Source: Sphingobacteriaceae bacterium (GTDB lineage Bacteria; Bacteroidota; Bacteroidia; Sphingobacteriales; Sphingobacteriaceae). Taken from it: a DNA stretch of 64,000 bases. The stretch is taken from contig CANGZD010000004.1 in the NCBI GenBank assembly GCA_947458875.1, positions 62,001-126,000 of the forward strand, in the 5' to 3' direction. Below are positions 1 through 64,000 of the stretch, in pieces. A program made the position numbers and the translations under genes. Below the pieces are notes generated by a model. The model was not told the DNA's origin. It ran no database searches and saw nothing but the letters and a program-made list of their open reading frames with translations. How positions within the stretch are numbered: the stretch's first letter is position 1; the number at the start of each line of letters is the position of its first letter.

Positions 1-780
1 CAAATAAACTGCCGGTGCGGCAAAAAACAAACTATCAAATCGATCTAACAAACCACCATGACCCGGTAAAAGGCCTCCGGAATCTTTGGTGCCAAGGCTT
101 CTTTTTAACATCGATTCGGAAAGATCGCCATAGGTACCGGCCACGCTACAAATGAACGCCACAATGAGCCAATTTGTTGGATTTATTTCTTTAAAATAAT
201 TGCTGAGGAGAAATCCTGTCAATAAAGAAAATAACAAACCTCCGGCAAAACCCTCCCATGATTTTTTGGGAGAATGGCGTTCAAATAATCGGTGTTTGCC
301 AAATTTAACACCTATAACGTAGGCGCCCGAATCATTAGCCCAAATCAAGAGCAGCAAGCCCAAGGGTACTTGGTAGCTGTAATCACCCGAAAGAAAAGCG
401 AGCGCATAAAAAAAGCAAAAGGGCAGAACTACGTACACCGGACCAAAGACAGTGTAGGCAATATTTTGAAATGGCAACTCGCTTTTACGATAAAGCTCCT
501 GAAAATAAATGAAGAGGATGATCGGAAACAGGAGCAAGAGGTTGTTGGCTTCAAAACCCTCCTTCACGCTTGCGATTGCCATCAAATACACCATTAATCC
601 TAGAAATAAGCCAGCTCCCTTAGTAAGTTCACGTTTTTCCGATTCTAAAAGCCGGTAAAACTCTAAGAGACAAGCAGCGCTGAGCAACCAATAAAAAAAG
701 GTAAAAATTGCTGACCCAAAAAAGAAAGAAGACAGCATGATAGCGGCAAAAAAGAAAGCGGTTACAGCCCGTTTTTTCAT
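1..780 (-). CDS. cdsA: Phosphatidate cytidylyltransferase, partial (3' end beyond window start)
   Basis: Reverse-strand translation from ATG at 780 (MKKRAVTAFFFAAIML...) is multi-TM and ends in ...GTKDSGGLLPGHGGLLDRFDSLFFAAPAVYL, the CdsA signature; missing from the ORF track because it runs off the edge. Confidence 0.93.
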   Translation of the reverse strand, partial: MKKRAVTAFFFAAIMLSSFFFGSAIFTFFYWLLSAACLLEFYRLLESEKRELTKGAGLFLGLMVYLMAIASVKEGFEANNLLLLFPIILFIYFQELYRKSELPFQNIAYTVFGPVYVVLPFCFFYALAFLSGDYSYQVPLGLLLLIWANDSGAYVIGVKFGKHRLFERHSPKKSWEGFAGGLLFSLLTGFLLSNYFKEINPTNWLIVAFICSVAGTYGDLSESMLKRSLGTKDSGGLLPGHGGLLDRFDSLFFAAPAVYL

Positions 781-986
781 GTATTATTTAGTTGTTGATG
801 AATGAGGGTTTTTGCAGTAGTCCAATCGGCTTGGTGTACCAATATCGACACTTCTCCAAATTGATAAGAGGAGTCTTTCTGATTCAAAACAACCGCCTCA
901 ATTTGATTCGCCACTAAAACTTGCTTCAAGAGTTCTGCTTTGAATTGATCGTTACTACTATAAACTTTTTGCCAGCTCGGTTCCAT
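777..986 (-). CDS. DUF2007 domain-containing (putative signal-transducing) small protein
   Basis: 69 aa, MEPSWQKVYSSNDQFKAELLKQVLVANQIEAVVLNQKDSSY..., DUF2007-like; stop overlaps cdsA start (ATGA). Confidence 0.75.
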   Translation of the reverse strand: MEPSWQKVYSSNDQFKAELLKQVLVANQIEAVVLNQKDSSYQFGEVSILVHQADWTTAKTLIHQQLNNT

Positions 987-988
987 TG

Positions 989-1897
989 CTAATTTGTGTA
1001 AAGGATTGTTTTTTTTGCTTTGGCGTACTGGTAAAATATCAATAATCCGACAAATGTTAGTAACAAATTGATGAAATATAAATACAGCGGACCTTGGGGA
1101 GCACTTTCCAAAGCATCTGTCGAAAGCCCCTGTTGCTGATAGCTATAAGCTAGCACGATGATGCCGGCATTGTTCATAAAATGGGCCAGTATCGGTATCC
1201 ACAAGCTATTGCTCCACACCAGCAGGTAACCAAACATGCCGCCCAACAACATGCGGGGTAAAAACCCATAAAACTGTAAGTGGATGGCGCTGAAAATGAT
1301 GGCACTGATCCAAATCCCCCAATGGTAATTGTTGAATAAGCGGGTGAAGAGGGGTTGTATGCTGCCGCGGAATATCATTTCTTCGCCAAGTGCGGGTAAA
1401 AGGGCGAGCATTAACAGGTTAATTATCAGGTCGCCTATACCATTCATGGTGGTTAATTGTTTAACCAATTGTAGGGTTTCTTCTTCTTTTTGGCGCATCC
1501 AGTCTTCCAAAGTTTTCAAAAAATCTGGTAGTTGCATTTGTTTGTTCAACTGGATGACCCATTCGAGTGGTGCGGAAGAAGAAATGACAACCGCAATAGT
1601 TAAAATAAGATAAACAGGAAGGAGCCGGGTGTTGAGTTTTAAATATTGAGGGGCCGAAATCGAGGAAAACCGGGGGAAAAACCAAGCGGGTGCTATAAAC
1701 GTGCCAATGGAAAGACTGCTTTGTAAGATCCGTAAAAAACCAATATGATCTGGGTTGGAGATGTATTCGAAACCATAAATTAAACCAGCAATCATCACGC
1801 CCAACATCCCAAAAATGGCCGATCCGCCTATCATCAGCAAAATCAAAATAGCAAATAAATACAAAGGATGACGTTGTGGTGGCCTGATTTCAGACAT
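989..1897 (-). CDS. CPBP family intramembrane metalloprotease
   Basis: Multi-TM, GEEMIFRG (EExxxR) and later HFMNN motif; start placed at internal ATG (MSEIRPPQRHP) because the ORF-track TTG start overlaps a TAnnTTTG promoter element. Confidence 0.85.
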   Translation of the reverse strand: MSEIRPPQRHPLYLFAILILLMIGGSAIFGMLGVMIAGLIYGFEYISNPDHIGFLRILQSSLSIGTFIAPAWFFPRFSSISAPQYLKLNTRLLPVYLILTIAVVISSSAPLEWVIQLNKQMQLPDFLKTLEDWMRQKEEETLQLVKQLTTMNGIGDLIINLLMLALLPALGEEMIFRGSIQPLFTRLFNNYHWGIWISAIIFSAIHLQFYGFLPRMLLGGMFGYLLVWSNSLWIPILAHFMNNAGIIVLAYSYQQQGLSTDALESAPQGPLYLYFINLLLTFVGLLIFYQYAKAKKTILYTN

Positions 1898-1914
1898 GAT
1901 CTGTTGATATTTCT

Positions 1915-1922
1915 TAATTTTG
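1915..1922 (+). promoter_or_regulatory. Candidate Bacteroidota -7 element (TAATTTTG) for dusB
   Basis: Matches TAnnTTTG, about 38 nt upstream of the dusB ATG. Confidence 0.35.
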
Positions 1923-1933
1923 TCTATTGAAAA

Positions 1934-1941
1934 CAAAAATA
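1934..1941 (-). promoter_or_regulatory. Candidate Bacteroidota -7 element (TATTTTTG) for the CPBP gene
   Basis: Reverse complement of CAAAAATA; matches TAnnTTTG, about 36 nt upstream of ATG at 1897. Confidence 0.4.
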
Positions 1942-1959
1942 GCGAATTGATTTAGCTAA

Positions 1960-2952
1960 ATGTCGGTTAAGATTGGAAATATAGATTTAGGAGAATTTCC
2001 GCTGTTGTTGGCACCCATGGAAGATGTGAGCGATCCGCCATTTCGTTATGTGTGCAAGCAAAACGGCGTAGATATGATGTATACAGAGTTCATATCTTCC
2101 GAAGGGTTGATTAGGGATGCGGCTAAAAGCAAGCAAAAGCTCGACATCTTTGAATATGAACGGCCCATAGGTATACAGATCTTTGGGAGCCAAATCGAAA
2201 CCATGCGTGAAGCAACGGTAATTGCTTCGCAAGCCAATCCAGACCTAATTGACATAAACTATGGCTGCCCGGTAAAGAACGTAGCCTGCCGCGGTGCTGG
2301 TGCCAGTTTGTTACAGGATATTGATAAAATGGTGGCCATGACCAAGGCGGTGGTTGAGAGCACCCATCTGCCGGTTACTGTAAAAACGAGACTGGGTTGG
2401 GATGATCATACTAAAAATGTGTATGAAGTGGCCGAACGTTTGCAGGATGTGGGTATTAAGGCTTTGACCATTCACGGTAGAACCCGTGCACAAATGTATA
2501 AAGGTCAGGCCGACTGGACCTTAATCAAAGAGATTAAACGCAACCCAAGGATACAGATTCCGATTTTTGGAAATGGAGATGTGGATGGAGTAGAAAAAGC
2601 AGCCAATTGGCGTTTAGAATATGAAGTGGACGGGATTATGATTGGCAGAGCGGCCATTGGCTATCCATGGATTTTTAGAGAAATCAAACATTTTTTCAAA
2701 ACCGGTGAACAGCTTGCCGGACCAACAATAGAAGAGCGGGTATCAGTTTGCCGCACGCATCTTCAAAAATCAATTGAATGGAAAGGTGAAAAAACCGGTA
2801 TTTTTGAAATGCGCAGACATTATTCTAATTATTTTAAAGGAATTGCAAACTTTAAAGAATACCGAATGAAGCTGGTATCCTTAGAGAAAGTTTCCGATAT
2901 TGAAGAAGTGTTAGATGAGGTTGCTGCAAGCTTTGAAGATGTTTTGGCTTGA
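1960..2952 (+). CDS. dusB: tRNA-dihydrouridine synthase (DusB-type)
   Basis: LAPMEDVSDPPFR, DINYGCPVKNV, CRGAGASLL, TIHGRTRAQMYKG, GNGDV, GRAAIGYPWIF motifs. Confidence 0.95.
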   Translation: MSVKIGNIDLGEFPLLLAPMEDVSDPPFRYVCKQNGVDMMYTEFISSEGLIRDAAKSKQKLDIFEYERPIGIQIFGSQIETMREATVIASQANPDLIDINYGCPVKNVACRGAGASLLQDIDKMVAMTKAVVESTHLPVTVKTRLGWDDHTKNVYEVAERLQDVGIKALTIHGRTRAQMYKGQADWTLIKEIKRNPRIQIPIFGNGDVDGVEKAANWRLEYEVDGIMIGRAAIGYPWIFREIKHFFKTGEQLAGPTIEERVSVCRTHLQKSIEWKGEKTGIFEMRRHYSNYFKGIANFKEYRMKLVSLEKVSDIEEVLDEVAASFEDVLA

Positions 2953-2976
2953 TTTTGGCACACAAAAGGAACTGAA

Positions 2977-3363
2977 ATGGTGACTCAAATTACAGAAGGT
3001 GTAAAGGTTTCGGTCGAAACCGTTTATCAGTCGGAATATTCCAATCCGGCTCAGGAGCACTTTATGTTCGCTTATAAAATTACGATCGAGAACCTGAGCG
3101 ATTATACGGTTCAACTAATGCGCCGCCATTGGTATATTTTTGATTCAAACGGAACACTGAGAGAAGTTGAGGGTGAAGGAGTAGTTGGAGAACAGCCAGT
3201 AATTGAACCGGGTGAGAGCCATGAATATGTGTCGGGGTGTAATTTAAAAACCGATATGGGCAGTATGAAGGGGGCTTATCTGATGAGACGACTGATGGAT
3301 AACCAATCCATTCGGGTTAATATTCCCGAATTTCAGTTGATAGCACCCTATCGCCTTAATTAA
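2977..3363 (+). CDS. apaG: ApaG domain protein (Co2+/Mg2+ efflux protein ApaG)
   Basis: 128 aa, VSVETVYQSEYSNPAQEHFMFAYKITIENLSDYTVQLMRRHWYIFDSNG...VVGEQPVIEPGESHEY. Confidence 0.93.
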   Translation: MVTQITEGVKVSVETVYQSEYSNPAQEHFMFAYKITIENLSDYTVQLMRRHWYIFDSNGTLREVEGEGVVGEQPVIEPGESHEYVSGCNLKTDMGSMKGAYLMRRLMDNQSIRVNIPEFQLIAPYRLN

Positions 3364-3392
3364 AAAAAGCCCCCATTTCTGGAGGCTTTTTT
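3363..3392. terminator. Bidirectional rho-independent terminator between convergent genes
   Basis: aaaaagcc...ggcttttt hairpin with A/T tracts on both sides. Confidence 0.7.
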
Positions 3393-3395
3393 AGC

Positions 3396-6300
3396 TTAGC
3401 GCTGGATCATTAATTTTTGACTATACATTTCTCGATCTCTTTTCAGGCTGATAAGATACAAGCCGGGAGGGTAGGCCGACACGTCTATTGAACGACCATC
3501 CCACGGTTTAAGCAATAAGCGCATACCATCGGAATTGTGAATCTCCAGTGTAAAATTATCCGCCGTTGTGCCTTTTAAGCTTAAATCTACCCAATTGCTG
3601 GCGGGGTTGGGGTAGATTGTAAGGTTGACCGATTCAATATTGAGCTGATCATCGGAAGGCGCTGGTTTTTCAGCTACAGGATCAGACATTTTCATGTAAT
3701 AACTATCTTTCTTCAGATTAACTAAAATATCTATACCGTTTTTAGAGAGAACAGGGTCACCGTTAAACTTTTCGTGACCGTTAATTCCATTTCCACATGG
3801 GGTTCCGCTAAGTAAAGCCCGGTTACCCAAATAAATATAGATCCTGATTTTACTCAATCCATCAATTGTTGAAGCCCCATTGGGTACTTTAAAATTTAAA
3901 AAGAAGTTTTTTTGCTGCAAATCATAAAGCGCATTAAAGCCCTCCTCCATTTCAAAATAACCGTCTCTGTTAAAGTCTATCCAAACAAAGCGCAAAATTT
4001 TGGATAAACAGCTGGGGTCAATCGTTGGGTCATCGCAACCCAGACCAACCGAATTGTCGTTTTTATCTTCTTTTGCCTGTTTCAAACCCGACTTCATTGA
4101 AAACATTTCGAATCCATAAGGATATTCTGTATCACAATTACCAGAAAACGTGTTGGTATAGGCCGCATCAGGATATAATTGCACCCCTGATTGGGGTAAG
4201 AGGCTAAATGCCAGTGAATAGCTTTGGCCGCCCTTCAGGGTAATTTGGCTCCAATCTACCTCATTTTGCTGCAGAGCAGGGTTGGCTTTTGCTATGGTGT
4301 CTTTTGTACATTCGAGAAGAGAGAGTTTTTTAAATGCAAGCCCCTGGAACTTTGGTTTAACCTTTTTAAAGTCATCTGAAGTCCAGTTTTGAATGGGGCA
4401 ATAATCCCCCACTTCTATCGTATAATCTTCCATGTATAATGGGGTTTTATTGGCTATTTGATCATAACAACCTTCCCAAATAGGATTTGCACTTAAAATT
4501 ACCCTCAGTATCGTTTTGGTGCCTTTAACTATGGGGGGTATGCTAATTAGCCCCTTAATTGAATTGCCTTGAGCGCTAAAAATGTTCTCTCCAGCTTCAA
4601 ATAGATCATTTCTATTAATATCCATCCATACGGTCCAATAGCATGTTGGGGGAAGTGTTTCATACGTTATAGCAGAAGCCTTTAGCATCAGCTCATACTC
4701 GTAATTGCTTTTGGTTGCAATGGTTAAATAGGTGTAATCTCTGTATCCACCCTGGAAGTCGTTGTTTTTTTCATTTTGAATATTGGCTAAACTGAATTTA
4801 CTGGCATAAAAAATGCTTTGATAATCTGCGGGTGGGGTACACGGGCTTAAGGTGGTCCATGTGGGCTCCAAGCCCACCGCTTTCCAGGCCTCATTAACCG
4901 AACTGGCTTCTGGTGAATTTTCGCCAAAAATTGCCTTTGCGGCCAAACTGGTTTGGAGTGCGAATTGGTAGAAATTTGTATAACGTCCCAAAAAATGGGT
5001 GGTAGTGAAGTAAATAAGGTCTGCGGCTTTATCCATGCCAATACCACTTACATTTACTGTAACCGATGGGTCGTTTTCGAGTGTTTTGGTTCCGCCTTCT
5101 GTTAGCAAAAAGTACCAGTGGGAAATAACAGTAGAGTTGACATGTTCATCGTCTGGATGTACATCCCAATAACTTCCTTTATAAAAATCGGGATAGTTTT
5201 TGGAATTGGGGTTTTGAGCATCTCTTATAATACTATACCCGGTTATATTTTGAAAATATTGCTGAAACTCATCGTTACCAGCAGTGGTTTTCCAGTCGTT
5301 ACCATTCAATGCATTGTACACTTGCTCGTCTATATCAAAATTTCCTTGGTAGGGGTTTTTTTTGAGGTGCTGATCTGCGAGTGTGTAGGCCCATATATCA
5401 CTCAAACCCTCGTTTAAAGAACCAGATTCATTGGGTCCAGCCAATAAACCAGACTCACTGACCGTTACGGCATGAGCATATTCGTGATAAACTGTTTCCA
5501 AATTGGGCGAAACTTTTATTTCGGGCTCAATCATTCCATCATCGTAGGTGAAAAACAGTGACTCTCCCCGATCGTAAAACGAGCCGACATTTTTTAGTTT
5601 GAGCACATAGGAGCTCAGCGGAGAATGCATATTATCATAACCCAATCGACTGTGTTTTGATAAAAAATAGCTGTAAGCATATTCTAATCCGTAATGTACC
5701 CTGGTGGCTATTTCATAGCCGCCCTCAAACGTTCTGAAATCACCTATTCCTCCAATATTAAACGGGCTGGCAAATTCTATTTTTGCGCCCGAAGGGTTAA
5801 ACGAATTATCAATGCTTTCCAGTCCAAGGGTATGAATTTTACCTGCAATGTCATTAAGATAAAAGTGTAATGCCTGGTTGTCATAAGAACCCACGGTGGT
5901 CCTTTGCACACCGTTTACTTTTACCCACAAATCTGCTGTTTGCAGGTTATTATTGACCGTAACCCTATTTGTGATTTTCGAATAAGAATCAGGTGTTTCG
6001 GTACCGTGGTCTTTGTTAAGTAATTGCTGGGTTTTAACCAAAGACCCATCGATGGCATTTACGAAAACCTCCTCTTTTTGAAAGGGATGAAGGGTAAAAA
6101 TTTCAAATTTGTAGGCGATACAAGCTTCATCGGGCAAGAAGACTAATTCGCCCTTTGGTAAATAGGATGCGGAAGGATCTTGGGTTCGATCTTTCAAGCT
6201 TTTTTCCATCTGTACATCCTGCCAGGCAAATTTTTTGTGGGTCCAGCTGGATATCACTTTACTCAAGGCCTGCCCTGAGGTAAGTTTTGTTCTCACCGAA

Positions 6301-6656
6301 TTTTCTTGTTTTATGGGCGTATAATCCTGTAAAACATAAACGGGCTTGCCCCGACGTTTCAAGACCCTTATTTCAGCTCCTTCCACCTTGATGCCCTTGT
6401 AGTGTAAATCATAAATTTCAGTCTCAAAAACCCCCGATTTGTCTTTTTTAATTTTCGACTTCACAAAAACCTGATCTTTATCCGGATGTAATAAACGGCT
6501 TAGTTGATCATCTGGGATTTCTCCGCCATTTTCAAAAGAAAGAACATTTTGAATTTTTTTAGACTTTTGAGGACGGGTCAACGGGTCTCCCACCCGCTGT
6601 CCACTGGCAGTCCATAGCCAGCCCATTGCCAAAAGGCATGTAAACATTTTTTTCAT
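3396..6656 (-). CDS. Secreted M4 (thermolysin-like) metallopeptidase with FTP-like propeptide, GEVED-like domains and T9SS type A sorting domain
   Basis: HEYAHAV plus NEGLSDIWAY zinc motifs; DINRNDLFEAGE and DFNRDGYFEMEEG repeats; C-terminus NLTIYPNPASNWVDLSLKG...GLYLISLKRDREMYSQKLMIQR. Confidence 0.88.
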   Translation of the reverse strand: MKKMFTCLLAMGWLWTASGQRVGDPLTRPQKSKKIQNVLSFENGGEIPDDQLSRLLHPDKDQVFVKSKIKKDKSGVFETEIYDLHYKGIKVEGAEIRVLKRRGKPVYVLQDYTPIKQENSVRTKLTSGQALSKVISSWTHKKFAWQDVQMEKSLKDRTQDPSASYLPKGELVFLPDEACIAYKFEIFTLHPFQKEEVFVNAIDGSLVKTQQLLNKDHGTETPDSYSKITNRVTVNNNLQTADLWVKVNGVQRTTVGSYDNQALHFYLNDIAGKIHTLGLESIDNSFNPSGAKIEFASPFNIGGIGDFRTFEGGYEIATRVHYGLEYAYSYFLSKHSRLGYDNMHSPLSSYVLKLKNVGSFYDRGESLFFTYDDGMIEPEIKVSPNLETVYHEYAHAVTVSESGLLAGPNESGSLNEGLSDIWAYTLADQHLKKNPYQGNFDIDEQVYNALNGNDWKTTAGNDEFQQYFQNITGYSIIRDAQNPNSKNYPDFYKGSYWDVHPDDEHVNSTVISHWYFLLTEGGTKTLENDPSVTVNVSGIGMDKAADLIYFTTTHFLGRYTNFYQFALQTSLAAKAIFGENSPEASSVNEAWKAVGLEPTWTTLSPCTPPADYQSIFYASKFSLANIQNEKNNDFQGGYRDYTYLTIATKSNYEYELMLKASAITYETLPPTCYWTVWMDINRNDLFEAGENIFSAQGNSIKGLISIPPIVKGTKTILRVILSANPIWEGCYDQIANKTPLYMEDYTIEVGDYCPIQNWTSDDFKKVKPKFQGLAFKKLSLLECTKDTIAKANPALQQNEVDWSQITLKGGQSYSLAFSLLPQSGVQLYPDAAYTNTFSGNCDTEYPYGFEMFSMKSGLKQAKEDKNDNSVGLGCDDPTIDPSCLSKILRFVWIDFNRDGYFEMEEGFNALYDLQQKNFFLNFKVPNGASTIDGLSKIRIYIYLGNRALLSGTPCGNGINGHEKFNGDPVLSKNGIDILVNLKKDSYYMKMSDPVAEKPAPSDDQLNIESVNLTIYPNPASNWVDLSLKGTTADNFTLEIHNSDGMRLLLKPWDGRSIDVSAYPPGLYLISLKRDREMYSQKLMIQR

Positions 6657-6793
6657 ATTTGCGTTAATTTTATAACCGAAAATTAACCGAAAATTAATTT
6701 TTGATTATAAAAAACTAACAAATATTAACATGAATTGTTTTATTTTTTCTTATAAATTAATTTATGACTCTGGAATAGCCTTATAAAACATAA

Positions 6794-6822
6794 AAGCCCC
6801 GAAAACTTCCGTTTCGGGGCTT
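6794..6822 (-). terminator. Rho-independent terminator downstream of the YugP-like gene
   Basis: aagccccgaaa/tttcggggctt stem followed by a T tract on the minus strand. Confidence 0.75.
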
Positions 6823-6847
6823 GTGTCATTGAATAAATGCCAAGTTT

Positions 6848-7537
6848 TTAGTCGCGGCGGTTAAACAACATGCTGGCGTAATAAAGCAAAGTGGCCAAAG
6901 AACCCAATGCCGCTACCACATAGGTCATGGCGGCCCACCAAAGTGCATCTTTTGCCTGACCGTGTTCTTCGGTATTGCCGGCCATTACACCTCCATTCGT
7001 ATTTAACCAGGCCAAAGCCCGGTTACTGGCATCAAATTCTACCGGTAGGGTAATAAAGCTAAACAGGGTGACTAGCGCCAATGCTGCAACACCCACCGTT
7101 AGAACAATATAATTACCAGAAAAGGCCATCAACAGCACACCAATCATTAAAGTCCATTGTACCAGCGAGGAAGCAACGCTTACCACCGGCACCATAGAAG
7201 AGCGGAATTGCAACCAAGAATAGGCTTTAGCGTGTTGCACAGCATGGCCACATTCGTGAGCGGCCACCGCAGCGGCAGCCACACTCTTACCATGATAAAC
7301 TTCGGGGCTCAGGTTGACGGTTCTGTCTGCAGGATTATAATGATCGGTAAGTTGCCCTTCTACAGAGATGATTTTAACATCGGCTATGCCGTGATCGGAC
7401 AACATTTTTTCCGCAATATCTCTTCCGCTTAATCCGGAACTTAAACCAATTTCAGAGTAGGTTTTGAATTTACTTTTAAAACGCCACTGTACGATGAAAC
7501 TTACAATCGCCACGGCTATTAACAAGAATAATCCCAT
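6848..7537 (-). CDS. YugP-like zinc metallopeptidase (membrane)
   Basis: AVAAHECGHAVQHAKAYSWLQFRSSMVP, VEFDASNRALAWL; start placed at MGLFLL. Confidence 0.87.
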   Translation of the reverse strand: MGLFLLIAVAIVSFIVQWRFKSKFKTYSEIGLSSGLSGRDIAEKMLSDHGIADVKIISVEGQLTDHYNPADRTVNLSPEVYHGKSVAAAAVAAHECGHAVQHAKAYSWLQFRSSMVPVVSVASSLVQWTLMIGVLLMAFSGNYIVLTVGVAALALVTLFSFITLPVEFDASNRALAWLNTNGGVMAGNTEEHGQAKDALWWAAMTYVVAALGSLATLLYYASMLFNRRD

Positions 7538-7588
7538 AATTTTCTTTTTTATTGTTTGATAAATATAAAAAGCTTTAATCAAAAAGTA

Positions 7589-7607
7589 TTCCGCATTTAA
7601 AGCGGAA
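7589..7607. promoter_or_regulatory. Palindrome TTCCGC-atttaaa-GCGGAA in a divergent intergenic region
   Basis: Perfect 6-bp arms around a TTTAAA centre, 22 nt upstream of the 7629 ATG. Confidence 0.35.
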
Positions 7608-7628
7608 AATGATTTTTACCTTTAAGAG

Positions 7629-8774
7629 ATGGAAAAATCGTTTTCTTTCTGGGAGCAGAAGAGTTTTCTTGAAAACTTTGATGTATTGGTGGTGGGTGGT
7701 GGATTGGTAGGTTTAATGGCAGCCTATCAGACCAAAAAGCAGAACCATCTACTCAAAGTGGGCGTATTAGAAGCTGGTTTTTTACCGAGTGGCGCCAGCA
7801 CAAAAAACGCGGGTTTTGCTTGTTTTGGAAGCATTTCGGAAATGTTGGATGAGCTAGAAAGCACCTCTGAAGAAGAATTGATGGGGGTAGTAGAGCTTCG
7901 CTGGCAAGGGTTGCGGTTACTGCGTGAAATTTTAGGTGATGATGCCATAGATTACTTACCCTATGGCGGTTTCGAGGTTTTTAAAAAGAGCGATCAGGAT
8001 TTTGCGGGAAAATGCCAGGAGCAGATCGGTCATTTTAACAGACTGCTGGCACCCATTACAGGCAGCACTGACATTTATGCCACTGTAGGACCAGTATTTA
8101 TTGGTGAACAGGGATTGGGTGATGTGCATTCGGTGATTCAAAACAAACTGGAGGGACAGTTGGATACCGGAAAAATGATGTTGAGTCTTCAGAGACTGGT
8201 GCAGGAAGAAGGTGTTTTACTTTTTACTAACTGCAAGGTAGAAGAAATAGAGGCCGGCAGCCCACATCATACCGTTCACACCAATCAGACCAAATTTATC
8301 ACTCGAAAAATCATTCTGGCAACCAATGCTTTTAGTAAATCGCTGTTTCCCGAATTAAACATCGTTCCCGGCAGGGGACAAGTGTTGGTAACCAGCCCAA
8401 TTCCGGGTCTGAAATTACGCGGGGCCTTTCATTATGACAGGGGTTATTACTATTTCCGAAATATTGGAGATCGCGTCCTAATTGGGGGTGGTAGGAACTT
8501 GGATTTTAAAGCTGAAGAAACCACCGAACAGGGGTTAACAAGCTTGGTACAAAACAAGCTCGAGGAATTGTTGTATGAGGTGGTTATGCCTGGACAAAAG
8601 CCAGAGATCGAGTACAGATGGAGTGGGATCATGGCCTTTGGCGATGAGTTAAAACCGCTCATCGGCGAAGTGGTACCGGGAGTTTACAGCGCCATTCGCT
8701 GCAACGGGATGGGGGTAGCCATGGGTAGCCAGATGGGTAAAAAGGTGGCCGAGCTGGTACTTTCTTCTTTATAA
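7629..8774 (+). CDS. FAD-dependent oxidoreductase (DadA/glycine oxidase-like)
   Basis: VLVVGGGLVGLMAAYQ, GASTKNAGFACFG, PGRGQVLVTSPI, YYYFRNIGDRVLIGGGR. Confidence 0.88.
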   Translation: MEKSFSFWEQKSFLENFDVLVVGGGLVGLMAAYQTKKQNHLLKVGVLEAGFLPSGASTKNAGFACFGSISEMLDELESTSEEELMGVVELRWQGLRLLREILGDDAIDYLPYGGFEVFKKSDQDFAGKCQEQIGHFNRLLAPITGSTDIYATVGPVFIGEQGLGDVHSVIQNKLEGQLDTGKMMLSLQRLVQEEGVLLFTNCKVEEIEAGSPHHTVHTNQTKFITRKIILATNAFSKSLFPELNIVPGRGQVLVTSPIPGLKLRGAFHYDRGYYYFRNIGDRVLIGGGRNLDFKAEETTEQGLTSLVQNKLEELLYEVVMPGQKPEIEYRWSGIMAFGDELKPLIGEVVPGVYSAIRCNGMGVAMGSQMGKKVAELVLSSL

Positions 8775-8827
8775 TTTACCGCTCTCGATGGCATATTTTA
8801 GTAATTTAGCCTTATAAACAGACAAAA

Positions 8828-10171
8828 ATGGAACTAAGCGTTTTGGTACTCGCGGTACTGGTTTTGGGAATAGCCCTTGTTTTGATTCTTAAAAGACCAA
8901 AAAGCGTGGATGGAATTTCTTTAGAGGAGCTGAATAGACTGAAAAGCGAAAATGAACGCCTGAAAATTAACGAGGCCAAGGCGATGGAGCGAGCAGAAGG
9001 CTTGAGTGTGGAACGAGAGCGCCTGGAATTAAAGCTAAATGAGATAAATGCTGAGTTGGGTTTGGAAAAGGGGAGGATTGCTAAAGCAGAAGAAGCTTTT
9101 AAGGCCCAAAGGGACCGACTAAATGAGCAGCAAGAATACATCGACAAGCTGCAACAGCAATTTAAAACAGAGTTTGAGAACATCGCAAATAAATTGTTAG
9201 AGGAGAAATCCAATAAATTCACCGAGCAGAATCACAAACAGCTCGATATCATCTTATCACCCTTCAAAGAGAAATTAAAGGATTTTGAAGAAAAGGTGGA
9301 AAAAGCGTACAAGGCCGAATCAGATGAACGGAATACACTAAAAGGAGAAATCAAAAACCTCGTTGAACTAAATAAGGTGATGAGTGCTGAGGCCCAGAAC
9401 CTTACCAAGGCCTTGAAGGGAGATGCCAAAAAACAAGGGAACTGGGGCGAAGTGGTGCTGGAGCGGGTTTTGGAGCGCTCTGGTTTGGTGCGGGACCGCG
9501 AATACCGGGTACAAGCTAGCTTAAGCGGACAGGATGGCAATCGCCTGCAACCCGACGTGATCATCGATCTGCCAGACAACAAACACCTCATTGTGGATTC
9601 GAAAGTTTCGCTGGTGGCCTACGAAAGGCTGGTTAATTGTGAAAGTGATGAGGAGCGGGTGGTGTTTGCGAAAGCACACGTGGAATCTATCAAAAACCAC
9701 GTGAAAGATTTAAGCAGCAAAAACTACCACGATCTTTATCAGATTAATTCGCCCGATTTTGTGCTATTATTTGTTCCTATTGAATCTTCGTTTAGCATGG
9801 CGGTACAGTCGGAGCAAGATTTGTTTGATTTCGCTTGGGAGCGCCGCGTAGTCATCGTAAGCCCATCCACTTTATTGGCTACCTTAACCACCGTAGCCAG
9901 CATCTGGAAACAAGAACGTCAAAATAAAAATGTGATGGAGATTGCCCGCTTGAGCGGTGCCATGTACGATAAGTTTGAGGGTTTTGTAAAAGACCTGGAA
10001 GGGGTGGGCAAAACCATTCGCCAAAGCCAAAACTCGTACGAAGACGCCATGAAAAAACTAACCAGTGGCAACGGAAACCTTACGGTTACTGCCGAGAAAA
10101 TCAAAAAACTGGGTGCAAAAGCCAGCAAACAAATTGATCAAAAATTCATCGACGAAGAAAGCCTTGATTAA
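8828..10171 (+). CDS. rmuC: DNA recombination protein RmuC
   Basis: N-terminal TM, coiled coil, GNWGEVVLERVLERSGL, QPDVIIDLPDNKHLIVDSKVSLVAYERL, VLLFVPIE. Confidence 0.95.
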   Translation: MELSVLVLAVLVLGIALVLILKRPKSVDGISLEELNRLKSENERLKINEAKAMERAEGLSVERERLELKLNEINAELGLEKGRIAKAEEAFKAQRDRLNEQQEYIDKLQQQFKTEFENIANKLLEEKSNKFTEQNHKQLDIILSPFKEKLKDFEEKVEKAYKAESDERNTLKGEIKNLVELNKVMSAEAQNLTKALKGDAKKQGNWGEVVLERVLERSGLVRDREYRVQASLSGQDGNRLQPDVIIDLPDNKHLIVDSKVSLVAYERLVNCESDEERVVFAKAHVESIKNHVKDLSSKNYHDLYQINSPDFVLLFVPIESSFSMAVQSEQDLFDFAWERRVVIVSPSTLLATLTTVASIWKQERQNKNVMEIARLSGAMYDKFEGFVKDLEGVGKTIRQSQNSYEDAMKKLTSGNGNLTVTAEKIKKLGAKASKQIDQKFIDEESLD

Positions 10172-11208
10172 GCTTTAAAGGCATTCCAGCCTTGTGCTTT
10201 AATTTCGTGTTGGTTGCCTGATTTGGTGATCAGTTGACAGCCTGATGCGGCATCAGTAATGTGACCAATAACAGAGATATCTGGGTTATCCTTTACTTTA
10301 TCATAATCAGACTGTTTAATGGTGAAGAGTAATTCGTAGTCTTCGCCGCCGCTCAAGGCACAAACGGTTGGGTCTAAACCAAATTCACGAGCGGTATCGT
10401 AAGTCATCGGGTCGATCGGGATTTTTTCTTCATAAATATGGCAACCTTTTTTCGACTGCTCACAAATGTGTTTGATCTCGGAAGCCAGGCCGTCTGAAAT
10501 ATCAATCATAGCAGTTGGTTTTACCTTGATCGATTTTAGAAACTCCACCACATCCTTACGGGCTTCTGGTTTTAATTGGCGTTCGATAATGTAATCTTTA
10601 CCTTCCAGATCGGGTTGGATATTAGGGTTTTCTAAATAAATCTTTTTCTCCCTTTCTAATAATTGTAAACCTACATAAGCAGCACCTAAATCGCCCGAAA
10701 CACAAATTAAATCGCCTTCTTGTGCGCCATCTCGGTAGCAAATATCCTTTTCATTGGCATGACCAATACTGGTTACACTAATAACCAACCCCTGTTTAGA
10801 AGCAGAGGTATCGCCACCGACCAGATCGACACCGAATTTTTTACAGGCTAATTGAATCCCTTCATATAATTCTTCTATTATTTCAAGTGGAAATCGGCTT
10901 GATAGGCCAATAGAAACCGTTACTTGGCTGGCAATACCATTCATGGCATAAATATCGCTCAGGTTGACTTGTATGGCTTTGTAGCCTAAATGTTTGAAGG
11001 GGGTATAGGCTAAATCGAAGTGTATACCCTCCAGGAGCATGTCGGTAGAAATTAAAGTTTTCTCTTTAGTGAAATCTAAAACTGCTGCATCATCGCCAAC
11101 ACCTTTAGTGGTGCTGGTTTGTTCGATGGTAAAGTTTTGAGTCAAGTGTTGAATCAAACCAAATTCACCTAGTTTTTCAATTTCTGTACGTTCTTTATTT
11201 TCAAACAT
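10168..11208 (-). CDS. thiL: Thiamine-phosphate kinase
   Basis: GVGDDAAVLDF, STDMLLEGIHFDL, GGDTSAS, DISDGLASEIKHI, SGGEDYELLFT. Confidence 0.95.
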   Translation of the reverse strand: MFENKERTEIEKLGEFGLIQHLTQNFTIEQTSTTKGVGDDAAVLDFTKEKTLISTDMLLEGIHFDLAYTPFKHLGYKAIQVNLSDIYAMNGIASQVTVSIGLSSRFPLEIIEELYEGIQLACKKFGVDLVGGDTSASKQGLVISVTSIGHANEKDICYRDGAQEGDLICVSGDLGAAYVGLQLLEREKKIYLENPNIQPDLEGKDYIIERQLKPEARKDVVEFLKSIKVKPTAMIDISDGLASEIKHICEQSKKGCHIYEEKIPIDPMTYDTAREFGLDPTVCALSGGEDYELLFTIKQSDYDKVKDNPDISVIGHITDAASGCQLITKSGNQHEIKAQGWNAFKA

Positions 11209-11212
11209 GTTT

Positions 11213-12205
11213 TTATAATCCTAATTGAGCTGAAATTTCGAGCATACGCTCGATGGGTTTTTGTGCTTTTTTAATTACTACATCCGGAAGTATAATTTCC
11301 GGAATTTCATTTTTTAAACAGAGGTATAATTTTTCTAATGTATTCCGTTTCATATGCGGACATTCGTTACAAGCACATTGGTTATTGGGTGGAGCAGGAA
11401 TAAATACTTTTTTTGGATTCGCTTTTTCCATCTGGTGGATAATCCCACTTTCGGTAGCAACGATAAATTCTTGTGCCGGATTTTCAATGGTATATTTTAA
11501 TAAGCCGGTAGTAGATCCTATATAATCAGCCATCGTTAAAACTGATTCTTCACATTCAGGATGGGCAATGAACTTTGCTTCCGGGTGTTGGTTTTTGAGT
11601 TTAAAAATCCGCTGCTGTGAAAAAATCTCATGTACCATACAAGCACCATTCCATAATACCAGATCTCGACCTGTTTTTTGTGCTACATAACGACCTAAAT
11701 TACGATCAGGTCCAAAAATAATCGGCTGATCTTTAGGCAAACTATTTACAATTTGCACCGCATTGGATGAAGTACAAACGATATCACTCATCGCTTTTAA
11801 TTCCGCAGTACAATTCACATAAGTAATGACCATGTGATCTGGATACTGCTCTTTAAACTTGGCAAACAAATGCGGCGGACAAGAATCTGATAAAGAACAA
11901 CCTGCTTTTAAATCGGGTAATAAAACCTTCTTTTCGGGCGATAATATCTTGGCTGTTTCAGCCATGAAATGAACTCCGGCAAAAACAATAATAGCTGCAT
12001 TTGTTTTAGCTGCTTGTTGTGATAAACCTAAACTATCACCTATGTAGTCAGCGATATCTTGTATATCCGGTTCCTGGTAATAATGGGCCAGTATAACTGC
12101 ATTCTTTTCTTTTTTTAAGCGATTGATTTCCGAAAATAAATCTAAAGTAGGATCCACTTCTTCCTCTATAAAACCCTTTATCTTCAATTCTTCTAAGGTA
12201 TCCAT
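11213..12205 (-). CDS. nadA: Quinolinate synthase
   Basis: [59 protein letters not shown] cysteine motifs. Confidence 0.97.
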
Positions 12206-12602
12206 TTCTTCACCGATTAATAATTACTATTTATTATTTATATAATATTCTTACTGTTTATTAAGCTGTTGGTATTGTGAATAATTTGAATCAAATTTTA
12301 TTGCAGTTTTAATTATTCTATTTTTCTCCACAAATATTTCTTCTATTCTATTATATATATAATTGATTTACAAGGGTTTTATATTGTCGATACTTTTCTA
12401 ATCCACATTTTATTGTTGATTTTTTTACGATCGATTTTTAGTGGATATCCTTCTCTTTTTGGATGATAATTTGCTTAAAAATTATTCAATTTCTAGTGCT
12501 TTTACCAAGCAGTACGACTTATGAGATTTTACTAACTTAAAATCTACACAAAATTAACATCTTTATTCGCGTTATTAACACAGATACAAAGGATATCTAA
12601 AA
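12206..12602. promoter_or_regulatory. AT-rich divergent nadA/nadB intergenic region
   Basis: About 397 bp, strongly AT-rich, between divergent NAD biosynthesis genes. Confidence 0.5.
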
Positions 12603-14186
12603 ATGAAGACTGATTTTTTAATTATTGGCTCCGGAATTGCGGGTTTAAGTCTTGCTTTAAAACTAGCAGCGCATGGAAAGGTATTAATTATCACTAAATC
12701 TAATGAAGACGAGTCTAATACAAAATATGCTCAGGGTGGTGTAGCAGTGGTGGTAGATAAAGCAGACTCTTTTGATAAACATATCCAAGATACTTTAATT
12801 GCAGGAGATGGGTTATGTAACGAACAAATTGTCGAAATGGTGATCAAGGAGGGACCGGAGCGTATCCAAGAAATGATTGATTATGGCACACACTTCGATA
12901 AAACTAATTATGGAGCATACGATTTAGCAAAAGAAGGGGGTCATTCCGAACATCGCGTCTTACATTATAAGGATATCACCGGTGCTGAGATTGAAAGATC
13001 TTTACTCGCTAAAATTCATGAGCATCCGCAAATACAAATATTAACTCATTTTTTTGCGGTCGAATTAATTACCCAGCACCACCTCGGAAAATTTGTAGAC
13101 AAAAGCACTATCGACATTAATTGTTTCGGCGTTTACGCATTAAACACCAAAACCCATCAGGTAGAAAAAATTCTCTCTAAAATTACTGTGTTGGCTACGG
13201 GTGGTGCTGGCCATATTTATGCCAACACCACCAATCCAACCATTGCTACTGGTGATGGAATTGCCATGCTATATCGTGCAAAAGGAAAAGTGCGAAATAT
13301 GGAGTTTATTCAATTTCATCCTACCGCATTATACCACCCTGGTGAATACCCATCTTTTTTAATATCAGAAGCGGTTAGAGGTTTTGGAGGGGTGCTTAAA
13401 GACAGAAATGGCCGGGAATTCATGCAAGATTACGATGAACGAAAATCATTGGCACCCCGCGATATTGTTGCCAGGGCCATTGATTCTGAAATGAAAAAAT
13501 CAGGCGATGATTTTGTCTATTTGGATATCCGCCATCGCTCTAAAGATGAAATTATCCAACATTTCCCCAATATTTATGCAAAGTGCTTAAGTATCGGTAT
13601 CGATATGAGTAAAGAGATGATTCCAGTAACACCTGCAGCCCATTATATGTGTGGGGGCATCATGGTGAATGAATCGGGTCAAACCTCCATTCAACAATTA
13701 TACGCCTGTGGAGAATGCGCCTCCACTGGGTTACATGGTGCCAATAGACTGGCTTCCAACTCTTTACTGGAGGCCACTGTGTTTGCACATCGCATTTATT
13801 TAAATGCCGTTGATAAACTAAACAAAGTCGATTTTACGGAAGATGTTCCCGATTGGGACGATAGCAACACGCAATTATCTAATGAAGATATCTTGGTGAC
13901 TCATAATTTTCGTGAAACTCAAAAAATTATGAGTGATTATGTGGGCATTGTTCGTTCAGATTTTCGATTAGAACGAGCCATGAGACGCTTACACCTGATT
14001 CACGAAGAAACAGAGGATTTTTATAAAAAAACAAAACTCTCAGTTCCACTTTGTGAACTCCGAAATGTCATCCAAACCGCTTATATTGTAATTAAATCAG
14101 CTATGCAGCGTAAGGAAAGCCGCGGTTTACATTACAACACCGACTATCCACAGCACAGCCAAAAATTAATCGATACTGTTTTTTAG
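12603..14186 (+). CDS. nadB: L-aspartate oxidase
   Basis: FLIIGSGIAGLSLALKLA, KYAQGGVAVV, EGGHSEHRVLHYKD, FIQFHPTALY, AAHYMCGGI, GLHGANRLASNSLLE. Confidence 0.97.
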   Translation: MKTDFLIIGSGIAGLSLALKLAAHGKVLIITKSNEDESNTKYAQGGVAVVVDKADSFDKHIQDTLIAGDGLCNEQIVEMVIKEGPERIQEMIDYGTHFDKTNYGAYDLAKEGGHSEHRVLHYKDITGAEIERSLLAKIHEHPQIQILTHFFAVELITQHHLGKFVDKSTIDINCFGVYALNTKTHQVEKILSKITVLATGGAGHIYANTTNPTIATGDGIAMLYRAKGKVRNMEFIQFHPTALYHPGEYPSFLISEAVRGFGGVLKDRNGREFMQDYDERKSLAPRDIVARAIDSEMKKSGDDFVYLDIRHRSKDEIIQHFPNIYAKCLSIGIDMSKEMIPVTPAAHYMCGGIMVNESGQTSIQQLYACGECASTGLHGANRLASNSLLEATVFAHRIYLNAVDKLNKVDFTEDVPDWDDSNTQLSNEDILVTHNFRETQKIMSDYVGIVRSDFRLERAMRRLHLIHEETEDFYKKTKLSVPLCELRNVIQTAYIVIKSAMQRKESRGLHYNTDYPQHSQKLIDTVF

Positions 14187-14195
14187 ACTAATATT

Positions 14196-14720
14196 ATGCC
14201 TCTTGTTTTACCTGTAAAAGGAATTTCTCCCGAATGGCAAAAAGATTGTTTTGTTGCCGAAAACGCCACCATAGTAGGCGATGTTAAAATGGGCCATCAC
14301 TGTTCAGTGTGGTTCAATGCGGTGATTCGAGGCGATGTCAACAGTATCAGGATTGGTAATTATACCAATATCCAAGATGGAGCGGTGATTCATTGCACTT
14401 ACCAGACAGCAGCTACCCAAATTGGCAATTACGTATCCATTGGGCACCAGGCAATGATTCACGGTTGTATACTCAAAGACCGGGTCTTGGTAGGTATGGG
14501 CGCCATTATTATGGATCATGCGGTAGTGGAGGAATATTGCATTATAGCTGCCGGAACTATTGTATTAGAAAACACTGTTTGTGAATCGGGTTATATCTAC
14601 GCGGGTGCGCCTGCCAAAAAAATAAAAGCAATTAGTGTGCAACAAAAAGAGTTGTTAGACCAGCTACCCGATCGCTATGTGATGTACAGTACCTGGTTTA
14701 CAAATCCTTCGGAATCGTAA
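14196..14720 (+). CDS. Gamma carbonic anhydrase family protein (left-handed beta-helix)
   Basis: Hexapeptide repeats; ATIVGDVKMGHHCSVWFNAVIRGDVNSIRIGNYTNIQDGAVIHCT, GHQAMIHGCILKD. Confidence 0.92.
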   Translation: MPLVLPVKGISPEWQKDCFVAENATIVGDVKMGHHCSVWFNAVIRGDVNSIRIGNYTNIQDGAVIHCTYQTAATQIGNYVSIGHQAMIHGCILKDRVLVGMGAIIMDHAVVEEYCIIAAGTIVLENTVCESGYIYAGAPAKKIKAISVQQKELLDQLPDRYVMYSTWFTNPSES

Positions 14721-16362
14721 TTTTCTCCTCTAAATCCCAGTTGGCTCTCAGGGTGATTACCTTTTCATAATTCCAGGTTTTTTCTGGCTGCCTCTTATTA
14801 CTCACGCTTCCGGTATCCCAACTTCCGTTTCGGTTTTCATCCATCACAAAGCGAAGTGTGTATTTGCCAACCGGATAGGTGTTGTATGATATGGTCTTTT
14901 CTGCAGAAATCACATCTTCCCTTATAACCGTTTCACTCTCAGACAATAGTTGTAACACATACTGTTTACTGCTATCGCCCGGCGAAACCCTGACGGTAAG
15001 ATTTGCAAAGTTTTCCAACTCCTCTACTGTAAAAACCTTATTATATGCCTTGCTTTTGGCTCCCGAAATGCCGGTAAAAGCACCCTCCTTAAAGTTGATG
15101 CTGTATTTTTTACCAGGTTTTAATGCATAGTTTAATCGGTATTTTCTTTCACTATCAACCATTTTCAACAATGACCAACCCGTAAGTTCAACGGAGTCTG
15201 CTTTTAAACTTACTTTACTCCAGTCGCTTGCGGTTACGGGCATTGATAAGACGGTTTCAAAGTCTCGACCTGGTTTTAGTTTGCCATTCGTCGCATTATC
15301 TCTTATTACGGGTGTGCGATTAAAAGTTTCTCTTTTGTTTCTGTAAATCGAAACGCGTTCAATTTCCTTCTCTTGCTCATTTATAGAAACGCGAAGGGAG
15401 TCGAAATCCAGACTGGCTAACCAAATTTTAGCGGTGTCGCCACGCAGATTGATTTCCGTTTTTGAATCCTTTAAATAATCGCTATTAAGCTCTTTTACAC
15501 CCAATCCTTTTATTCCCCTATTCAAGCTCAATAGAATGGTTCCGTCGCCTTCAATTTTTTTCTCAATCACCTTAACTTTGCCAGGCTCTTCTTTAAATAC
15601 CCTTAATTTTATTCCGCTGATGTTTTTATTAAGCTGTAAAGCGCTATCGACAAACCCTATTTCATCTATTGCCTCATTATATATCCGGTCGGCCGATGTT
15701 TCTTTGATTGCATAAATTCTGTATGCTTGTGATCTTAGGTTATTGAGTTTAAAATTGCCCGCCGTGTCACTCAGGGTGTATATGCTCGGTTTCTTTTTAC
15801 CCAATAATGTGTCTTGTTCAATTGGAAACAGAAAGACGGTCGCCTCTTTTAGCACTTCATTTGTAACAGCATCTACTACTTTACCCGATATCGAAAGAGA
15901 GTCAAGTGTTTCGCCGGTCGAAAAGACGTAGGTATAATTTTTTAATAAATTATTTTCATTTACGTCGCCTACTCCTTTTCCAAAGTTGATGGTATAAGTG
16001 GTGTTAGGTGATAGGGCTTCGCCGATATTAATTTCTAACTTCTCTTTTTTGGCTTGCACCTCAAGCGGATTTTCTAATGCAGGCGAAATGCTGATTTCGG
16101 TAAATGCATTGTTGAGTTTAATAAATTCGTTGAACTCGAGTTCGATTTTTTCAGTCTTGAATTTTGTGCTCAGGTTTTTAGGACTTTCTCTGAGCACCTT
16201 TGGGGCCTCCGCATCTTTAGGCCCGCCGGTTGGTGATTGTATGCTAGCGCAAGCCGCAATTAGCCAAGTTAACGTCATGAAACAGCCGCACGAAGCCCAC
16301 CCTTTATTTAAACCTGTTTTTAAGCCCCATGGCGAAACAAAACTATTCTTGAATACATTCAT
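14698..16362 (-). CDS. Ig-like (SbsA-type) domain lipoprotein
   Basis: Lipobox LIAAC, then SPTGGPKDAEAPKVLRESPKNLSTKF...IELEFNEFIKLNNAFTEISISPAL; true start may be the internal Met. Confidence 0.78.
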   Translation of the reverse strand: MNVFKNSFVSPWGLKTGLNKGWASCGCFMTLTWLIAACASIQSPTGGPKDAEAPKVLRESPKNLSTKFKTEKIELEFNEFIKLNNAFTEISISPALENPLEVQAKKEKLEINIGEALSPNTTYTINFGKGVGDVNENNLLKNYTYVFSTGETLDSLSISGKVVDAVTNEVLKEATVFLFPIEQDTLLGKKKPSIYTLSDTAGNFKLNNLRSQAYRIYAIKETSADRIYNEAIDEIGFVDSALQLNKNISGIKLRVFKEEPGKVKVIEKKIEGDGTILLSLNRGIKGLGVKELNSDYLKDSKTEINLRGDTAKIWLASLDFDSLRVSINEQEKEIERVSIYRNKRETFNRTPVIRDNATNGKLKPGRDFETVLSMPVTASDWSKVSLKADSVELTGWSLLKMVDSERKYRLNYALKPGKKYSINFKEGAFTGISGAKSKAYNKVFTVEELENFANLTVRVSPGDSSKQYVLQLLSESETVIREDVISAEKTISYNTYPVGKYTLRFVMDENRNGSWDTGSVSNKRQPEKTWNYEKVITLRANWDLEEKITIPKDL

Positions 16363-16451
16363 CTAAAAAACTTTTTTCTTCGTTCAGATCGCCTTAATTT
16401 AAGTCACCACTCATTCATGTATAAATGCCTGATCAACAGATACTTATACTA

Positions 16452-18314
16452 TTATTTACTCATGTGTACCATCAAAACCGAAATATCCGAGGGTGAAACC
16501 CCCGAAATCCTGGAAGCTTGTCCGAGTGTTCTTGGTTTGATTCGAATTAATTTTTCCCTTGCCTCTTTTGAAAGAGAACCCAGGGTTTGGTAGTCGAACT
16601 CCGGATTAATTTCCCGGTCTTCCATTTTTTTCATCTTCTCTACAATCTCCATTTCCTTCTCAAAGTAACTCTCGTATTTTATTTTAATCTCTGCTTGTTC
16701 TATTACCTCTGTTTCAAATCCACTCAACAGCTGATCGAATGAGCTGAGCACCTCCCTCAAATTCTTAATTTCCACTTGTGGTCTACTCAGCAATTGTACC
16801 AACTTCACCTTTTGGTTTACTGCAGATGATCCCACAGACTCGAGCATTTGATTTACCTCTTCTGGTTCTACCGATTGTTTCTTAATGTGCTGAACAATTT
16901 TTTCTGCATCCGCTATTTTTTGCTCCACCCTCTCCATACGTTCATCGCTTATCAAACCTAACTGATGTCCAATACTACTTAATCTAATGTCTGCATTATC
17001 CTGTCTAAGCAGTAAGCGGTGTTCGGCCCTTGAGGTAAACATTCGGTAAGGCTCTTCTGTCCCCTTGGTTACCAGGTCGTCAATTAGTACGCCTATGTAT
17101 GATTCAGAGCGTTTCATGATTAGCTCGTGCCGATCATTTATCTTCTGGTGCGCATTTATTCCTGCAATAAATCCTTGGCATGCTGCTTCCTCATAACCAG
17201 TGGTGCCGTTGATTTGACCTGCGAAAAACAGGTTTTTAATCAACTTGGTCTCCAGGGTTAAATCCAACTGAGTGGGTGGGAAATAATCGTACTCTATAGC
17301 ATAACCCGGTCTGAACATTTTTGCATTTTCAAAGCCGGGGATTTTGGTCAAAGCCTTGTACTGAACATCTTCGGGCAGGGAAGTAGAGAAGCCATTCACA
17401 TAAATTTCTACAGTATTCCAGCCTTCTGGTTCTACAAAGATCTGGTGTCGCTCCCTTTCTGCGAATCGGTTTATTTTATCTTCTATAGAAGGACAATATC
17501 TGGGACCCAGGCCCTTAATCCTACCCGTAAACATTGGCGATTTTTCAAATCCTTCTTTCAGTGTTTCGTGCACCGCTTCGTTGGTGTAGGTGATCCAGCA
17601 ACAACGCTGTTCTTCTACCAGCGGTACCTTAGTATAAGAAAACCGCCCCCTTTCCTCATCACCCCACTGCTCCTCCATTTTGGTGTAATCTAAACTTCTG
17701 CCGTCTATTCTTGGGGGTGTCCCTGTTTTCATTCTGCCTGCCTCAAAACCCAGCTCTACCAACTGTTCGGTGATACCCGTTGCTGCTTTTTCTGCAGTCC
17801 TACCACCACCAAATCTTTTCTCCCCTATATGAATCAAACCATTTAAAAAGGTGCCGTTGGTCAACACTACTGCGGCCGCTTCAATCTCCATGCCCAATGA
17901 GGTTTTTACCCCCAACACTTTATCTCCCTTCACTAATAAACCAGATACGGTATCTTGCCAAAAATCCACATTTGGTGTTTGTTCCAATTTCAATCTCCAC
18001 TCTTCCGCAAACCGCATTCTGTCTATTTGCGCTCTCGGACTCCACATCGCTGGCCCTTTTGATCGGTTCAGCATCCTGAATTGTAGTGTAGTTTGATCGC
18101 TAATGATACCAGAGTACCCGCCCATGGCATCAATCTCTCGAACAATTTGTCCTTTTGCTACACCACCCATGGCTGGATTACAGCTCATTTGCGCAATCGT
18201 ACCCATGTTCATGGTTACCAATAGCACCCTCGAACCTAAATTTGCCGCCGCCGCCGCCGCTTCACACCCTGCGTGGCCCGCACCCACTACTATGATATCA
18301 TATTTATTAAACAT
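16452..18314 (-). CDS. mnmG: tRNA uridine-5-carboxymethylaminomethyl(34) synthesis enzyme MnmG
   Basis: [92 protein letters not shown]. Confidence 0.98.
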
Positions 18315-18323
18315 ACAGCTCTA

Positions 18324-18339
18324 TGTTCCACGTGGAACC
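18324..18339. promoter_or_regulatory. parS-like centromere site 1 (TGTTCCACGTGGAACC)
   Basis: 15/16 match to TGTTNCACGTGNAACA; lies 10 nt upstream of the mnmG start codon. Confidence 0.8.
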
Positions 18340-18351
18340 ATACAAAATTAA

Positions 18352-18627
18352 CTAAATTTTATCGCCTACCTTTCCACATGTTTCACGTGGAACATGTTTA
18401 GCCAGGGCAAATAAAGCCACCATTGCCCAAACGCTTTCTAAAACCACAAATGGATAGAAAGCCACCATGTAGGCCGATATGCCACACAAAGCCGCACCAA
18501 ACAGGTTTAATATTGCATACAGCAGATGTTCGGTGTCGATCTTTTTTAAGAGATTGAGCAAATAAGCAATCAACAGCAAGGTCACACCAATGGTGGCTAA
18601 AAGGTCCGGCAGGCTAATTAGGGTCAT
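18352..18627 (-). CDS. Small CBU_0592-like multi-TM membrane protein
   Basis: 91 aa, hydrophobic, ATIGVTLLLIAYLLNLLKKI...LYAILNLFGAALCGISAYMVAFYPFVVLESVWAMVALFAL. Confidence 0.72.
   Translation of the reverse strand: MTLISLPDLLATIGVTLLLIAYLLNLLKKIDTEHLLYAILNLFGAALCGISAYMVAFYPFVVLESVWAMVALFALAKHVPRETCGKVGDKI
18379..18394. promoter_or_regulatory. parS-like centromere site 2 (TGTTTCACGTGGAACA)
   Basis: 16/16 match to TGTTNCACGTGNAACA; lies inside the 3' end of the 18352..18627 CDS. Confidence 0.88.
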
Positions 18628-18733
18628 ATCTATTACGAAAGCCCAAAAATAAACCTTATGTCACAATTTATTAAATTGGAGAGATCTGTTTATTGAAATT
18701 CAGATATTTGAATGTTTAAACATATAATATAAA

Positions 18734-19444
18734 ATGAAGAAGATTATTCATTTGGCGAATGAGAGAGGTTTTGCAGATCATGGCTGGTTAAAAGCGGCCC
18801 ACTCGTTTAGTTTTGCCCAATATTATGATCCAGCCAAAGTCCATTTCGGTTTATTGAGGGTTTTAAATGATGACATAGTTGCTCCCGGGATGGGTTTTGG
18901 TATGCACGGTCACGATAACATGGAAATTGTGACCATTCCGCTTAAAGGAATGCTCGCTCATAAAGACAGCCTGGGCTCGGAAGGAACCATCACGGCAGGA
19001 GAGGTGCAAATCATGTCAGCCGGCTCTGGTATACGCCACTCAGAATTTAATGGTTCCACCAACGAAGAGGTCAACCTGCTGCAAATTTGGGTATTCCCTA
19101 AAGAGCGGAATATTGAACCGCGTTACGATCAGAAACGCTTTGATACAGAATTAGCACAGAATAGATTTCAAATATTGGTATCCCCAACCGAGGAGGAAGG
19201 TGCCCTCTGGATCAATCAAAATGCGGTTTTTGCCAAAGGGTTTTTCAAATCTGGTGGTACCCATAACTATCTGATCAAATACCCCGGTAATGGAGTATAC
19301 GTTTTTGTGATAGATGGTTCAATCGAATTAGACCAGCAATTGTTGGCTCGCCGCGATGCTGCGGGAGTATATGATGCCCAGGGTTTTAGTTTTGAAGTAA
19401 AAGAGGACGCCCAAGTATTGTTGATTGAGGTCCCCATGGAATAA
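18734..19444 (+). CDS. Pirin family protein (YhhW-like)
   Basis: DHGWLKAAHSFSFAQYYDPAKVHFGLLRVLNDD, GFGMHGHDNMEIVTI, SAGSGIRHSEFN. Confidence 0.93.
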   Translation: MKKIIHLANERGFADHGWLKAAHSFSFAQYYDPAKVHFGLLRVLNDDIVAPGMGFGMHGHDNMEIVTIPLKGMLAHKDSLGSEGTITAGEVQIMSAGSGIRHSEFNGSTNEEVNLLQIWVFPKERNIEPRYDQKRFDTELAQNRFQILVSPTEEEGALWINQNAVFAKGFFKSGGTHNYLIKYPGNGVYVFVIDGSIELDQQLLARRDAAGVYDAQGFSFEVKEDAQVLLIEVPME

Positions 19445-19451
19445 AGAACAC

Positions 19452-19877
19452 CTAAAAGTTACGAAGGCCCAGGTAGTGATTTTCCCGATCAGTCATCTGG
19501 GCTTTTGTTTTTTTATCCTTGTCGGTATAACCCAACAGGTGTAATACGCCATGAATCATCACCCGGTGTAATTCATCTTGTTCGTTCACTCCAAATTTTG
19601 CCGCATTTTCATTGATCCGATCTACGCTGATGAATATGTCTCCCAAAACTTTACCATTCTGTTCTCCATTATCAAATGTAATGATATCAGTATAGGTGTC
19701 GTGGTCAAGATAATTTTTGTTGATTTCGATTAAATAATCGTCGCTGCAAAAAATAAAATTGATTTCCTGGGTCTTAAAACCTTCGGCTATGACGCAATTA
19801 TTCACCCAATTACGCAATTTGGCCTTTTGCCGGGGCTTGAATAAGGTGTCTTCTGAAAAAAATAAAATAGCACTCAT
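19452..19877 (-). CDS. ybeY: Endoribonuclease YbeY (rRNA maturation)
   Basis: NYLDHDTYTDIITFDN, GDIFISVDRI, HRVMIHGVLHLLGYTDKD (HxxxHxxGYxxD). Confidence 0.95.
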   Translation of the reverse strand: MSAILFFSEDTLFKPRQKAKLRNWVNNCVIAEGFKTQEINFIFCSDDYLIEINKNYLDHDTYTDIITFDNGEQNGKVLGDIFISVDRINENAAKFGVNEQDELHRVMIHGVLHLLGYTDKDKKTKAQMTDRENHYLGLRNF

Positions 19878-19880
19878 GTT

Positions 19881-20303
19881 TTAAATTTTGAAATGCAGTT
19901 CTAACTGATTACCCCGATCGTTAAAAATACATTGATCTGCTAATTTACGAATGATATAAACACCCCTCCCTACTTCTTTTTCTCGATTTTCTACCAGTGT
20001 GGGGTCTTCAAGTGCCTGATAATCAAAGCCAAGCCCTTCATCACTAATACTGAACACCATTCTTTTTTTATCCCAAACTTCCAGGTTGATATAAACTTTT
20101 AGTGTAGGAGATAATTGATTGCCATGAACGATCGCATTGATACAGGCTTCGTTCAGGCAGATCAACACGTTTGCATACACCTCTTCTTGTAAGGAATATT
20201 TAATTCGAATTTCTTCTATGAAACTTTCCAGCTGATTAAGGCTCTCCAGGCTGGATGCCAGCTGAAGGGTATAGGTGTCTGCCTTGTTAATTGGATTACC
20301 CAC
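19881..20303 (-). CDS. RsbW-like anti-sigma/ATP-binding (HATPase_c_2) protein
   Basis: LICLNEACINAIVHGN, FSISDEGLGFDYQAL, EVGRGVYIIRKLAD. Confidence 0.87.
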   Translation of the reverse strand: MGNPINKADTYTLQLASSLESLNQLESFIEEIRIKYSLQEEVYANVLICLNEACINAIVHGNQLSPTLKVYINLEVWDKKRMVFSISDEGLGFDYQALEDPTLVENREKEVGRGVYIIRKLADQCIFNDRGNQLELHFKI

Positions 20304-20402
20304 TTTTGCGATTCGATTTAATTTACAGCCATTCCAATTTTATACATTAAAACGGACAAATGCTAAAAAAATTCTTAAAAGAGCTTATTTTTGTGATTCT
20401 TT

Positions 20403-20476
20403 CGGGATGTAGCGTAGCCCGGTATCGCGCCAGCATGGGGTGCTGGAGGTCGTCGGTTCAAATCCGGCCATCCCGA
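20403..20476 (+). tRNA. tRNA-Pro (anticodon GGG)
   Basis: 7-bp acceptor CGGGATG/CATCCCG, anticodon stem CCAGC/GCTGG with loop ATGGGGT, T arm GTCGG-TTCAAAT-CCGGC; CCA not encoded. Confidence 0.93.
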
Positions 20477-20603
20477 CTTACTAAAACCCTCATATCTTTC
20501 TGCATGTTTTGATAATCAGGTTCTTTCATAAGAAAATACGGATCAGCGAAGCTAATCCGGCCATCCCGACTAACAAAAACCCTGATATCCTTCTATATTT
20601 TAT
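20461..20603 (+). repeat. Imperfect direct repeat of tRNA-Pro 3' end plus downstream flank (copies about 20461..20510 and 20554..20603)
   Basis: aatccggccatcccgac identical in both copies, followed by related ttactaaaaccctcatatctttct / taacaaaaaccctgatatccttct. Confidence 0.75.
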
Positions 20604-20640
20604 CTTCTACTGTTTTGCTAATCAGTAATTATTGAGCATA

Positions 20641-20674
20641 AAAAAACCCCGCACCGAGATGGGCGGGGTTTTTT
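20641..20674. terminator. Bidirectional rho-independent terminator
   Basis: aaaaaaccccgc...gcggggtttttt. Confidence 0.85.
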
Positions 20675-20690
20675 GCTTAAATCCTTCGTA

Positions 20691-23195
20691 TTATTTTGGA
20701 TCTAAAATGTTATTGATTCGAACCAAAGCATCATCCAGGTGTGCCGAAACTACCGGGTTGCTGAATTTTGCTTTGCTGGCACGAATTTCCGCGGCTAAGT
20801 TTTTCAACTCTCTTCTGGCCAGCGGGCGAATATCGGATTGAGAAACATCAATTGCAGTAGCTCCTGAGAATGCTGCAAATTCTGCAGGCACTCCAGCGGG
20901 AGTTTGCTGTTCTTGTGTCATTAAATATTCTAAGCGCTCAATATGGGCACGCTGCAGATTTCTGCGATAAGTGTCGATGTTGCCACCAGTCTTCAATTCT
21001 GACCAGATACCCTGATGGATATCACCGAAAAGATCGCTCATGCTGTATGCATTCGCACCGTTTTTAGCGCTATTATCGATTACTCTTGCCAGGCGACCAA
21101 AATCAAGGATGGTGCTCAAAACATTCACCTGAGCACGACGAACACGGTCTACTATACCCGCATTGTCGAATTTGCTCAGTACGGCTTGATCTAACATCCA
21201 GGTAGGTGTTTTAAAGGCTTGCTCATTAATGAAGCGCATCGCCTCTTGTTGTTTCGTTCTGGCAACATGGGTGTAAACCGCTCCTTTTTGCTCGTAGGTT
21301 TTATCGTTTTCATAGATACCACCAATGTTCGACTTAACGTGTCCCATGTAGCGGTTCCATTGTGATAACACCTCACCATAAAGTTCTCTTAAATTATCGT
21401 ATGGTTTTCCTTCTTCGTAAGTCCATTTTTCGATATTCGGAAGGATGCGTTTCAAGTTGGCAATACCGTAGGTAGAAGCTTTAACAGCATCGTTACCCAA
21501 ATCTTCAGATTGTGCTCTTGGATCGATTGGATTACCGGTTTGTTGTCCATAGAAATAGCGTGGATCACCAGCTTTTTCAACAGTCCATTTGTTTAAGATT
21601 TTAGCATCTTCATCAGCACTTTTGCTGTCAAACCAGGTATAGCCCCATTTAATAGCCCATTTGTCGTATTCGCCAATTCCAGGGTACAATACCACGTCTC
21701 CGTCACCCGGCTGGGCAATGTAGTTGAAACGAGCATAGTCCATGATAGATGGAGCGGTTCCACCCATTCTTTTGGTAAAGGATGGAGAGCGCAGTGAATC
21801 TACCGGATAAGCTACACTTGAACCAAAGTTATGTGGCAAGCCAAGGGTGTGTCCCACTTCGTGTGAGGAAACAAAGCGGATCAACTTACCCATGATTTCA
21901 TCCTTGAATTTAGGAGAACGGGCTTCCGGATTAATTGCAGCGGTTTGTATGAAGAACCAGTTACGAACCAGGTTCATCACATTGTGATACCAACCGATAT
22001 CTGATTCCATGATCTCACCTGATCTTGGATCGGCAATATGCGGACCGTATGCATTAGGAATGTTAGATGCGAAATAACGAATAACCGAGTAACGGGCGTC
22101 TTCCGGGCTCCAATCCGGATCGTTAGGGGGATCTAAACAAACAATCGCATTTTTAAAGCCGGCAGCCTCAAAAGCAACATTCCAGTCGTTTACTCCCTCT
22201 CTTAAGTGCTCACGCCATTTTTGTGGAGTGGCTGGGTCAAGGTAGTATACAATTTGTTTAACCGGCTCAACCAATTCGCCTCTTAAATAAGCGGCTTTAT
22301 CTTTTGGTTCCAGTCTCCAACGACGAGCATAACGGGTTACGGTTGCTTTTTGTGCGTCGATACCGTAGTCGGTTTGTGCCTGAGAGAAAAATCCAACCCG
22401 GTCGTCAGATAAACGCGGTTTCATAGGAACTTTAGGCAATAACAACATAGAGTTACTGATTTCCACCGTAACAGAACCTAAACTTCTGTCACCCGGAGGC
22501 TCTGCAGCACGATAAGTTTTAGAAGTACGAACTTCCACATTGATTGGGAAGCTTTTAACGGTATCGATATAAGAACGAGTCTCATCTAAAGCAGAAATTT
22601 TGTACTGGGTGCGCACATTGCTTGGCAAACCAAGTGATAGCACATCTTTAGTGAATAACTCGGTTACATCAATTACAACCGAATTCGAATCCTTATTAAT
22701 CGCTTTGATCTCAAAGGCGCTTAAAATAGCATCCAAATTGGAGTTTTTTACCGACTGGTACATATCGGTACCCTGTAAAGCGATGTTACGATAAGAAGGA
22801 ATTCGTATGAACACCTGCTTGTCTTTTCTTTGCCATTTCCAGATTTGTTCGTTTAACTCCTCACCGCCATAGGTACCATCTACCGGAGGGGTTTTGGTGT
22901 AGCGGGTTACCACCAGCATTTCTCTTCCAAAAAGAGAATCCGGAATCTCATAAAAATATTTACCATCTAACTGGTGTACTTTAAATAAACCCTTATCTGT
23001 TTTCGCCTTTTCGGTGATCACATCTTTGTAAGGTTTCATTCCGGGCTTTGCTGCGGCCGGAGCAACTGGAGCCGGAGGTGCAGCTGGCGCAGGCGGGGTC
23101 TTACCCTTTTTCTGAGCAAATGCAGCACCAGCCGAACAAAATACCATCAGGGATACCAACATTAAGTTCCCTGTTTTTTGAAAAATTTTCTTCAT
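20691..23195 (-). CDS. Secreted zinc-dependent metalloprotease (DUF5117/DUF5118-type)
   Basis: HEVGHTLGLPHNFGSS, PSIMDYARFNYIAQPGD; signal peptide then Pro/Ala-rich linker; start placed at MKKIFQKTG. Confidence 0.88.
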   Translation of the reverse strand: MKKIFQKTGNLMLVSLMVFCSAGAAFAQKKGKTPPAPAAPPAPVAPAAAKPGMKPYKDVITEKAKTDKGLFKVHQLDGKYFYEIPDSLFGREMLVVTRYTKTPPVDGTYGGEELNEQIWKWQRKDKQVFIRIPSYRNIALQGTDMYQSVKNSNLDAILSAFEIKAINKDSNSVVIDVTELFTKDVLSLGLPSNVRTQYKISALDETRSYIDTVKSFPINVEVRTSKTYRAAEPPGDRSLGSVTVEISNSMLLLPKVPMKPRLSDDRVGFFSQAQTDYGIDAQKATVTRYARRWRLEPKDKAAYLRGELVEPVKQIVYYLDPATPQKWREHLREGVNDWNVAFEAAGFKNAIVCLDPPNDPDWSPEDARYSVIRYFASNIPNAYGPHIADPRSGEIMESDIGWYHNVMNLVRNWFFIQTAAINPEARSPKFKDEIMGKLIRFVSSHEVGHTLGLPHNFGSSVAYPVDSLRSPSFTKRMGGTAPSIMDYARFNYIAQPGDGDVVLYPGIGEYDKWAIKWGYTWFDSKSADEDAKILNKWTVEKAGDPRYFYGQQTGNPIDPRAQSEDLGNDAVKASTYGIANLKRILPNIEKWTYEEGKPYDNLRELYGEVLSQWNRYMGHVKSNIGGIYENDKTYEQKGAVYTHVARTKQQEAMRFINEQAFKTPTWMLDQAVLSKFDNAGIVDRVRRAQVNVLSTILDFGRLARVIDNSAKNGANAYSMSDLFGDIHQGIWSELKTGGNIDTYRRNLQRAHIERLEYLMTQEQQTPAGVPAEFAAFSGATAIDVSQSDIRPLARRELKNLAAEIRASKAKFSNPVVSAHLDDALVRINNILDPK

Positions 23196-23286
23196 GAATT
23201 TTTGTTTTGGTTGTTTTAACAAATATAATTTTTGCGTGTTTTAATATACCACTTTAACAGTAAAGTTACAGTGCTCAATTTACCGA

Positions 23287-26253
23287 TTATTTGGTTTCAC
23301 CCGGTTCTTCGGGCTCACTTTCGGCTTCTGGTTCAAAACTTAGCTGACCTCTTCCAGGGCTGCTAATGGTAAGTGTTTGTGTAAACCGCTCACCGGAAGC
23401 GTTGATCAATTCAACTACATATTTGCCGGCTTGCAAGTAAGCCTTTTTGTTGGCAGCGGTGGTTACACTTCCCCTTTTCGCTTTACCCCATTCTTCCTGA
23501 TAGGGTTTTAAGGCATTTTCGGCAACACTTAAATCGTAATTGATATAATGAATACCCCGTTCGTGTTTGATTTCTTCGCTTTTTAGCTCTAAGCCACTCT
23601 CAGTTTTAATCTTTATGCTGAGTTTTCCAGCACTTGCATTGTAAACGGGTATTTGTAATTGTGGTTCAAAAACATTTTCTCCGAATTTACGTCCCCAAGA
23701 AGCACTGTACGAAACACTTGGTAGTTCAAATAGATAGCTCGTTTTTTTCAGCATTTCAGCATTCAATTGCTGTAGCTCTTTCACACTGGCAATGTAGAGT
23801 GATCGGCCATGTGTAGCTACTACTAACTCTTGTTCGCGGGTTTGCACCACCAGGTCGTGAACAGCGACCGCCGGTAAATTGCTACCCAGGCGCATAAAAC
23901 TTTCTCCGCGATCGATCGAGGCGTACAACCCGTGATCTGTTCCAACGTAAATCAAGTCTTTGTTTTTGGGATCTTCTTTGATTACATTAACTGGTTCAAG
24001 TGGCAGGTTTTTACCAATTCGGGTCCAATTTTGACCATAATCATTTGATCGGTAAACATAGGCATTGAAATCATCGTTGCGGTAACCATTCAAGGATGCA
24101 TACACTGTTCCCTCTTCAAATGCAGAAGGATAAACCTGCGAAACCCACAGGTCTTGTGGTAATTTATCGGAAATGCGAGTCCAGTTATATCCGCCGTCTT
24201 TACTTACATGAATCAATCCATCGTCAGAACCCACATAAATCAATCCGAACTTAAGCGGAGATTCTTCTATAGTGGTCAAAGTTCCATAAGCTACGTCGCC
24301 CGGTTTGCCACCTTTGGTCAAATCGCCCGAAAGGGTAATGAAATCGGTCGCCTTGTTCATGGATCGATGAAATTTGTTAGAACCGAAATAAACCACATCT
24401 TGATTATGGCGTGAAAGATGTACTGGCGATTCCCAGTTCCATCTCAGCGGTCTTTCTCCTAATTCGTGTTTAGGTTGGAAGGGTAAACGCTCTTTGGTTT
24501 GCTGGTTTATCCGATTGTAAAAGCCATATTGAGAGCCGGTGTACACCAAATTATTATCACGGGTATCAATGGCCACCTGCATGCCATCTCCTCCATTTAA
24601 CATTTTATAAGGATATTCACCACCATCATACCAGCCGTAACCTGCTTTATAGGTTGATGGGCCCACCCAAACGCCATTATCTTGTAATCCACCATAAACA
24701 CGGTAAGGTTTTGCCATGTCAATGTTCACCGAGTAGAATTGTCCAACGGCCGGCGTATTGGCTTTGAACCATGTTTTCCCATCGTCGTAAGAAATATTAA
24801 TCCCGCCATCGTTACCATTAATCAGATGACCCTCTTTTTTGGGATTCTCCCATAGGGCATGGTGATCTGAATGCACATTTTCCCCATCAATAGATTGAAA
24901 GGTTTTTCCTCCATCTGCCGATTTCCAAATAGGAACCCCCATGATATATACCTTATCAGGGTTGTTCGGTGAAACCGTAATCTGACCAAAATAATATCCG
25001 TAAGTATTATACAAACCTCTCAGGTCCATGGTGTTTACTTTTGTCCAGGTTTTACCCGCATCCTCACTACGGTAAACCTCCGCTTCAATAATTGGTGTGC
25101 CAAACATTAAAGCGTTCGCATCTTCCAGGTATTCCACTAAGGCTATTGGTTTTAATAGGTCGGATTTAACAGCAGCCTTAACCGCTTGAGCAGTATGCTT
25201 TGAGGGGAATCTGTTTTCTTTCAGAAACGCATTCAGCTTATCATCGTCTAAAGCCAAGAACGCTTCTTTTTGAATATTTCTGAAAGTCTCTTTGCTATAA
25301 TCGTCTTTTTTCTCAGTTTTTTCTTCCGTTCTTGTACCTTGGTTATCTAATACTGCATAAATCATATTGGGCGATTTTGGGTAAATGGCCAAACCGATAC
25401 GACCAACCCCCTCACCTTCCGGAAAACCACTACTACCGCCACTAATCAGCGTCCAAGAGTCGCCTCCATCCGTACTTTTATAAATACCAGATGTTTTTCC
25501 GCTTTCTACAAAATTCCAGGCTCGGCGCTGGCGATGCCACATGGAGGTATAAAGCACCTCCGGATTGGTGGGATCGATTACCAAGTCAATGGCACCGGTG
25601 TTTTCATCAATTGAAAGTGTCAGTTTCCAGCTTTTACCGCCATCGGTACTTTTGTAAACACCTCTTTCTTTATTTGAAGAATACAGATGTCCTAAAACTG
25701 CAACATAAACTGTATTGCTGTTTTTAGGATGAAGAATTACTCTTCCGATATGGTGTGACTCGGGCAGGCCCATGTTCTCCCAGCTCTTTCCACCGTCGGT
25801 ACTTTTGTAAATGCCGGTTCCAGAATAGGAGGAACGGCTGGAATTATTTTCCCCGGTTCCCACCCAAATGGTTGTTTTTTTATTCTCGGGAGTCCAGTCA
25901 GACCAATCTACTGCAATATCACCAATGGTCATCGATTCTTGTTGATCGAACAAGGGTTGGAATGAGATACCGTTGTTTTCTGTGATCCATAATCCGCCAG
26001 AAGCGTAAGCCACATAAAAATTGGTAGGGTCGTTAGGATTCACATCAATATCCACCACCCTGCCACTCATAATGGTGGGTCCCACCGATCTGAATTTAAT
26101 TTGATTTAATAAACTGTTTTTCTCTAGCTCTTGCCTTTGCTTAAAGCTCTCTAATCGGAGCTGGGCTGGCGTGTAGGTGGTTTTGCTTTTTTGTGCATAA
26201 AGGTTTACTGTCAATCCGATGGCAGCAACCCAAACGAAAACGAAATTTCTCAT
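23287..26253 (-). CDS. Sortilin/VPS10-type BNR-repeat (glycosyl hydrolase-like) beta-propeller protein
   Basis: Repeated BNR motifs (YKSTDGGKSWENMG, YKSTDGGDSWTLI, YRSEDAGKTWTKV, HVSKDGGYNWTRI); signal peptide. Confidence 0.85.
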   Translation of the reverse strand: MRNFVFVWVAAIGLTVNLYAQKSKTTYTPAQLRLESFKQRQELEKNSLLNQIKFRSVGPTIMSGRVVDIDVNPNDPTNFYVAYASGGLWITENNGISFQPLFDQQESMTIGDIAVDWSDWTPENKKTTIWVGTGENNSSRSSYSGTGIYKSTDGGKSWENMGLPESHHIGRVILHPKNSNTVYVAVLGHLYSSNKERGVYKSTDGGKSWKLTLSIDENTGAIDLVIDPTNPEVLYTSMWHRQRRAWNFVESGKTSGIYKSTDGGDSWTLISGGSSGFPEGEGVGRIGLAIYPKSPNMIYAVLDNQGTRTEEKTEKKDDYSKETFRNIQKEAFLALDDDKLNAFLKENRFPSKHTAQAVKAAVKSDLLKPIALVEYLEDANALMFGTPIIEAEVYRSEDAGKTWTKVNTMDLRGLYNTYGYYFGQITVSPNNPDKVYIMGVPIWKSADGGKTFQSIDGENVHSDHHALWENPKKEGHLINGNDGGINISYDDGKTWFKANTPAVGQFYSVNIDMAKPYRVYGGLQDNGVWVGPSTYKAGYGWYDGGEYPYKMLNGGDGMQVAIDTRDNNLVYTGSQYGFYNRINQQTKERLPFQPKHELGERPLRWNWESPVHLSRHNQDVVYFGSNKFHRSMNKATDFITLSGDLTKGGKPGDVAYGTLTTIEESPLKFGLIYVGSDDGLIHVSKDGGYNWTRISDKLPQDLWVSQVYPSAFEEGTVYASLNGYRNDDFNAYVYRSNDYGQNWTRIGKNLPLEPVNVIKEDPKNKDLIYVGTDHGLYASIDRGESFMRLGSNLPAVAVHDLVVQTREQELVVATHGRSLYIASVKELQQLNAEMLKKTSYLFELPSVSYSASWGRKFGENVFEPQLQIPVYNASAGKLSIKIKTESGLELKSEEIKHERGIHYINYDLSVAENALKPYQEEWGKAKRGSVTTAANKKAYLQAGKYVVELINASGERFTQTLTISSPGRGQLSFEPEAESEPEEPGETK

Positions 26254-26295
26254 TAATGATTTGGTTGTAAAGTAAATATAGCTTTTGTGCTACAA

Positions 26296-27549
26296 TTAGA
26301 TCCTTCTTTTGAGTGTAAAAAGAATTTTTTTGGTTCTATCGCTGTTTTTAGGAAGAATACTCAACAAATAACTGCGTTCATTCCCCGATTTGAACAAATT
26401 GTCGATCTCATTCATACTAAACTCAGCGACAGGCTTAAAGTTAATGCTGATGATCTCATCACCCGCTACCAGGCCTTCCTGTTCTGCCGGAGAGTCTTCT
26501 GCCACTCTGCTTATGATCACTCTTTTATAATCCGGACCGGCACTTACCAGTTCTAACCCACTCATATCATGCTCAAATTTCTCTTTATAAAACCCCGAAG
26601 GTTTCACATACATACTATTTCGGCTATAGTCGAATACAACCTTAAATCTTTTCAAGAGCTGATTTCCCAAATTACCATTGCGTTCAACGAGGGTAATTTT
26701 GGCTGCCAAATCCTGGTAATTGGGGAATGCGCTAATAACCTTCTCTAATTTATACTTGCCCATATTCAATGATTGAATCCGACCCAGATAACCTTCTATG
26801 GGTCCACCTAAACCCACCCCCAGATTACTTGCAATATTTTCATCAGGTATTTGAAAGGGCTTGCCGTTTTCATTTTCCAGAGAAAGCGGATGCCCGGCGC
26901 CAGTGTCAATGATGAGTTTTACCCGCTTTTGACTGCCATTGCTCAATACCAGGTTGGTTTCAAGATAGGGCTTGCGCTGTTCAATGCTGATGGGAATTTT
27001 TTGCCCCTTACGGGGGATGAACTCCTCAGAAAACGGATATATGGTTAAATGTTGATCAACATAGTTGATGCGTACAATAAAACTGTTAAAAAACTCATAG
27101 CCCAGTAAACCATGAATGGACATACCGGCATATTCAGATAAGTTAAAAGCATCTTTTTTGAGGATGGCTGCAGGAATGTAATTTCCAAGAGCCTTGCCTA
27201 AACTTAGGTTTAGGGGTGGAGAAATAAATGCATCCAGATCGGTATTATTGCCCAAGCCTGTGATCTTAATATTTCTTAGATTTTCTAACTTCAGTTGTTC
27301 AGATAACTCGAAATCAGTCACCAACAAGACCCCCACCCCGGAGTCGAGCACAAAATTATAGGGCCCAGATTCGTTAATGTAAACAGGAACAATGATCAGG
27401 TTTTTGATCAGTTTGAACGGAATGATTTCTCTTTTTTGTTTTTCGGGTAAGAGAAAAGCTTGGGCATTTGAATTTTTAGATTGGAAGAGCAGCACCATAC
27501 CCAATCCAATAATAATTACGATCCGACATAGGTAAGGAACCCTGAACAT
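26296..27549 (-). CDS. Retropepsin-like aspartyl protease with C-terminal PDZ domain
   Basis: FVLDSGVGVLLVT and LIIDTGAGHPLSL; VAEDSPAEQEGLVAGDEIISIN PDZ; start codon uncertain. Confidence 0.82.
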   Translation of the reverse strand: MFRVPYLCRIVIIIGLGMVLLFQSKNSNAQAFLLPEKQKREIIPFKLIKNLIIVPVYINESGPYNFVLDSGVGVLLVTDFELSEQLKLENLRNIKITGLGNNTDLDAFISPPLNLSLGKALGNYIPAAILKKDAFNLSEYAGMSIHGLLGYEFFNSFIVRINYVDQHLTIYPFSEEFIPRKGQKIPISIEQRKPYLETNLVLSNGSQKRVKLIIDTGAGHPLSLENENGKPFQIPDENIASNLGVGLGGPIEGYLGRIQSLNMGKYKLEKVISAFPNYQDLAAKITLVERNGNLGNQLLKRFKVVFDYSRNSMYVKPSGFYKEKFEHDMSGLELVSAGPDYKRVIISRVAEDSPAEQEGLVAGDEIISINFKPVAEFSMNEIDNLFKSGNERSYLLSILPKNSDRTKKILFTLKRRI

Positions 27550-27775
27550 ACAGTATAATTTACAATAATTATGCAAAACTTAAACCAGGGTTCCCTGAAT
27601 AAAATTGAGATTTTTAAAAAGGCTAACCACGGGAAGATCCTTATTGTGAACCACATCCAAAGAAAAAGCACTAAACCTTAAAGGGAATATTTTATGATAT
27701 TTTTCATTTTTGACGAAGGTAATTTAATGAAAACATCAAAATGACTAAATTCGAACGTTAACAAATGAAATACCT

Positions 27776-29446
27776 ATGACCACGCAAACGATGGATCTTA
27801 CTAAACGAAACACGCCCACCGGAAATAAATTAAATTGTAAAGGCTGGGTGCAGGAAGCGGCACTTCGAATGTTGCTCAATAACCTGGATCCGGAGGTAGC
27901 CGAACGCCCCGAAGATCTCATCGTTTATGGCGGAAGGGGAAAGGCTGCTCGAAATGCGGAGTCGCTGGAACTGATCGTTAAGGCATTAAAAGATTTAGAA
28001 GAAGATGAAACCCTGTTGATCCAGTCGGGTAAACCCGTGGGTATTTTACCCACTCACAAAGATGCCCCAAGAGTATTGATCTCCAATTCACAATTGGTTC
28101 CCAAGTGGGCCACTCAACAGCATTTTGACGATTTAGAAGATAAGGGCCTCATGATGTATGGCCAAATGACAGCCGGCTCCTGGATCTATATTGGTTCACA
28201 AGGCATTGTGCAGGGTACCTTTGAAACCTTTGCCGAAGTAGCCCGCCAGCATTTTGGCGGCAGTCTGAAACACACCCTCTCGGTAACAGCCGGTTTGGGT
28301 GGTATGGGTGGAGCCCAGCCCCTGGCCATTACCATGAATGAGGGCGTTTGTCTGGCGGCCGAAGTGGAAGAGTGGCGTATTCGCAAAAGATTGGAAACTC
28401 GTTACATCGATGAAATATGTTTTGATATTGATGAAGCCATCGACCGGGCGCAGAAATACAAAGAAGAAGGAAAGGCACTTTCCATTGGAGTAGTAGCTAA
28501 TGCTGTTGAATTATTAAGTCGATTAATTGAACGTAATATCACGGTAGATGTATTGACCGATCAAACCTCTGCCCATGACCCCTTAATCGGTTATTTCCCG
28601 GAAGGATTATCTGTAGAAGCAGCAAGGGTATTACGGGAAGAAAACCCCGAAGAATACACCCGCAGATCCTACGCCACCATGGCCAAACACATTGAACTAA
28701 TGCTGGAAATGCAAAAAAGAGGTGCGATCACCTTCGATTATGGTAATAATTTAAGGGGAAGAGCTTTAGAAGCGGGGGTTACCCATGCTTTTGATTTCCC
28801 CGGTTTTGTACCCGCCTACATTCGTCCTTTGTTTTGCGAGGGGAAAGGTCCTTTCCGATGGGCAGCACTAAGTGGCGATCCGGAAGATATTGCGGTTACC
28901 GATCAACTGATTTTAGAATTGTTTCCTGAAAACGAGGGCTTGCGCCGGTGGATCACCATGGCAGAGGATCGCATCGCTTTCCAGGGATTACCAGCCCGAA
29001 TTTGTTGGTTGGGGCAGGGTGAACGTGAAAAAGCCGGATTAGCCTTTAATAAACTGGTGGCCGAAGGCAAGGTAAAAGCACCCATCGTCATCGGTCGCGA
29101 CCATTTGGATACCGGTTCAGTGGCTTCACCCAATCGAGAAACCGAAGCCATGAAAGACGGTTCTGATGCGGTGGCCGATTGGCCCATTCTCAACGCTCTC
29201 GTCAACACCGCCGGAGGTGCCAGCTGGGTTTCATTACATCATGGTGGTGGCGTGGGAATTGGTTATTCCATTCATGCAGGCATGGTGATCGTAGCCGATG
29301 GTACTGCTGACGCAGAAACTAGAATTAAACGGGTATTGCATAATGATCCGGCCATGGGGGTGATTAGACATATGGATGCGGGCTACGACATTGCACAGGA
29401 TACCGCCCGAAAGCACAAGTTGGACCTCAAAGAAAGACTTCGATGA
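27776..29446 (+). CDS. hutU: Urocanate hydratase
   Basis: [71 protein letters not shown]. Confidence 0.98.
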
Positions 29447-29781
29447 AGCCAGCTGAAATCAATCAAAAATTCACCGCCTTACAAAACCGCCTAGCAGCGG
29501 ATTTTGATTCCGAAAAACCAGACCTCAAGGTCATCCTGTTCTTAATTGGGGTGCAGGAATTGGGGCTTGGTCCTCAAAAATTCAGCAAACGTCAAAAAGA
29601 AGAGCTGATGCATATAGCCACTTGTCGTTTATTTAGCGAAATGGGCTTTTATGAGTTAGAGGGTTTGGATCAGGATGGTTGGCCGCATTGGAAATTGATA
29701 AAACCCATTCCTGCTTATACCTTGTTAGAACAAGAAATGATCATTAAATCTCTTATTGTCAGCTATTTCGAAGCACTGTAA
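29443..29781 (+). CDS. Uncharacterised 112-aa protein in hut gene cluster
   Basis: ATGA overlap with hut[56 protein letters not shown]; no family recognised. Confidence 0.75.
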
Positions 29782-29810
29782 TTGTTTATATTCGATAAAA
29801 ATCAAATCAA

Positions 29811-30512
29811 ATGAAAAAACTCTTCTTATCCGCCTTATTATTGTTGGCCATGACGGCTCAGGCAGCTAAACCGAAGCATCAGTTTGTACGTATTAAAACT
29901 GAAAAGGGCGAATGTGTAGTGATGTTATACAATCAGACGCCCAAACACAGAGATAATTTCGTAAAGATTACCAAGGATGGAAACCTCACCGGCACCTTGT
30001 TTCATCGGGTTATTCAAGGCTTCATGATTCAAGGAGGAGATCCGGATTCTAAAACCGCTAAACTCGGTCAGGCTTTGGGCGACGGAGATTTGGGCTATAC
30101 CGTTCCTGCGGAGTTTCGTGACAGTTTGTTCCACAAGAAAGGCGTCATCGCGGCAGCGAGAGATAATAATCCAGAAAAAGCTTCGAGTGCCTGCCAATTT
30201 TATTTAGCACAAGGCAAAGTTTTTACCGATGAACAATTAAATACTTTAGAAGAAACCCGTTTAAAAGGTCGTAAAATTCCTACTTGGCAGCGTGAAGTTT
30301 ACAAAACGCTGGGCGGTATTCCTCATTTGGACCAAAACTATACCGTTTTTGGGGAGGTGATTCAAGGAGTGGACATGATCGATACCATCGCAGCCGTCAA
30401 AACTGGTCCTGCAGACCGACCTGTAGAAGATGTGCGCATGGAAGTGACCTTGTTGAAAAAGAAAGAAGCCCGCAAACTCGAAAAAACTCTCGGACTGGCC
30501 AATAAACCATGA
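29811..30512 (+). CDS. Cyclophilin-type peptidylprolyl isomerase, exported
   Basis: Signal peptide; FVRIKTEKGECVVMLYNQTPKHRDNFVKI, LFHRVIQGFMIQGGDPDSK, VFGEVIQGVDMIDTIA. Confidence 0.93.
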   Translation: MKKLFLSALLLLAMTAQAAKPKHQFVRIKTEKGECVVMLYNQTPKHRDNFVKITKDGNLTGTLFHRVIQGFMIQGGDPDSKTAKLGQALGDGDLGYTVPAEFRDSLFHKKGVIAAARDNNPEKASSACQFYLAQGKVFTDEQLNTLEETRLKGRKIPTWQREVYKTLGGIPHLDQNYTVFGEVIQGVDMIDTIAAVKTGPADRPVEDVRMEVTLLKKKEARKLEKTLGLANKP

Positions 30513-31276
30513 AAATAATCACCTACAATGTCAATGGTATTCGTTCCGCTTTGAGCAAAAACTGGCTGGCCTGGTTACAAGCTACACAAGCCGATGTGGT
30601 TTGCCTGCAGGAAATCAAAGCTACGCCAGAGCAGATCGCCGATTTGTATGTACTGGAACAGATGGGTTACGAACATTACTGGTATCCGGCTGAAAAAAAG
30701 GGCTACAGCGGCACTGCTATCTTGACCAAAATTACGCCGAAACACGTGGAATTTGGATCGGGAATGGACGATTACGATCGTGAAGGGCGCATCATTCGGG
30801 CAGATTTTGAGGAAGTATCGGTGATGAGCACCTATTTCCCATCAGGATCAAGTGGTGATGAGCGACAAGCATTTAAATACCGTTTCCTGGACGATTTTCA
30901 GCAATACATCGATCAGTTGAAATGGGCTTACCCCAAATTGGTCATCTCTGGCGATTACAATATTTGTCATAAACCAATTGATATCCACAACCCAAAATCA
31001 AATGCCAATTCTTCCGGCTTTTTACCCGAAGAACGGGAGTGGATGGAAAACTTTATCCAAGGTGGATTTGTAGATAGTTTCAGACATTTCAATCCGGAGC
31101 CACATCATTATACCTGGTGGAGCTACCGTGCCGGTGCCAGAGCCAAAAACCTGGGTTGGCGCATCGATTATCACCTCGCCAGCAAAGAATTACAAGCACA
31201 TTTGAAACGGGCAGCAATTTTGCCCGATGCCAAACATTCAGACCATTGTCCGGTCTTACTGGAGTTGGACCTATAA
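30509..31276 (+). CDS. xth: Exodeoxyribonuclease III
   Basis: KIITYNVNGIRSALSKNWLAWLQ, DVVCLQEIKA, GDYNICHKPIDIHNPK, WRIDYHLAS, KHSDHCPVLLEL. Confidence 0.96.
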   Translation: MKIITYNVNGIRSALSKNWLAWLQATQADVVCLQEIKATPEQIADLYVLEQMGYEHYWYPAEKKGYSGTAILTKITPKHVEFGSGMDDYDREGRIIRADFEEVSVMSTYFPSGSSGDERQAFKYRFLDDFQQYIDQLKWAYPKLVISGDYNICHKPIDIHNPKSNANSSGFLPEEREWMENFIQGGFVDSFRHFNPEPHHYTWWSYRAGARAKNLGWRIDYHLASKELQAHLKRAAILPDAKHSDHCPVLLELDL

Positions 31277-31278
31277 AC

Positions 31279-32523
31279 ATGAAATCGCTGCTCATTACAG
31301 ATATTGCCAAGCTGGCGGGTTTGCATCCTACAGCAGTGCTCCAGCTTCGCGGGAACGAAATGGCTAATTTACCTGTTTTGGAAAATGCCTGGCTTTTGGT
31401 GGAGAATGGAAAGATCAAGTCCTTTGGTCCGATGTATCAACTCCCAGAATTAGCTGAAGCAACCGAACGGATCTCTGCAAATGGAGGTTGCGTGCTGCCT
31501 TCCTGGTGCGATTCTCATACTCATCTAATTTTTGCGGCCAGCCGCGAAGAGGAGTTTGTGATGAAAATCAAAGGAAAGACTTACGAAGAAATTGCAGCTG
31601 CCGGTGGTGGTATCCTGAACTCGGCAAGCAAACTACAGACCGCCAGCGAGGAAGACCTCTTTCAAAAGGCTTGGATACGTTTGGAGGAGCTCATTCGCCT
31701 CGGAACCGGAGCCATCGAAATTAAGAGCGGTTATGGACTGAGTCTCGAATCAGAACTCAAAATGTTGCGTGTTATCCGCAAGCTTAAAGAACAGGCACCC
31801 ATTCCGGTAAAAGCCACTTTTTTGGGTGCACACGCTTATCCTCAAGAGTATAAAAGTAATCATGGTGGATATATTGATCTGCTAATCAATGAAATGTTGC
31901 CGCAAATTGCCTCAGAGGGCTTGGCCGATTATATCGATGTGTTTTGTGAGCAGGGCTTTTTCTCTTTGACAGAAACCGAACAACTATTGGAAGCTGGTAC
32001 AAACCACGGTTTAAAAGCTAAAATTCATGCGAACCAACTCTCAGCGAGCGGTGCTGTGGAGCTGGCAGTAAAACATCGGGCCTTATCGGTTGATCATTTG
32101 GAGGTGATGAATGGGCCTGCGTTTGATGCATTGTCACAAAACGACACCATTGCCACCCTTCTGCCCAATTGCTCCTTGTTTTTGAATATCCCATTTGCTA
32201 ACGCTCGTGAATTGATAAACAGAGACGTAGCTGTAGCACTTGCTTCTGACTTTAATCCGGGTTCCTCTCCATCGGGTAATATAAACCAGGTGGTTTCGCT
32301 GGCTTGCATGCGCATGAAAATGTTGCCCCAAGAGGCCATCAATGCGGCCACGCTAAATGGAGCCGCAGCCATGGAATTGTCGGCTAATTATGGCAGTATC
32401 GCCCCTGGAAAAGCGGCTAACCTCATCATCACCAAACCTATTCCATCTTTGGCTTACTTGCCTTATGCGTTTGGAAGCAATTTAATTGACCGAGTGATCG
32501 TTAAAGGAGCAATCTATGAATAA
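31279..32523 (+). CDS. hutI: Imidazolonepropionase
   Basis: WCDSHTHLIFAASREEEFVMKIKGKTYEEIAAAGGGIL, IHANQLS, ALASDFNPGSSP; start at MKSLLITDIAKL rather than the ORF-track start. Confidence 0.96.
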   Translation: MKSLLITDIAKLAGLHPTAVLQLRGNEMANLPVLENAWLLVENGKIKSFGPMYQLPELAEATERISANGGCVLPSWCDSHTHLIFAASREEEFVMKIKGKTYEEIAAAGGGILNSASKLQTASEEDLFQKAWIRLEELIRLGTGAIEIKSGYGLSLESELKMLRVIRKLKEQAPIPVKATFLGAHAYPQEYKSNHGGYIDLLINEMLPQIASEGLADYIDVFCEQGFFSLTETEQLLEAGTNHGLKAKIHANQLSASGAVELAVKHRALSVDHLEVMNGPAFDALSQNDTIATLLPNCSLFLNIPFANARELINRDVAVALASDFNPGSSPSGNINQVVSLACMRMKMLPQEAINAATLNGAAAMELSANYGSIAPGKAANLIITKPIPSLAYLPYAFGSNLIDRVIVKGAIYE

Positions 32524-33490
32524 GATCATTTTCACGAGCCCAGAGCAACTGCTTTCACTTACGAATATCCGCGAAGGCGAAACTAAACTGGGACAAAAGC
32601 TGGGAACGGTGGCAAACTTAGCCGACCTGAGCAAACATCCTGCGAAATTTGTATTGCTGGGCATTCCTGAAGATGTGGGTGTGCGTGCCAACGGCGGCCA
32701 ACCAGGTACTGCAAACACTTGGCCTGCGGTTTTGCGTGCTTTTTGCAATGTTCAAAGCACGGCTAAGTTGGGTGGGGAAGATATAGTGGTACTTGGAGAA
32801 ATTAATGTGACGGAAGAACAATTCAGCAGCTTGCAAACTCCAGTTAAGGAATTGCCCAAGCTGGTGGAACGTATGGATGAGAAGGTGCGTGAGGTGATGC
32901 TGCAAGTTTTTGAGGCGGGTAAAGTGCCCATTGTGATTGGAGGCGGTCACAACAATGCCTATCCCATGTTGAAGGCCCTGTCTCAATGTAAAAAAATGCC
33001 CGTGAATGCGCTAAATATAGATGCTCATGCAGATTTCAGGAAACAGGAAGGCAGACACAGCGGGAATGGCTTTTCTTATTCCTTTGAAGAAGGACATTTA
33101 GATAAATATGCTGTTTGGGGCCTGCATGAGAATTATAATCCACAATACCTCATCGAGCAAATGAATGCTCATCCCGATAGGATAAATTACACTTTTTTTG
33201 AGGACTTCATGACCTGGAAAACCGATCCGGGTAGTGCTTTCGATCGTGCCATGCAGTTTGTGCAGGGTGTGTATGGTTTAGAATTAGATATGGACAGTGT
33301 GGCCTATGCAGCAGCCAGTGCGGCATCGCCCACCGGATTTACTGCCGAAGTCATCCGATCCATGCTGTACCAAACTAGAGCTTTCAAGCCCGCTTACTTC
33401 CACATTTGTGAAGGGATTGCAGAATCTCAGTCTTTACAGGCTAAACTGATCGCTTATTTCATCAGCGATTTCATTAAAGCACAGTTTTAA
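32516..33490 (+). CDS. hutG: Formimidoylglutamase (arginase/ureohydrolase family)
   Basis: IGGGHNNAYPMLKAL, NIDAHADFRKQEGRHSGNGFSY, LELDMDSVAYAAASA; hut context. Confidence 0.88.
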   Translation: MNKIIFTSPEQLLSLTNIREGETKLGQKLGTVANLADLSKHPAKFVLLGIPEDVGVRANGGQPGTANTWPAVLRAFCNVQSTAKLGGEDIVVLGEINVTEEQFSSLQTPVKELPKLVERMDEKVREVMLQVFEAGKVPIVIGGGHNNAYPMLKALSQCKKMPVNALNIDAHADFRKQEGRHSGNGFSYSFEEGHLDKYAVWGLHENYNPQYLIEQMNAHPDRINYTFFEDFMTWKTDPGSAFDRAMQFVQGVYGLELDMDSVAYAAASAASPTGFTAEVIRSMLYQTRAFKPAYFHICEGIAESQSLQAKLIAYFISDFIKAQF

Positions 33491-34068
33491 GCAAACTTCC
33501 AGATTTTTTGAGGGGTGATGCAGGTATCCAGAGGGATGTCGTGGGAATTCAGTTCAATAATTTCATCGATCGGTTCGAAAAATGAGAGCCCAACTTTTCG
33601 AACGTTCGGCTTACACTGGGCCAGGAAACGATCGTAAAAACCTTTCCCATAGCCAACCCGGTGCCCCTGTTTGTCGCAGGCTAGTAGCGGTACTAAAACC
33701 AGGTCTATTTCTCTGGCGTTTATTTCTTTTCCGCCTTGAGGTTCTGTAATACCCCAGCGGTTTTCAGCGAGCTGGGTATTTTCATCCCAAATGTAGTGGC
33801 TAAGGCTGTGCGTTTCTAAATTGCTTTTTGACAAGATCAGCTGAACTTCAGGGTGCTTTTCTCTTAGCCAATTGGCGATCAGGTAGGTATTGATTTCTTT
33901 TTTGGATAAGATGGGCAGGAAGAGATGGAGTTGCTCCACATCTTGAAGGTCTACTTGCTGGAATTGCTTCAGCAGTTCCAGGTCCATTTTTTCTACTTCT
34001 TTAGTAGTTAAAGCCTGCCGCAAATTCAGGAAATGCTTGCGGACTTCGCTCTTGCTCATGCTATCCAT
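33487..34068 (-). CDS. 5-formyltetrahydrofolate cyclo-ligase
   Basis: LVLVPLLACDKQGHRVGYGKGFYDRFLAQ. Confidence 0.94.
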   Translation of the reverse strand: MDSMSKSEVRKHFLNLRQALTTKEVEKMDLELLKQFQQVDLQDVEQLHLFLPILSKKEINTYLIANWLREKHPEVQLILSKSNLETHSLSHYIWDENTQLAENRWGITEPQGGKEINAREIDLVLVPLLACDKQGHRVGYGKGFYDRFLAQCKPNVRKVGLSFFEPIDEIIELNSHDIPLDTCITPQKIWKFA

Positions 34069-34080
34069 CAGTCTAAAAAT

Positions 34081-34112
34081 AAAAAAACGGCCTCAGATTT
34101 CTCTAAGACCGT
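34081..34112 (-). terminator. Terminator downstream of efp
   Basis: acggtctta...tgaggccgt stem followed by a T tract on the minus strand. Confidence 0.65.
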
Positions 34113-34152
34113 CATCATAATCAACCTAAACCTTAAACTTAATTAAAGATCT

Positions 34153-34713
34153 TTATTTCACCCGCTCGATATAATCTCCGGTACGGGTGTCCACTTTCAC
34201 TTTGTCGCCCTGATTAATGAACAAAGGAACGCGAATTTCAACACCGGTTTCTACGGTGGCGTTTTTCATAGCATTGGTAGAAGTGTCACCTTTCACGGCA
34301 GGCTCGGTATAAGTAATTTCCAGTTCCACACTGGTAGGTGCCTGCGCCATGATTGGCTCTTCGCTTTCGAAAGCTACAATTACATTCATGCCCTCTTTGA
34401 TGAATCTGGCTGCATCGCCAAACAAGAATTTTGGAATGCTGTATTGTTCGAAAGAATTGTTATCCATGATCACGAAGTTGTCTCCTTCGGGATACAGGTA
34501 TTGATAGTCGCTGGTTTCTACGCGGCAAATTTCTACCTCCTCATCGGTACGGAAGCGGTATTCTACTAATTTTCCGGTTTTTACGTTACGCATACGGGCC
34601 TGATAAAAGGCACGCAAGTTGCCCGGAGTACGATGAATAAATTCTTCAACCGTTACCAATTCTCCATTAAATCTGAGAATGTTTCCGTTTTTAATTTCTG
34701 ATGCTTTTGCCAT
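34153..34713 (-). CDS. efp: Elongation factor P
   Basis: MAKASEIKNGNILRFNGELVTVEEFIHRTPGNLRAFYQARMRNVKTGKLVEYRF...TYTEPAVKGDTSTNAMKNATVETG...VPLFINQGDKVKVDTRTGDYIERVK. Confidence 0.96.
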   Translation of the reverse strand: MAKASEIKNGNILRFNGELVTVEEFIHRTPGNLRAFYQARMRNVKTGKLVEYRFRTDEEVEICRVETSDYQYLYPEGDNFVIMDNNSFEQYSIPKFLFGDAARFIKEGMNVIVAFESEEPIMAQAPTSVELEITYTEPAVKGDTSTNAMKNATVETGVEIRVPLFINQGDKVKVDTRTGDYIERVK

Positions 34714-34802
34714 AAAACAGCTTTTTTGTACTCAAATGGGTACCCGTTTTCGTGCCGCAAAGGTAGCTTGTTTTTTCTTCAATAACAACCCAAATTGGAA
34801 TT

Positions 34803-35441
34803 TTATCCCAGCGGGCTCTCAAAGTTTTTATAGTCTGAAATTTGTAGCTGGTGTGTACAGCATTGATATTCCTCTTCCTGATTGGAGCAGATGATTAATA
34901 AGCGTTCTTTTGTATAATTGGCTATCAATTGCTGGTACCATTCTAAGCCTTGCTTATCTAGGTTAGCCGTAGGTTCATCTAATAACAAGACCGGTGTATT
35001 TGTAAATACAGCCAAAGCCAACTTGCAGCGCTGTTTCATGCCTGATGAAAAATACCGGATCGCTTTGTTTTCTACTTTTTTCAGATCCAGTATTCGGATG
35101 ATTTCATGAGAATCAAATCCAGGTAGAAAATCCTTGAATTGGAAATGAAAATCGATCATTTCAGTCAGACTAAATTCTTCAATCAATTCCAAATAAGGTG
35201 CAGAAATTGATAGGTGTCCGTAAAAATCGTCCGGATCTATTGTAGCTTCTCCCGATTGATAAGTGATGTAACCCTCTGAAGCAGAGAGGCTACCCGCTAA
35301 AACCTGTAAAAGTGTAGATTTTCCACTTCCGTTAGCGCCTAAAATGGCATATGCGTTGCCTTGTTCAAAGCGGTAGTTTACTGATCTGAAAATCCATTCC
35401 TGATTAAAACGGCGACCGATATTTTCGAGAATGATTTTCAT
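34803..35441 (-). CDS. ABC transporter ATP-binding protein (standalone)
   Basis: GANGSGKST, YFSSGMKQRCKLA, VLLLDEPTANLD; no adjacent permease. Confidence 0.9.
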   Translation of the reverse strand: MKIILENIGRRFNQEWIFRSVNYRFEQGNAYAILGANGSGKSTLLQVLAGSLSASEGYITYQSGEATIDPDDFYGHLSISAPYLELIEEFSLTEMIDFHFQFKDFLPGFDSHEIIRILDLKKVENKAIRYFSSGMKQRCKLALAVFTNTPVLLLDEPTANLDKQGLEWYQQLIANYTKERLLIICSNQEEEYQCCTHQLQISDYKNFESPLG

Positions 35442-35448
35442 AGAATGA

Positions 35449-36231
35449 TTAACCGTTGCCGAATCCTTTCATGATACCACGGTTAGAGTTGCGAATGAAA
35501 TTCACAATTTCATCACGCTCTTCGGTGGGCTTAAAACCAGCTTCCACCATGTCTAAAGCTTTAGTAGTATTGCTGTTTTTTAAGAATAAAACACGGTATA
35601 TATCCTGAATTTCGTTGATTTTTTCTGGGCTGAACCCTCTGCGACGCAAACCAACTGAATTGATACCTACGTAAGAAAGCGGTTCACGACCAGCTTTGGT
35701 GTAGGGTGGAACATCCTTCCGAACTAAAGATCCACCAGATATCATCACATGGGCGCCAATACAAACAAATTGATGTACTGCACTCATACCACCAATAATT
35801 GCGTAATCTTCTACGGTAATATGGCCCGCCAATTGTACTCCATTAGCTAAAATACAGTTATTTCCTACTATACAATCATGCGCTACGTGGGTATATGCCA
35901 TTAGCAATACATTGTTTCCAATTCGGGTTTCTTTCCGGTCGTTGGTACCACGGTTAATGGTTACGCATTCGCGGATAGTGGTATTATCACCAATAACAGC
36001 CAGGGTTTCCTCCCCTCCAAATTTCAAATCCTGAGGAGAAGCGGAGATAACGGCACCAGGGAAAATACGGCAGTTCTTACCAATACGTGCACCATTCATA
36101 ATGGTCACATTGGAGCCAATCCAGGTTCCCTCGCCAATTACTACATCTTTGTGAATGGTTACGAAAGGTTCAATTACAACATTATCAGCAATTTTTGCCT
36201 GCGGATGAATGTAGGCTAAAGGTTGAATCAT
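35449..36231 (-). CDS. lpxA: Acyl-ACP--UDP-N-acetylglucosamine O-acyltransferase
   Basis: IHPQAKIADNVVIEPFVTIHKDVVIGEGTWIGSNVTIMNGARIG...TTIRECVTINRGT...MAYTHVAHDCIVGN. Confidence 0.96.
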   Translation of the reverse strand: MIQPLAYIHPQAKIADNVVIEPFVTIHKDVVIGEGTWIGSNVTIMNGARIGKNCRIFPGAVISASPQDLKFGGEETLAVIGDNTTIRECVTINRGTNDRKETRIGNNVLLMAYTHVAHDCIVGNNCILANGVQLAGHITVEDYAIIGGMSAVHQFVCIGAHVMISGGSLVRKDVPPYTKAGREPLSYVGINSVGLRRRGFSPEKINEIQDIYRVLFLKNSNTTKALDMVEAGFKPTEERDEIVNFIRNSNRGIMKGFGNG

Positions 36232-36235
36232 TGTT

Positions 36236-37633
36236 TTAATTTGGTTTTTTGGAAATTTGAGCCATCAACTCTGCTTCTACCACTACTTTGTCTCCCACCA
36301 TTCCAATACATTTCATTTGTGCAATACCTCTTCTGATCGGAGTAATCAAGTCGCAACGGAACACCAGTGTATCTCCTGGTAATACTTTTTCTTTAAAACG
36401 GGCCTGTTCTATTTTTAGAAAATAGGTCAGGTAGTTTTCCGGATCATCAACTGTGTTTAACACTAATATACCCCCTGTTTGCGCCATCGCCTCAATTTGT
36501 AATACACCCGGCATTACAGGTGCTCCAGGAAAATGACCTTCAAAAAAGGGCTCATTCATGGTTACATTTTTCACACCCACCACGTGATTTTTCGATAGTT
36601 CTAAAATTTTATCGACCAATAAGAAGGGTGGCCGGTGAGGCAAAATATTCATGATCTGGGTGGTATCATACACCGGTTCAGCATTCAAATTATATTTTGG
36701 GGCAGCTTTTTTACTGCGCTCTTTTTTAATCTGCGCTTTAATTTTTTTGGCAAAAGCAACGTTGGCAGCATGACCCGGACGGGCTGCCATGATGTGTCCT
36801 TTGAGCGGAACGCCTACTAAAGCCAGATCGCCAATCATATCGAGCAATTTGTGGCGGGCAGGCTCATTCTGATGGCGCAATTGGATATTGTTTAGGATGC
36901 CTTCTCGTGCCACATCGATATCTTCTTTATTAAACAGCTTTGCCAAACGGTCCAGTTCTTCGCGACTTACTTCCTTATCAACCACCACAATGGCGTTGTT
37001 CAGATCGCCGCCCTTTATCAGGTTGTGATCGAGCAGCATTTCTAATTCATGAAGGAAACAGAAGGTTCTGCAGGAAGCGATTTCTTTTTTAAATTCAGAT
37101 AAATTAGTGATGGCCGCATGCTGGCTTCCCAAAATGGGGGAGTTGTAATCGATCATACAGGTGAAACGATATTCATCCAAAGGCATAGCTACCATTTCTA
37201 CTTTACGATCTGGTTCTGAATAATGAATATTTGATGGAATACTGTAATATTCTCTATCTGCAAGCTGCTCCACAAAGCCTACTTTTTCTAAAGCATTGAT
37301 AAATTCAATCGAACTCCCATCCATTATTGGAATTTCCGGACCATCCAGTTCCATCAGTACATTATCGACTTCACAACCCACCAAAGCTGCCAAAACGTGT
37401 TCGACAGTGCTTACGCTTGCACCATTTTGTGTAATGGTGGTTCCTCTGGAAGTATCGGTCACATTGTCTACATCGGCATCAACTAAGGGGTTACCCGGTA
37501 AATCAACTCGCGAAAATTTATAGCCATGATTATCCGCAGCTGGCTTAAAAGTCATGGTAACCGGTTCGCCGGTATGCAATCCAACCCCAGATATGGAGAA
37601 TTCGGATTTAAGTGTTCTTTGTTTTGTATTCAT
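36236..37633 (-). CDS. lpxC-fabZ: Bifunctional LpxC deacetylase / FabZ-type hydroxyacyl-ACP dehydratase fusion
   Basis: LpxC part: GVGLHTGEPVTMTFKPA, TVEHVLAAL, HKLLDMIGDLALVG; FabZ part: ILPHRPPFLLVDKIL, FFEGHFPGAPVMPGVLQIEAMAQTGG. Confidence 0.96.
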   Translation of the reverse strand: MNTKQRTLKSEFSISGVGLHTGEPVTMTFKPAADNHGYKFSRVDLPGNPLVDADVDNVTDTSRGTTITQNGASVSTVEHVLAALVGCEVDNVLMELDGPEIPIMDGSSIEFINALEKVGFVEQLADREYYSIPSNIHYSEPDRKVEMVAMPLDEYRFTCMIDYNSPILGSQHAAITNLSEFKKEIASCRTFCFLHELEMLLDHNLIKGGDLNNAIVVVDKEVSREELDRLAKLFNKEDIDVAREGILNNIQLRHQNEPARHKLLDMIGDLALVGVPLKGHIMAARPGHAANVAFAKKIKAQIKKERSKKAAPKYNLNAEPVYDTTQIMNILPHRPPFLLVDKILELSKNHVVGVKNVTMNEPFFEGHFPGAPVMPGVLQIEAMAQTGGILVLNTVDDPENYLTYFLKIEQARFKEKVLPGDTLVFRCDLITPIRRGIAQMKCIGMVGDKVVVEAELMAQISKKPN

Positions 37634-37661
37634 GTTTATGTTTAGTAATTAGGCAATGGTG

Positions 37662-38708
37662 TTATTCATCATCCCGGTTTACTAATGATTTCAATTCTTT
37701 TTCCAGTGCTTCCAGTTTTTTCTCTAATTCGGGCAGGCGTTGGAAGACCACCTGCGAACGATAATTGTCATTAAAAGTACTCACAGGCATCCCACCCCAT
37801 TTTTTACCCTCTTCTTCTAAACTGCGGTTCACACCCGTTTTAGCGGCAATTTGTGAACCCTTGGCAATAGAAATATGACCAACGGTACCCACCTGACCGC
37901 CCATTACTACATTTTCACCCACTTTGGTACTACCCGAAATGCCACTTTGTGAGGCTATCACGGTATTGCTGCCAATTTCTACATTATGGGCTATCTGTAT
38001 CAAGTTATCTAGCTTCACACCCTTACGGATAATGGTAGAACCCATGGTAGCCCGATCGATAGAGTTGTTGGAACCAATTTCCACATCATCTTCAATGATC
38101 ACATTCCCAATTTGGCTTACTTTTTTGTAGCTACCATCGGCTTGAGGAGCAAATCCAAATCCGTCGCTACCAATCACCGTTCCGGAATGTATGGTCACCC
38201 GCTTACCCAATACACATTCGTGGTATACTTTTACTCCGGCAAAAAGCGTACAGCTTTCACCAATGTTCACCATATCACCTATATACGTTTGAGGATAGAT
38301 TTTAGTATGATCACCAATCACCGCATTAGCCCCGATGTAAGCAAATGCCCCAATGTATACATTTTTACCAATTTTGGCACTTGGATGAATAAAACAAGGT
38401 TCTTCAATCCCGCTTTTATCCAATTTTGCCTGATTGTATGCTTCTAAGAGAACAGAAAATGAACTGTAGGCATCCTTCACCCTGATTAAAGTTGCTGAAA
38501 CAGGCTTTTCTAGTTTTAAATCTTCATTAACAATAATAATGGAAGCCTTTGTGGTGTACAAATAAGGCTCATACTTGGGATTAGCCACAAAAGAAAGCGA
38601 GCCGCTTTGCGCTTCCTCTATTTTAGCCACACTGCTTACCGCCACCTCCGGGTTGCCTTCAATGGTTCCATTTAGTAATTGCCCGATTTGAAGAGCGGTA
38701 AATTGCAT
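37662..38708 (-). CDS. lpxD: UDP-3-O-(3-hydroxyacyl)glucosamine N-acyltransferase
   Basis: VIGSDGFGFAPQADGSYKKVSQIGNVIIEDDVEIGSNNSIDRATMGSTIIRKGVKLDNLIQIAHNVEIG. Confidence 0.97.
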   Translation of the reverse strand: MQFTALQIGQLLNGTIEGNPEVAVSSVAKIEEAQSGSLSFVANPKYEPYLYTTKASIIIVNEDLKLEKPVSATLIRVKDAYSSFSVLLEAYNQAKLDKSGIEEPCFIHPSAKIGKNVYIGAFAYIGANAVIGDHTKIYPQTYIGDMVNIGESCTLFAGVKVYHECVLGKRVTIHSGTVIGSDGFGFAPQADGSYKKVSQIGNVIIEDDVEIGSNNSIDRATMGSTIIRKGVKLDNLIQIAHNVEIGSNTVIASQSGISGSTKVGENVVMGGQVGTVGHISIAKGSQIAAKTGVNRSLEEEGKKWGGMPVSTFNDNYRSQVVFQRLPELEKKLEALEKELKSLVNRDDE

Positions 38709-38783
38709 GTGCGCTAGTTAGGGTGTGTAAATTTAAACAATCTGCAAATTTAACCTTATTTAGGGTTTAGCCTAACAAAAAAT

Positions 38784-40022
38784 TTACAATGTCTGATCGG
38801 AAAGTTCCTTTAAGTAGCAAAAAATATATTTTTTTACGGTTTTAGCGAGGGCCTCTAAATTCGAATTATCAGATGCCTGGGCGATATCGAGCACACTGCC
38901 ATCTTTCATTAATATTTGAATACTTCCGTCTCCGGGCTTGTAAGCATTGTTTTTGATGCTATCTGTAAATACAAAATAAGAAGCATCATCTTCTTCCAGG
39001 CCAAACTGATCCATGGCTTTTTGTACCATTTCATCAATCACATACAATTCGGGGGCCTGGTTGCTGATCTCTACCTGATAAAGATTGCGCTCTATCAAAT
39101 TTTTGCAAAGCCTGGACAGGATTTTATCGCCGTCTGCTGCCCAAACTTTTATAGAAGTAAAAATATCGTGATCGTCTAATTGTGAAAATCGTTCCAGATG
39201 GATCGGATCTTCGATAAAGTCCTCTTTTTTGATGATATTATTCAGGAAGTGCCCGAAATTTGGCGTGGCAAAAAGCACCCTGCCAGAGAGCGCCAATTCT
39301 TTTGCTCTTTCCAAAATTTTAATGAGCATTTGCTCCCCAGCCACCACGGTTTTGTGCAGGTATACCTGCCAATACATCAACCTGCGGGCAATTAAAAATT
39401 TCTCAATGGAATAAATCCCTTTTTCATCCACTACCAGCTCTCCATTATGTACATTCAGCATTTTAATGATGCGATCAGAGCTGATCACCCCCTCCGAAAC
39501 GCCCGTAAAAAAACTATCCCGGTTCAGGTAATCCATCCGATCTATATCTAATTGACCCGATACCAATTGAGATAGAAATTGCTTGTGATAGCGACGATTG
39601 AAAATATCGAGCGCCATATCGAGTTTACCCTCAAATTCCCGATTCAGGTTATCCATTAAGAGGGTAGAAATGTACTCGTGAGATACACCTTCCACCAAAA
39701 TATGTTCTAAGGCATGAGAGAATGGTCCATGGCCAATATCGTGTAATAAAATAGCGATCTGAACCGCTTCTTCTTCTTCTGGTGTGATCAGCTGGCCTTT
39801 GGCTCTGAGCGTTTCAACCGCCAATCCCATCAGGTGCATGGCGCCTAATGCATGGTGAAAACGAGTATGCAGGGCTCCTGGGTAAACCAGGTGGGTCATG
39901 CCTAGTTGTTTGATGTATCGTAAACGCTGTACATAAGGATGTTGTACCAGATCGAAAATAAGTTCGGTAGGTATACTGATGAATCCGTGAACTGGATCGT
40001 TGATGATTTTCTTCTTATTCAA
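38784..40022 (-). CDS. HD domain-containing phosphohydrolase
   Basis: IINDPVHGFISIP, TRFHHALGAMHLMG, ILLHDIGHGPFSHALEH, DIDRMDYLNRDSFFTGV. Confidence 0.92.
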   Translation of the reverse strand: MNKKKIINDPVHGFISIPTELIFDLVQHPYVQRLRYIKQLGMTHLVYPGALHTRFHHALGAMHLMGLAVETLRAKGQLITPEEEEAVQIAILLHDIGHGPFSHALEHILVEGVSHEYISTLLMDNLNREFEGKLDMALDIFNRRYHKQFLSQLVSGQLDIDRMDYLNRDSFFTGVSEGVISSDRIIKMLNVHNGELVVDEKGIYSIEKFLIARRLMYWQVYLHKTVVAGEQMLIKILERAKELALSGRVLFATPNFGHFLNNIIKKEDFIEDPIHLERFSQLDDHDIFTSIKVWAADGDKILSRLCKNLIERNLYQVEISNQAPELYVIDEMVQKAMDQFGLEEDDASYFVFTDSIKNNAYKPGDGSIQILMKDGSVLDIAQASDNSNLEALAKTVKKYIFCYLKELSDQTL

Positions 40023-40069
40023 TTGTTGACTTATCCTTTACAAAATTGCTAAATTAAATGATAGAAAAA

Positions 40070-40083
40070 ACAGCCAGGGCTGT
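40070..40083. promoter_or_regulatory. Palindrome ACAGCC-AG-GGCTGT between divergent HD-hydrolase and porX genes
   Basis: Perfect 6-bp arms in a 93-bp divergent intergenic region. Confidence 0.4.
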
Positions 40084-40115
40084 CGTATCTTAGTAAGCGA
40101 ATTAAATCTTTTAAA

Positions 40116-41672
40116 TTGATGCAGGAAACGCATATTCTTTGGGCCGACGATGAAATTGATTTGCTGAGACCGCACATCTTATTCTTAAATGAGAAGGGAT
40201 ATAGTGTAAAGACGGTTACCAATGGGATTGACGCCCTCGATTTATTTAAAAAAGAACATTTCGATCTTGTTTTTTTAGACGAAAACATGCCCGGATTGAC
40301 TGGTTTGGAAACCCTTGCCCAAATCAAAAACCTCAATCCAGCCATCCCAACGGTTTTAATTACCAAAAATGAGGAAGAACACCTCATGGAGGATGCCATT
40401 GGCTCAAAAATTGACGACTATCTCATTAAGCCTGTTAATCCCAAACAAATCTTACTCACTATTAAAAAGCTGATCGATAACAAAAGGCTGGTAAGTGAAA
40501 AGATTTCGATGGCTTACCAGCAAGATTTCAGGAATTTGGGCATGATCTTAAATGAGCAGCTAAGTTTTTCAGAATGGGTGGATGTTTACCGAAAGCTGAT
40601 TTACTGGGAACTTTCGCTGGATAGTTTGGAAGATGCGGGAATGCATGAAATATTAACCTCTCAAAAATCGGAGGCCAATATTCAGTTTGCCAGATTTATT
40701 GAACGAAACTACCTGACCTGGTTGAAAAATCCTGATTTGGGACCTATTACCTCTGATCAATTGTTTAGAAAAAAGGTATTCCCAATTTTAGAAGAAGAAG
40801 TATCTACCTTTTTTATCCTGATAGATAATTTGAGATACGACCAGTGGCGTATCATCAATCCCATCATCAGCGACTACTTCAGAATGGAAGAAGAAAGTGC
40901 CTATTACAGCATTTTGCCTACTGCAACGCAATACGCCCGCAACGCGATATTCTCCGGATTAATGCCTTCTGAAATGGAAAAACAATTTCCACGTAACTGG
41001 AAAAATGATGAAGATGAAGGTGGGAAGAATTTGTTTGAACACGAATTTTTGCAAGATCAGGTAAAACGCAGCTACCGAAAGCCTTGTAAAACCAGCTATC
41101 ACAAGGTGCTCACCCTTGAACAAGGTCGGGATATTACCGACAACCTGAACAATTTATTGAATAACCAGCTGAATGTGGTGGTTTATAATTTTGTGGATAT
41201 GCTATCACACGCTCGAACCGATATGGCGATGATCAAGGAGTTGGCTAGTGATGAGTCGGCTTACCGATCTTTGACCATGTCTTGGTTTGAGCATTCACCT
41301 TTGCTGGATACCCTCAAAAAATTGGCTCGAAAAAAAGTGAAGGTGATCATCACCACCGATCATGGCACCATTCGTGTGAAGCACCCGGTAAAGGTGATAG
41401 GCGACCGCAACACGAATACTAATTTGCGTTACAAACAAGGCAAAAACCTCAATTACGATTCTCGGGAGGTTTTTCAGGTAAAAAACCCCTCCGACGCACA
41501 ATTGCCTAAATTACACATGAGTTCGAGTTTTATTTTTGCCAAAGAAGATAGTTTCTTTGTTTACCCAAACAATTACAATTATTACGTCAACCATTTCAAC
41601 GATACCTTCCAGCATGGAGGCATCTCACTCGAAGAAATGATAGTTCCCTTTGTAGTTTATTTACCCAAATAA
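40116..41672 (+). CDS. porX: T9SS response regulator / PglZ-domain protein PorX
   Basis: Receiver domain (ILWADDEIDLL, DLVFLDENMPGLTGLE, VLITKNE) fused to a PglZ domain (TFFILIDNLRYDQWR, ILPTATQYARNAIFSGLMP, VKVIITTDHGTIRV). Confidence 0.93.
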   Translation: MMQETHILWADDEIDLLRPHILFLNEKGYSVKTVTNGIDALDLFKKEHFDLVFLDENMPGLTGLETLAQIKNLNPAIPTVLITKNEEEHLMEDAIGSKIDDYLIKPVNPKQILLTIKKLIDNKRLVSEKISMAYQQDFRNLGMILNEQLSFSEWVDVYRKLIYWELSLDSLEDAGMHEILTSQKSEANIQFARFIERNYLTWLKNPDLGPITSDQLFRKKVFPILEEEVSTFFILIDNLRYDQWRIINPIISDYFRMEEESAYYSILPTATQYARNAIFSGLMPSEMEKQFPRNWKNDEDEGGKNLFEHEFLQDQVKRSYRKPCKTSYHKVLTLEQGRDITDNLNNLLNNQLNVVVYNFVDMLSHARTDMAMIKELASDESAYRSLTMSWFEHSPLLDTLKKLARKKVKVIITTDHGTIRVKHPVKVIGDRNTNTNLRYKQGKNLNYDSREVFQVKNPSDAQLPKLHMSSSFIFAKEDSFFVYPNNYNYYVNHFNDTFQHGGISLEEMIVPFVVYLPK

Positions 41673-41680
41673 ACCCCATC

Positions 41681-42100
41681 ATGAATATTCTGGTAGATAA
41701 TTTAGGCGAATTAGGAACAGCGGCAAAACAATTAATTGCTTTTGCCGGCGACAGAAAAATATTCTTGTTTAATGGGGAAATGGGTGCGGGTAAAACCACT
41801 TTTATCAAGTCGATTTGTGAAACTTTAGGTGTAAAAACTGCAGTAAGTAGCCCAACCTTTGCGCTCATCAATGAATATGAGTATCCATCAGGTTTAATCT
41901 ATCATTTCGATTGCTACCGATTAAAGGAGGATACCGAAGCTCTTGATTTTGGTTTAGAGGAATACCTCAGTTCCGGCTATTACTGTTTCATAGAATGGCC
42001 CGAAAAAATAGCGGCTTATTTGCCCGATAAGTACGTTCGGGTTTCCATCACTGCTCTGAACGATCGGGAGCGGAGCATGAGTTTTGAATTGGTTGGTTAA
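41681..42100 (+). CDS. tsaE: tRNA threonylcarbamoyladenosine biosynthesis ATPase TsaE
   Basis: FLFNGEMGAGKTTFIKSICETLGV, VSSPTFALINEYEY, HFDCYRLK, FIEWPEKIAAYLP. Confidence 0.95.
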   Translation: MNILVDNLGELGTAAKQLIAFAGDRKIFLFNGEMGAGKTTFIKSICETLGVKTAVSSPTFALINEYEYPSGLIYHFDCYRLKEDTEALDFGLEEYLSSGYYCFIEWPEKIAAYLPDKYVRVSITALNDRERSMSFELVG

Positions 42101-42157
42101 ATCACCCATATCACATATTTTTATTAACTTCAGGTTTAGCTTCATAACTACTTATTC

Positions 42158-43372
42158 ATGAAAGGTGAACTATCAGATATTGCCCGGCAGGCATTACTGC
42201 AACCGCAGGAAGCCATGTTGGGTGTAGGCGCCAAAAAGAACCGTTTATATATCGGTATTCCCAAAGAAAGTTCTTTTCAAGAGAACAGAATTCCGCTCAC
42301 TCCACTATCGGTAGCCGTTTTGGTCAATAATGACCATCAAGTGGTCATTGAATCAGGTGCGGGCTTGGCCGCAAATTTCACTGATCAGAATTACAGCGAA
42401 CAAGGTGCCCGGATTGTCTACGACAAATCAGAGGTTTATAAAGCAGATATCATCATCAAAATTGCGCCGCCCACGCCGGAAGAAATTGCTTTGATGAAGA
42501 CCGGCCAGATCCTATTTTCTGCCCTACAAATGTCGACACTTAAACTGGAGTATATTCAGGCATTAATGGCAAAAAAGATCACCGCACTATCTTTTGAATA
42601 CTTGCGTGATGAGGGAAACGTATTGTCGGTGGTGAGAGCGATGAGTGAAATTGTTGGCGCCACTTCGGTGCTCATCGCTGCTGAATATTTGAGCAATGTT
42701 TTTGATGGTAAAGGCCTGATGTTAGGTGGCATTACCGGCGTACCTCCAACCGAAATCGTAATCTTAGGGGCTGGTACTGTTGGTGAATATGCTGCCAGAA
42801 CTGCCTTAGCCTTAGGCGCTGAAGTTAAAGTTTTCGATAGTTCCATTTACCGACTTCGCCGTTTGCAAAACAATGTAGGGGCACGGGTATTCACTTCGGT
42901 TATTCAGCCAATTGTGTTGCAAAAAGCTATTTGTTCCTGCGATGTCGCTATCGGCGCCATCCGTGCCAGCCATGGTAGGAGTCCCTGTTTGGTTACCGAA
43001 GAAACGGTGAGTAAAATGAAACCCAACTCGGTCATTATTGATGTAAGTATTGATCAGGGAGGATGTTTCGAAACTTCCAGTGTAACCAATCATACCGAAC
43101 CGGTGTTTCGGAAGTATGATGTGATTCATTATTGTGTACCTAATATTGCTTCGAGGGTAGCCAGAACTGCAACTTATGCATTAACAAATATTTTCACACC
43201 AATTTTGCTGGATATTGGGGAAATGGGCGGATTAATGAACGTAGTTTGGGATAAACCCGGGATAAGAAATGCGGTTTACCTTTATCAGGGCCAGTTAACC
43301 AATGCCGATTTATCCGAACGCTTTAAGATTCCACACAAAGATTTAAACCTATTGATCGTTTCTAATCGTTAA
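42158..43372 (+). CDS. ald: Alanine dehydrogenase
   Basis: IGIPKESSFQENRIPLTPLSVAVLVNNDHQVVIESGAG, VILGAGTVGEYAARTALALGAEVKVFD, VIIDVSIDQGGCFETS. Confidence 0.9.
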   Translation: MKGELSDIARQALLQPQEAMLGVGAKKNRLYIGIPKESSFQENRIPLTPLSVAVLVNNDHQVVIESGAGLAANFTDQNYSEQGARIVYDKSEVYKADIIIKIAPPTPEEIALMKTGQILFSALQMSTLKLEYIQALMAKKITALSFEYLRDEGNVLSVVRAMSEIVGATSVLIAAEYLSNVFDGKGLMLGGITGVPPTEIVILGAGTVGEYAARTALALGAEVKVFDSSIYRLRRLQNNVGARVFTSVIQPIVLQKAICSCDVAIGAIRASHGRSPCLVTEETVSKMKPNSVIIDVSIDQGGCFETSSVTNHTEPVFRKYDVIHYCVPNIASRVARTATYALTNIFTPILLDIGEMGGLMNVVWDKPGIRNAVYLYQGQLTNADLSERFKIPHKDLNLLIVSNR

Positions 43373-43380
43373 GTGCGCAA

Positions 43381-44868
43381 TTAAATCGGGTAGTTCTGCA
43401 AAAATTCAATTCCTTTTTCAATATCTGGGGCCAGCACCCGATCTTGGGTGTTTGCGGGAACCAGTTTCCGATAACTGGCAATTATTTCTTCTAATTCAGG
43501 AGCAGTTTTCAAAGGCCTCCTAAATTCCATGGCCTGGCAGGCATTTAAACATTCAATGGCTAATATCCGTTCCAAGTTAAGCGCCACTTTTAAGCATTTT
43601 ACCGCACCGTTTGCACCCATGCTTACATGATCTTCTTGCCCGTTGCTCGAAACAATCGAATCAACCGATGAAGGTGTACTCAATTGTTTGTTTTCACTAG
43701 CGATTGCCGCGGCGGTATATTGTGGAATCATCAATCCCGAATTTAGTCCGGCCTCTTTTACTAAGAATGCCGGTAGGTTTCGCTGTCCAGAGATTAGTTG
43801 AAAAGTACGACGTTCTGAGATGGAGCCCCATTCTGACAGGGCAATGCATAAAAAGTCTAAGGCCAAGGCCAGAGGCTGTCCATGAAAATTACCAGCTGAA
43901 ATGATCGCATCTAAATCAGGAAAAACATTAGGATTGTCGGTAACCGAATTGATCTCTGTTTCAAAAACCGATCTTACATAATTCAGGGTATCTTTACTAG
44001 CTCCATGCACCTGGGGCATGCAGCGAAAAGAATAAGGATCTTGCACCTGCTTATTAGCTTGTTTCATCAGCTCGCTACCGGAAAGTAAAGCATATAATTT
44101 TTCGGCAGTGGCCACCTGTCCGCGGTGTGGACGTATTTGATGACTGGCAGGTTTGAATGGATCTATCCGGCAGTTGAAAGCATCGGCCGATAGTGCACCA
44201 ATTACATCGGCCCAAATCGATAATCTTTCTGCTTTCATCAAGATGTAAATCCCATAAGCCGACATGAATTGTGTTCCGTTGATCAGGGCTAAACCTTCTT
44301 TGGTTTTCAAGTGAAGGGGTTTAAGTCCCATTTGGTCCAAAACGACTTTTGCTGCTACTTTTTCATTCCCCATCCACACTTCGCCCTCTCCAATTAAGGG
44401 TAAGCTTAGGTGTGCCAGGGGCGATAGGTCACCAGATGCGCCCAATGAACCTTGTGTGTAAACCACCGGTAAAACATCCAGATTATAAAACTCTATTAAG
44501 CGTTCTACCGTGCTGATGTCTACCCCCGAATTTCCATAGGATAAAGATTGAATTTTAAGGAGTAACATCAACCTAATGATCTCTTTTGGAACTAATTCGC
44601 CCGTTCCGCAGGCGTGGGAGCACAATAAATTATGTTGTAATTGGCTCAGATCTTCATCGGCAATTCGTACGTTCTGCAAATAGCCAAAGCCGGTATTGAT
44701 GCCATAAACCGGCTCTTCGCTCCTTGCCATTTTCTGATCAAGGAAATCCCTGCAATTTTTAATGGATGTACTCGCATTTTCACTAAGATTTAGTTTGATT
44801 TTTTGCTCAAGGATGGATTTGATGAGTTGAACAGAAAGAGGGGCTGAGCCAATGGCAAAAGTTTTCAT
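43381..44868 (-). CDS. hutH: Histidine ammonia-lyase
   Basis: YGINTGFGYLQNVRI, GSLGASGDLSPLAHLSLPLIGEG (MIO-forming ASG), QDPYSFRCMPQVHGASKD, DNPNVF, SSNGQEDHVSMGANGA. Confidence 0.97.
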   Translation of the reverse strand: MKTFAIGSAPLSVQLIKSILEQKIKLNLSENASTSIKNCRDFLDQKMARSEEPVYGINTGFGYLQNVRIADEDLSQLQHNLLCSHACGTGELVPKEIIRLMLLLKIQSLSYGNSGVDISTVERLIEFYNLDVLPVVYTQGSLGASGDLSPLAHLSLPLIGEGEVWMGNEKVAAKVVLDQMGLKPLHLKTKEGLALINGTQFMSAYGIYILMKAERLSIWADVIGALSADAFNCRIDPFKPASHQIRPHRGQVATAEKLYALLSGSELMKQANKQVQDPYSFRCMPQVHGASKDTLNYVRSVFETEINSVTDNPNVFPDLDAIISAGNFHGQPLALALDFLCIALSEWGSISERRTFQLISGQRNLPAFLVKEAGLNSGLMIPQYTAAAIASENKQLSTPSSVDSIVSSNGQEDHVSMGANGAVKCLKVALNLERILAIECLNACQAMEFRRPLKTAPELEEIIASYRKLVPANTQDRVLAPDIEKGIEFLQNYPI

Positions 44869-44920
44869 TGATGAAGATTAGCTTCTCCAAAAATGAATAA
44901 ATAAGCGCTAATTTTTTAAA

Positions 44921-45472
44921 TTATTTTTTGAGGGGCTGGTAGTTAAAAGAGCTACTAACCTCAATTTTCTCTGCTATTTTATTGAAAACCAATTTGGGGA
45001 TCTCAATGCCATGGTCGGCCAGGGCTACTATAAATTTCGTGCTTATTTGAACACTGCCATCGGCTCCTATGATCAATTTGCCACGTAGTGTTCGCTTTTG
45101 ATCTATGCCATGTATGTTTAAAATACCGGTGGCATTGGCTTCGTAACTACCTGCTTTTCCCCAATCAATGTTCTCTGCAATTTTCCCTTTAAAGGTTCCG
45201 TAAGGATATTTTTCGCTCTCGAGATAGTTTTCATTAAAATGCCTTTGCATGAGTTTATTGGGGAATTCAAATTGGTTGATCGGTACCCGCACCACCAATT
45301 CCTTGCTCTCCATATTGAGCATAGAAATTACCCGGCTGTTTTTTGCACTGATATCTTCGAGCGGAGCATTGGAGAAAAAAGTAATTTCACCCTTGGTAGT
45401 GCTTAACACCTGGCTGAAGGTGGATAAATTGAACAGGCAAAGTAGAGCAATCAAATAATAGCTGTTTTTCAT
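44921..45472 (-). CDS. YceI family protein (secreted)
   Basis: GEITFFSNAPLEDISAKNSRVISMLNMES...FPNKLMQRHFNENYLESEKYPYGTFKG...GILNIHGIDQKRTLRGKL; start placed at MKNSYYLIALL. Confidence 0.8.
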   Translation of the reverse strand: MKNSYYLIALLCLFNLSTFSQVLSTTKGEITFFSNAPLEDISAKNSRVISMLNMESKELVVRVPINQFEFPNKLMQRHFNENYLESEKYPYGTFKGKIAENIDWGKAGSYEANATGILNIHGIDQKRTLRGKLIIGADGSVQISTKFIVALADHGIEIPKLVFNKIAEKIEVSSSFNYQPLKK

Positions 45473-45713
45473 AAGATTGTTTTTCAAAATGCAAACTTTT
45501 GTCTGTAAAGCAGACTAATTTTCAATCATCAGATTTAAGTAAGCTTCTTCCGGATTCAATACCAAACAAAAACGCAGGGCCGACACAGAATATTGTGCCT
45601 CAATTAAAAATCAAATCATGGTAGTGTAAATCGGGATTTTGATTAAAAATCAAAGCTCCTTTGCTTAAAGATAATAATTAATCGAGCTAAATCTGACCTT
45701 AAAAGCGAAAAGA

Positions 45714-47102
45714 TTAAGAGTTCAGCAGCTGAATAATGGTAGAAATATCGAGTTTTTGCTGTTCGCCGCTTTGCATATTTTTCAGACTCAATAACCCCGA
45801 TTCCATTTCTTCGCTGCCAATTAAAATAACGTAAGGGATTTTTTTGGCATCTGCGTAACTCAGTTGCTTTTTCAGTTTGGCTGCTGTTGGATAAAGCTCG
45901 GCAGCTATTCCGTTTTGACGCAACGCACTTAATAGAGGGAGAGCGTAGCTCTCGGCAGTTTCATCAAAATTACCGATCAGGACTCTGGTACTTTCACCGG
46001 CATTTTCGGGGAAAAGTTGCAGCTCTTCCATCACATCATAAATCCGATCGGCACCGAAAGAAATTCCCACTCCGGTCAAATCTTTCAAACCAAACATACC
46101 GGTAAGGTCATCATAGCGGCCACCGCCACCAATACTGCCCATGGCCACCTCATTACATTTCACCTCAAAAATGGCACCGGTATAATAGTTCAGACCACGA
46201 GCCAGGGTGATATCGAGTTCGCAGTTTAGTGTTGGGAATTTGGAGTTAGGGGTTTGGAGTTTTTGAATATAGGTGAAAATCTGCTCCAATTCAGCGATAC
46301 CTTTTAAGCCGATTGTTGAGGAGGCCAGTACTGATTTCAGACTTTGAATTTTGGCCTCGTTGCTGCCCGAAAGCTCGATGATGGGTTTCAATTTTTCAAT
46401 ATCGCTCTCGCGGAAGCCCTTTTCTAACAATTCTTTCACCACGCTATCCAGGCCGATTTTATCTAATTTATCGATGGCTACCGTCATATCGACAATAAGC
46501 TCAGGTTTACCGATAATCTCAGCAATACCTGAAAGGATCTTGCGGTTATTGATCTTGATGGTAAAGTCCTTTAATCCGAGCTTAGATAATGCTTCTTGGT
46601 AGATCAGCACAAATTCCGCTTCGTTCAATAAACTTTCTGAGCCTACCACATCTGCATCGCACTGGTAAAATTCGCGATAGCGTCCTTTTTGAGGACGGTC
46701 GGCACGCCACACGGGTTGAATTTGAAACCTTTTAAACGGCAGATTGATATCATTCTGATGCATCACCACATAGCGGGCAAAGGGCACCGTCAGGTCGTAT
46801 CGAAGTGCTTTTTCTGAAATCTTGGGTGTAAGAACTTTAGAAGTGGTGGTTTGTAGCTGTTCTGGACTCAATTTCGATAAATAATCGCCCGAATTCAGGA
46901 TCTTGAAAATCAATTGGTCTCCTTCCTCACCATACTTACCAGTCAGGGTATCCAGATTTTCCATGGTTGGGGTCTGGATCTCCTGGTAGCCATACTTGCG
47001 AAAAACAGCCTTAATGGTATCGAAAATAAAATTTCGTTTCACCACTTCTTGGGGCGAAAAATCGCGTGTGCCTTTTGGAATGGATGGTTTTTGGATGGCC
47101 AT
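45714..47102 (-). CDS. hisS: Histidine--tRNA ligase
   Basis: [91 protein letters not shown]. Confidence 0.98.
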
Positions 47103-47138
47103 GTTTCAAAGTTAGTAAAATTAGCTCTTGGCGCCGCT

Positions 47139-47573
47139 TTATTGCTGTTGATGAATGAAAGATACACAAGCCTTCTCCACCATTTGGAATACCGGCTCAA
47201 ACAAATTATTGTCCCAATAAGGGTCAGGTACCACTTCGTTTCCTAACAATAAGCGTACTTTCTCTCGATGTACTGTTTTAGGTGCCAGGGCAAGAACATT
47301 TTTCAGATTTTCTTCATCCATTACCAGGATATGATCAAAAACATCAAAATCTGAAACTTGAATTTGTCGGGCCCTTTGCTTGGAGATGTCTATGCCGTGA
47401 GCCTGTGCAACCGCAATGGAACGCCCATCGGGCGGACTACCCACATGCCAGTTTCCGGTACCTGCAGAATCAATTTCCCAGTTTAGACCATTTTCTTGAG
47501 CGAGGTGATGCATTACACCATGTGCCAGCGGCGATCGGCAAATATTGCCGAGGCAGACCATTAAAATCTTCAT
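47139..47573 (-). CDS. Low molecular weight protein-tyrosine phosphatase
   Basis: ILMVCLGNICRSPLAHGV, DSAGTGNWHVGSPPDGRS, VPDPYWD. Confidence 0.95.
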   Translation of the reverse strand: MKILMVCLGNICRSPLAHGVMHHLAQENGLNWEIDSAGTGNWHVGSPPDGRSIAVAQAHGIDISKQRARQIQVSDFDVFDHILVMDEENLKNVLALAPKTVHREKVRLLLGNEVVPDPYWDNNLFEPVFQMVEKACVSFIHQQQ

Positions 47574-47579
47574 GATTGT

Positions 47580-48377
47580 TTAGCTGCCAAAAATCTCATT
47601 CAGTACCCCAGCTAATCTGACGCCCCCTTTTAACAATTGCTCATTTGCGGTGGCCAGGTGATCGTAGATATAGCGGTAAGATAATTTGTCTCCCGTCTTA
47701 ACACCACTGTATAGTTTGCCAGCAATTTGATAAGATTCAGCAATCCAAATACTCAGCTGATCTTTTTGCCAGGCTGCTCTTTGTTTTGCAGTACTCGAAT
47801 TGATAGATTTTGCATATTCTGTATAACTCAATTCTTGACTTTCTATTAATTCCGAATCCCAAATACTGTGCAGGTTACTCGACTTATTAAACCAGCTTAA
47901 TTTAATGTCGTTTCCACCCTTGTCTTCCCGATGGCCTGTGTGCATGGGTTGATGAATATCGCCCACCAAATGCACCAAAATGCGCAAATACATTACTTTC
48001 TTATCTTTGGATAGCTCTTTTTTCTTCAACTCTTTAGTTAAAAAAGCGATTTTGGTATGGGCATTTACCGCGGTATCGGTTTTTAAAAATTTCTGAAGTT
48101 CGACTGTTGTAAATCCACTATCCAGATTGATGAAATGCCAGTTATATAAATAGTCAAACGCTTTATCTGATTTTACAAAATCGGCCCAGTTGGCACTCAT
48201 CGCTAAAGTTTCGTGTCCCAAAATATTTTTTACCGCCAAACGGGCTTTTGGGTTCAGGTGGTTCTCGGCAATTTGCCCCACTACCCGGTGTCCCAGTTGA
48301 CCCCAAGCCAAACTAAATAATGGCAGGCAGATATAAAGGCTCAGCAGGCTTAGTTTTTTGAAAATCTGATTTTTCAT
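47580..48377 (-). CDS. S1/P1-type zinc-dependent nuclease (secreted)
   Basis: Mature N-terminal WGQLGHRVVGQIAENHLNPKAR, VHLVGDIHQPMHTGHREDKGGNDIKL, NLHSIWDSELI. Confidence 0.95.
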   Translation of the reverse strand: MKNQIFKKLSLLSLYICLPLFSLAWGQLGHRVVGQIAENHLNPKARLAVKNILGHETLAMSANWADFVKSDKAFDYLYNWHFINLDSGFTTVELQKFLKTDTAVNAHTKIAFLTKELKKKELSKDKKVMYLRILVHLVGDIHQPMHTGHREDKGGNDIKLSWFNKSSNLHSIWDSELIESQELSYTEYAKSINSSTAKQRAAWQKDQLSIWIAESYQIAGKLYSGVKTGDKLSYRYIYDHLATANEQLLKGGVRLAGVLNEIFGS

Positions 48378-48381
48378 ATGT

Positions 48382-48879
48382 TCAATTTAAGGGTTTGGGT
48401 TTACAAACTACACTTTGCAATAATTTCAATTTCAAAGGAGTGTGACGAGTTAAACTTTTAAAATAAAGTGTGTCTTGTACTCTTTTCTCAATGATCAGTG
48501 CTTCCAGATATTGTCCGATACGGTAGCAACCAGAAATTTTTTGTTTCCAATTAGATTTAGTGAAAGTTCCATTCAGATAAAGGGTGTCATTGCTTTTTCG
48601 ATAGGTTCCTTTGGCATATTCTTCCCAATTTCCGCCATTAAAACAGCTATCCGGATAGGTGTTTGCCTTGGCAGAGGTATTCATTTGGACATAGAAGGAG
48701 TCGCAGCTGAATGAAAACTGGTGCCGGGTGTATTGTAAGAGCTCATCTTGATATGCCAAGGGAATTTCCTCCCATTTCCCCTGAACCAAATCGCTCCCCT
48801 TGTCTTGTAAGTTCGGGTTGAATTTACAAGCTGAGAGAACAAATGCTATCCATATGAAAATTAAGAACCGGATATCCAT
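48382..48879 (-). CDS. Uncharacterised lipoprotein
   Basis: Lipobox FVLSACKF; start placed at MDIRFLIFIW so it does not overlap fumC. Confidence 0.65.
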   Translation of the reverse strand: MDIRFLIFIWIAFVLSACKFNPNLQDKGSDLVQGKWEEIPLAYQDELLQYTRHQFSFSCDSFYVQMNTSAKANTYPDSCFNGGNWEEYAKGTYRKSNDTLYLNGTFTKSNWKQKISGCYRIGQYLEALIIEKRVQDTLYFKSLTRHTPLKLKLLQSVVCKPKPLN

Positions 48880-48881
48880 CT

Positions 48882-50279
48882 TTATTTTAAGCCACCGATC
48901 ATGTCTTCTGGGCGCACCCACTGATCGAATTGTTCATTGGTCAGCAAGCCCAATTCAAGCGCTGCTTCGCGAAGTGATTTATTTTCTTTATGAGCCTTTT
49001 TGGCAATTTTTGCTGCGTTTTCGTAACCGATATGTGGATTTAATGCAGTCACAAGCATCAATGAATTATCGACATGTTTTTTAATTCCTTCGTAATTCGG
49101 TTCAATTCCAATGGCGCAATGATCGTTGAAAGAAACACAGGCATCACCAATTAAACGAGCAGATTGCAGGAAATTAGCGGCCATCATCGGTTTAAAAACA
49201 TTTAATTCGTAATGCCCATTTGATCCACCAATGCTAATGGCTACATCGTTACCCATCACTTGTGCCGCCACCATGGTCATGGCTTCATTTTGAGTGGGGT
49301 TTACTTTACCCGGCATAATCGAAGATCCCGGTTCATTTTCGGGGATAAAAATTTCCCCAATACCAGAACGAGGTCCGGAAGCCATCATGCGGATGTCGTT
49401 GGCAATTTTCATTAATGCAACTGCCAGTTGTTTAAGTGCACCATGTGTTTCCACAATGGCATCATGTGCAGCCAGGGCTTCAAATTTATTTTCAGCGGTG
49501 CGGAAAGGCATTTTGGTAAACTGTGCGATATAATCGGCTACTTTAACATCGTAACCCTTTGGGGTGTTGATGCCCGTTCCTACGGCGGTTCCGCCCAATG
49601 CCAATTCCGATAAATGATCGAGCGTATTTTTTAAGGCTTTTAATCCATGATCTAATTGAGAAACATAGCCAGAAAACTCCTGACCCAAAGTTAAAGGAGT
49701 AGCATCCATTAAATGGGTGCGGCCAATTTTAACAATATCTTTAAACGCTTCTGATTTTGATTTTAAGGTGTTTCTCAGTTTCTCCACCCCCGGAATGGTA
49801 ATTTCTACCACCGCTTTGTATGCCGCAATGTGCATGGCAGTAGGGTAGGTATCATTTGAAGACTGAGATTTGTTTACATCATCATTTGGATGGATGAAGG
49901 TTTTGCCTTCGCCCAGTTTATTTCCTTGCAGTACATGAGCACGGTTGGCCACTACCTCATTCACATTCATGTTCGATTGAGTACCCGAACCGGTTTGCCA
50001 AATTACCAGCGGAAACTGATCGTTTAACTTACCTTCCAGAATTTCATCACAAACCTGTGCTATCAAGTCTCTCTTTTCGGCAGTCAAAATCCCACAATCG
50101 GTATTGGTGAAAGCTGCCGCTTTTTTCAGATAAGCAAAAGCCGCAATAATCTCTTTCGGCATGGATGCCTCAGGACCAATTTTAAAATTATTGCGAGAAC
50201 GCTCGGTTTGTGCACCCCAATATTTGTCGGCTGGTACTTGCACCTCGCCCATGGTATCGTGTTCTATTCTGTAGCTCAT
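48882..50279 (-). CDS. fumC: Class II fumarate hydratase
   Basis: [75 protein letters not shown]. Confidence 0.98.
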
Positions 50280-50301
50280 ATTTTGTATTGTTTGCAGGCC
50301 A

Positions 50302-50309
50302 CAAATTTA
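50302..50309 (-). promoter_or_regulatory. Candidate Bacteroidota -7 element (TAAATTTG) for fumC
   Basis: Reverse complement of CAAATTTA, 22 nt upstream of fumC ATG. Confidence 0.4.
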
Positions 50310-50418
50310 GATTTTTTTATTCCAAAAAGCGCTTGACCGGTCTGCAAATTGTTTAAAACTCTGTTTGTTTTTTGCCGTCGATATTTTCTATTTTCCGCCC
50401 ATATTTTTATAACATCAG

Positions 50419-51627
50419 ATGCGATTCAGAACCACCTTTCTCTTATCTATTTTATTTGCCATTACTTTACTTACTGCTTGTAATTCATGCCAGGACAGGT
50501 TGACGAGAACAGCAGATGATGATTACGATGACAGCCTGGCTTTGGTGTACAAACCCGGTAAAGAGAGTAAAAAGATCGATGATTTTGTGGAGCGATTACA
50601 TCGCAAACGCCAGTTTAATGGCAATGTGCTCGTTGCCCGCAATGGAAAAATCATCTATCAAAGAGCCATAGGCTGGGCCGATTACCTGCATCGCGATAGT
50701 TTAACAATCAATTCTGTTTTCCAACTGGCATCGGTCACTAAACCCATCACCGCGACGGCCATTTTAATGCTGGTAGAACAGCAAAAACTAAAGTTAGATC
50801 AAGACGTCAAAGAGTTTTTTCCCGATTTTCCTTACGATGGCATTAACATTCGTTTGCTCTTAACCCATCGGTCGGGCATGATGAACTACGTCTATTTTAC
50901 CGACGATATCTGGAAAGATAAAATGAAGCCGATGAGCAATTTGGATGTGATGAAATTGATTGCCCAGCATAAACCGGCACCTTATGCAAAGCCCGACCGG
51001 GTTTTTCATTACAATAATTCCAACTATATGGTTTTGGCCGCGATTATTGAGAAAGTAAGTGGAAAATCGTTTGCCGAATTTGTAAAAGAAAACATTTTTG
51101 ATCCTGCCGGGATGAAAAATTCGCACGTTTACTCCACTACGGTTTATCAGAAAATTCCGGTTGATGTAGTGGGTCACGATCGGGTGTGGCGTAGGTCGGT
51201 GGTGCAGAACTTTTTAGATGGTCCTACCGGAGATAAGGGTGTTTACAGCACCATTCACGACCTTCATTTATTTGATTTAGCGCTTAAAAAAGGACGCTTG
51301 TTGCAAAAAGAAAGTTTGGATTCGGCTTATGCCGCCCATAACCCCATCAAATCAGGTCACTTCAGCTATGGCTATGGCTGGCGTACGTTTGAGGGAAAGA
51401 ATCAAAAAGTGGTTTACCACACCGGCTGGTGGCACGGATTCAGACACATCTATGTACGTGATCTAAAAAAAGACATTACCATTGTATTGTTAGGTAACCT
51501 CACCAACGGTAGTTTACTGCAATTGGACGAATTGTATCAAATGTTAGATGTACCGGTTATTCGTAGAAATGCCTACGATAGCAATGGAAAATATACCGGA
51601 TCTGCCAATAATGGAGAGGAGGATTAA
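50419..51627 (+). CDS. Serine hydrolase, beta-lactamase class C family (lipoprotein)
   Basis: SVFQLASVTKPITATAILML (SxxK), YNNSNYMVLAAIIEKVSG (YxN), YHTGWWHGFRH; lipobox LLTACN. Confidence 0.92.
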   Translation: MRFRTTFLLSILFAITLLTACNSCQDRLTRTADDDYDDSLALVYKPGKESKKIDDFVERLHRKRQFNGNVLVARNGKIIYQRAIGWADYLHRDSLTINSVFQLASVTKPITATAILMLVEQQKLKLDQDVKEFFPDFPYDGINIRLLLTHRSGMMNYVYFTDDIWKDKMKPMSNLDVMKLIAQHKPAPYAKPDRVFHYNNSNYMVLAAIIEKVSGKSFAEFVKENIFDPAGMKNSHVYSTTVYQKIPVDVVGHDRVWRRSVVQNFLDGPTGDKGVYSTIHDLHLFDLALKKGRLLQKESLDSAYAAHNPIKSGHFSYGYGWRTFEGKNQKVVYHTGWWHGFRHIYVRDLKKDITIVLLGNLTNGSLLQLDELYQMLDVPVIRRNAYDSNGKYTGSANNGEED

Positions 51628-51839
51628 AGGCGGTTATTGTCGATATTCACCAAACCTTTGGTGAGGGTAAACACCACATATTCCCGATTCCGATTTACTC
51701 TTTTCATTAAGCGCTGAATCAGTTCTTCCTCCTGACCGGCCTGATAGCTAAGATCTTCCTCACTCAAATGGTTGTATTTCCGTTTTAATTTGATTTTTAA
51801 ACGGTCCCAGTCTGCATTACTAATGCTAATTTCTGCCAT
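51624..51839 (-). CDS. CsbD-like small protein
   Basis: 71 aa; DWDRLKIKLKRKYNHLSEEDLSYQAGQEEELIQRLMKRVNRNREYV. Confidence 0.6.
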   Translation of the reverse strand: MAEISISNADWDRLKIKLKRKYNHLSEEDLSYQAGQEEELIQRLMKRVNRNREYVVFTLTKGLVNIDNNRL

Positions 51840-51910
51840 AATACCTGCAAAAATAAAAGATTACAGGCAATAAAAAAGTCTTATTCTATCATAGCATGGT
51901 AAGAAGTTTT

Positions 51911-53092
51911 TTAAGTGGGGAAGCTGATTTTACCCAAGCTGATGGCGGGAAGACCCGCAATCGAAAAAGCCTCTCCTGCCAAGGTTTCATTAGCCAGCAA
52001 CGCAAACAAAACCGCTTCTTTTGCATCTGCATGCACCCCCAACTCGCTCAAATTTCTGCAGTTAAATTCTGGCAAAACTTCCCTCAAGCCATTCATGAGG
52101 TAAGGATTGTTTGCCCCGCCGCCACTAACATACACACTGGTTTTGGAAAGTGTGAAATTGTTTCGGATGCTACGGGCAATCACTTCTACGCTCAGTCTGC
52201 TCAGTGTTGCCACAAGCTCAGTAGGAGAAATATTAATTTCGAGTTTTTGGATTTCCCGGTTCACCCAGTCCAAATTAAACATTTCTGGTCCGGTAGATTT
52301 TGGTAGCGCTTCTTTAAAAAACGGATGTTCCAGAAGTTCGTTCAATAGCTCGGTGTTTACCTTTCCTGATCGAGCAATTTCTCCGTCGCGGTCAAAATCC
52401 AGTTGATAATAATTTCTTACAGCTGCATCGATCAAAGTATTGGCCGGCCCTACATCGCTTGAAATAATTTTTGATGTATCACCTTCTTTAGGTAGAAAGC
52501 TAAAATTGGAGATGCCGCCAAGGTTTAATAAAATCCGGTTTTCGGTATTGGAGCTGAACAAAATCACATCGCCATAAACAGCCAGCGGAGCACCTTCGCC
52601 ACCTGCGGCCAAGTGTTTTTGCCTGAAATCGCTCAGGGTAAGCACCCCGCTTTTTAAAGCTAAATGATCTCCATCTCCAATTTGTAGTGTGGCATTCGGA
52701 AAGCCTGCTTTTTGATGTAAACTGAAGGGGGCATGATAAATGGTTTGACCATGACTGGCAATAACATCAATTTCTGCAGGCTTGATTCCCCATTCTCCCA
52801 AAGTTTGCAGCACCCAATCAACATGTTTATTGGCTACGAAGGCGTTTAACAAGGTGACTTTCTCAAGACTGACCCATTCTTTGGCAAAAACCTCCCGAAT
52901 TGCTGCTTTAAAGTTTTCGGGATAGGGTACGGTAGTGGCAAACTCGACCACTACTTTAGTTCTTAATCCGCTACCGCTTATGCGGCACAAGGCCAAATCT
53001 AATCCATCTAAAGATGTACCCGACATCAAACCCAAAATTCTTCTTTCGGATTTGCTCGAAATACTTTGTAACAGTTGCAGCCTGCTGTTCAT
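51911..53092 (-). CDS. anmK: Anhydro-N-acetylmuramic acid kinase
   Basis: ILGLMSGTSLDGLDLALCRI, VIASHGQTIYHAP, QIGDGDHLAL, DVGPANTLIDAAV, VYVSGGGANNPYLM. Confidence 0.96.
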   Translation of the reverse strand: MNSRLQLLQSISSKSERRILGLMSGTSLDGLDLALCRISGSGLRTKVVVEFATTVPYPENFKAAIREVFAKEWVSLEKVTLLNAFVANKHVDWVLQTLGEWGIKPAEIDVIASHGQTIYHAPFSLHQKAGFPNATLQIGDGDHLALKSGVLTLSDFRQKHLAAGGEGAPLAVYGDVILFSSNTENRILLNLGGISNFSFLPKEGDTSKIISSDVGPANTLIDAAVRNYYQLDFDRDGEIARSGKVNTELLNELLEHPFFKEALPKSTGPEMFNLDWVNREIQKLEINISPTELVATLSRLSVEVIARSIRNNFTLSKTSVYVSGGGANNPYLMNGLREVLPEFNCRNLSELGVHADAKEAVLFALLANETLAGEAFSIAGLPAISLGKISFPT

Positions 53093-53176
53093 CTAAACTA
53101 AAGTAAACAGAAAATAGCACTAAGCATAGGAAATATGCCTTTTGATATCGAAATTTAAAAAAATTTAAAATCAGGT

Positions 53177-55999
53177 ATGAAACTCAAACTCTCCATCTAC
53201 ATGTTGGCTGCCGTGTTTTTCCTTTCGGGATATGCGGAGGCTCAAACCAAAGCTAAAGGCAGCAAAAAAGCACTAGCCGAAATACCTTTGGATGCTCAGG
53301 TGAAAACCGGCAAACTTTCAAACGGATTTACCTATTATATCCGCAAAAATACGGAGCCTAAAAATAGGGCCACCCTTTATCTGGCCATCAAAGCAGGTTC
53401 TATATTAGAAAATGACGACCAACAAGGATTGGCGCATTTCATGGAACACATGAGTTTTAACGGCACAAAAAATTATCCCAAAAACGCCTTGGTTAATTAT
53501 TTACAAAAGGCGGGCGTTCGTTTTGGAGCCGATTTAAATGCCTATACCAGTTTCGATGAAACCGTTTATCAATTGCCTATCCCTACCGACGATCCGGAGG
53601 TTTTCAAAAACGGTATGCAAATTATGCGTGACTGGGCGCAGGATGCAACGCTTGATGTAGAAGAGATTGAGAAAGAACGAGGTGTGGTAATTGAAGAAAA
53701 ACGTTTAGGTAAAGGTGCTGCTCAGCGTATGCAGCAGCAATATTTACCCATGCTTTTTAACAATTCGAGGTACTCTGACCGATTGCCAATTGGTACGGAA
53801 GAAGTATTGAAAAATTTTAAACCAGAAACCATCAAACAGTTTTATGCCGACTGGTACCGCCCAGATCTGCAGGCATTAATCGTGGTGGGTGATATTGATG
53901 TGGCTCAAGTGGAAGAGCTCATCAAAACTAAATTTTCAGATCTAAAGAAACCGGTAAAAGCTCGCAAGAGAACCAATTACAGCATTCCGCTTACTGGTAA
54001 AAATCAATTCATCACGGTTACAGATAAAGAATTTCCGGTAACAGTTACCCAAGTGATCATTAAGCATCCGGAAAGTATCATCCGTTCTGATGTCGATTAC
54101 CGTACCAGTACTATGCGTTCTTTGTTTAACCGCATGATGCAATCTCGTTTTAGCGAACTGACCAAACAAGCAAATCCTCCTTTCCTGCAGGCAGGTGCCA
54201 GCGTCTCTGGTTTCCTTGCCGGACTGGATGCTTTCAACTTGTTCTTGGTAGCCAAACCCGGTGAATTGGAAAAAGGTTTCAAGGCTGCCTTTACTGAAGC
54301 TGAGCGTATCAAGAAGTTTGGTTTTACCGAGTCTGAGTTGGCACGTGCAAAACAGTCTTATTTGATTCAAATGGAGTCGGCGCTTAAAGAAAAAGATAAA
54401 ACTTCTTCAGATGCATTTGTGAACGAATATTTAAGACATTTCTTGAAAGCAGAGGCAGCCCCAGGTATCGATTATGAATACAAGCTGGCCAGCACACAGG
54501 TTCCAGGCATCAGTTTAAATGAAGTGAATGCATTGGCTAAACAATTAATTGCCGATACCAACCGCGATATCATTTTGATGGGTCCGGAGAAAGATAAAGA
54601 CAAATTACCTGCGGAAGCAACGGTGAATGCTTGGGTTGAAAGCGTAGCTAAATCTGATATTCAGGCCTATGTTGATCAGGTTTCTGATAAGCCATTATTG
54701 GCAGCTAAACCAAAAGCCGGTACCATTACGTCGGAAAATAAAATTGTTGAACTGGGAGTAACCGAAATCACATTTAGCAATGGGGTTAAAGCAATTTTAA
54801 AACCTACCGAGTTTAAGAACGATGAAATCAGTTTCTCTGCTTATAGCCCCGGGGGTACTTCACTTTACAGCGATGCTGACTACCAATCGGCCAGCAATGC
54901 GGCCAGTATTGTACGCAGCAGCGGTCTTGGCGAGTTTAATGCCCTTCAACTGCCTAAATTATTGAATGGTAAAAAGGTTTCTGTCTCACCTTACATCGCA
55001 GAGCGTAGTGAAGGCATATCTGGATTTACTTCTCCAAAAGATTTAGAAACCGCTTTACAGCTCAACTATCTGTACTTTACGCAGCCCCGAAAAGATGCTG
55101 AAATCTTTAAAGGCTTCATCACCCAACAAAAAGGCGGATTAGAAAATCGGGAGAATGACCCGAACAGTGTTTTTGCCGATACCGTGTCAGCTGTGCTGGG
55201 TAATTACAATTATCGCCGTACCGGACCAAGCCTGGCTAAGGTTGAGCAAATTAATTTAGATCGTGCATTTGAGATTTACAAAGAGCGCTTTGCAGACGCC
55301 GGTGATTTTACTTTTGTGTTTGTGGGCAGCTTTGATGTAGAAAAAATCAAACCACTATTGGCGCAATACCTGGGCGGACTGCCAGCGGCAGGCCGTAAAG
55401 AAGAAGCCAAAGATCTGGGCATTAATATCCCGGCCGGAAAGATTCAAAAAACGGTTTACAAAGGCACCGAGCCTAAATCGACCGTACGTTTGGTATTAAG
55501 TGGCGATTTTGACTATAGCTTGGAGAATGTTAATCAATTAGAGGCCTTAGGAGAGATTTTACAAATCAAGTTAATTGAGCGTTTACGCGAAGCAGAAGGT
55601 GGTGTTTACAGTCCGGGTGCTTTTGTAAACTACAGCAAATATCCAACGCCACGTTATACTTATGCCATTGCATTTGGTTGTGGCCCGGAAAACGTGGAGA
55701 AATTAATTGCAGCTTCTATGGATGAGATTAATAAGATCAAACAGAGTGGCCCGCAGGCGGTAGATTTGGAGAAATTTATTGCCGAAGAGCGTCGCTCAAC
55801 AGAAGTTCAGATGAAAGAAAACACCTACTGGTTGGGTTATCTGAGCCAGCAATACCAAAATAACGAAGACCCTAAAATGGTGTTGACTTATTTGGAATCA
55901 TTGAAAAAACTCAATCCAGAAGGATTGAAAGCTGCTGCTAACCAATACCTGAACGGAGCCAATTTCATCCGCTTGGTGTTGGAGCCAGAAAAAAAATAA
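53177..55999 (+). CDS. M16 family metallopeptidase (insulinase-like, two-lobed)
   Basis: GLAHFMEHMSFNGTKNYP (HxxEH), VDYRTSTMRSLFNRMMQSRFSEL, second M16 domain in the C-terminal half. Confidence 0.95.
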   Translation: MKLKLSIYMLAAVFFLSGYAEAQTKAKGSKKALAEIPLDAQVKTGKLSNGFTYYIRKNTEPKNRATLYLAIKAGSILENDDQQGLAHFMEHMSFNGTKNYPKNALVNYLQKAGVRFGADLNAYTSFDETVYQLPIPTDDPEVFKNGMQIMRDWAQDATLDVEEIEKERGVVIEEKRLGKGAAQRMQQQYLPMLFNNSRYSDRLPIGTEEVLKNFKPETIKQFYADWYRPDLQALIVVGDIDVAQVEELIKTKFSDLKKPVKARKRTNYSIPLTGKNQFITVTDKEFPVTVTQVIIKHPESIIRSDVDYRTSTMRSLFNRMMQSRFSELTKQANPPFLQAGASVSGFLAGLDAFNLFLVAKPGELEKGFKAAFTEAERIKKFGFTESELARAKQSYLIQMESALKEKDKTSSDAFVNEYLRHFLKAEAAPGIDYEYKLASTQVPGISLNEVNALAKQLIADTNRDIILMGPEKDKDKLPAEATVNAWVESVAKSDIQAYVDQVSDKPLLAAKPKAGTITSENKIVELGVTEITFSNGVKAILKPTEFKNDEISFSAYSPGGTSLYSDADYQSASNAASIVRSSGLGEFNALQLPKLLNGKKVSVSPYIAERSEGISGFTSPKDLETALQLNYLYFTQPRKDAEIFKGFITQQKGGLENRENDPNSVFADTVSAVLGNYNYRRTGPSLAKVEQINLDRAFEIYKERFADAGDFTFVFVGSFDVEKIKPLLAQYLGGLPAAGRKEEAKDLGINIPAGKIQKTVYKGTEPKSTVRLVLSGDFDYSLENVNQLEALGEILQIKLIERLREAEGGVYSPGAFVNYSKYPTPRYTYAIAFGCGPENVEKLIAASMDEINKIKQSGPQAVDLEKFIAEERRSTEVQMKENTYWLGYLSQQYQNNEDPKMVLTYLESLKKLNPEGLKAAANQYLNGANFIRLVLEPEKK

Positions 56000-56016
56000 T
56001 GCTTCACTAAAAAAAG

Positions 56017-56047
56017 AAAAGCCCCGAACAAATCGGGGCTTTTTTTG
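56017..56047. terminator. Rho-independent terminator
   Basis: aaaagccccga-acaaa-tcggggcttttttt. Confidence 0.85.
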
Positions 56048-56091
56048 TGGCAATAATTTCCGAAAAAAACTGTTAATAATATAAAAACAGA

Positions 56092-56781
56092 GTGATGGGC
56101 AGTTTAATGAAGACATTGATTTTTTTGTGGATTGCCATACCTGCAGAATTAACCGCACAGCAAATGTTTATCTACAAAGACAAGAATGGTAAAACCATGA
56201 CCCAAGCGCAGGTAGACGCTTTGGATAAGCAATACAATGGCTTTTTAATAGTTGAATTTTTAAATGACGAATCACCCATGGTGGTACAGGTAAGTGCCCC
56301 TACGGCAAATGAACTGAAGTTGATCAAAGATTTACGCGAAGAAGAAACACAGGTGCTCAAGAGTAAACTATTGAATAAACCACTACCGGCATTCGCTCTG
56401 GAGGGATTAAGCGGTAAAAAGCTCAACAATAAAAACCTCTTGGGTAAAAGGACAGTTTTGTTCTTTTTTAGCAAAAACGATTATGGTAGCTTGAGTCAGC
56501 TGAGTAGGCTACATCAGTTTGCTCAAAGCCAAAAAGACCAGGCACAATTCTGGGCCATTACTTTTGAAGATGCCGTGCTAATCAGAGAATTCCTAAAAAA
56601 ATATCCATTGGCTTATGAGATCATTCCTAACAGTTTTTCATTCGTCATGCAAGACCTAGGAATCATGCAAACCCCGGTGTCAATGGTACTCGATCGCAAA
56701 GGACTGGTTAAATTTTTAACTACCAGCACCCAACGTCACATCGATCTTGTTTTAAAGGCGGAGTTAGCTAAAATCAAATGA
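56092..56781 (+). CDS. Secreted thioredoxin/AhpC-like fold protein lacking active-site cysteines
   Basis: KLLNKPLPAFALEGLSGKKLNNKNLLGKRTVLFFFSKNDYGSLSQLSRLHQF...GIMQTPVSMVLDRKGLVKFL; no CxxC. Confidence 0.65.
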   Translation: MMGSLMKTLIFLWIAIPAELTAQQMFIYKDKNGKTMTQAQVDALDKQYNGFLIVEFLNDESPMVVQVSAPTANELKLIKDLREEETQVLKSKLLNKPLPAFALEGLSGKKLNNKNLLGKRTVLFFFSKNDYGSLSQLSRLHQFAQSQKDQAQFWAITFEDAVLIREFLKKYPLAYEIIPNSFSFVMQDLGIMQTPVSMVLDRKGLVKFLTTSTQRHIDLVLKAELAKIK

Positions 56782-56817
56782 TGAAATTGGTTAATTTAGG
56801 CCTTTACTTATTTCAAC

Positions 56818-57567
56818 ATGAACAAGACCTATTTGATCAGTGGGGCCGGAAGCGGCATCGGTATGGCCATGGCACGAAAATTAGCCGCCAATGGCGATAC
56901 CTGCATTTTATTGGGTAGAAACTTAGAAAAACTACAGCAGGTGGCGGTTTCTCTGCCCGGCAAACACCATATTTTTGCAGCCGACATTCGATCAATAGAT
57001 GAACTAGCCAGGGTCGCAGCACTTTTATCAAACGAAGTCATCCACGGCTTGGTGGCCAATGCAGGCATTGGTGGAGAAAATTATTGGGGCAAAGAAGACC
57101 GCTGGGAAGAAATTATTGCCACCAACCTGACGGGCACCTATAATCTGGTGAATAGTTTTTTGCCTAATCTGCGTTTAGCACAAACCAAATACAAACAAAT
57201 CATCATTACTTCTTCAGTATTAGCCCGCTTAGGAGTGGCCAATTATAGCGCTTATTGTGCCAGTAAGGCTGGTCTATTGGGTTTAATGCGTTCATGGGCA
57301 GTTCAATATGCGCCCGAAAATATTTTGGTAAATGCCATTTGCCCAGGTTGGGTAAATACTGACATGGCTCAGCAGGGTTTACAAGGTATTGCCGATGGTT
57401 TGGGAATGAAAAAAGCCGATTTTTATGAGATCGCTATGCAGAGTGTGCCGCTTCGCAAAATGAGCGAACCTGGTGAAATTGCTGATCTTGTGGCTTATTT
57501 ATTGGAGCAAGAATCCATTACCGGACAAAGTATTGACATCAATGCCGGCTCAGTAATGAATAGCTAA
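56818..57567 (+). CDS. SDR family oxidoreductase
   Basis: SGAGSGIGMAMARKLA (TGxxxGxG-like), NAGIGG, SAYCASKAGLLG (YxxxK). Confidence 0.93.
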   Translation: MNKTYLISGAGSGIGMAMARKLAANGDTCILLGRNLEKLQQVAVSLPGKHHIFAADIRSIDELARVAALLSNEVIHGLVANAGIGGENYWGKEDRWEEIIATNLTGTYNLVNSFLPNLRLAQTKYKQIIITSSVLARLGVANYSAYCASKAGLLGLMRSWAVQYAPENILVNAICPGWVNTDMAQQGLQGIADGLGMKKADFYEIAMQSVPLRKMSEPGEIADLVAYLLEQESITGQSIDINAGSVMNS

Positions 57568-59108
57568 TAAGCTTTAATCCCAACCCTGTTAGATGGTTCG
57601 CTTTCATTTCTCACCCGGTCTAAAGCGGTAATCATATACGTATACCGAGCTCCTGGTTTCACCGAATGGTCGGTAAAGCTATTCATCGTAGGGTCGAAGG
57701 TGATTTTTAAAATATTCCTTGGGTTTTCGATGTCTAACTTTTCGCCTTCATTAAAACGGTAAATGACATAACCAGATGCAGTTTCCCCATCTTTTGCTTG
57801 TGGTGGCGATTCCCATTTCAATTGTACCGCCTGCTGAAATAATTGAACTTCTACCAGGAGCGGATGTTGAGGAGCAATGGCATCTAACCAAGTCATAGAT
57901 GGAGGAAGGGCTGGTGATTTGAAAAAGTCGTTTTTCAAAGAATCGTTCAAGCCCGCCAGGTTATCTCTTAGAGATTTGGAGCTAAAAAAAACACTACCCT
58001 GAACTTTTGAATTTTCCCTTAGATAGCGGATTTGGTTCGGGATCTGATTTTTGTTTTGCCATCCGCTACGGCTCTCTGTGGCCCGGTATGCACCAATACC
58101 AATGTACAAATGCTTGCCAAAACTGTTCTGAGCCCACCAATCCACCAATTTTTCATAAGCTGCGGCTTGGTAGTTGAATGGAAAATAAATTTGTGGATTG
58201 ATGTAATCTACCCATCCATTTTTCACCCATTTTCGGGCATCGGCGTATAGTTTGCTATAACCATCCAGTCCGTTGCTCAGGGAGCCCTCCGGATCTTGCG
58301 AGCGGTTTCTCCAAATCCCGAAAGGACTGATACCGAATTTGATGTAAGATTTAACTTTTTTAATACTGTCGGCAACACTCCGGATCAGGGTATCGACATT
58401 TTGCCTGCGCCAATCGTCTACCGATTTTAGTCCAGCCCCATAAAGCTGATAAGCCTGATTATCGCCAATTACTTGGCCATCTGCCGGGTAAGGATAAAAA
58501 TAATCGTCGAAATGAACGCCATCAATGTCATAATTCTTCACCACATCCATGATCACCGAGATGATGTACTGCCGCACTTCTGGTAATCCCGGATTAAACA
58601 ATTTTTTTCCTCCATAAGTAAAAAACCACTCCGGTTTTTGTTTGCTGATGTGATTGGCACTCGTATGCGAATCGATCAAATTGAAGGTTGCCCGATAAGG
58701 GTTGAACCAAGCGTGTAGCTCCATTCCTCTTTTATGAGTTTCTTCAATGGCAAAGGCCAGCGGATCGTAATAAGGTTGGGGTGCTTTCCCTTGGACGCCG
58801 GTCAGGAATCTACTCCATAATTCTTTACCCTGTCCATAAAACGCATCGGCTGCCGGTCGAATTTGCAGCATAATGGCATTTAAACCACTTTGTTGATGAT
58901 GATCTAGAATACCGATCAGCTCTTTCTTTTGCTCCTCTGTACTCAAGCCTGGCTTAGAAGGCCAATCAATATTAGACACGGTGGCTACCCAGGCACCCCG
59001 AAATTCCCTTTTGGGTGTGAGTTGAGTTTTTGCCTGACTGAAAGCGGTTTGTAATGATAACAGACAAGTAAGGCTGAGGAGGAAAAACTTATACATGGTG
59101 GACATCAA
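57564..59108 (-). CDS. Glycoside hydrolase-like GHL10/DUF187 family protein with C-terminal FN3-like region
   Basis: FRGAWVATVSNIDWPSKPGLSTEEQKKELIGILDHHQQSGLNAIMLQIRPAADAFY, DGVHFDDYFYPYP, FGISPFGIWRNRS. Confidence 0.92.
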   Translation of the reverse strand: MMSTMYKFFLLSLTCLLSLQTAFSQAKTQLTPKREFRGAWVATVSNIDWPSKPGLSTEEQKKELIGILDHHQQSGLNAIMLQIRPAADAFYGQGKELWSRFLTGVQGKAPQPYYDPLAFAIEETHKRGMELHAWFNPYRATFNLIDSHTSANHISKQKPEWFFTYGGKKLFNPGLPEVRQYIISVIMDVVKNYDIDGVHFDDYFYPYPADGQVIGDNQAYQLYGAGLKSVDDWRRQNVDTLIRSVADSIKKVKSYIKFGISPFGIWRNRSQDPEGSLSNGLDGYSKLYADARKWVKNGWVDYINPQIYFPFNYQAAAYEKLVDWWAQNSFGKHLYIGIGAYRATESRSGWQNKNQIPNQIRYLRENSKVQGSVFFSSKSLRDNLAGLNDSLKNDFFKSPALPPSMTWLDAIAPQHPLLVEVQLFQQAVQLKWESPPQAKDGETASGYVIYRFNEGEKLDIENPRNILKITFDPTMNSFTDHSVKPGARYTYMITALDRVRNESEPSNRVGIKAY

Positions 59109-59198
59109 TTCTCAAATATAATAATTGCCGTATTGGTGTATTCACTTTTTAGAAAGTTCTGCCATATATACAGAAAATGAGGGTTGTCACATTTATTT

Positions 59199-59206
59199 TA
59201 TATTTG
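59199..59206 (+). promoter_or_regulatory. Candidate Bacteroidota -7 element (TATATTTG)
   Basis: Matches TAnnTTTG, 56 nt upstream of the DUF1844 gene ATG. Confidence 0.35.
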
Positions 59207-59262
59207 CATCCTGTTTAAACAATAATCTAATTCATAACACGTTATAAAAGCGTTAATTAATC

Positions 59263-59520
59263 ATGGATAAGAACGATCAGCTTTTTGCTTCATTGCTTTA
59301 TCTTTTTCATACTTCAGGAATGCAGGGACTGGGAAAACTAATGAACCCGGTTACGCAGAAAACAGAAAAAAACCTCGAACACGCCAAAGAAAGTATTGAA
59401 ATGCTGGAAATGATAAAACAAAAAACCCAGGGGAACCTAAGTGCAGACCTCAGTCGTTTGTTAGATCAATTTCTATCTGATTTGAGATTGAACTATGTAG
59501 ATGAGGCAAAAAATCAATAA
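59263..59520 (+). CDS. DUF1844 domain-containing protein
   Basis: LFASLLYLFHTSGMQGLGKLMNPVTQKTEKNLEHAKESIEMLEMIKQKTQGNLSADLSRLLDQFLSDLRLNYV. Confidence 0.8.
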   Translation: MDKNDQLFASLLYLFHTSGMQGLGKLMNPVTQKTEKNLEHAKESIEMLEMIKQKTQGNLSADLSRLLDQFLSDLRLNYVDEAKNQ

Positions 59521-59542
59521 AACACACTTTGAATAAAGTATT

Positions 59543-60460
59543 ATGGAAACTCAAGAAACAACCCAATCAGTTAAGAAAGACAACAATAAAATTTATTTGT
59601 TGCTGATTGTGGTACTTGCATTATTTACCACCAACGCCATCCTTTTCTTCAGAAATAAAAACGCCCAGGAGCAGGTGGTACAATTAGGTGATGAGAAAGC
59701 ACTTATGCAAAAGGAGTTGGATAAAGTGGAGGCGGAGCTGGATAAAGTGAACAATGATTATACTTTATTAAATGAGCAGCTGCAGCAAAAACAAGAAGAG
59801 GCACGTCAAAAAATCAATGAATTAAGAGAAGCTCTTCGTCAAAATGAGTTAACCAAACGAGAACTGACAGCTGCTCAACAAGAAGTAAAAGAACTTCGCG
59901 ATTTCGTAAACAAGTATTTAGCAGAAATTGAAGAATTAAAGAAACAGAACTCAGGTTTAATTGTACAAAGAGACAGTTTGCAGACTGCTTATCGGACCGA
60001 GAACGAAAGAGCAACCAATCTGGAGCAGCAAAATAAAGAATTAGATAAGAAAGTGAGAACGGCTGCTGCGCTAAAAATAGCTTACCTTAAGATCAATCCG
60101 ATCAAGATCAGGTCTAACGGCAGAGCCAGCAACACCAGCCGTGCAGCCACCGCTCAGCAACTCAAAATCAGTTTCAAACTGCAGCAAAATGATTTTGCAG
60201 AACGCGGTTTACATACGGTTTATTTAAGGATTATGGATCCAAACGGAAACCTGATTTTGACCGAAACCGGTAACATGTCTCTCATTAGTGGTGAAGAACT
60301 TCCATACTCTTACAAATCGGCGATTGATTTTGTGAACGATAGCAATAAAATAAACACCATTATTTGGGCCAATAAAGGAGCATTTAGTAAAGGGGTTTAT
60401 GATATTGTGCTTTATGCCGATGGTTTTGTAATTGGATCGGGAAAAGTGACACTGAAATAG
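59543..60460 (+). CDS. Membrane-anchored coiled-coil protein with C-terminal beta-rich domain, uncharacterised
   Basis: N-terminal TM (IYLLLIVVLALFTTNAILFF), long heptad-rich region, then ISFKLQQNDFAERGLHTVYLRIMDPNGNLI...VLYADGFVIGSGKVTLK. Confidence 0.75.
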   Translation: METQETTQSVKKDNNKIYLLLIVVLALFTTNAILFFRNKNAQEQVVQLGDEKALMQKELDKVEAELDKVNNDYTLLNEQLQQKQEEARQKINELREALRQNELTKRELTAAQQEVKELRDFVNKYLAEIEELKKQNSGLIVQRDSLQTAYRTENERATNLEQQNKELDKKVRTAAALKIAYLKINPIKIRSNGRASNTSRAATAQQLKISFKLQQNDFAERGLHTVYLRIMDPNGNLILTETGNMSLISGEELPYSYKSAIDFVNDSNKINTIIWANKGAFSKGVYDIVLYADGFVIGSGKVTLK

Positions 60461-60464
60461 TTCC

Positions 60465-61385
60465 TCAAATTTGCAGAATGGGGATGCTGATGTGAAAATT
60501 TGCCCCCTTTCCGCTGGTGTTTTCGAAATGTATGGTACCGCCTATGCTGAGTAAGCTTTGTTTCACAAAAGTCAGCCCCAGGCCGCTGCCAGATGTTTTA
60601 ATGGTAAAGCCCGGAACAAAGATTTGTGCTATAAATTCATCGGGAATCCCACAGCCATTGTCTTGAATATCTATATGGGCCCAATGCTCATCTCGATTTA
60701 GGCGGAACACTATTTCTCCAGAACTGGGTTCTTGGATGGCTTCAATTGCGTTGTTGATCAAATTATTGAAAGATCTGATCAAAAAATTCTGATCAGCCTT
60801 TATCCAAACCGGATCTTCTTCAATTGTTTCATAGCTGATTTTTATATCATTAGCACTCATATAAATGGCTGTCAGTTTTTTGAGTAATTCATTCAGATCA
60901 ATCGGTTCTAAAACCATCTCTGGCATTTTAGCAAAATTGGAAAACTCAGATACGATATTGGAGATGATTTCTACCTGCTCAATAAACGAATCGGTAAATC
61001 GCACAAATTTCTCGTCAAAATCTGGGTCTTTGGCCTCCCATGATTTTTTTAAGAGTTGTATCCCCAGTTTAAGAGGCGTAAGTGGATTTTTGATTTCATG
61101 TGCAACCATTTTGGCCATTTCTCTCCAGGCGGTCTCTCTTTCCACTTGTGCTAATTTACGGGTATTCTCTTTCAAGTTGCTGATACTTTTTTGGTACTCT
61201 TCTATAAGTCTTATCAGCTCCATCTTGTTTTTCCATTCAGCAGTATGACGATTTATCGGCTCAGCAGGGCTGCCCAATTTTTTAGGGGTTAAAAGTTTGA
61301 AGAGAAGAAAAACTATCAGGAATATGGCGGATGAAATTCCGATTAAAACCAACCAGTTATGTTGAACGTAAAAAAATAAATTCAT
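60465..61385 (-). CDS. Sensor histidine kinase (NtrY-like), short form with a single N-terminal TM
   Basis: REMAKMVAHEIKNPLTPLKLGIQLLKK (H box), NNLINNAIEAI (N box), DNGCGIP, TSGSGLGLTFVKQ. Confidence 0.9.
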   Translation of the reverse strand: MNLFFYVQHNWLVLIGISSAIFLIVFLLFKLLTPKKLGSPAEPINRHTAEWKNKMELIRLIEEYQKSISNLKENTRKLAQVERETAWREMAKMVAHEIKNPLTPLKLGIQLLKKSWEAKDPDFDEKFVRFTDSFIEQVEIISNIVSEFSNFAKMPEMVLEPIDLNELLKKLTAIYMSANDIKISYETIEEDPVWIKADQNFLIRSFNNLINNAIEAIQEPSSGEIVFRLNRDEHWAHIDIQDNGCGIPDEFIAQIFVPGFTIKTSGSGLGLTFVKQSLLSIGGTIHFENTSGKGANFHISIPILQI

Positions 61386-61484
61386 TCACAGAGGAGCCGA
61401 ATATCTATAACGAAGGATATTAGAAAAAAATATCTCGCCGAAATATTCAACTCCCATCAAGCACGGATGCTTTGTGAAGACGAT

Positions 61485-62369
61485 TTAAGAAACTGTAGCG
61501 CTGAAGGTTTCTACCGAGCGGTCTACCTTTTTCACCAAGCCTTGTAATACGGTACCCGGTCCTACTTCGGTAAACGAAGTAGCGCCGTTAGCTAACATGT
61601 TTTGTACGGTTTGGGTCCAGCGTACAGCGCCAGTGAGTTGTGCAATTAAATTGGTTTTGATGGTGGCCGGATCGGTATAAGGCAGGGCATCAATGTTTTG
61701 ATAAATAGGGCAAATGGGCGAGCTGATATTGGTTGACTCGATAGCGCTTTGTAATTCGGCACGGGCCGATTCCATTAAAGGAGAGTGGAAGGCGCCACCC
61801 ACATTTAATTTCAACGCTCTTTTGGCGCCGGCTTGGCTTAACAATTCACACGCCTGATCAATACCGGCTATGCTGCCCGAAATAACCAACTGGCCAGGAC
61901 AATTATAGTTGGCGGGTACCACCACTTCTTTAACCTGGGCACAAATCTCTTCTACCACCTGGTCGTCTAAGCCCAAAATGGCAGCCATGGTTGAGGCTTG
62001 TTTTTCACAGGCTTTTTGCATGGCATTGGCACGTGCAGCAACTAAACGTAAGCCATCTTCAAAAGACAATGCGCCTGCTGCTACAAGGGCCGAAAATTCT
62101 CCAAGGCTGTGTCCGGCCACCATATCGGGTTTAAACTCATTCCCCAATACTTTTGCTAGGATAACCGAGTGTAAGAAAATAGCAGGCTGGGTTACATTGG
62201 TTTGTTTTAAATCCTCATCCGTTCCCTCAAACATAATATCGGTGATGCGGAAACCTAATATTTCATTGGCCTTTTCAAATAATGATTTGGCTTCTGAAGA
62301 TTGTTCATAAAGCTCTTTCCCCATTCCAACAAATTGCGCACCCTGTCCCGGAAAAACGTATGCCTTCAT
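61485..62369 (-). CDS. fabD: Malonyl CoA-acyl carrier protein transacylase
   Basis: YVFPGQGAQFVGMGKELYEQ, MVAGHSLGEFSALVAAGAL (GHSLGE), GGAFHSPLMESA. Confidence 0.97.
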   Translation of the reverse strand: MKAYVFPGQGAQFVGMGKELYEQSSEAKSLFEKANEILGFRITDIMFEGTDEDLKQTNVTQPAIFLHSVILAKVLGNEFKPDMVAGHSLGEFSALVAAGALSFEDGLRLVAARANAMQKACEKQASTMAAILGLDDQVVEEICAQVKEVVVPANYNCPGQLVISGSIAGIDQACELLSQAGAKRALKLNVGGAFHSPLMESARAELQSAIESTNISSPICPIYQNIDALPYTDPATIKTNLIAQLTGAVRWTQTVQNMLANGATSFTEVGPGTVLQGLVKKVDRSVETFSATVS

Positions 62370-62376
62370 ATCAATA

Positions 62377-63018
62377 CTAATCTAAGCTACTACTAATTAA
62401 TTTTAAAAACTCCGCCCTAGTCCTGTCGTTTACAAATTCACCGGTAAAAGCAGAAGTAGTGGTTACTGAATTTTGCTTTTGTACCCCACGCATCGACATG
62501 CATAAATGCTTACACTCAATCACCACCGCTACCCCTGCCGGATCTAAAGTATCCTGAATACAATCCCTGATTTCGTTGGTTAATCTTTCTTGTACCTGTA
62601 AACGACGTGCAAAAGCATCTACCACTCTTGGAATTTTACTCAAACCTACGATATGTCCATTCGGAATATAGGCAATGTGTGCCTTCCCAAAAAAAGGCAG
62701 CAAGTGGTGCTCACACATAGAGAACACCTCAATGTCTTTAACTACTACCATTTGACTATACTCTTCTTTAAACATGGCACTTTTCAAAATCTCATCAGGT
62801 TTTACATCGTAACCATGTGTCAAATATTGTAGCGCTTTTGCAACCCTTTCCGGGGTTTTAAGCAATCCCTCCCTCGTTGGATCTTCACCCAGCTCAGGAA
62901 GAATTTCAGCATAGTGCTTAGCAATTCGCTGTATTTTTTCTTCATTATAACGATCAACTTTCATATAGCCGACAGTTTCATTTTCTTCATCTAAATGAAG
63001 GTGTTGAATGGGTTCCAT
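62377..63018 (-). CDS. folE: GTP cyclohydrolase I
   Basis: [80 protein letters not shown]. Confidence 0.98.
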
Positions 63019-63038
63019 TTGGAGGGTTTTAGGGTTTT

Positions 63039-63449
63039 TTAGCCGAAATATTCGACAAAATTATTTTCAGTTTCGTAAAGCTTAATAGCATGCAGCTGAG
63101 CACCATGTTTTGCGATGGGCTGGTGAAGCTGATCCCAAATAGCAACAGCCAGTATTTCGGTAGATGCCAATTTGTTTTTCATAAAATCCACATCGAGGTT
63201 GATGTTTTTATGATCCAGCTTATCAATCACTTCTTCTAAAATGATGCTTTTTAATTCTTTCAGATCGATTACAAATCCTGTTTCTGGATTGATTTCTCCC
63301 TTAATGGTGACAAATAATTCATAATTGTGCCCATGCCAGTTAGGGTTAGCACATTTTCCAAAAGTTTCCTTGTTTTTATCAGCACTCCAATCCTCTCTGA
63401 AAAGCTTATGGGCTGCATTAAATCGTTCTCTACGGGTGATATAAATCAT
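63039..63449 (-). CDS. 6-pyruvoyltetrahydropterin synthase / QueD family protein (PTPS-like)
   Basis: [87 protein letters not shown]. Confidence 0.93.
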
Positions 63450-63517
63450 TTCAACATCAAATTAGCTTACAAATATAAGTTAAACTCTCCTAAGCATGGC
63501 AAATTACAGCTAATGCG

Positions 63518-63525
63518 TACCTTTG
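63518..63525 (+). promoter_or_regulatory. Candidate Bacteroidota -7 element (TACCTTTG) just before mqnB
   Basis: Matches TAnnTTTG, ending 4 nt before the ATG. Confidence 0.4.
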
Positions 63526-63528
63526 AAT

Positions 63529-64000
63529 ATGAATATCCTACTGGTTGCAGCTACCAAATCTGAAGTAGAACCCTTACTGAAAGAATTTGCCAAAGACCCT
63601 GCTGAGGCTGGCTTCAATTTAGGTCGATTAAAGGTCAAATGCCTCATTAGCGGCGTTGGTATGTTTGCTACCACCTTCGCAATGGCTAAGGAACTAAGTA
63701 ATCACCAGTATGATTTGGCCATTAATGCCGGTATTGCTGGCAGCTTTGATCGTCATTTTACCCTCGGACAAGTTTTACACGTTACTGACGATACCTTTGC
63801 TGATTTCGGGGTAGAGGATGGGGATCAATTCATCAGCATGAATGATCTGGGATTAGCACGGAACCAGTATAATCCAATTGATCCGAATTTTAAATCTTCT
63901 TCCTTAGATCGCCTCTTAAAAGCTCGAGCCATCACTGTGAATAAGGTTCATGGAAATGAAAAGAGCATTGCCGCTACTGCGTCCAGCTTAAACCCGCAGC
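63529..64000 (+). CDS. mqnB: Futalosine hydrolase, partial (3' end beyond window)
   Basis: Translation MNILLVAATKSEVEPLLKEFAKDP...VKCLISGVGMFATTFAMAKEL...DLAINAGIAGSFDRHFTLGQVLHVTDDTFADFGVEDGDQF; not in the ORF track because it is open at the edge. Confidence 0.88.
   Translation, partial: MNILLVAATKSEVEPLLKEFAKDPAEAGFNLGRLKVKCLISGVGMFATTFAMAKELSNHQYDLAINAGIAGSFDRHFTLGQVLHVTDDTFADFGVEDGDQFISMNDLGLARNQYNPIDPNFKSSSLDRLLKARAITVNKVHGNEKSIAATASSLNPQ

Follow-up and report, generated by a model that had tools for sequence, protein, structure and literature searches.

The region analysed lies in a 64-kb stretch of DNA (the window) from a Sphingobacteriaceae draft genome, and it contains mnmG (gidA), a short ORF for a CBU_0592-family membrane protein, and two 16-bp parS-like palindromes (Table 1). 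Site 1, the mnmG-proximal palindrome, occupies the gap ahead of the mnmG ATG, its start lying 25 bp ahead of that codon (-25, in the mnmG direction), and site 2, at -80, falls within the 3' end of the CBU_0592-family ORF, giving a start-to-start distance of 55 bp. The CBU_0592-family neighbour is kept in many relatives; beyond it lie a pirin gene, ybeY, an anti-sigma-factor-like gene and then tRNA-Pro. An Rfam search of the window returned a single tRNA and nothing else. A tblastn search with the genome's own ParA and ParB gave no significant match in the window, and elsewhere in the draft genome rsmG is carried on contig C7, dnaA on C35 and parAB on C24. The absence of parA, parB and rsmG from the vicinity of the sites, already pointed out in the first-pass annotation, is the normal state in Sphingobacteriaceae relatives and no oddity.

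Table 1. Features of the mnmG locus and the SMC gene; coordinates refer to the window unless a contig is named.
Feature	Coordinates	Strand	Sequence or family match
mnmG (gidA)	16452-18314	-	TIGR00136, 835 bits, E 2.9e-251
Putative parS site 1, mnmG-proximal	18324-18339	.	TGTTCCACGTGGAACC, 15/16 to TGTTNCACGTGNAACA
91-codon ORF, CBU_0592-family membrane protein	18352-18627	-	NF047864, E 3.2e-12
Extended palindrome around site 2	18376-18397	.	ACATGTTTCACGTGGAACATGT, 20/22 positions symmetrical
Putative parS site 2, distal	18379-18394	.	TGTTTCACGTGGAACA, 16/16 to TGTTNCACGTGNAACA
Full-length SMC	this genome (G000), contig C17 25276-28788		

Site 1 retains the core GTTCCACGTGGAAC unbroken, its single mismatch being the outer, final base (C for A). 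Together, the two sites are the sole matches at ≤2 mismatches in the window, where 0.16 such matches are expected and two or more arose in 1 of 100 shuffles. Base composition predicts 0.0003 exact sites and 0.012 sites at ≤1 mismatch per 64 kb, with an expectation of about 1e-8 per window for an exact site accompanied by a ≤1-mismatch neighbour no more than 100 bp away. The whole genome was searched as a 1.74-Mb draft of 43 contigs, 88% complete, the missing part of which could hold further sites; sites 1 and 2 are its only matches at ≤1 mismatch, likewise its only matches with the core GTTNCACGTGNAAC, and a reversed-pattern control gave 0 matches. The draft genome thus holds few, clustered copies and none that are scattered, as is characteristic of a chromosomal parS. 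The first-pass annotation had described a closely spaced pair of parS-like sites with a near-perfect 22-bp palindrome around the second, had judged a chance pair very unlikely, and had proposed a genome-wide motif scan; both matches and the palindrome were recovered where it had placed them, the computed expectation agrees with its judgement, and the scan found no scattering, with both matches beside mnmG.

Conservation was assessed in 80 relatives' loci (L060-L139) fetched by MnmG similarity, mostly from Sphingobacteriaceae and including Mucilaginibacter, Pedobacter, Hufsiella, Paradesertivirga and MAGs, the closest being Sphingobacteriaceae MAGs. In all 80, the 800 bp upstream of mnmG hold between one and five core sites, mostly two (179 in total), and no core site occurs in the remaining 537 kb of the same loci. 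The consensus of these sites is NGTTYCACGTGRAACA, its core bases being invariant in 80/80 relatives; the flanks and the spacing vary. Distances between sites range from 23 to 241 bp, with no helical phasing seen when it was looked for, and a flanking A at -1 and T at +16 are each present in approximately 70% of the relatives' sites. The outer base facing away from mnmG is relaxed (T in 65%) and the one facing mnmG nearly fixed (A in 91%), an asymmetry common to proximal and distal sites, for which a symmetric dimer site offers no reason. Site 2 is kept in the same-genus genomes G115 and G234. Across the order, the exact 16-mer is found in 212 of 301 genomes, and sites with ≤2 mismatches lie just upstream of mnmG in 18/18 Sphingobacteriaceae mnmG loci, 16 of which come from genomes without the exact site. 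Larger clusters were also observed, G264 having seven core sites in a 2.2-kb stretch (contig C1 4492846-4495037) and locus L029 five exact ones, and two genomes of genus g2, G039 and G063 (L304, L309), carry an extra site, CGTTGCACGTGAAACA, inside the mnmG coding sequence at +1066.

At the level of the phylum, the exact site is present in 227 of 297 Bacteroidota genomes, with reversed-control matches almost nil. Loci fetched by the site contained mnmG in 23 of 30 cases, one further locus being cut off beside a ybeY-like ORF. A draw based on mnmG rather than on the site covered 31 genomes across the phylum and yielded 30 loci, of which 29 show mnmG flanked by a core site, either upstream, downstream or on both sides; the sole exception, G312, is without a core site at mnmG. 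Several families have their sites exclusively on the downstream side of mnmG, or else on each side of it. Conservation beside mnmG, the further check suggested earlier, therefore extends from the 80 relatives to these 29 loci, and a position conserved among relatives is again what characterizes a chromosomal parS. The parS cluster at mnmG is a near-fixed position across Bacteroidota, with dnaA, parAB and rsmG unlinked to it. The open literature searched contained no description of parS-mnmG linkage in Bacteroidota, the parS survey of Livny 2007 falling outside its scope. Exact sites away from mnmG were seen in families f5 (L146-L149) and f9 (L154-L155), near thrC-like and rlpA-like ORFs in the former and near recF-like and DUF721/DciA-like ORFs in the latter, these ORF names being tentative assignments by eye; the f9 neighbours would also suit an origin neighbourhood.

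The position of the replication origin was estimated by a two-state GC skew fit on five single-contig Sphingobacteriaceae chromosomes, each represented by 20 samples of 20 kb. Sampling was coarse, with a spacing of 185-310 kb, and the fits were moderate (r 0.66-0.83); at this resolution, the fitted skew origin lay 111-237 kb from mnmG-parS in the five genomes, corresponding to 4-11% of the half-chromosome. Such proximity differs from uniform placement (Fisher p 0.002), a value drawn from five related genomes only. In the same five genomes, neither dnaA (545-1253 kb from the skew origin, p 0.34) nor parB (675-1354 kb, p 0.57) showed a link to it. The comparison of sites with GC skew and dnaA, suggested in the first-pass annotation, was thereby carried out on relatives, and its guess that the locus is origin-proximal gains support from them; for this exact genome, proximity is extrapolated from the relatives because its own assembly is fragmented. 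A same-genus contig of 348 kb (G115 C2) showed no clear skew switch at parS. Four single-contig genomes of genus g2 have dnaA at the contig start; in one of them mnmG-parS lies 16 kb from dnaA, and in the remaining three it is some 100 kb or less from the end of the contig, contig sizes being rounded. Across 69 loci, the interval between 3 kb upstream and 4.5 kb downstream of the mnmG start showed no enrichment of DnaA boxes (TTATCCACA or relaxed), and with no DnaA-box cluster within 3-4 kb of mnmG, oriC itself is therefore not there; the mnmG gap was accordingly dropped as a candidate for oriC. A Hi-C study covering 12 gut bacteria, two of them Bacteroidetes (PMC10197239), locates parS clusters at the origin and finds dnaA to be no systematic marker of it; the skew shift taken there as the origin was chosen by the parS cluster, with read coverage as support.

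The closeness of the proximal site to the mnmG start also admits a regulatory interpretation, in which ParB or another regulator recognizing a CACGTG-centred palindrome would control the mnmG promoter from an operator, the centromere-like appearance being incidental. A site only 25 bp ahead of the ATG is well placed for this, 11 of 81 loci have a Bacteroidota-type -7 element, TANNTTTG, just upstream of their proximal site (1.7% expected), and ParB at parS3 and parS4 of Pseudomonas aeruginosa has been reported to repress downstream genes (PMC7022226). Control of mnmG is nevertheless unlikely as a shared function, because elsewhere in the phylum several families have their sites downstream of the gene only or on both sides of it, and the exact sites of families f5 and f9 lie away from mnmG altogether. 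The exact match to the ParB target, the lack of further copies in the genome and the clustering near the skew origin likewise suit a centromere over an operator, which leaves the regulatory interpretation very improbable. A second role of the proximal site at the mnmG promoter, as a side effect of centromere function, is possible.

The draft genome gave one ParB-family match (TIGR00180, E 3.4e-52), encoded directly after ParA in a canonical parAB operon that is not on the mnmG contig; its reading frame occupies 1231-2127 of locus L003, on the minus strand. This ParB contains GERRFRA, the CTP-pocket motif of the ParB family. When it was aligned to ParB and Noc proteins of solved structure, the positions equivalent to Caulobacter R173 and G201 were occupied by Arg and Gly, the numbering being transferred from the aligned motifs. 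These two residues are reported to be absolutely conserved in ParB, with Gln and Arg in their place in Noc (PMC7383237). Both specificity residues were also found in 13 relatives where a simple ParB motif search gave a match; the same search gave no return in 11 other relatives, which bears neither way on the residues. A ParB with parS-specificity residues, adjoining ParA, is thus encoded here.

A Noc-like ParB paralogue acting in nucleoid occlusion could in principle bind the sites in place of the partition ParB, given that Noc is derived from ParB and targets a related palindrome (PMC7383237), so that the Noc-binding site (NBS) resembles the present sites in being a palindrome with a ParB-family binder (predicted here). 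Unlike NBS, however, the sites have parS bases and are clustered at one locus, and the genome's one ParB-family match has Arg and Gly where Noc has Gln and Arg; with neither NBS bases nor Q173/R201 equivalents found, this assignment is highly improbable. The possibility of a functionless chance or relic match, to which the absence of parAB from the window might lend some weight, is next to negligible in view of the 1e-8 expectation and the invariant core in the relatives, and the chance, scattered-motif and no-ParB readings were rejected since the sole sites in the genome are both at mnmG and a ParB is encoded.

Full-length SMC is encoded in this genome and in 11/11 other Sphingobacteriaceae tested. 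This is unlike Bacteroides caecimuris and Muribaculum intestinale, the two Bacteroidetes described in PMC10197239 as being without any known condensin. G328, of family f4, had no full-length SMC.

Site identity, uniqueness and conservation, the coding capacity for a parS-type ParB with ParA and SMC, and proximity to the skew origin in relatives were all computed directly. The two palindromes are very probably a chromosomal parS centromere, origin-proximal and served by a ParB encoded elsewhere. The centromere suggested by the first-pass annotation is therefore upheld on each point that it had named as able to overturn it, as the genome encodes a parS-type ParB and shows no scatter of the motif, and relatives keep the sites next to mnmG. 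By analogy with established ParABS knowledge, ParB binding, loading and segregation at the sites would proceed as follows: ParB produced from the separately located parAB operon would load on both sites as a clamp with CTP and spread into neighbouring DNA, ParA would move the ParB-bound DNA, and SMC would probably be recruited by ParB at parS, with separation of the sister origin regions as the expected outcome. Over the evolution of Bacteroidota, parS would have kept its place at mnmG, with dnaA, parAB and rsmG moving away.

The element itself is of a known, textbook kind. As in Bacillus subtilis Spo0J/parS and Caulobacter ParB/parS, it consists of the same 16-bp palindrome (TGTTTCACGTGAAACA) in more than one copy, with a parS-type ParB, ParA and SMC encoded in the genome and, judged by skew in relatives, an origin-proximal location. 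Unlike parS in those two organisms, the sites are unlinked to parAB, dnaA and rsmG, their outer base is relaxed on one side, and the cluster is tied to mnmG phylum-wide. In other bacteria, gidA (mnmG), rsmG, parA and parB form a cluster near oriC. The present locus resembles that arrangement in having mnmG and parS near the origin, and differs from it in that only mnmG and parS are still together, rsmG and parAB having left the locus. Bacteroides caecimuris and Muribaculum intestinale offer a closer parallel, having parS clusters at the origin with dnaA an unreliable marker, and the available text of that account of parS clusters makes no mention of mnmG/gidA (PMC10197239).

In Bacteroidota dnaA is often found elsewhere, which makes their replication origins hard to place; a parS cluster fixed at mnmG offers an easily recognized sequence marker of the origin region for draft genomes, and one that can be targeted in ParB ChIP or in tagging of the origin. 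It also raises the question of why mnmG, a tRNA-modification gene, stays with the centromere and the partition genes do not. A broader proposal, which we advance tentatively as plausible but somewhat short of probable, is that of a phylum-wide fixed centromere, in which parS would have been tied to mnmG since the Bacteroidota ancestor and would mark the origin region, while dnaA, parAB and rsmG could relocate freely; the proximal parS of Sphingobacteriaceae would also overlap the mnmG promoter and thereby couple ParB occupancy to mnmG expression.

Apart from the partition locus, the window contains a gene of histidine breakdown, encoding urocanase (27776-29446), the genome being only about 1.7 Mb in size.
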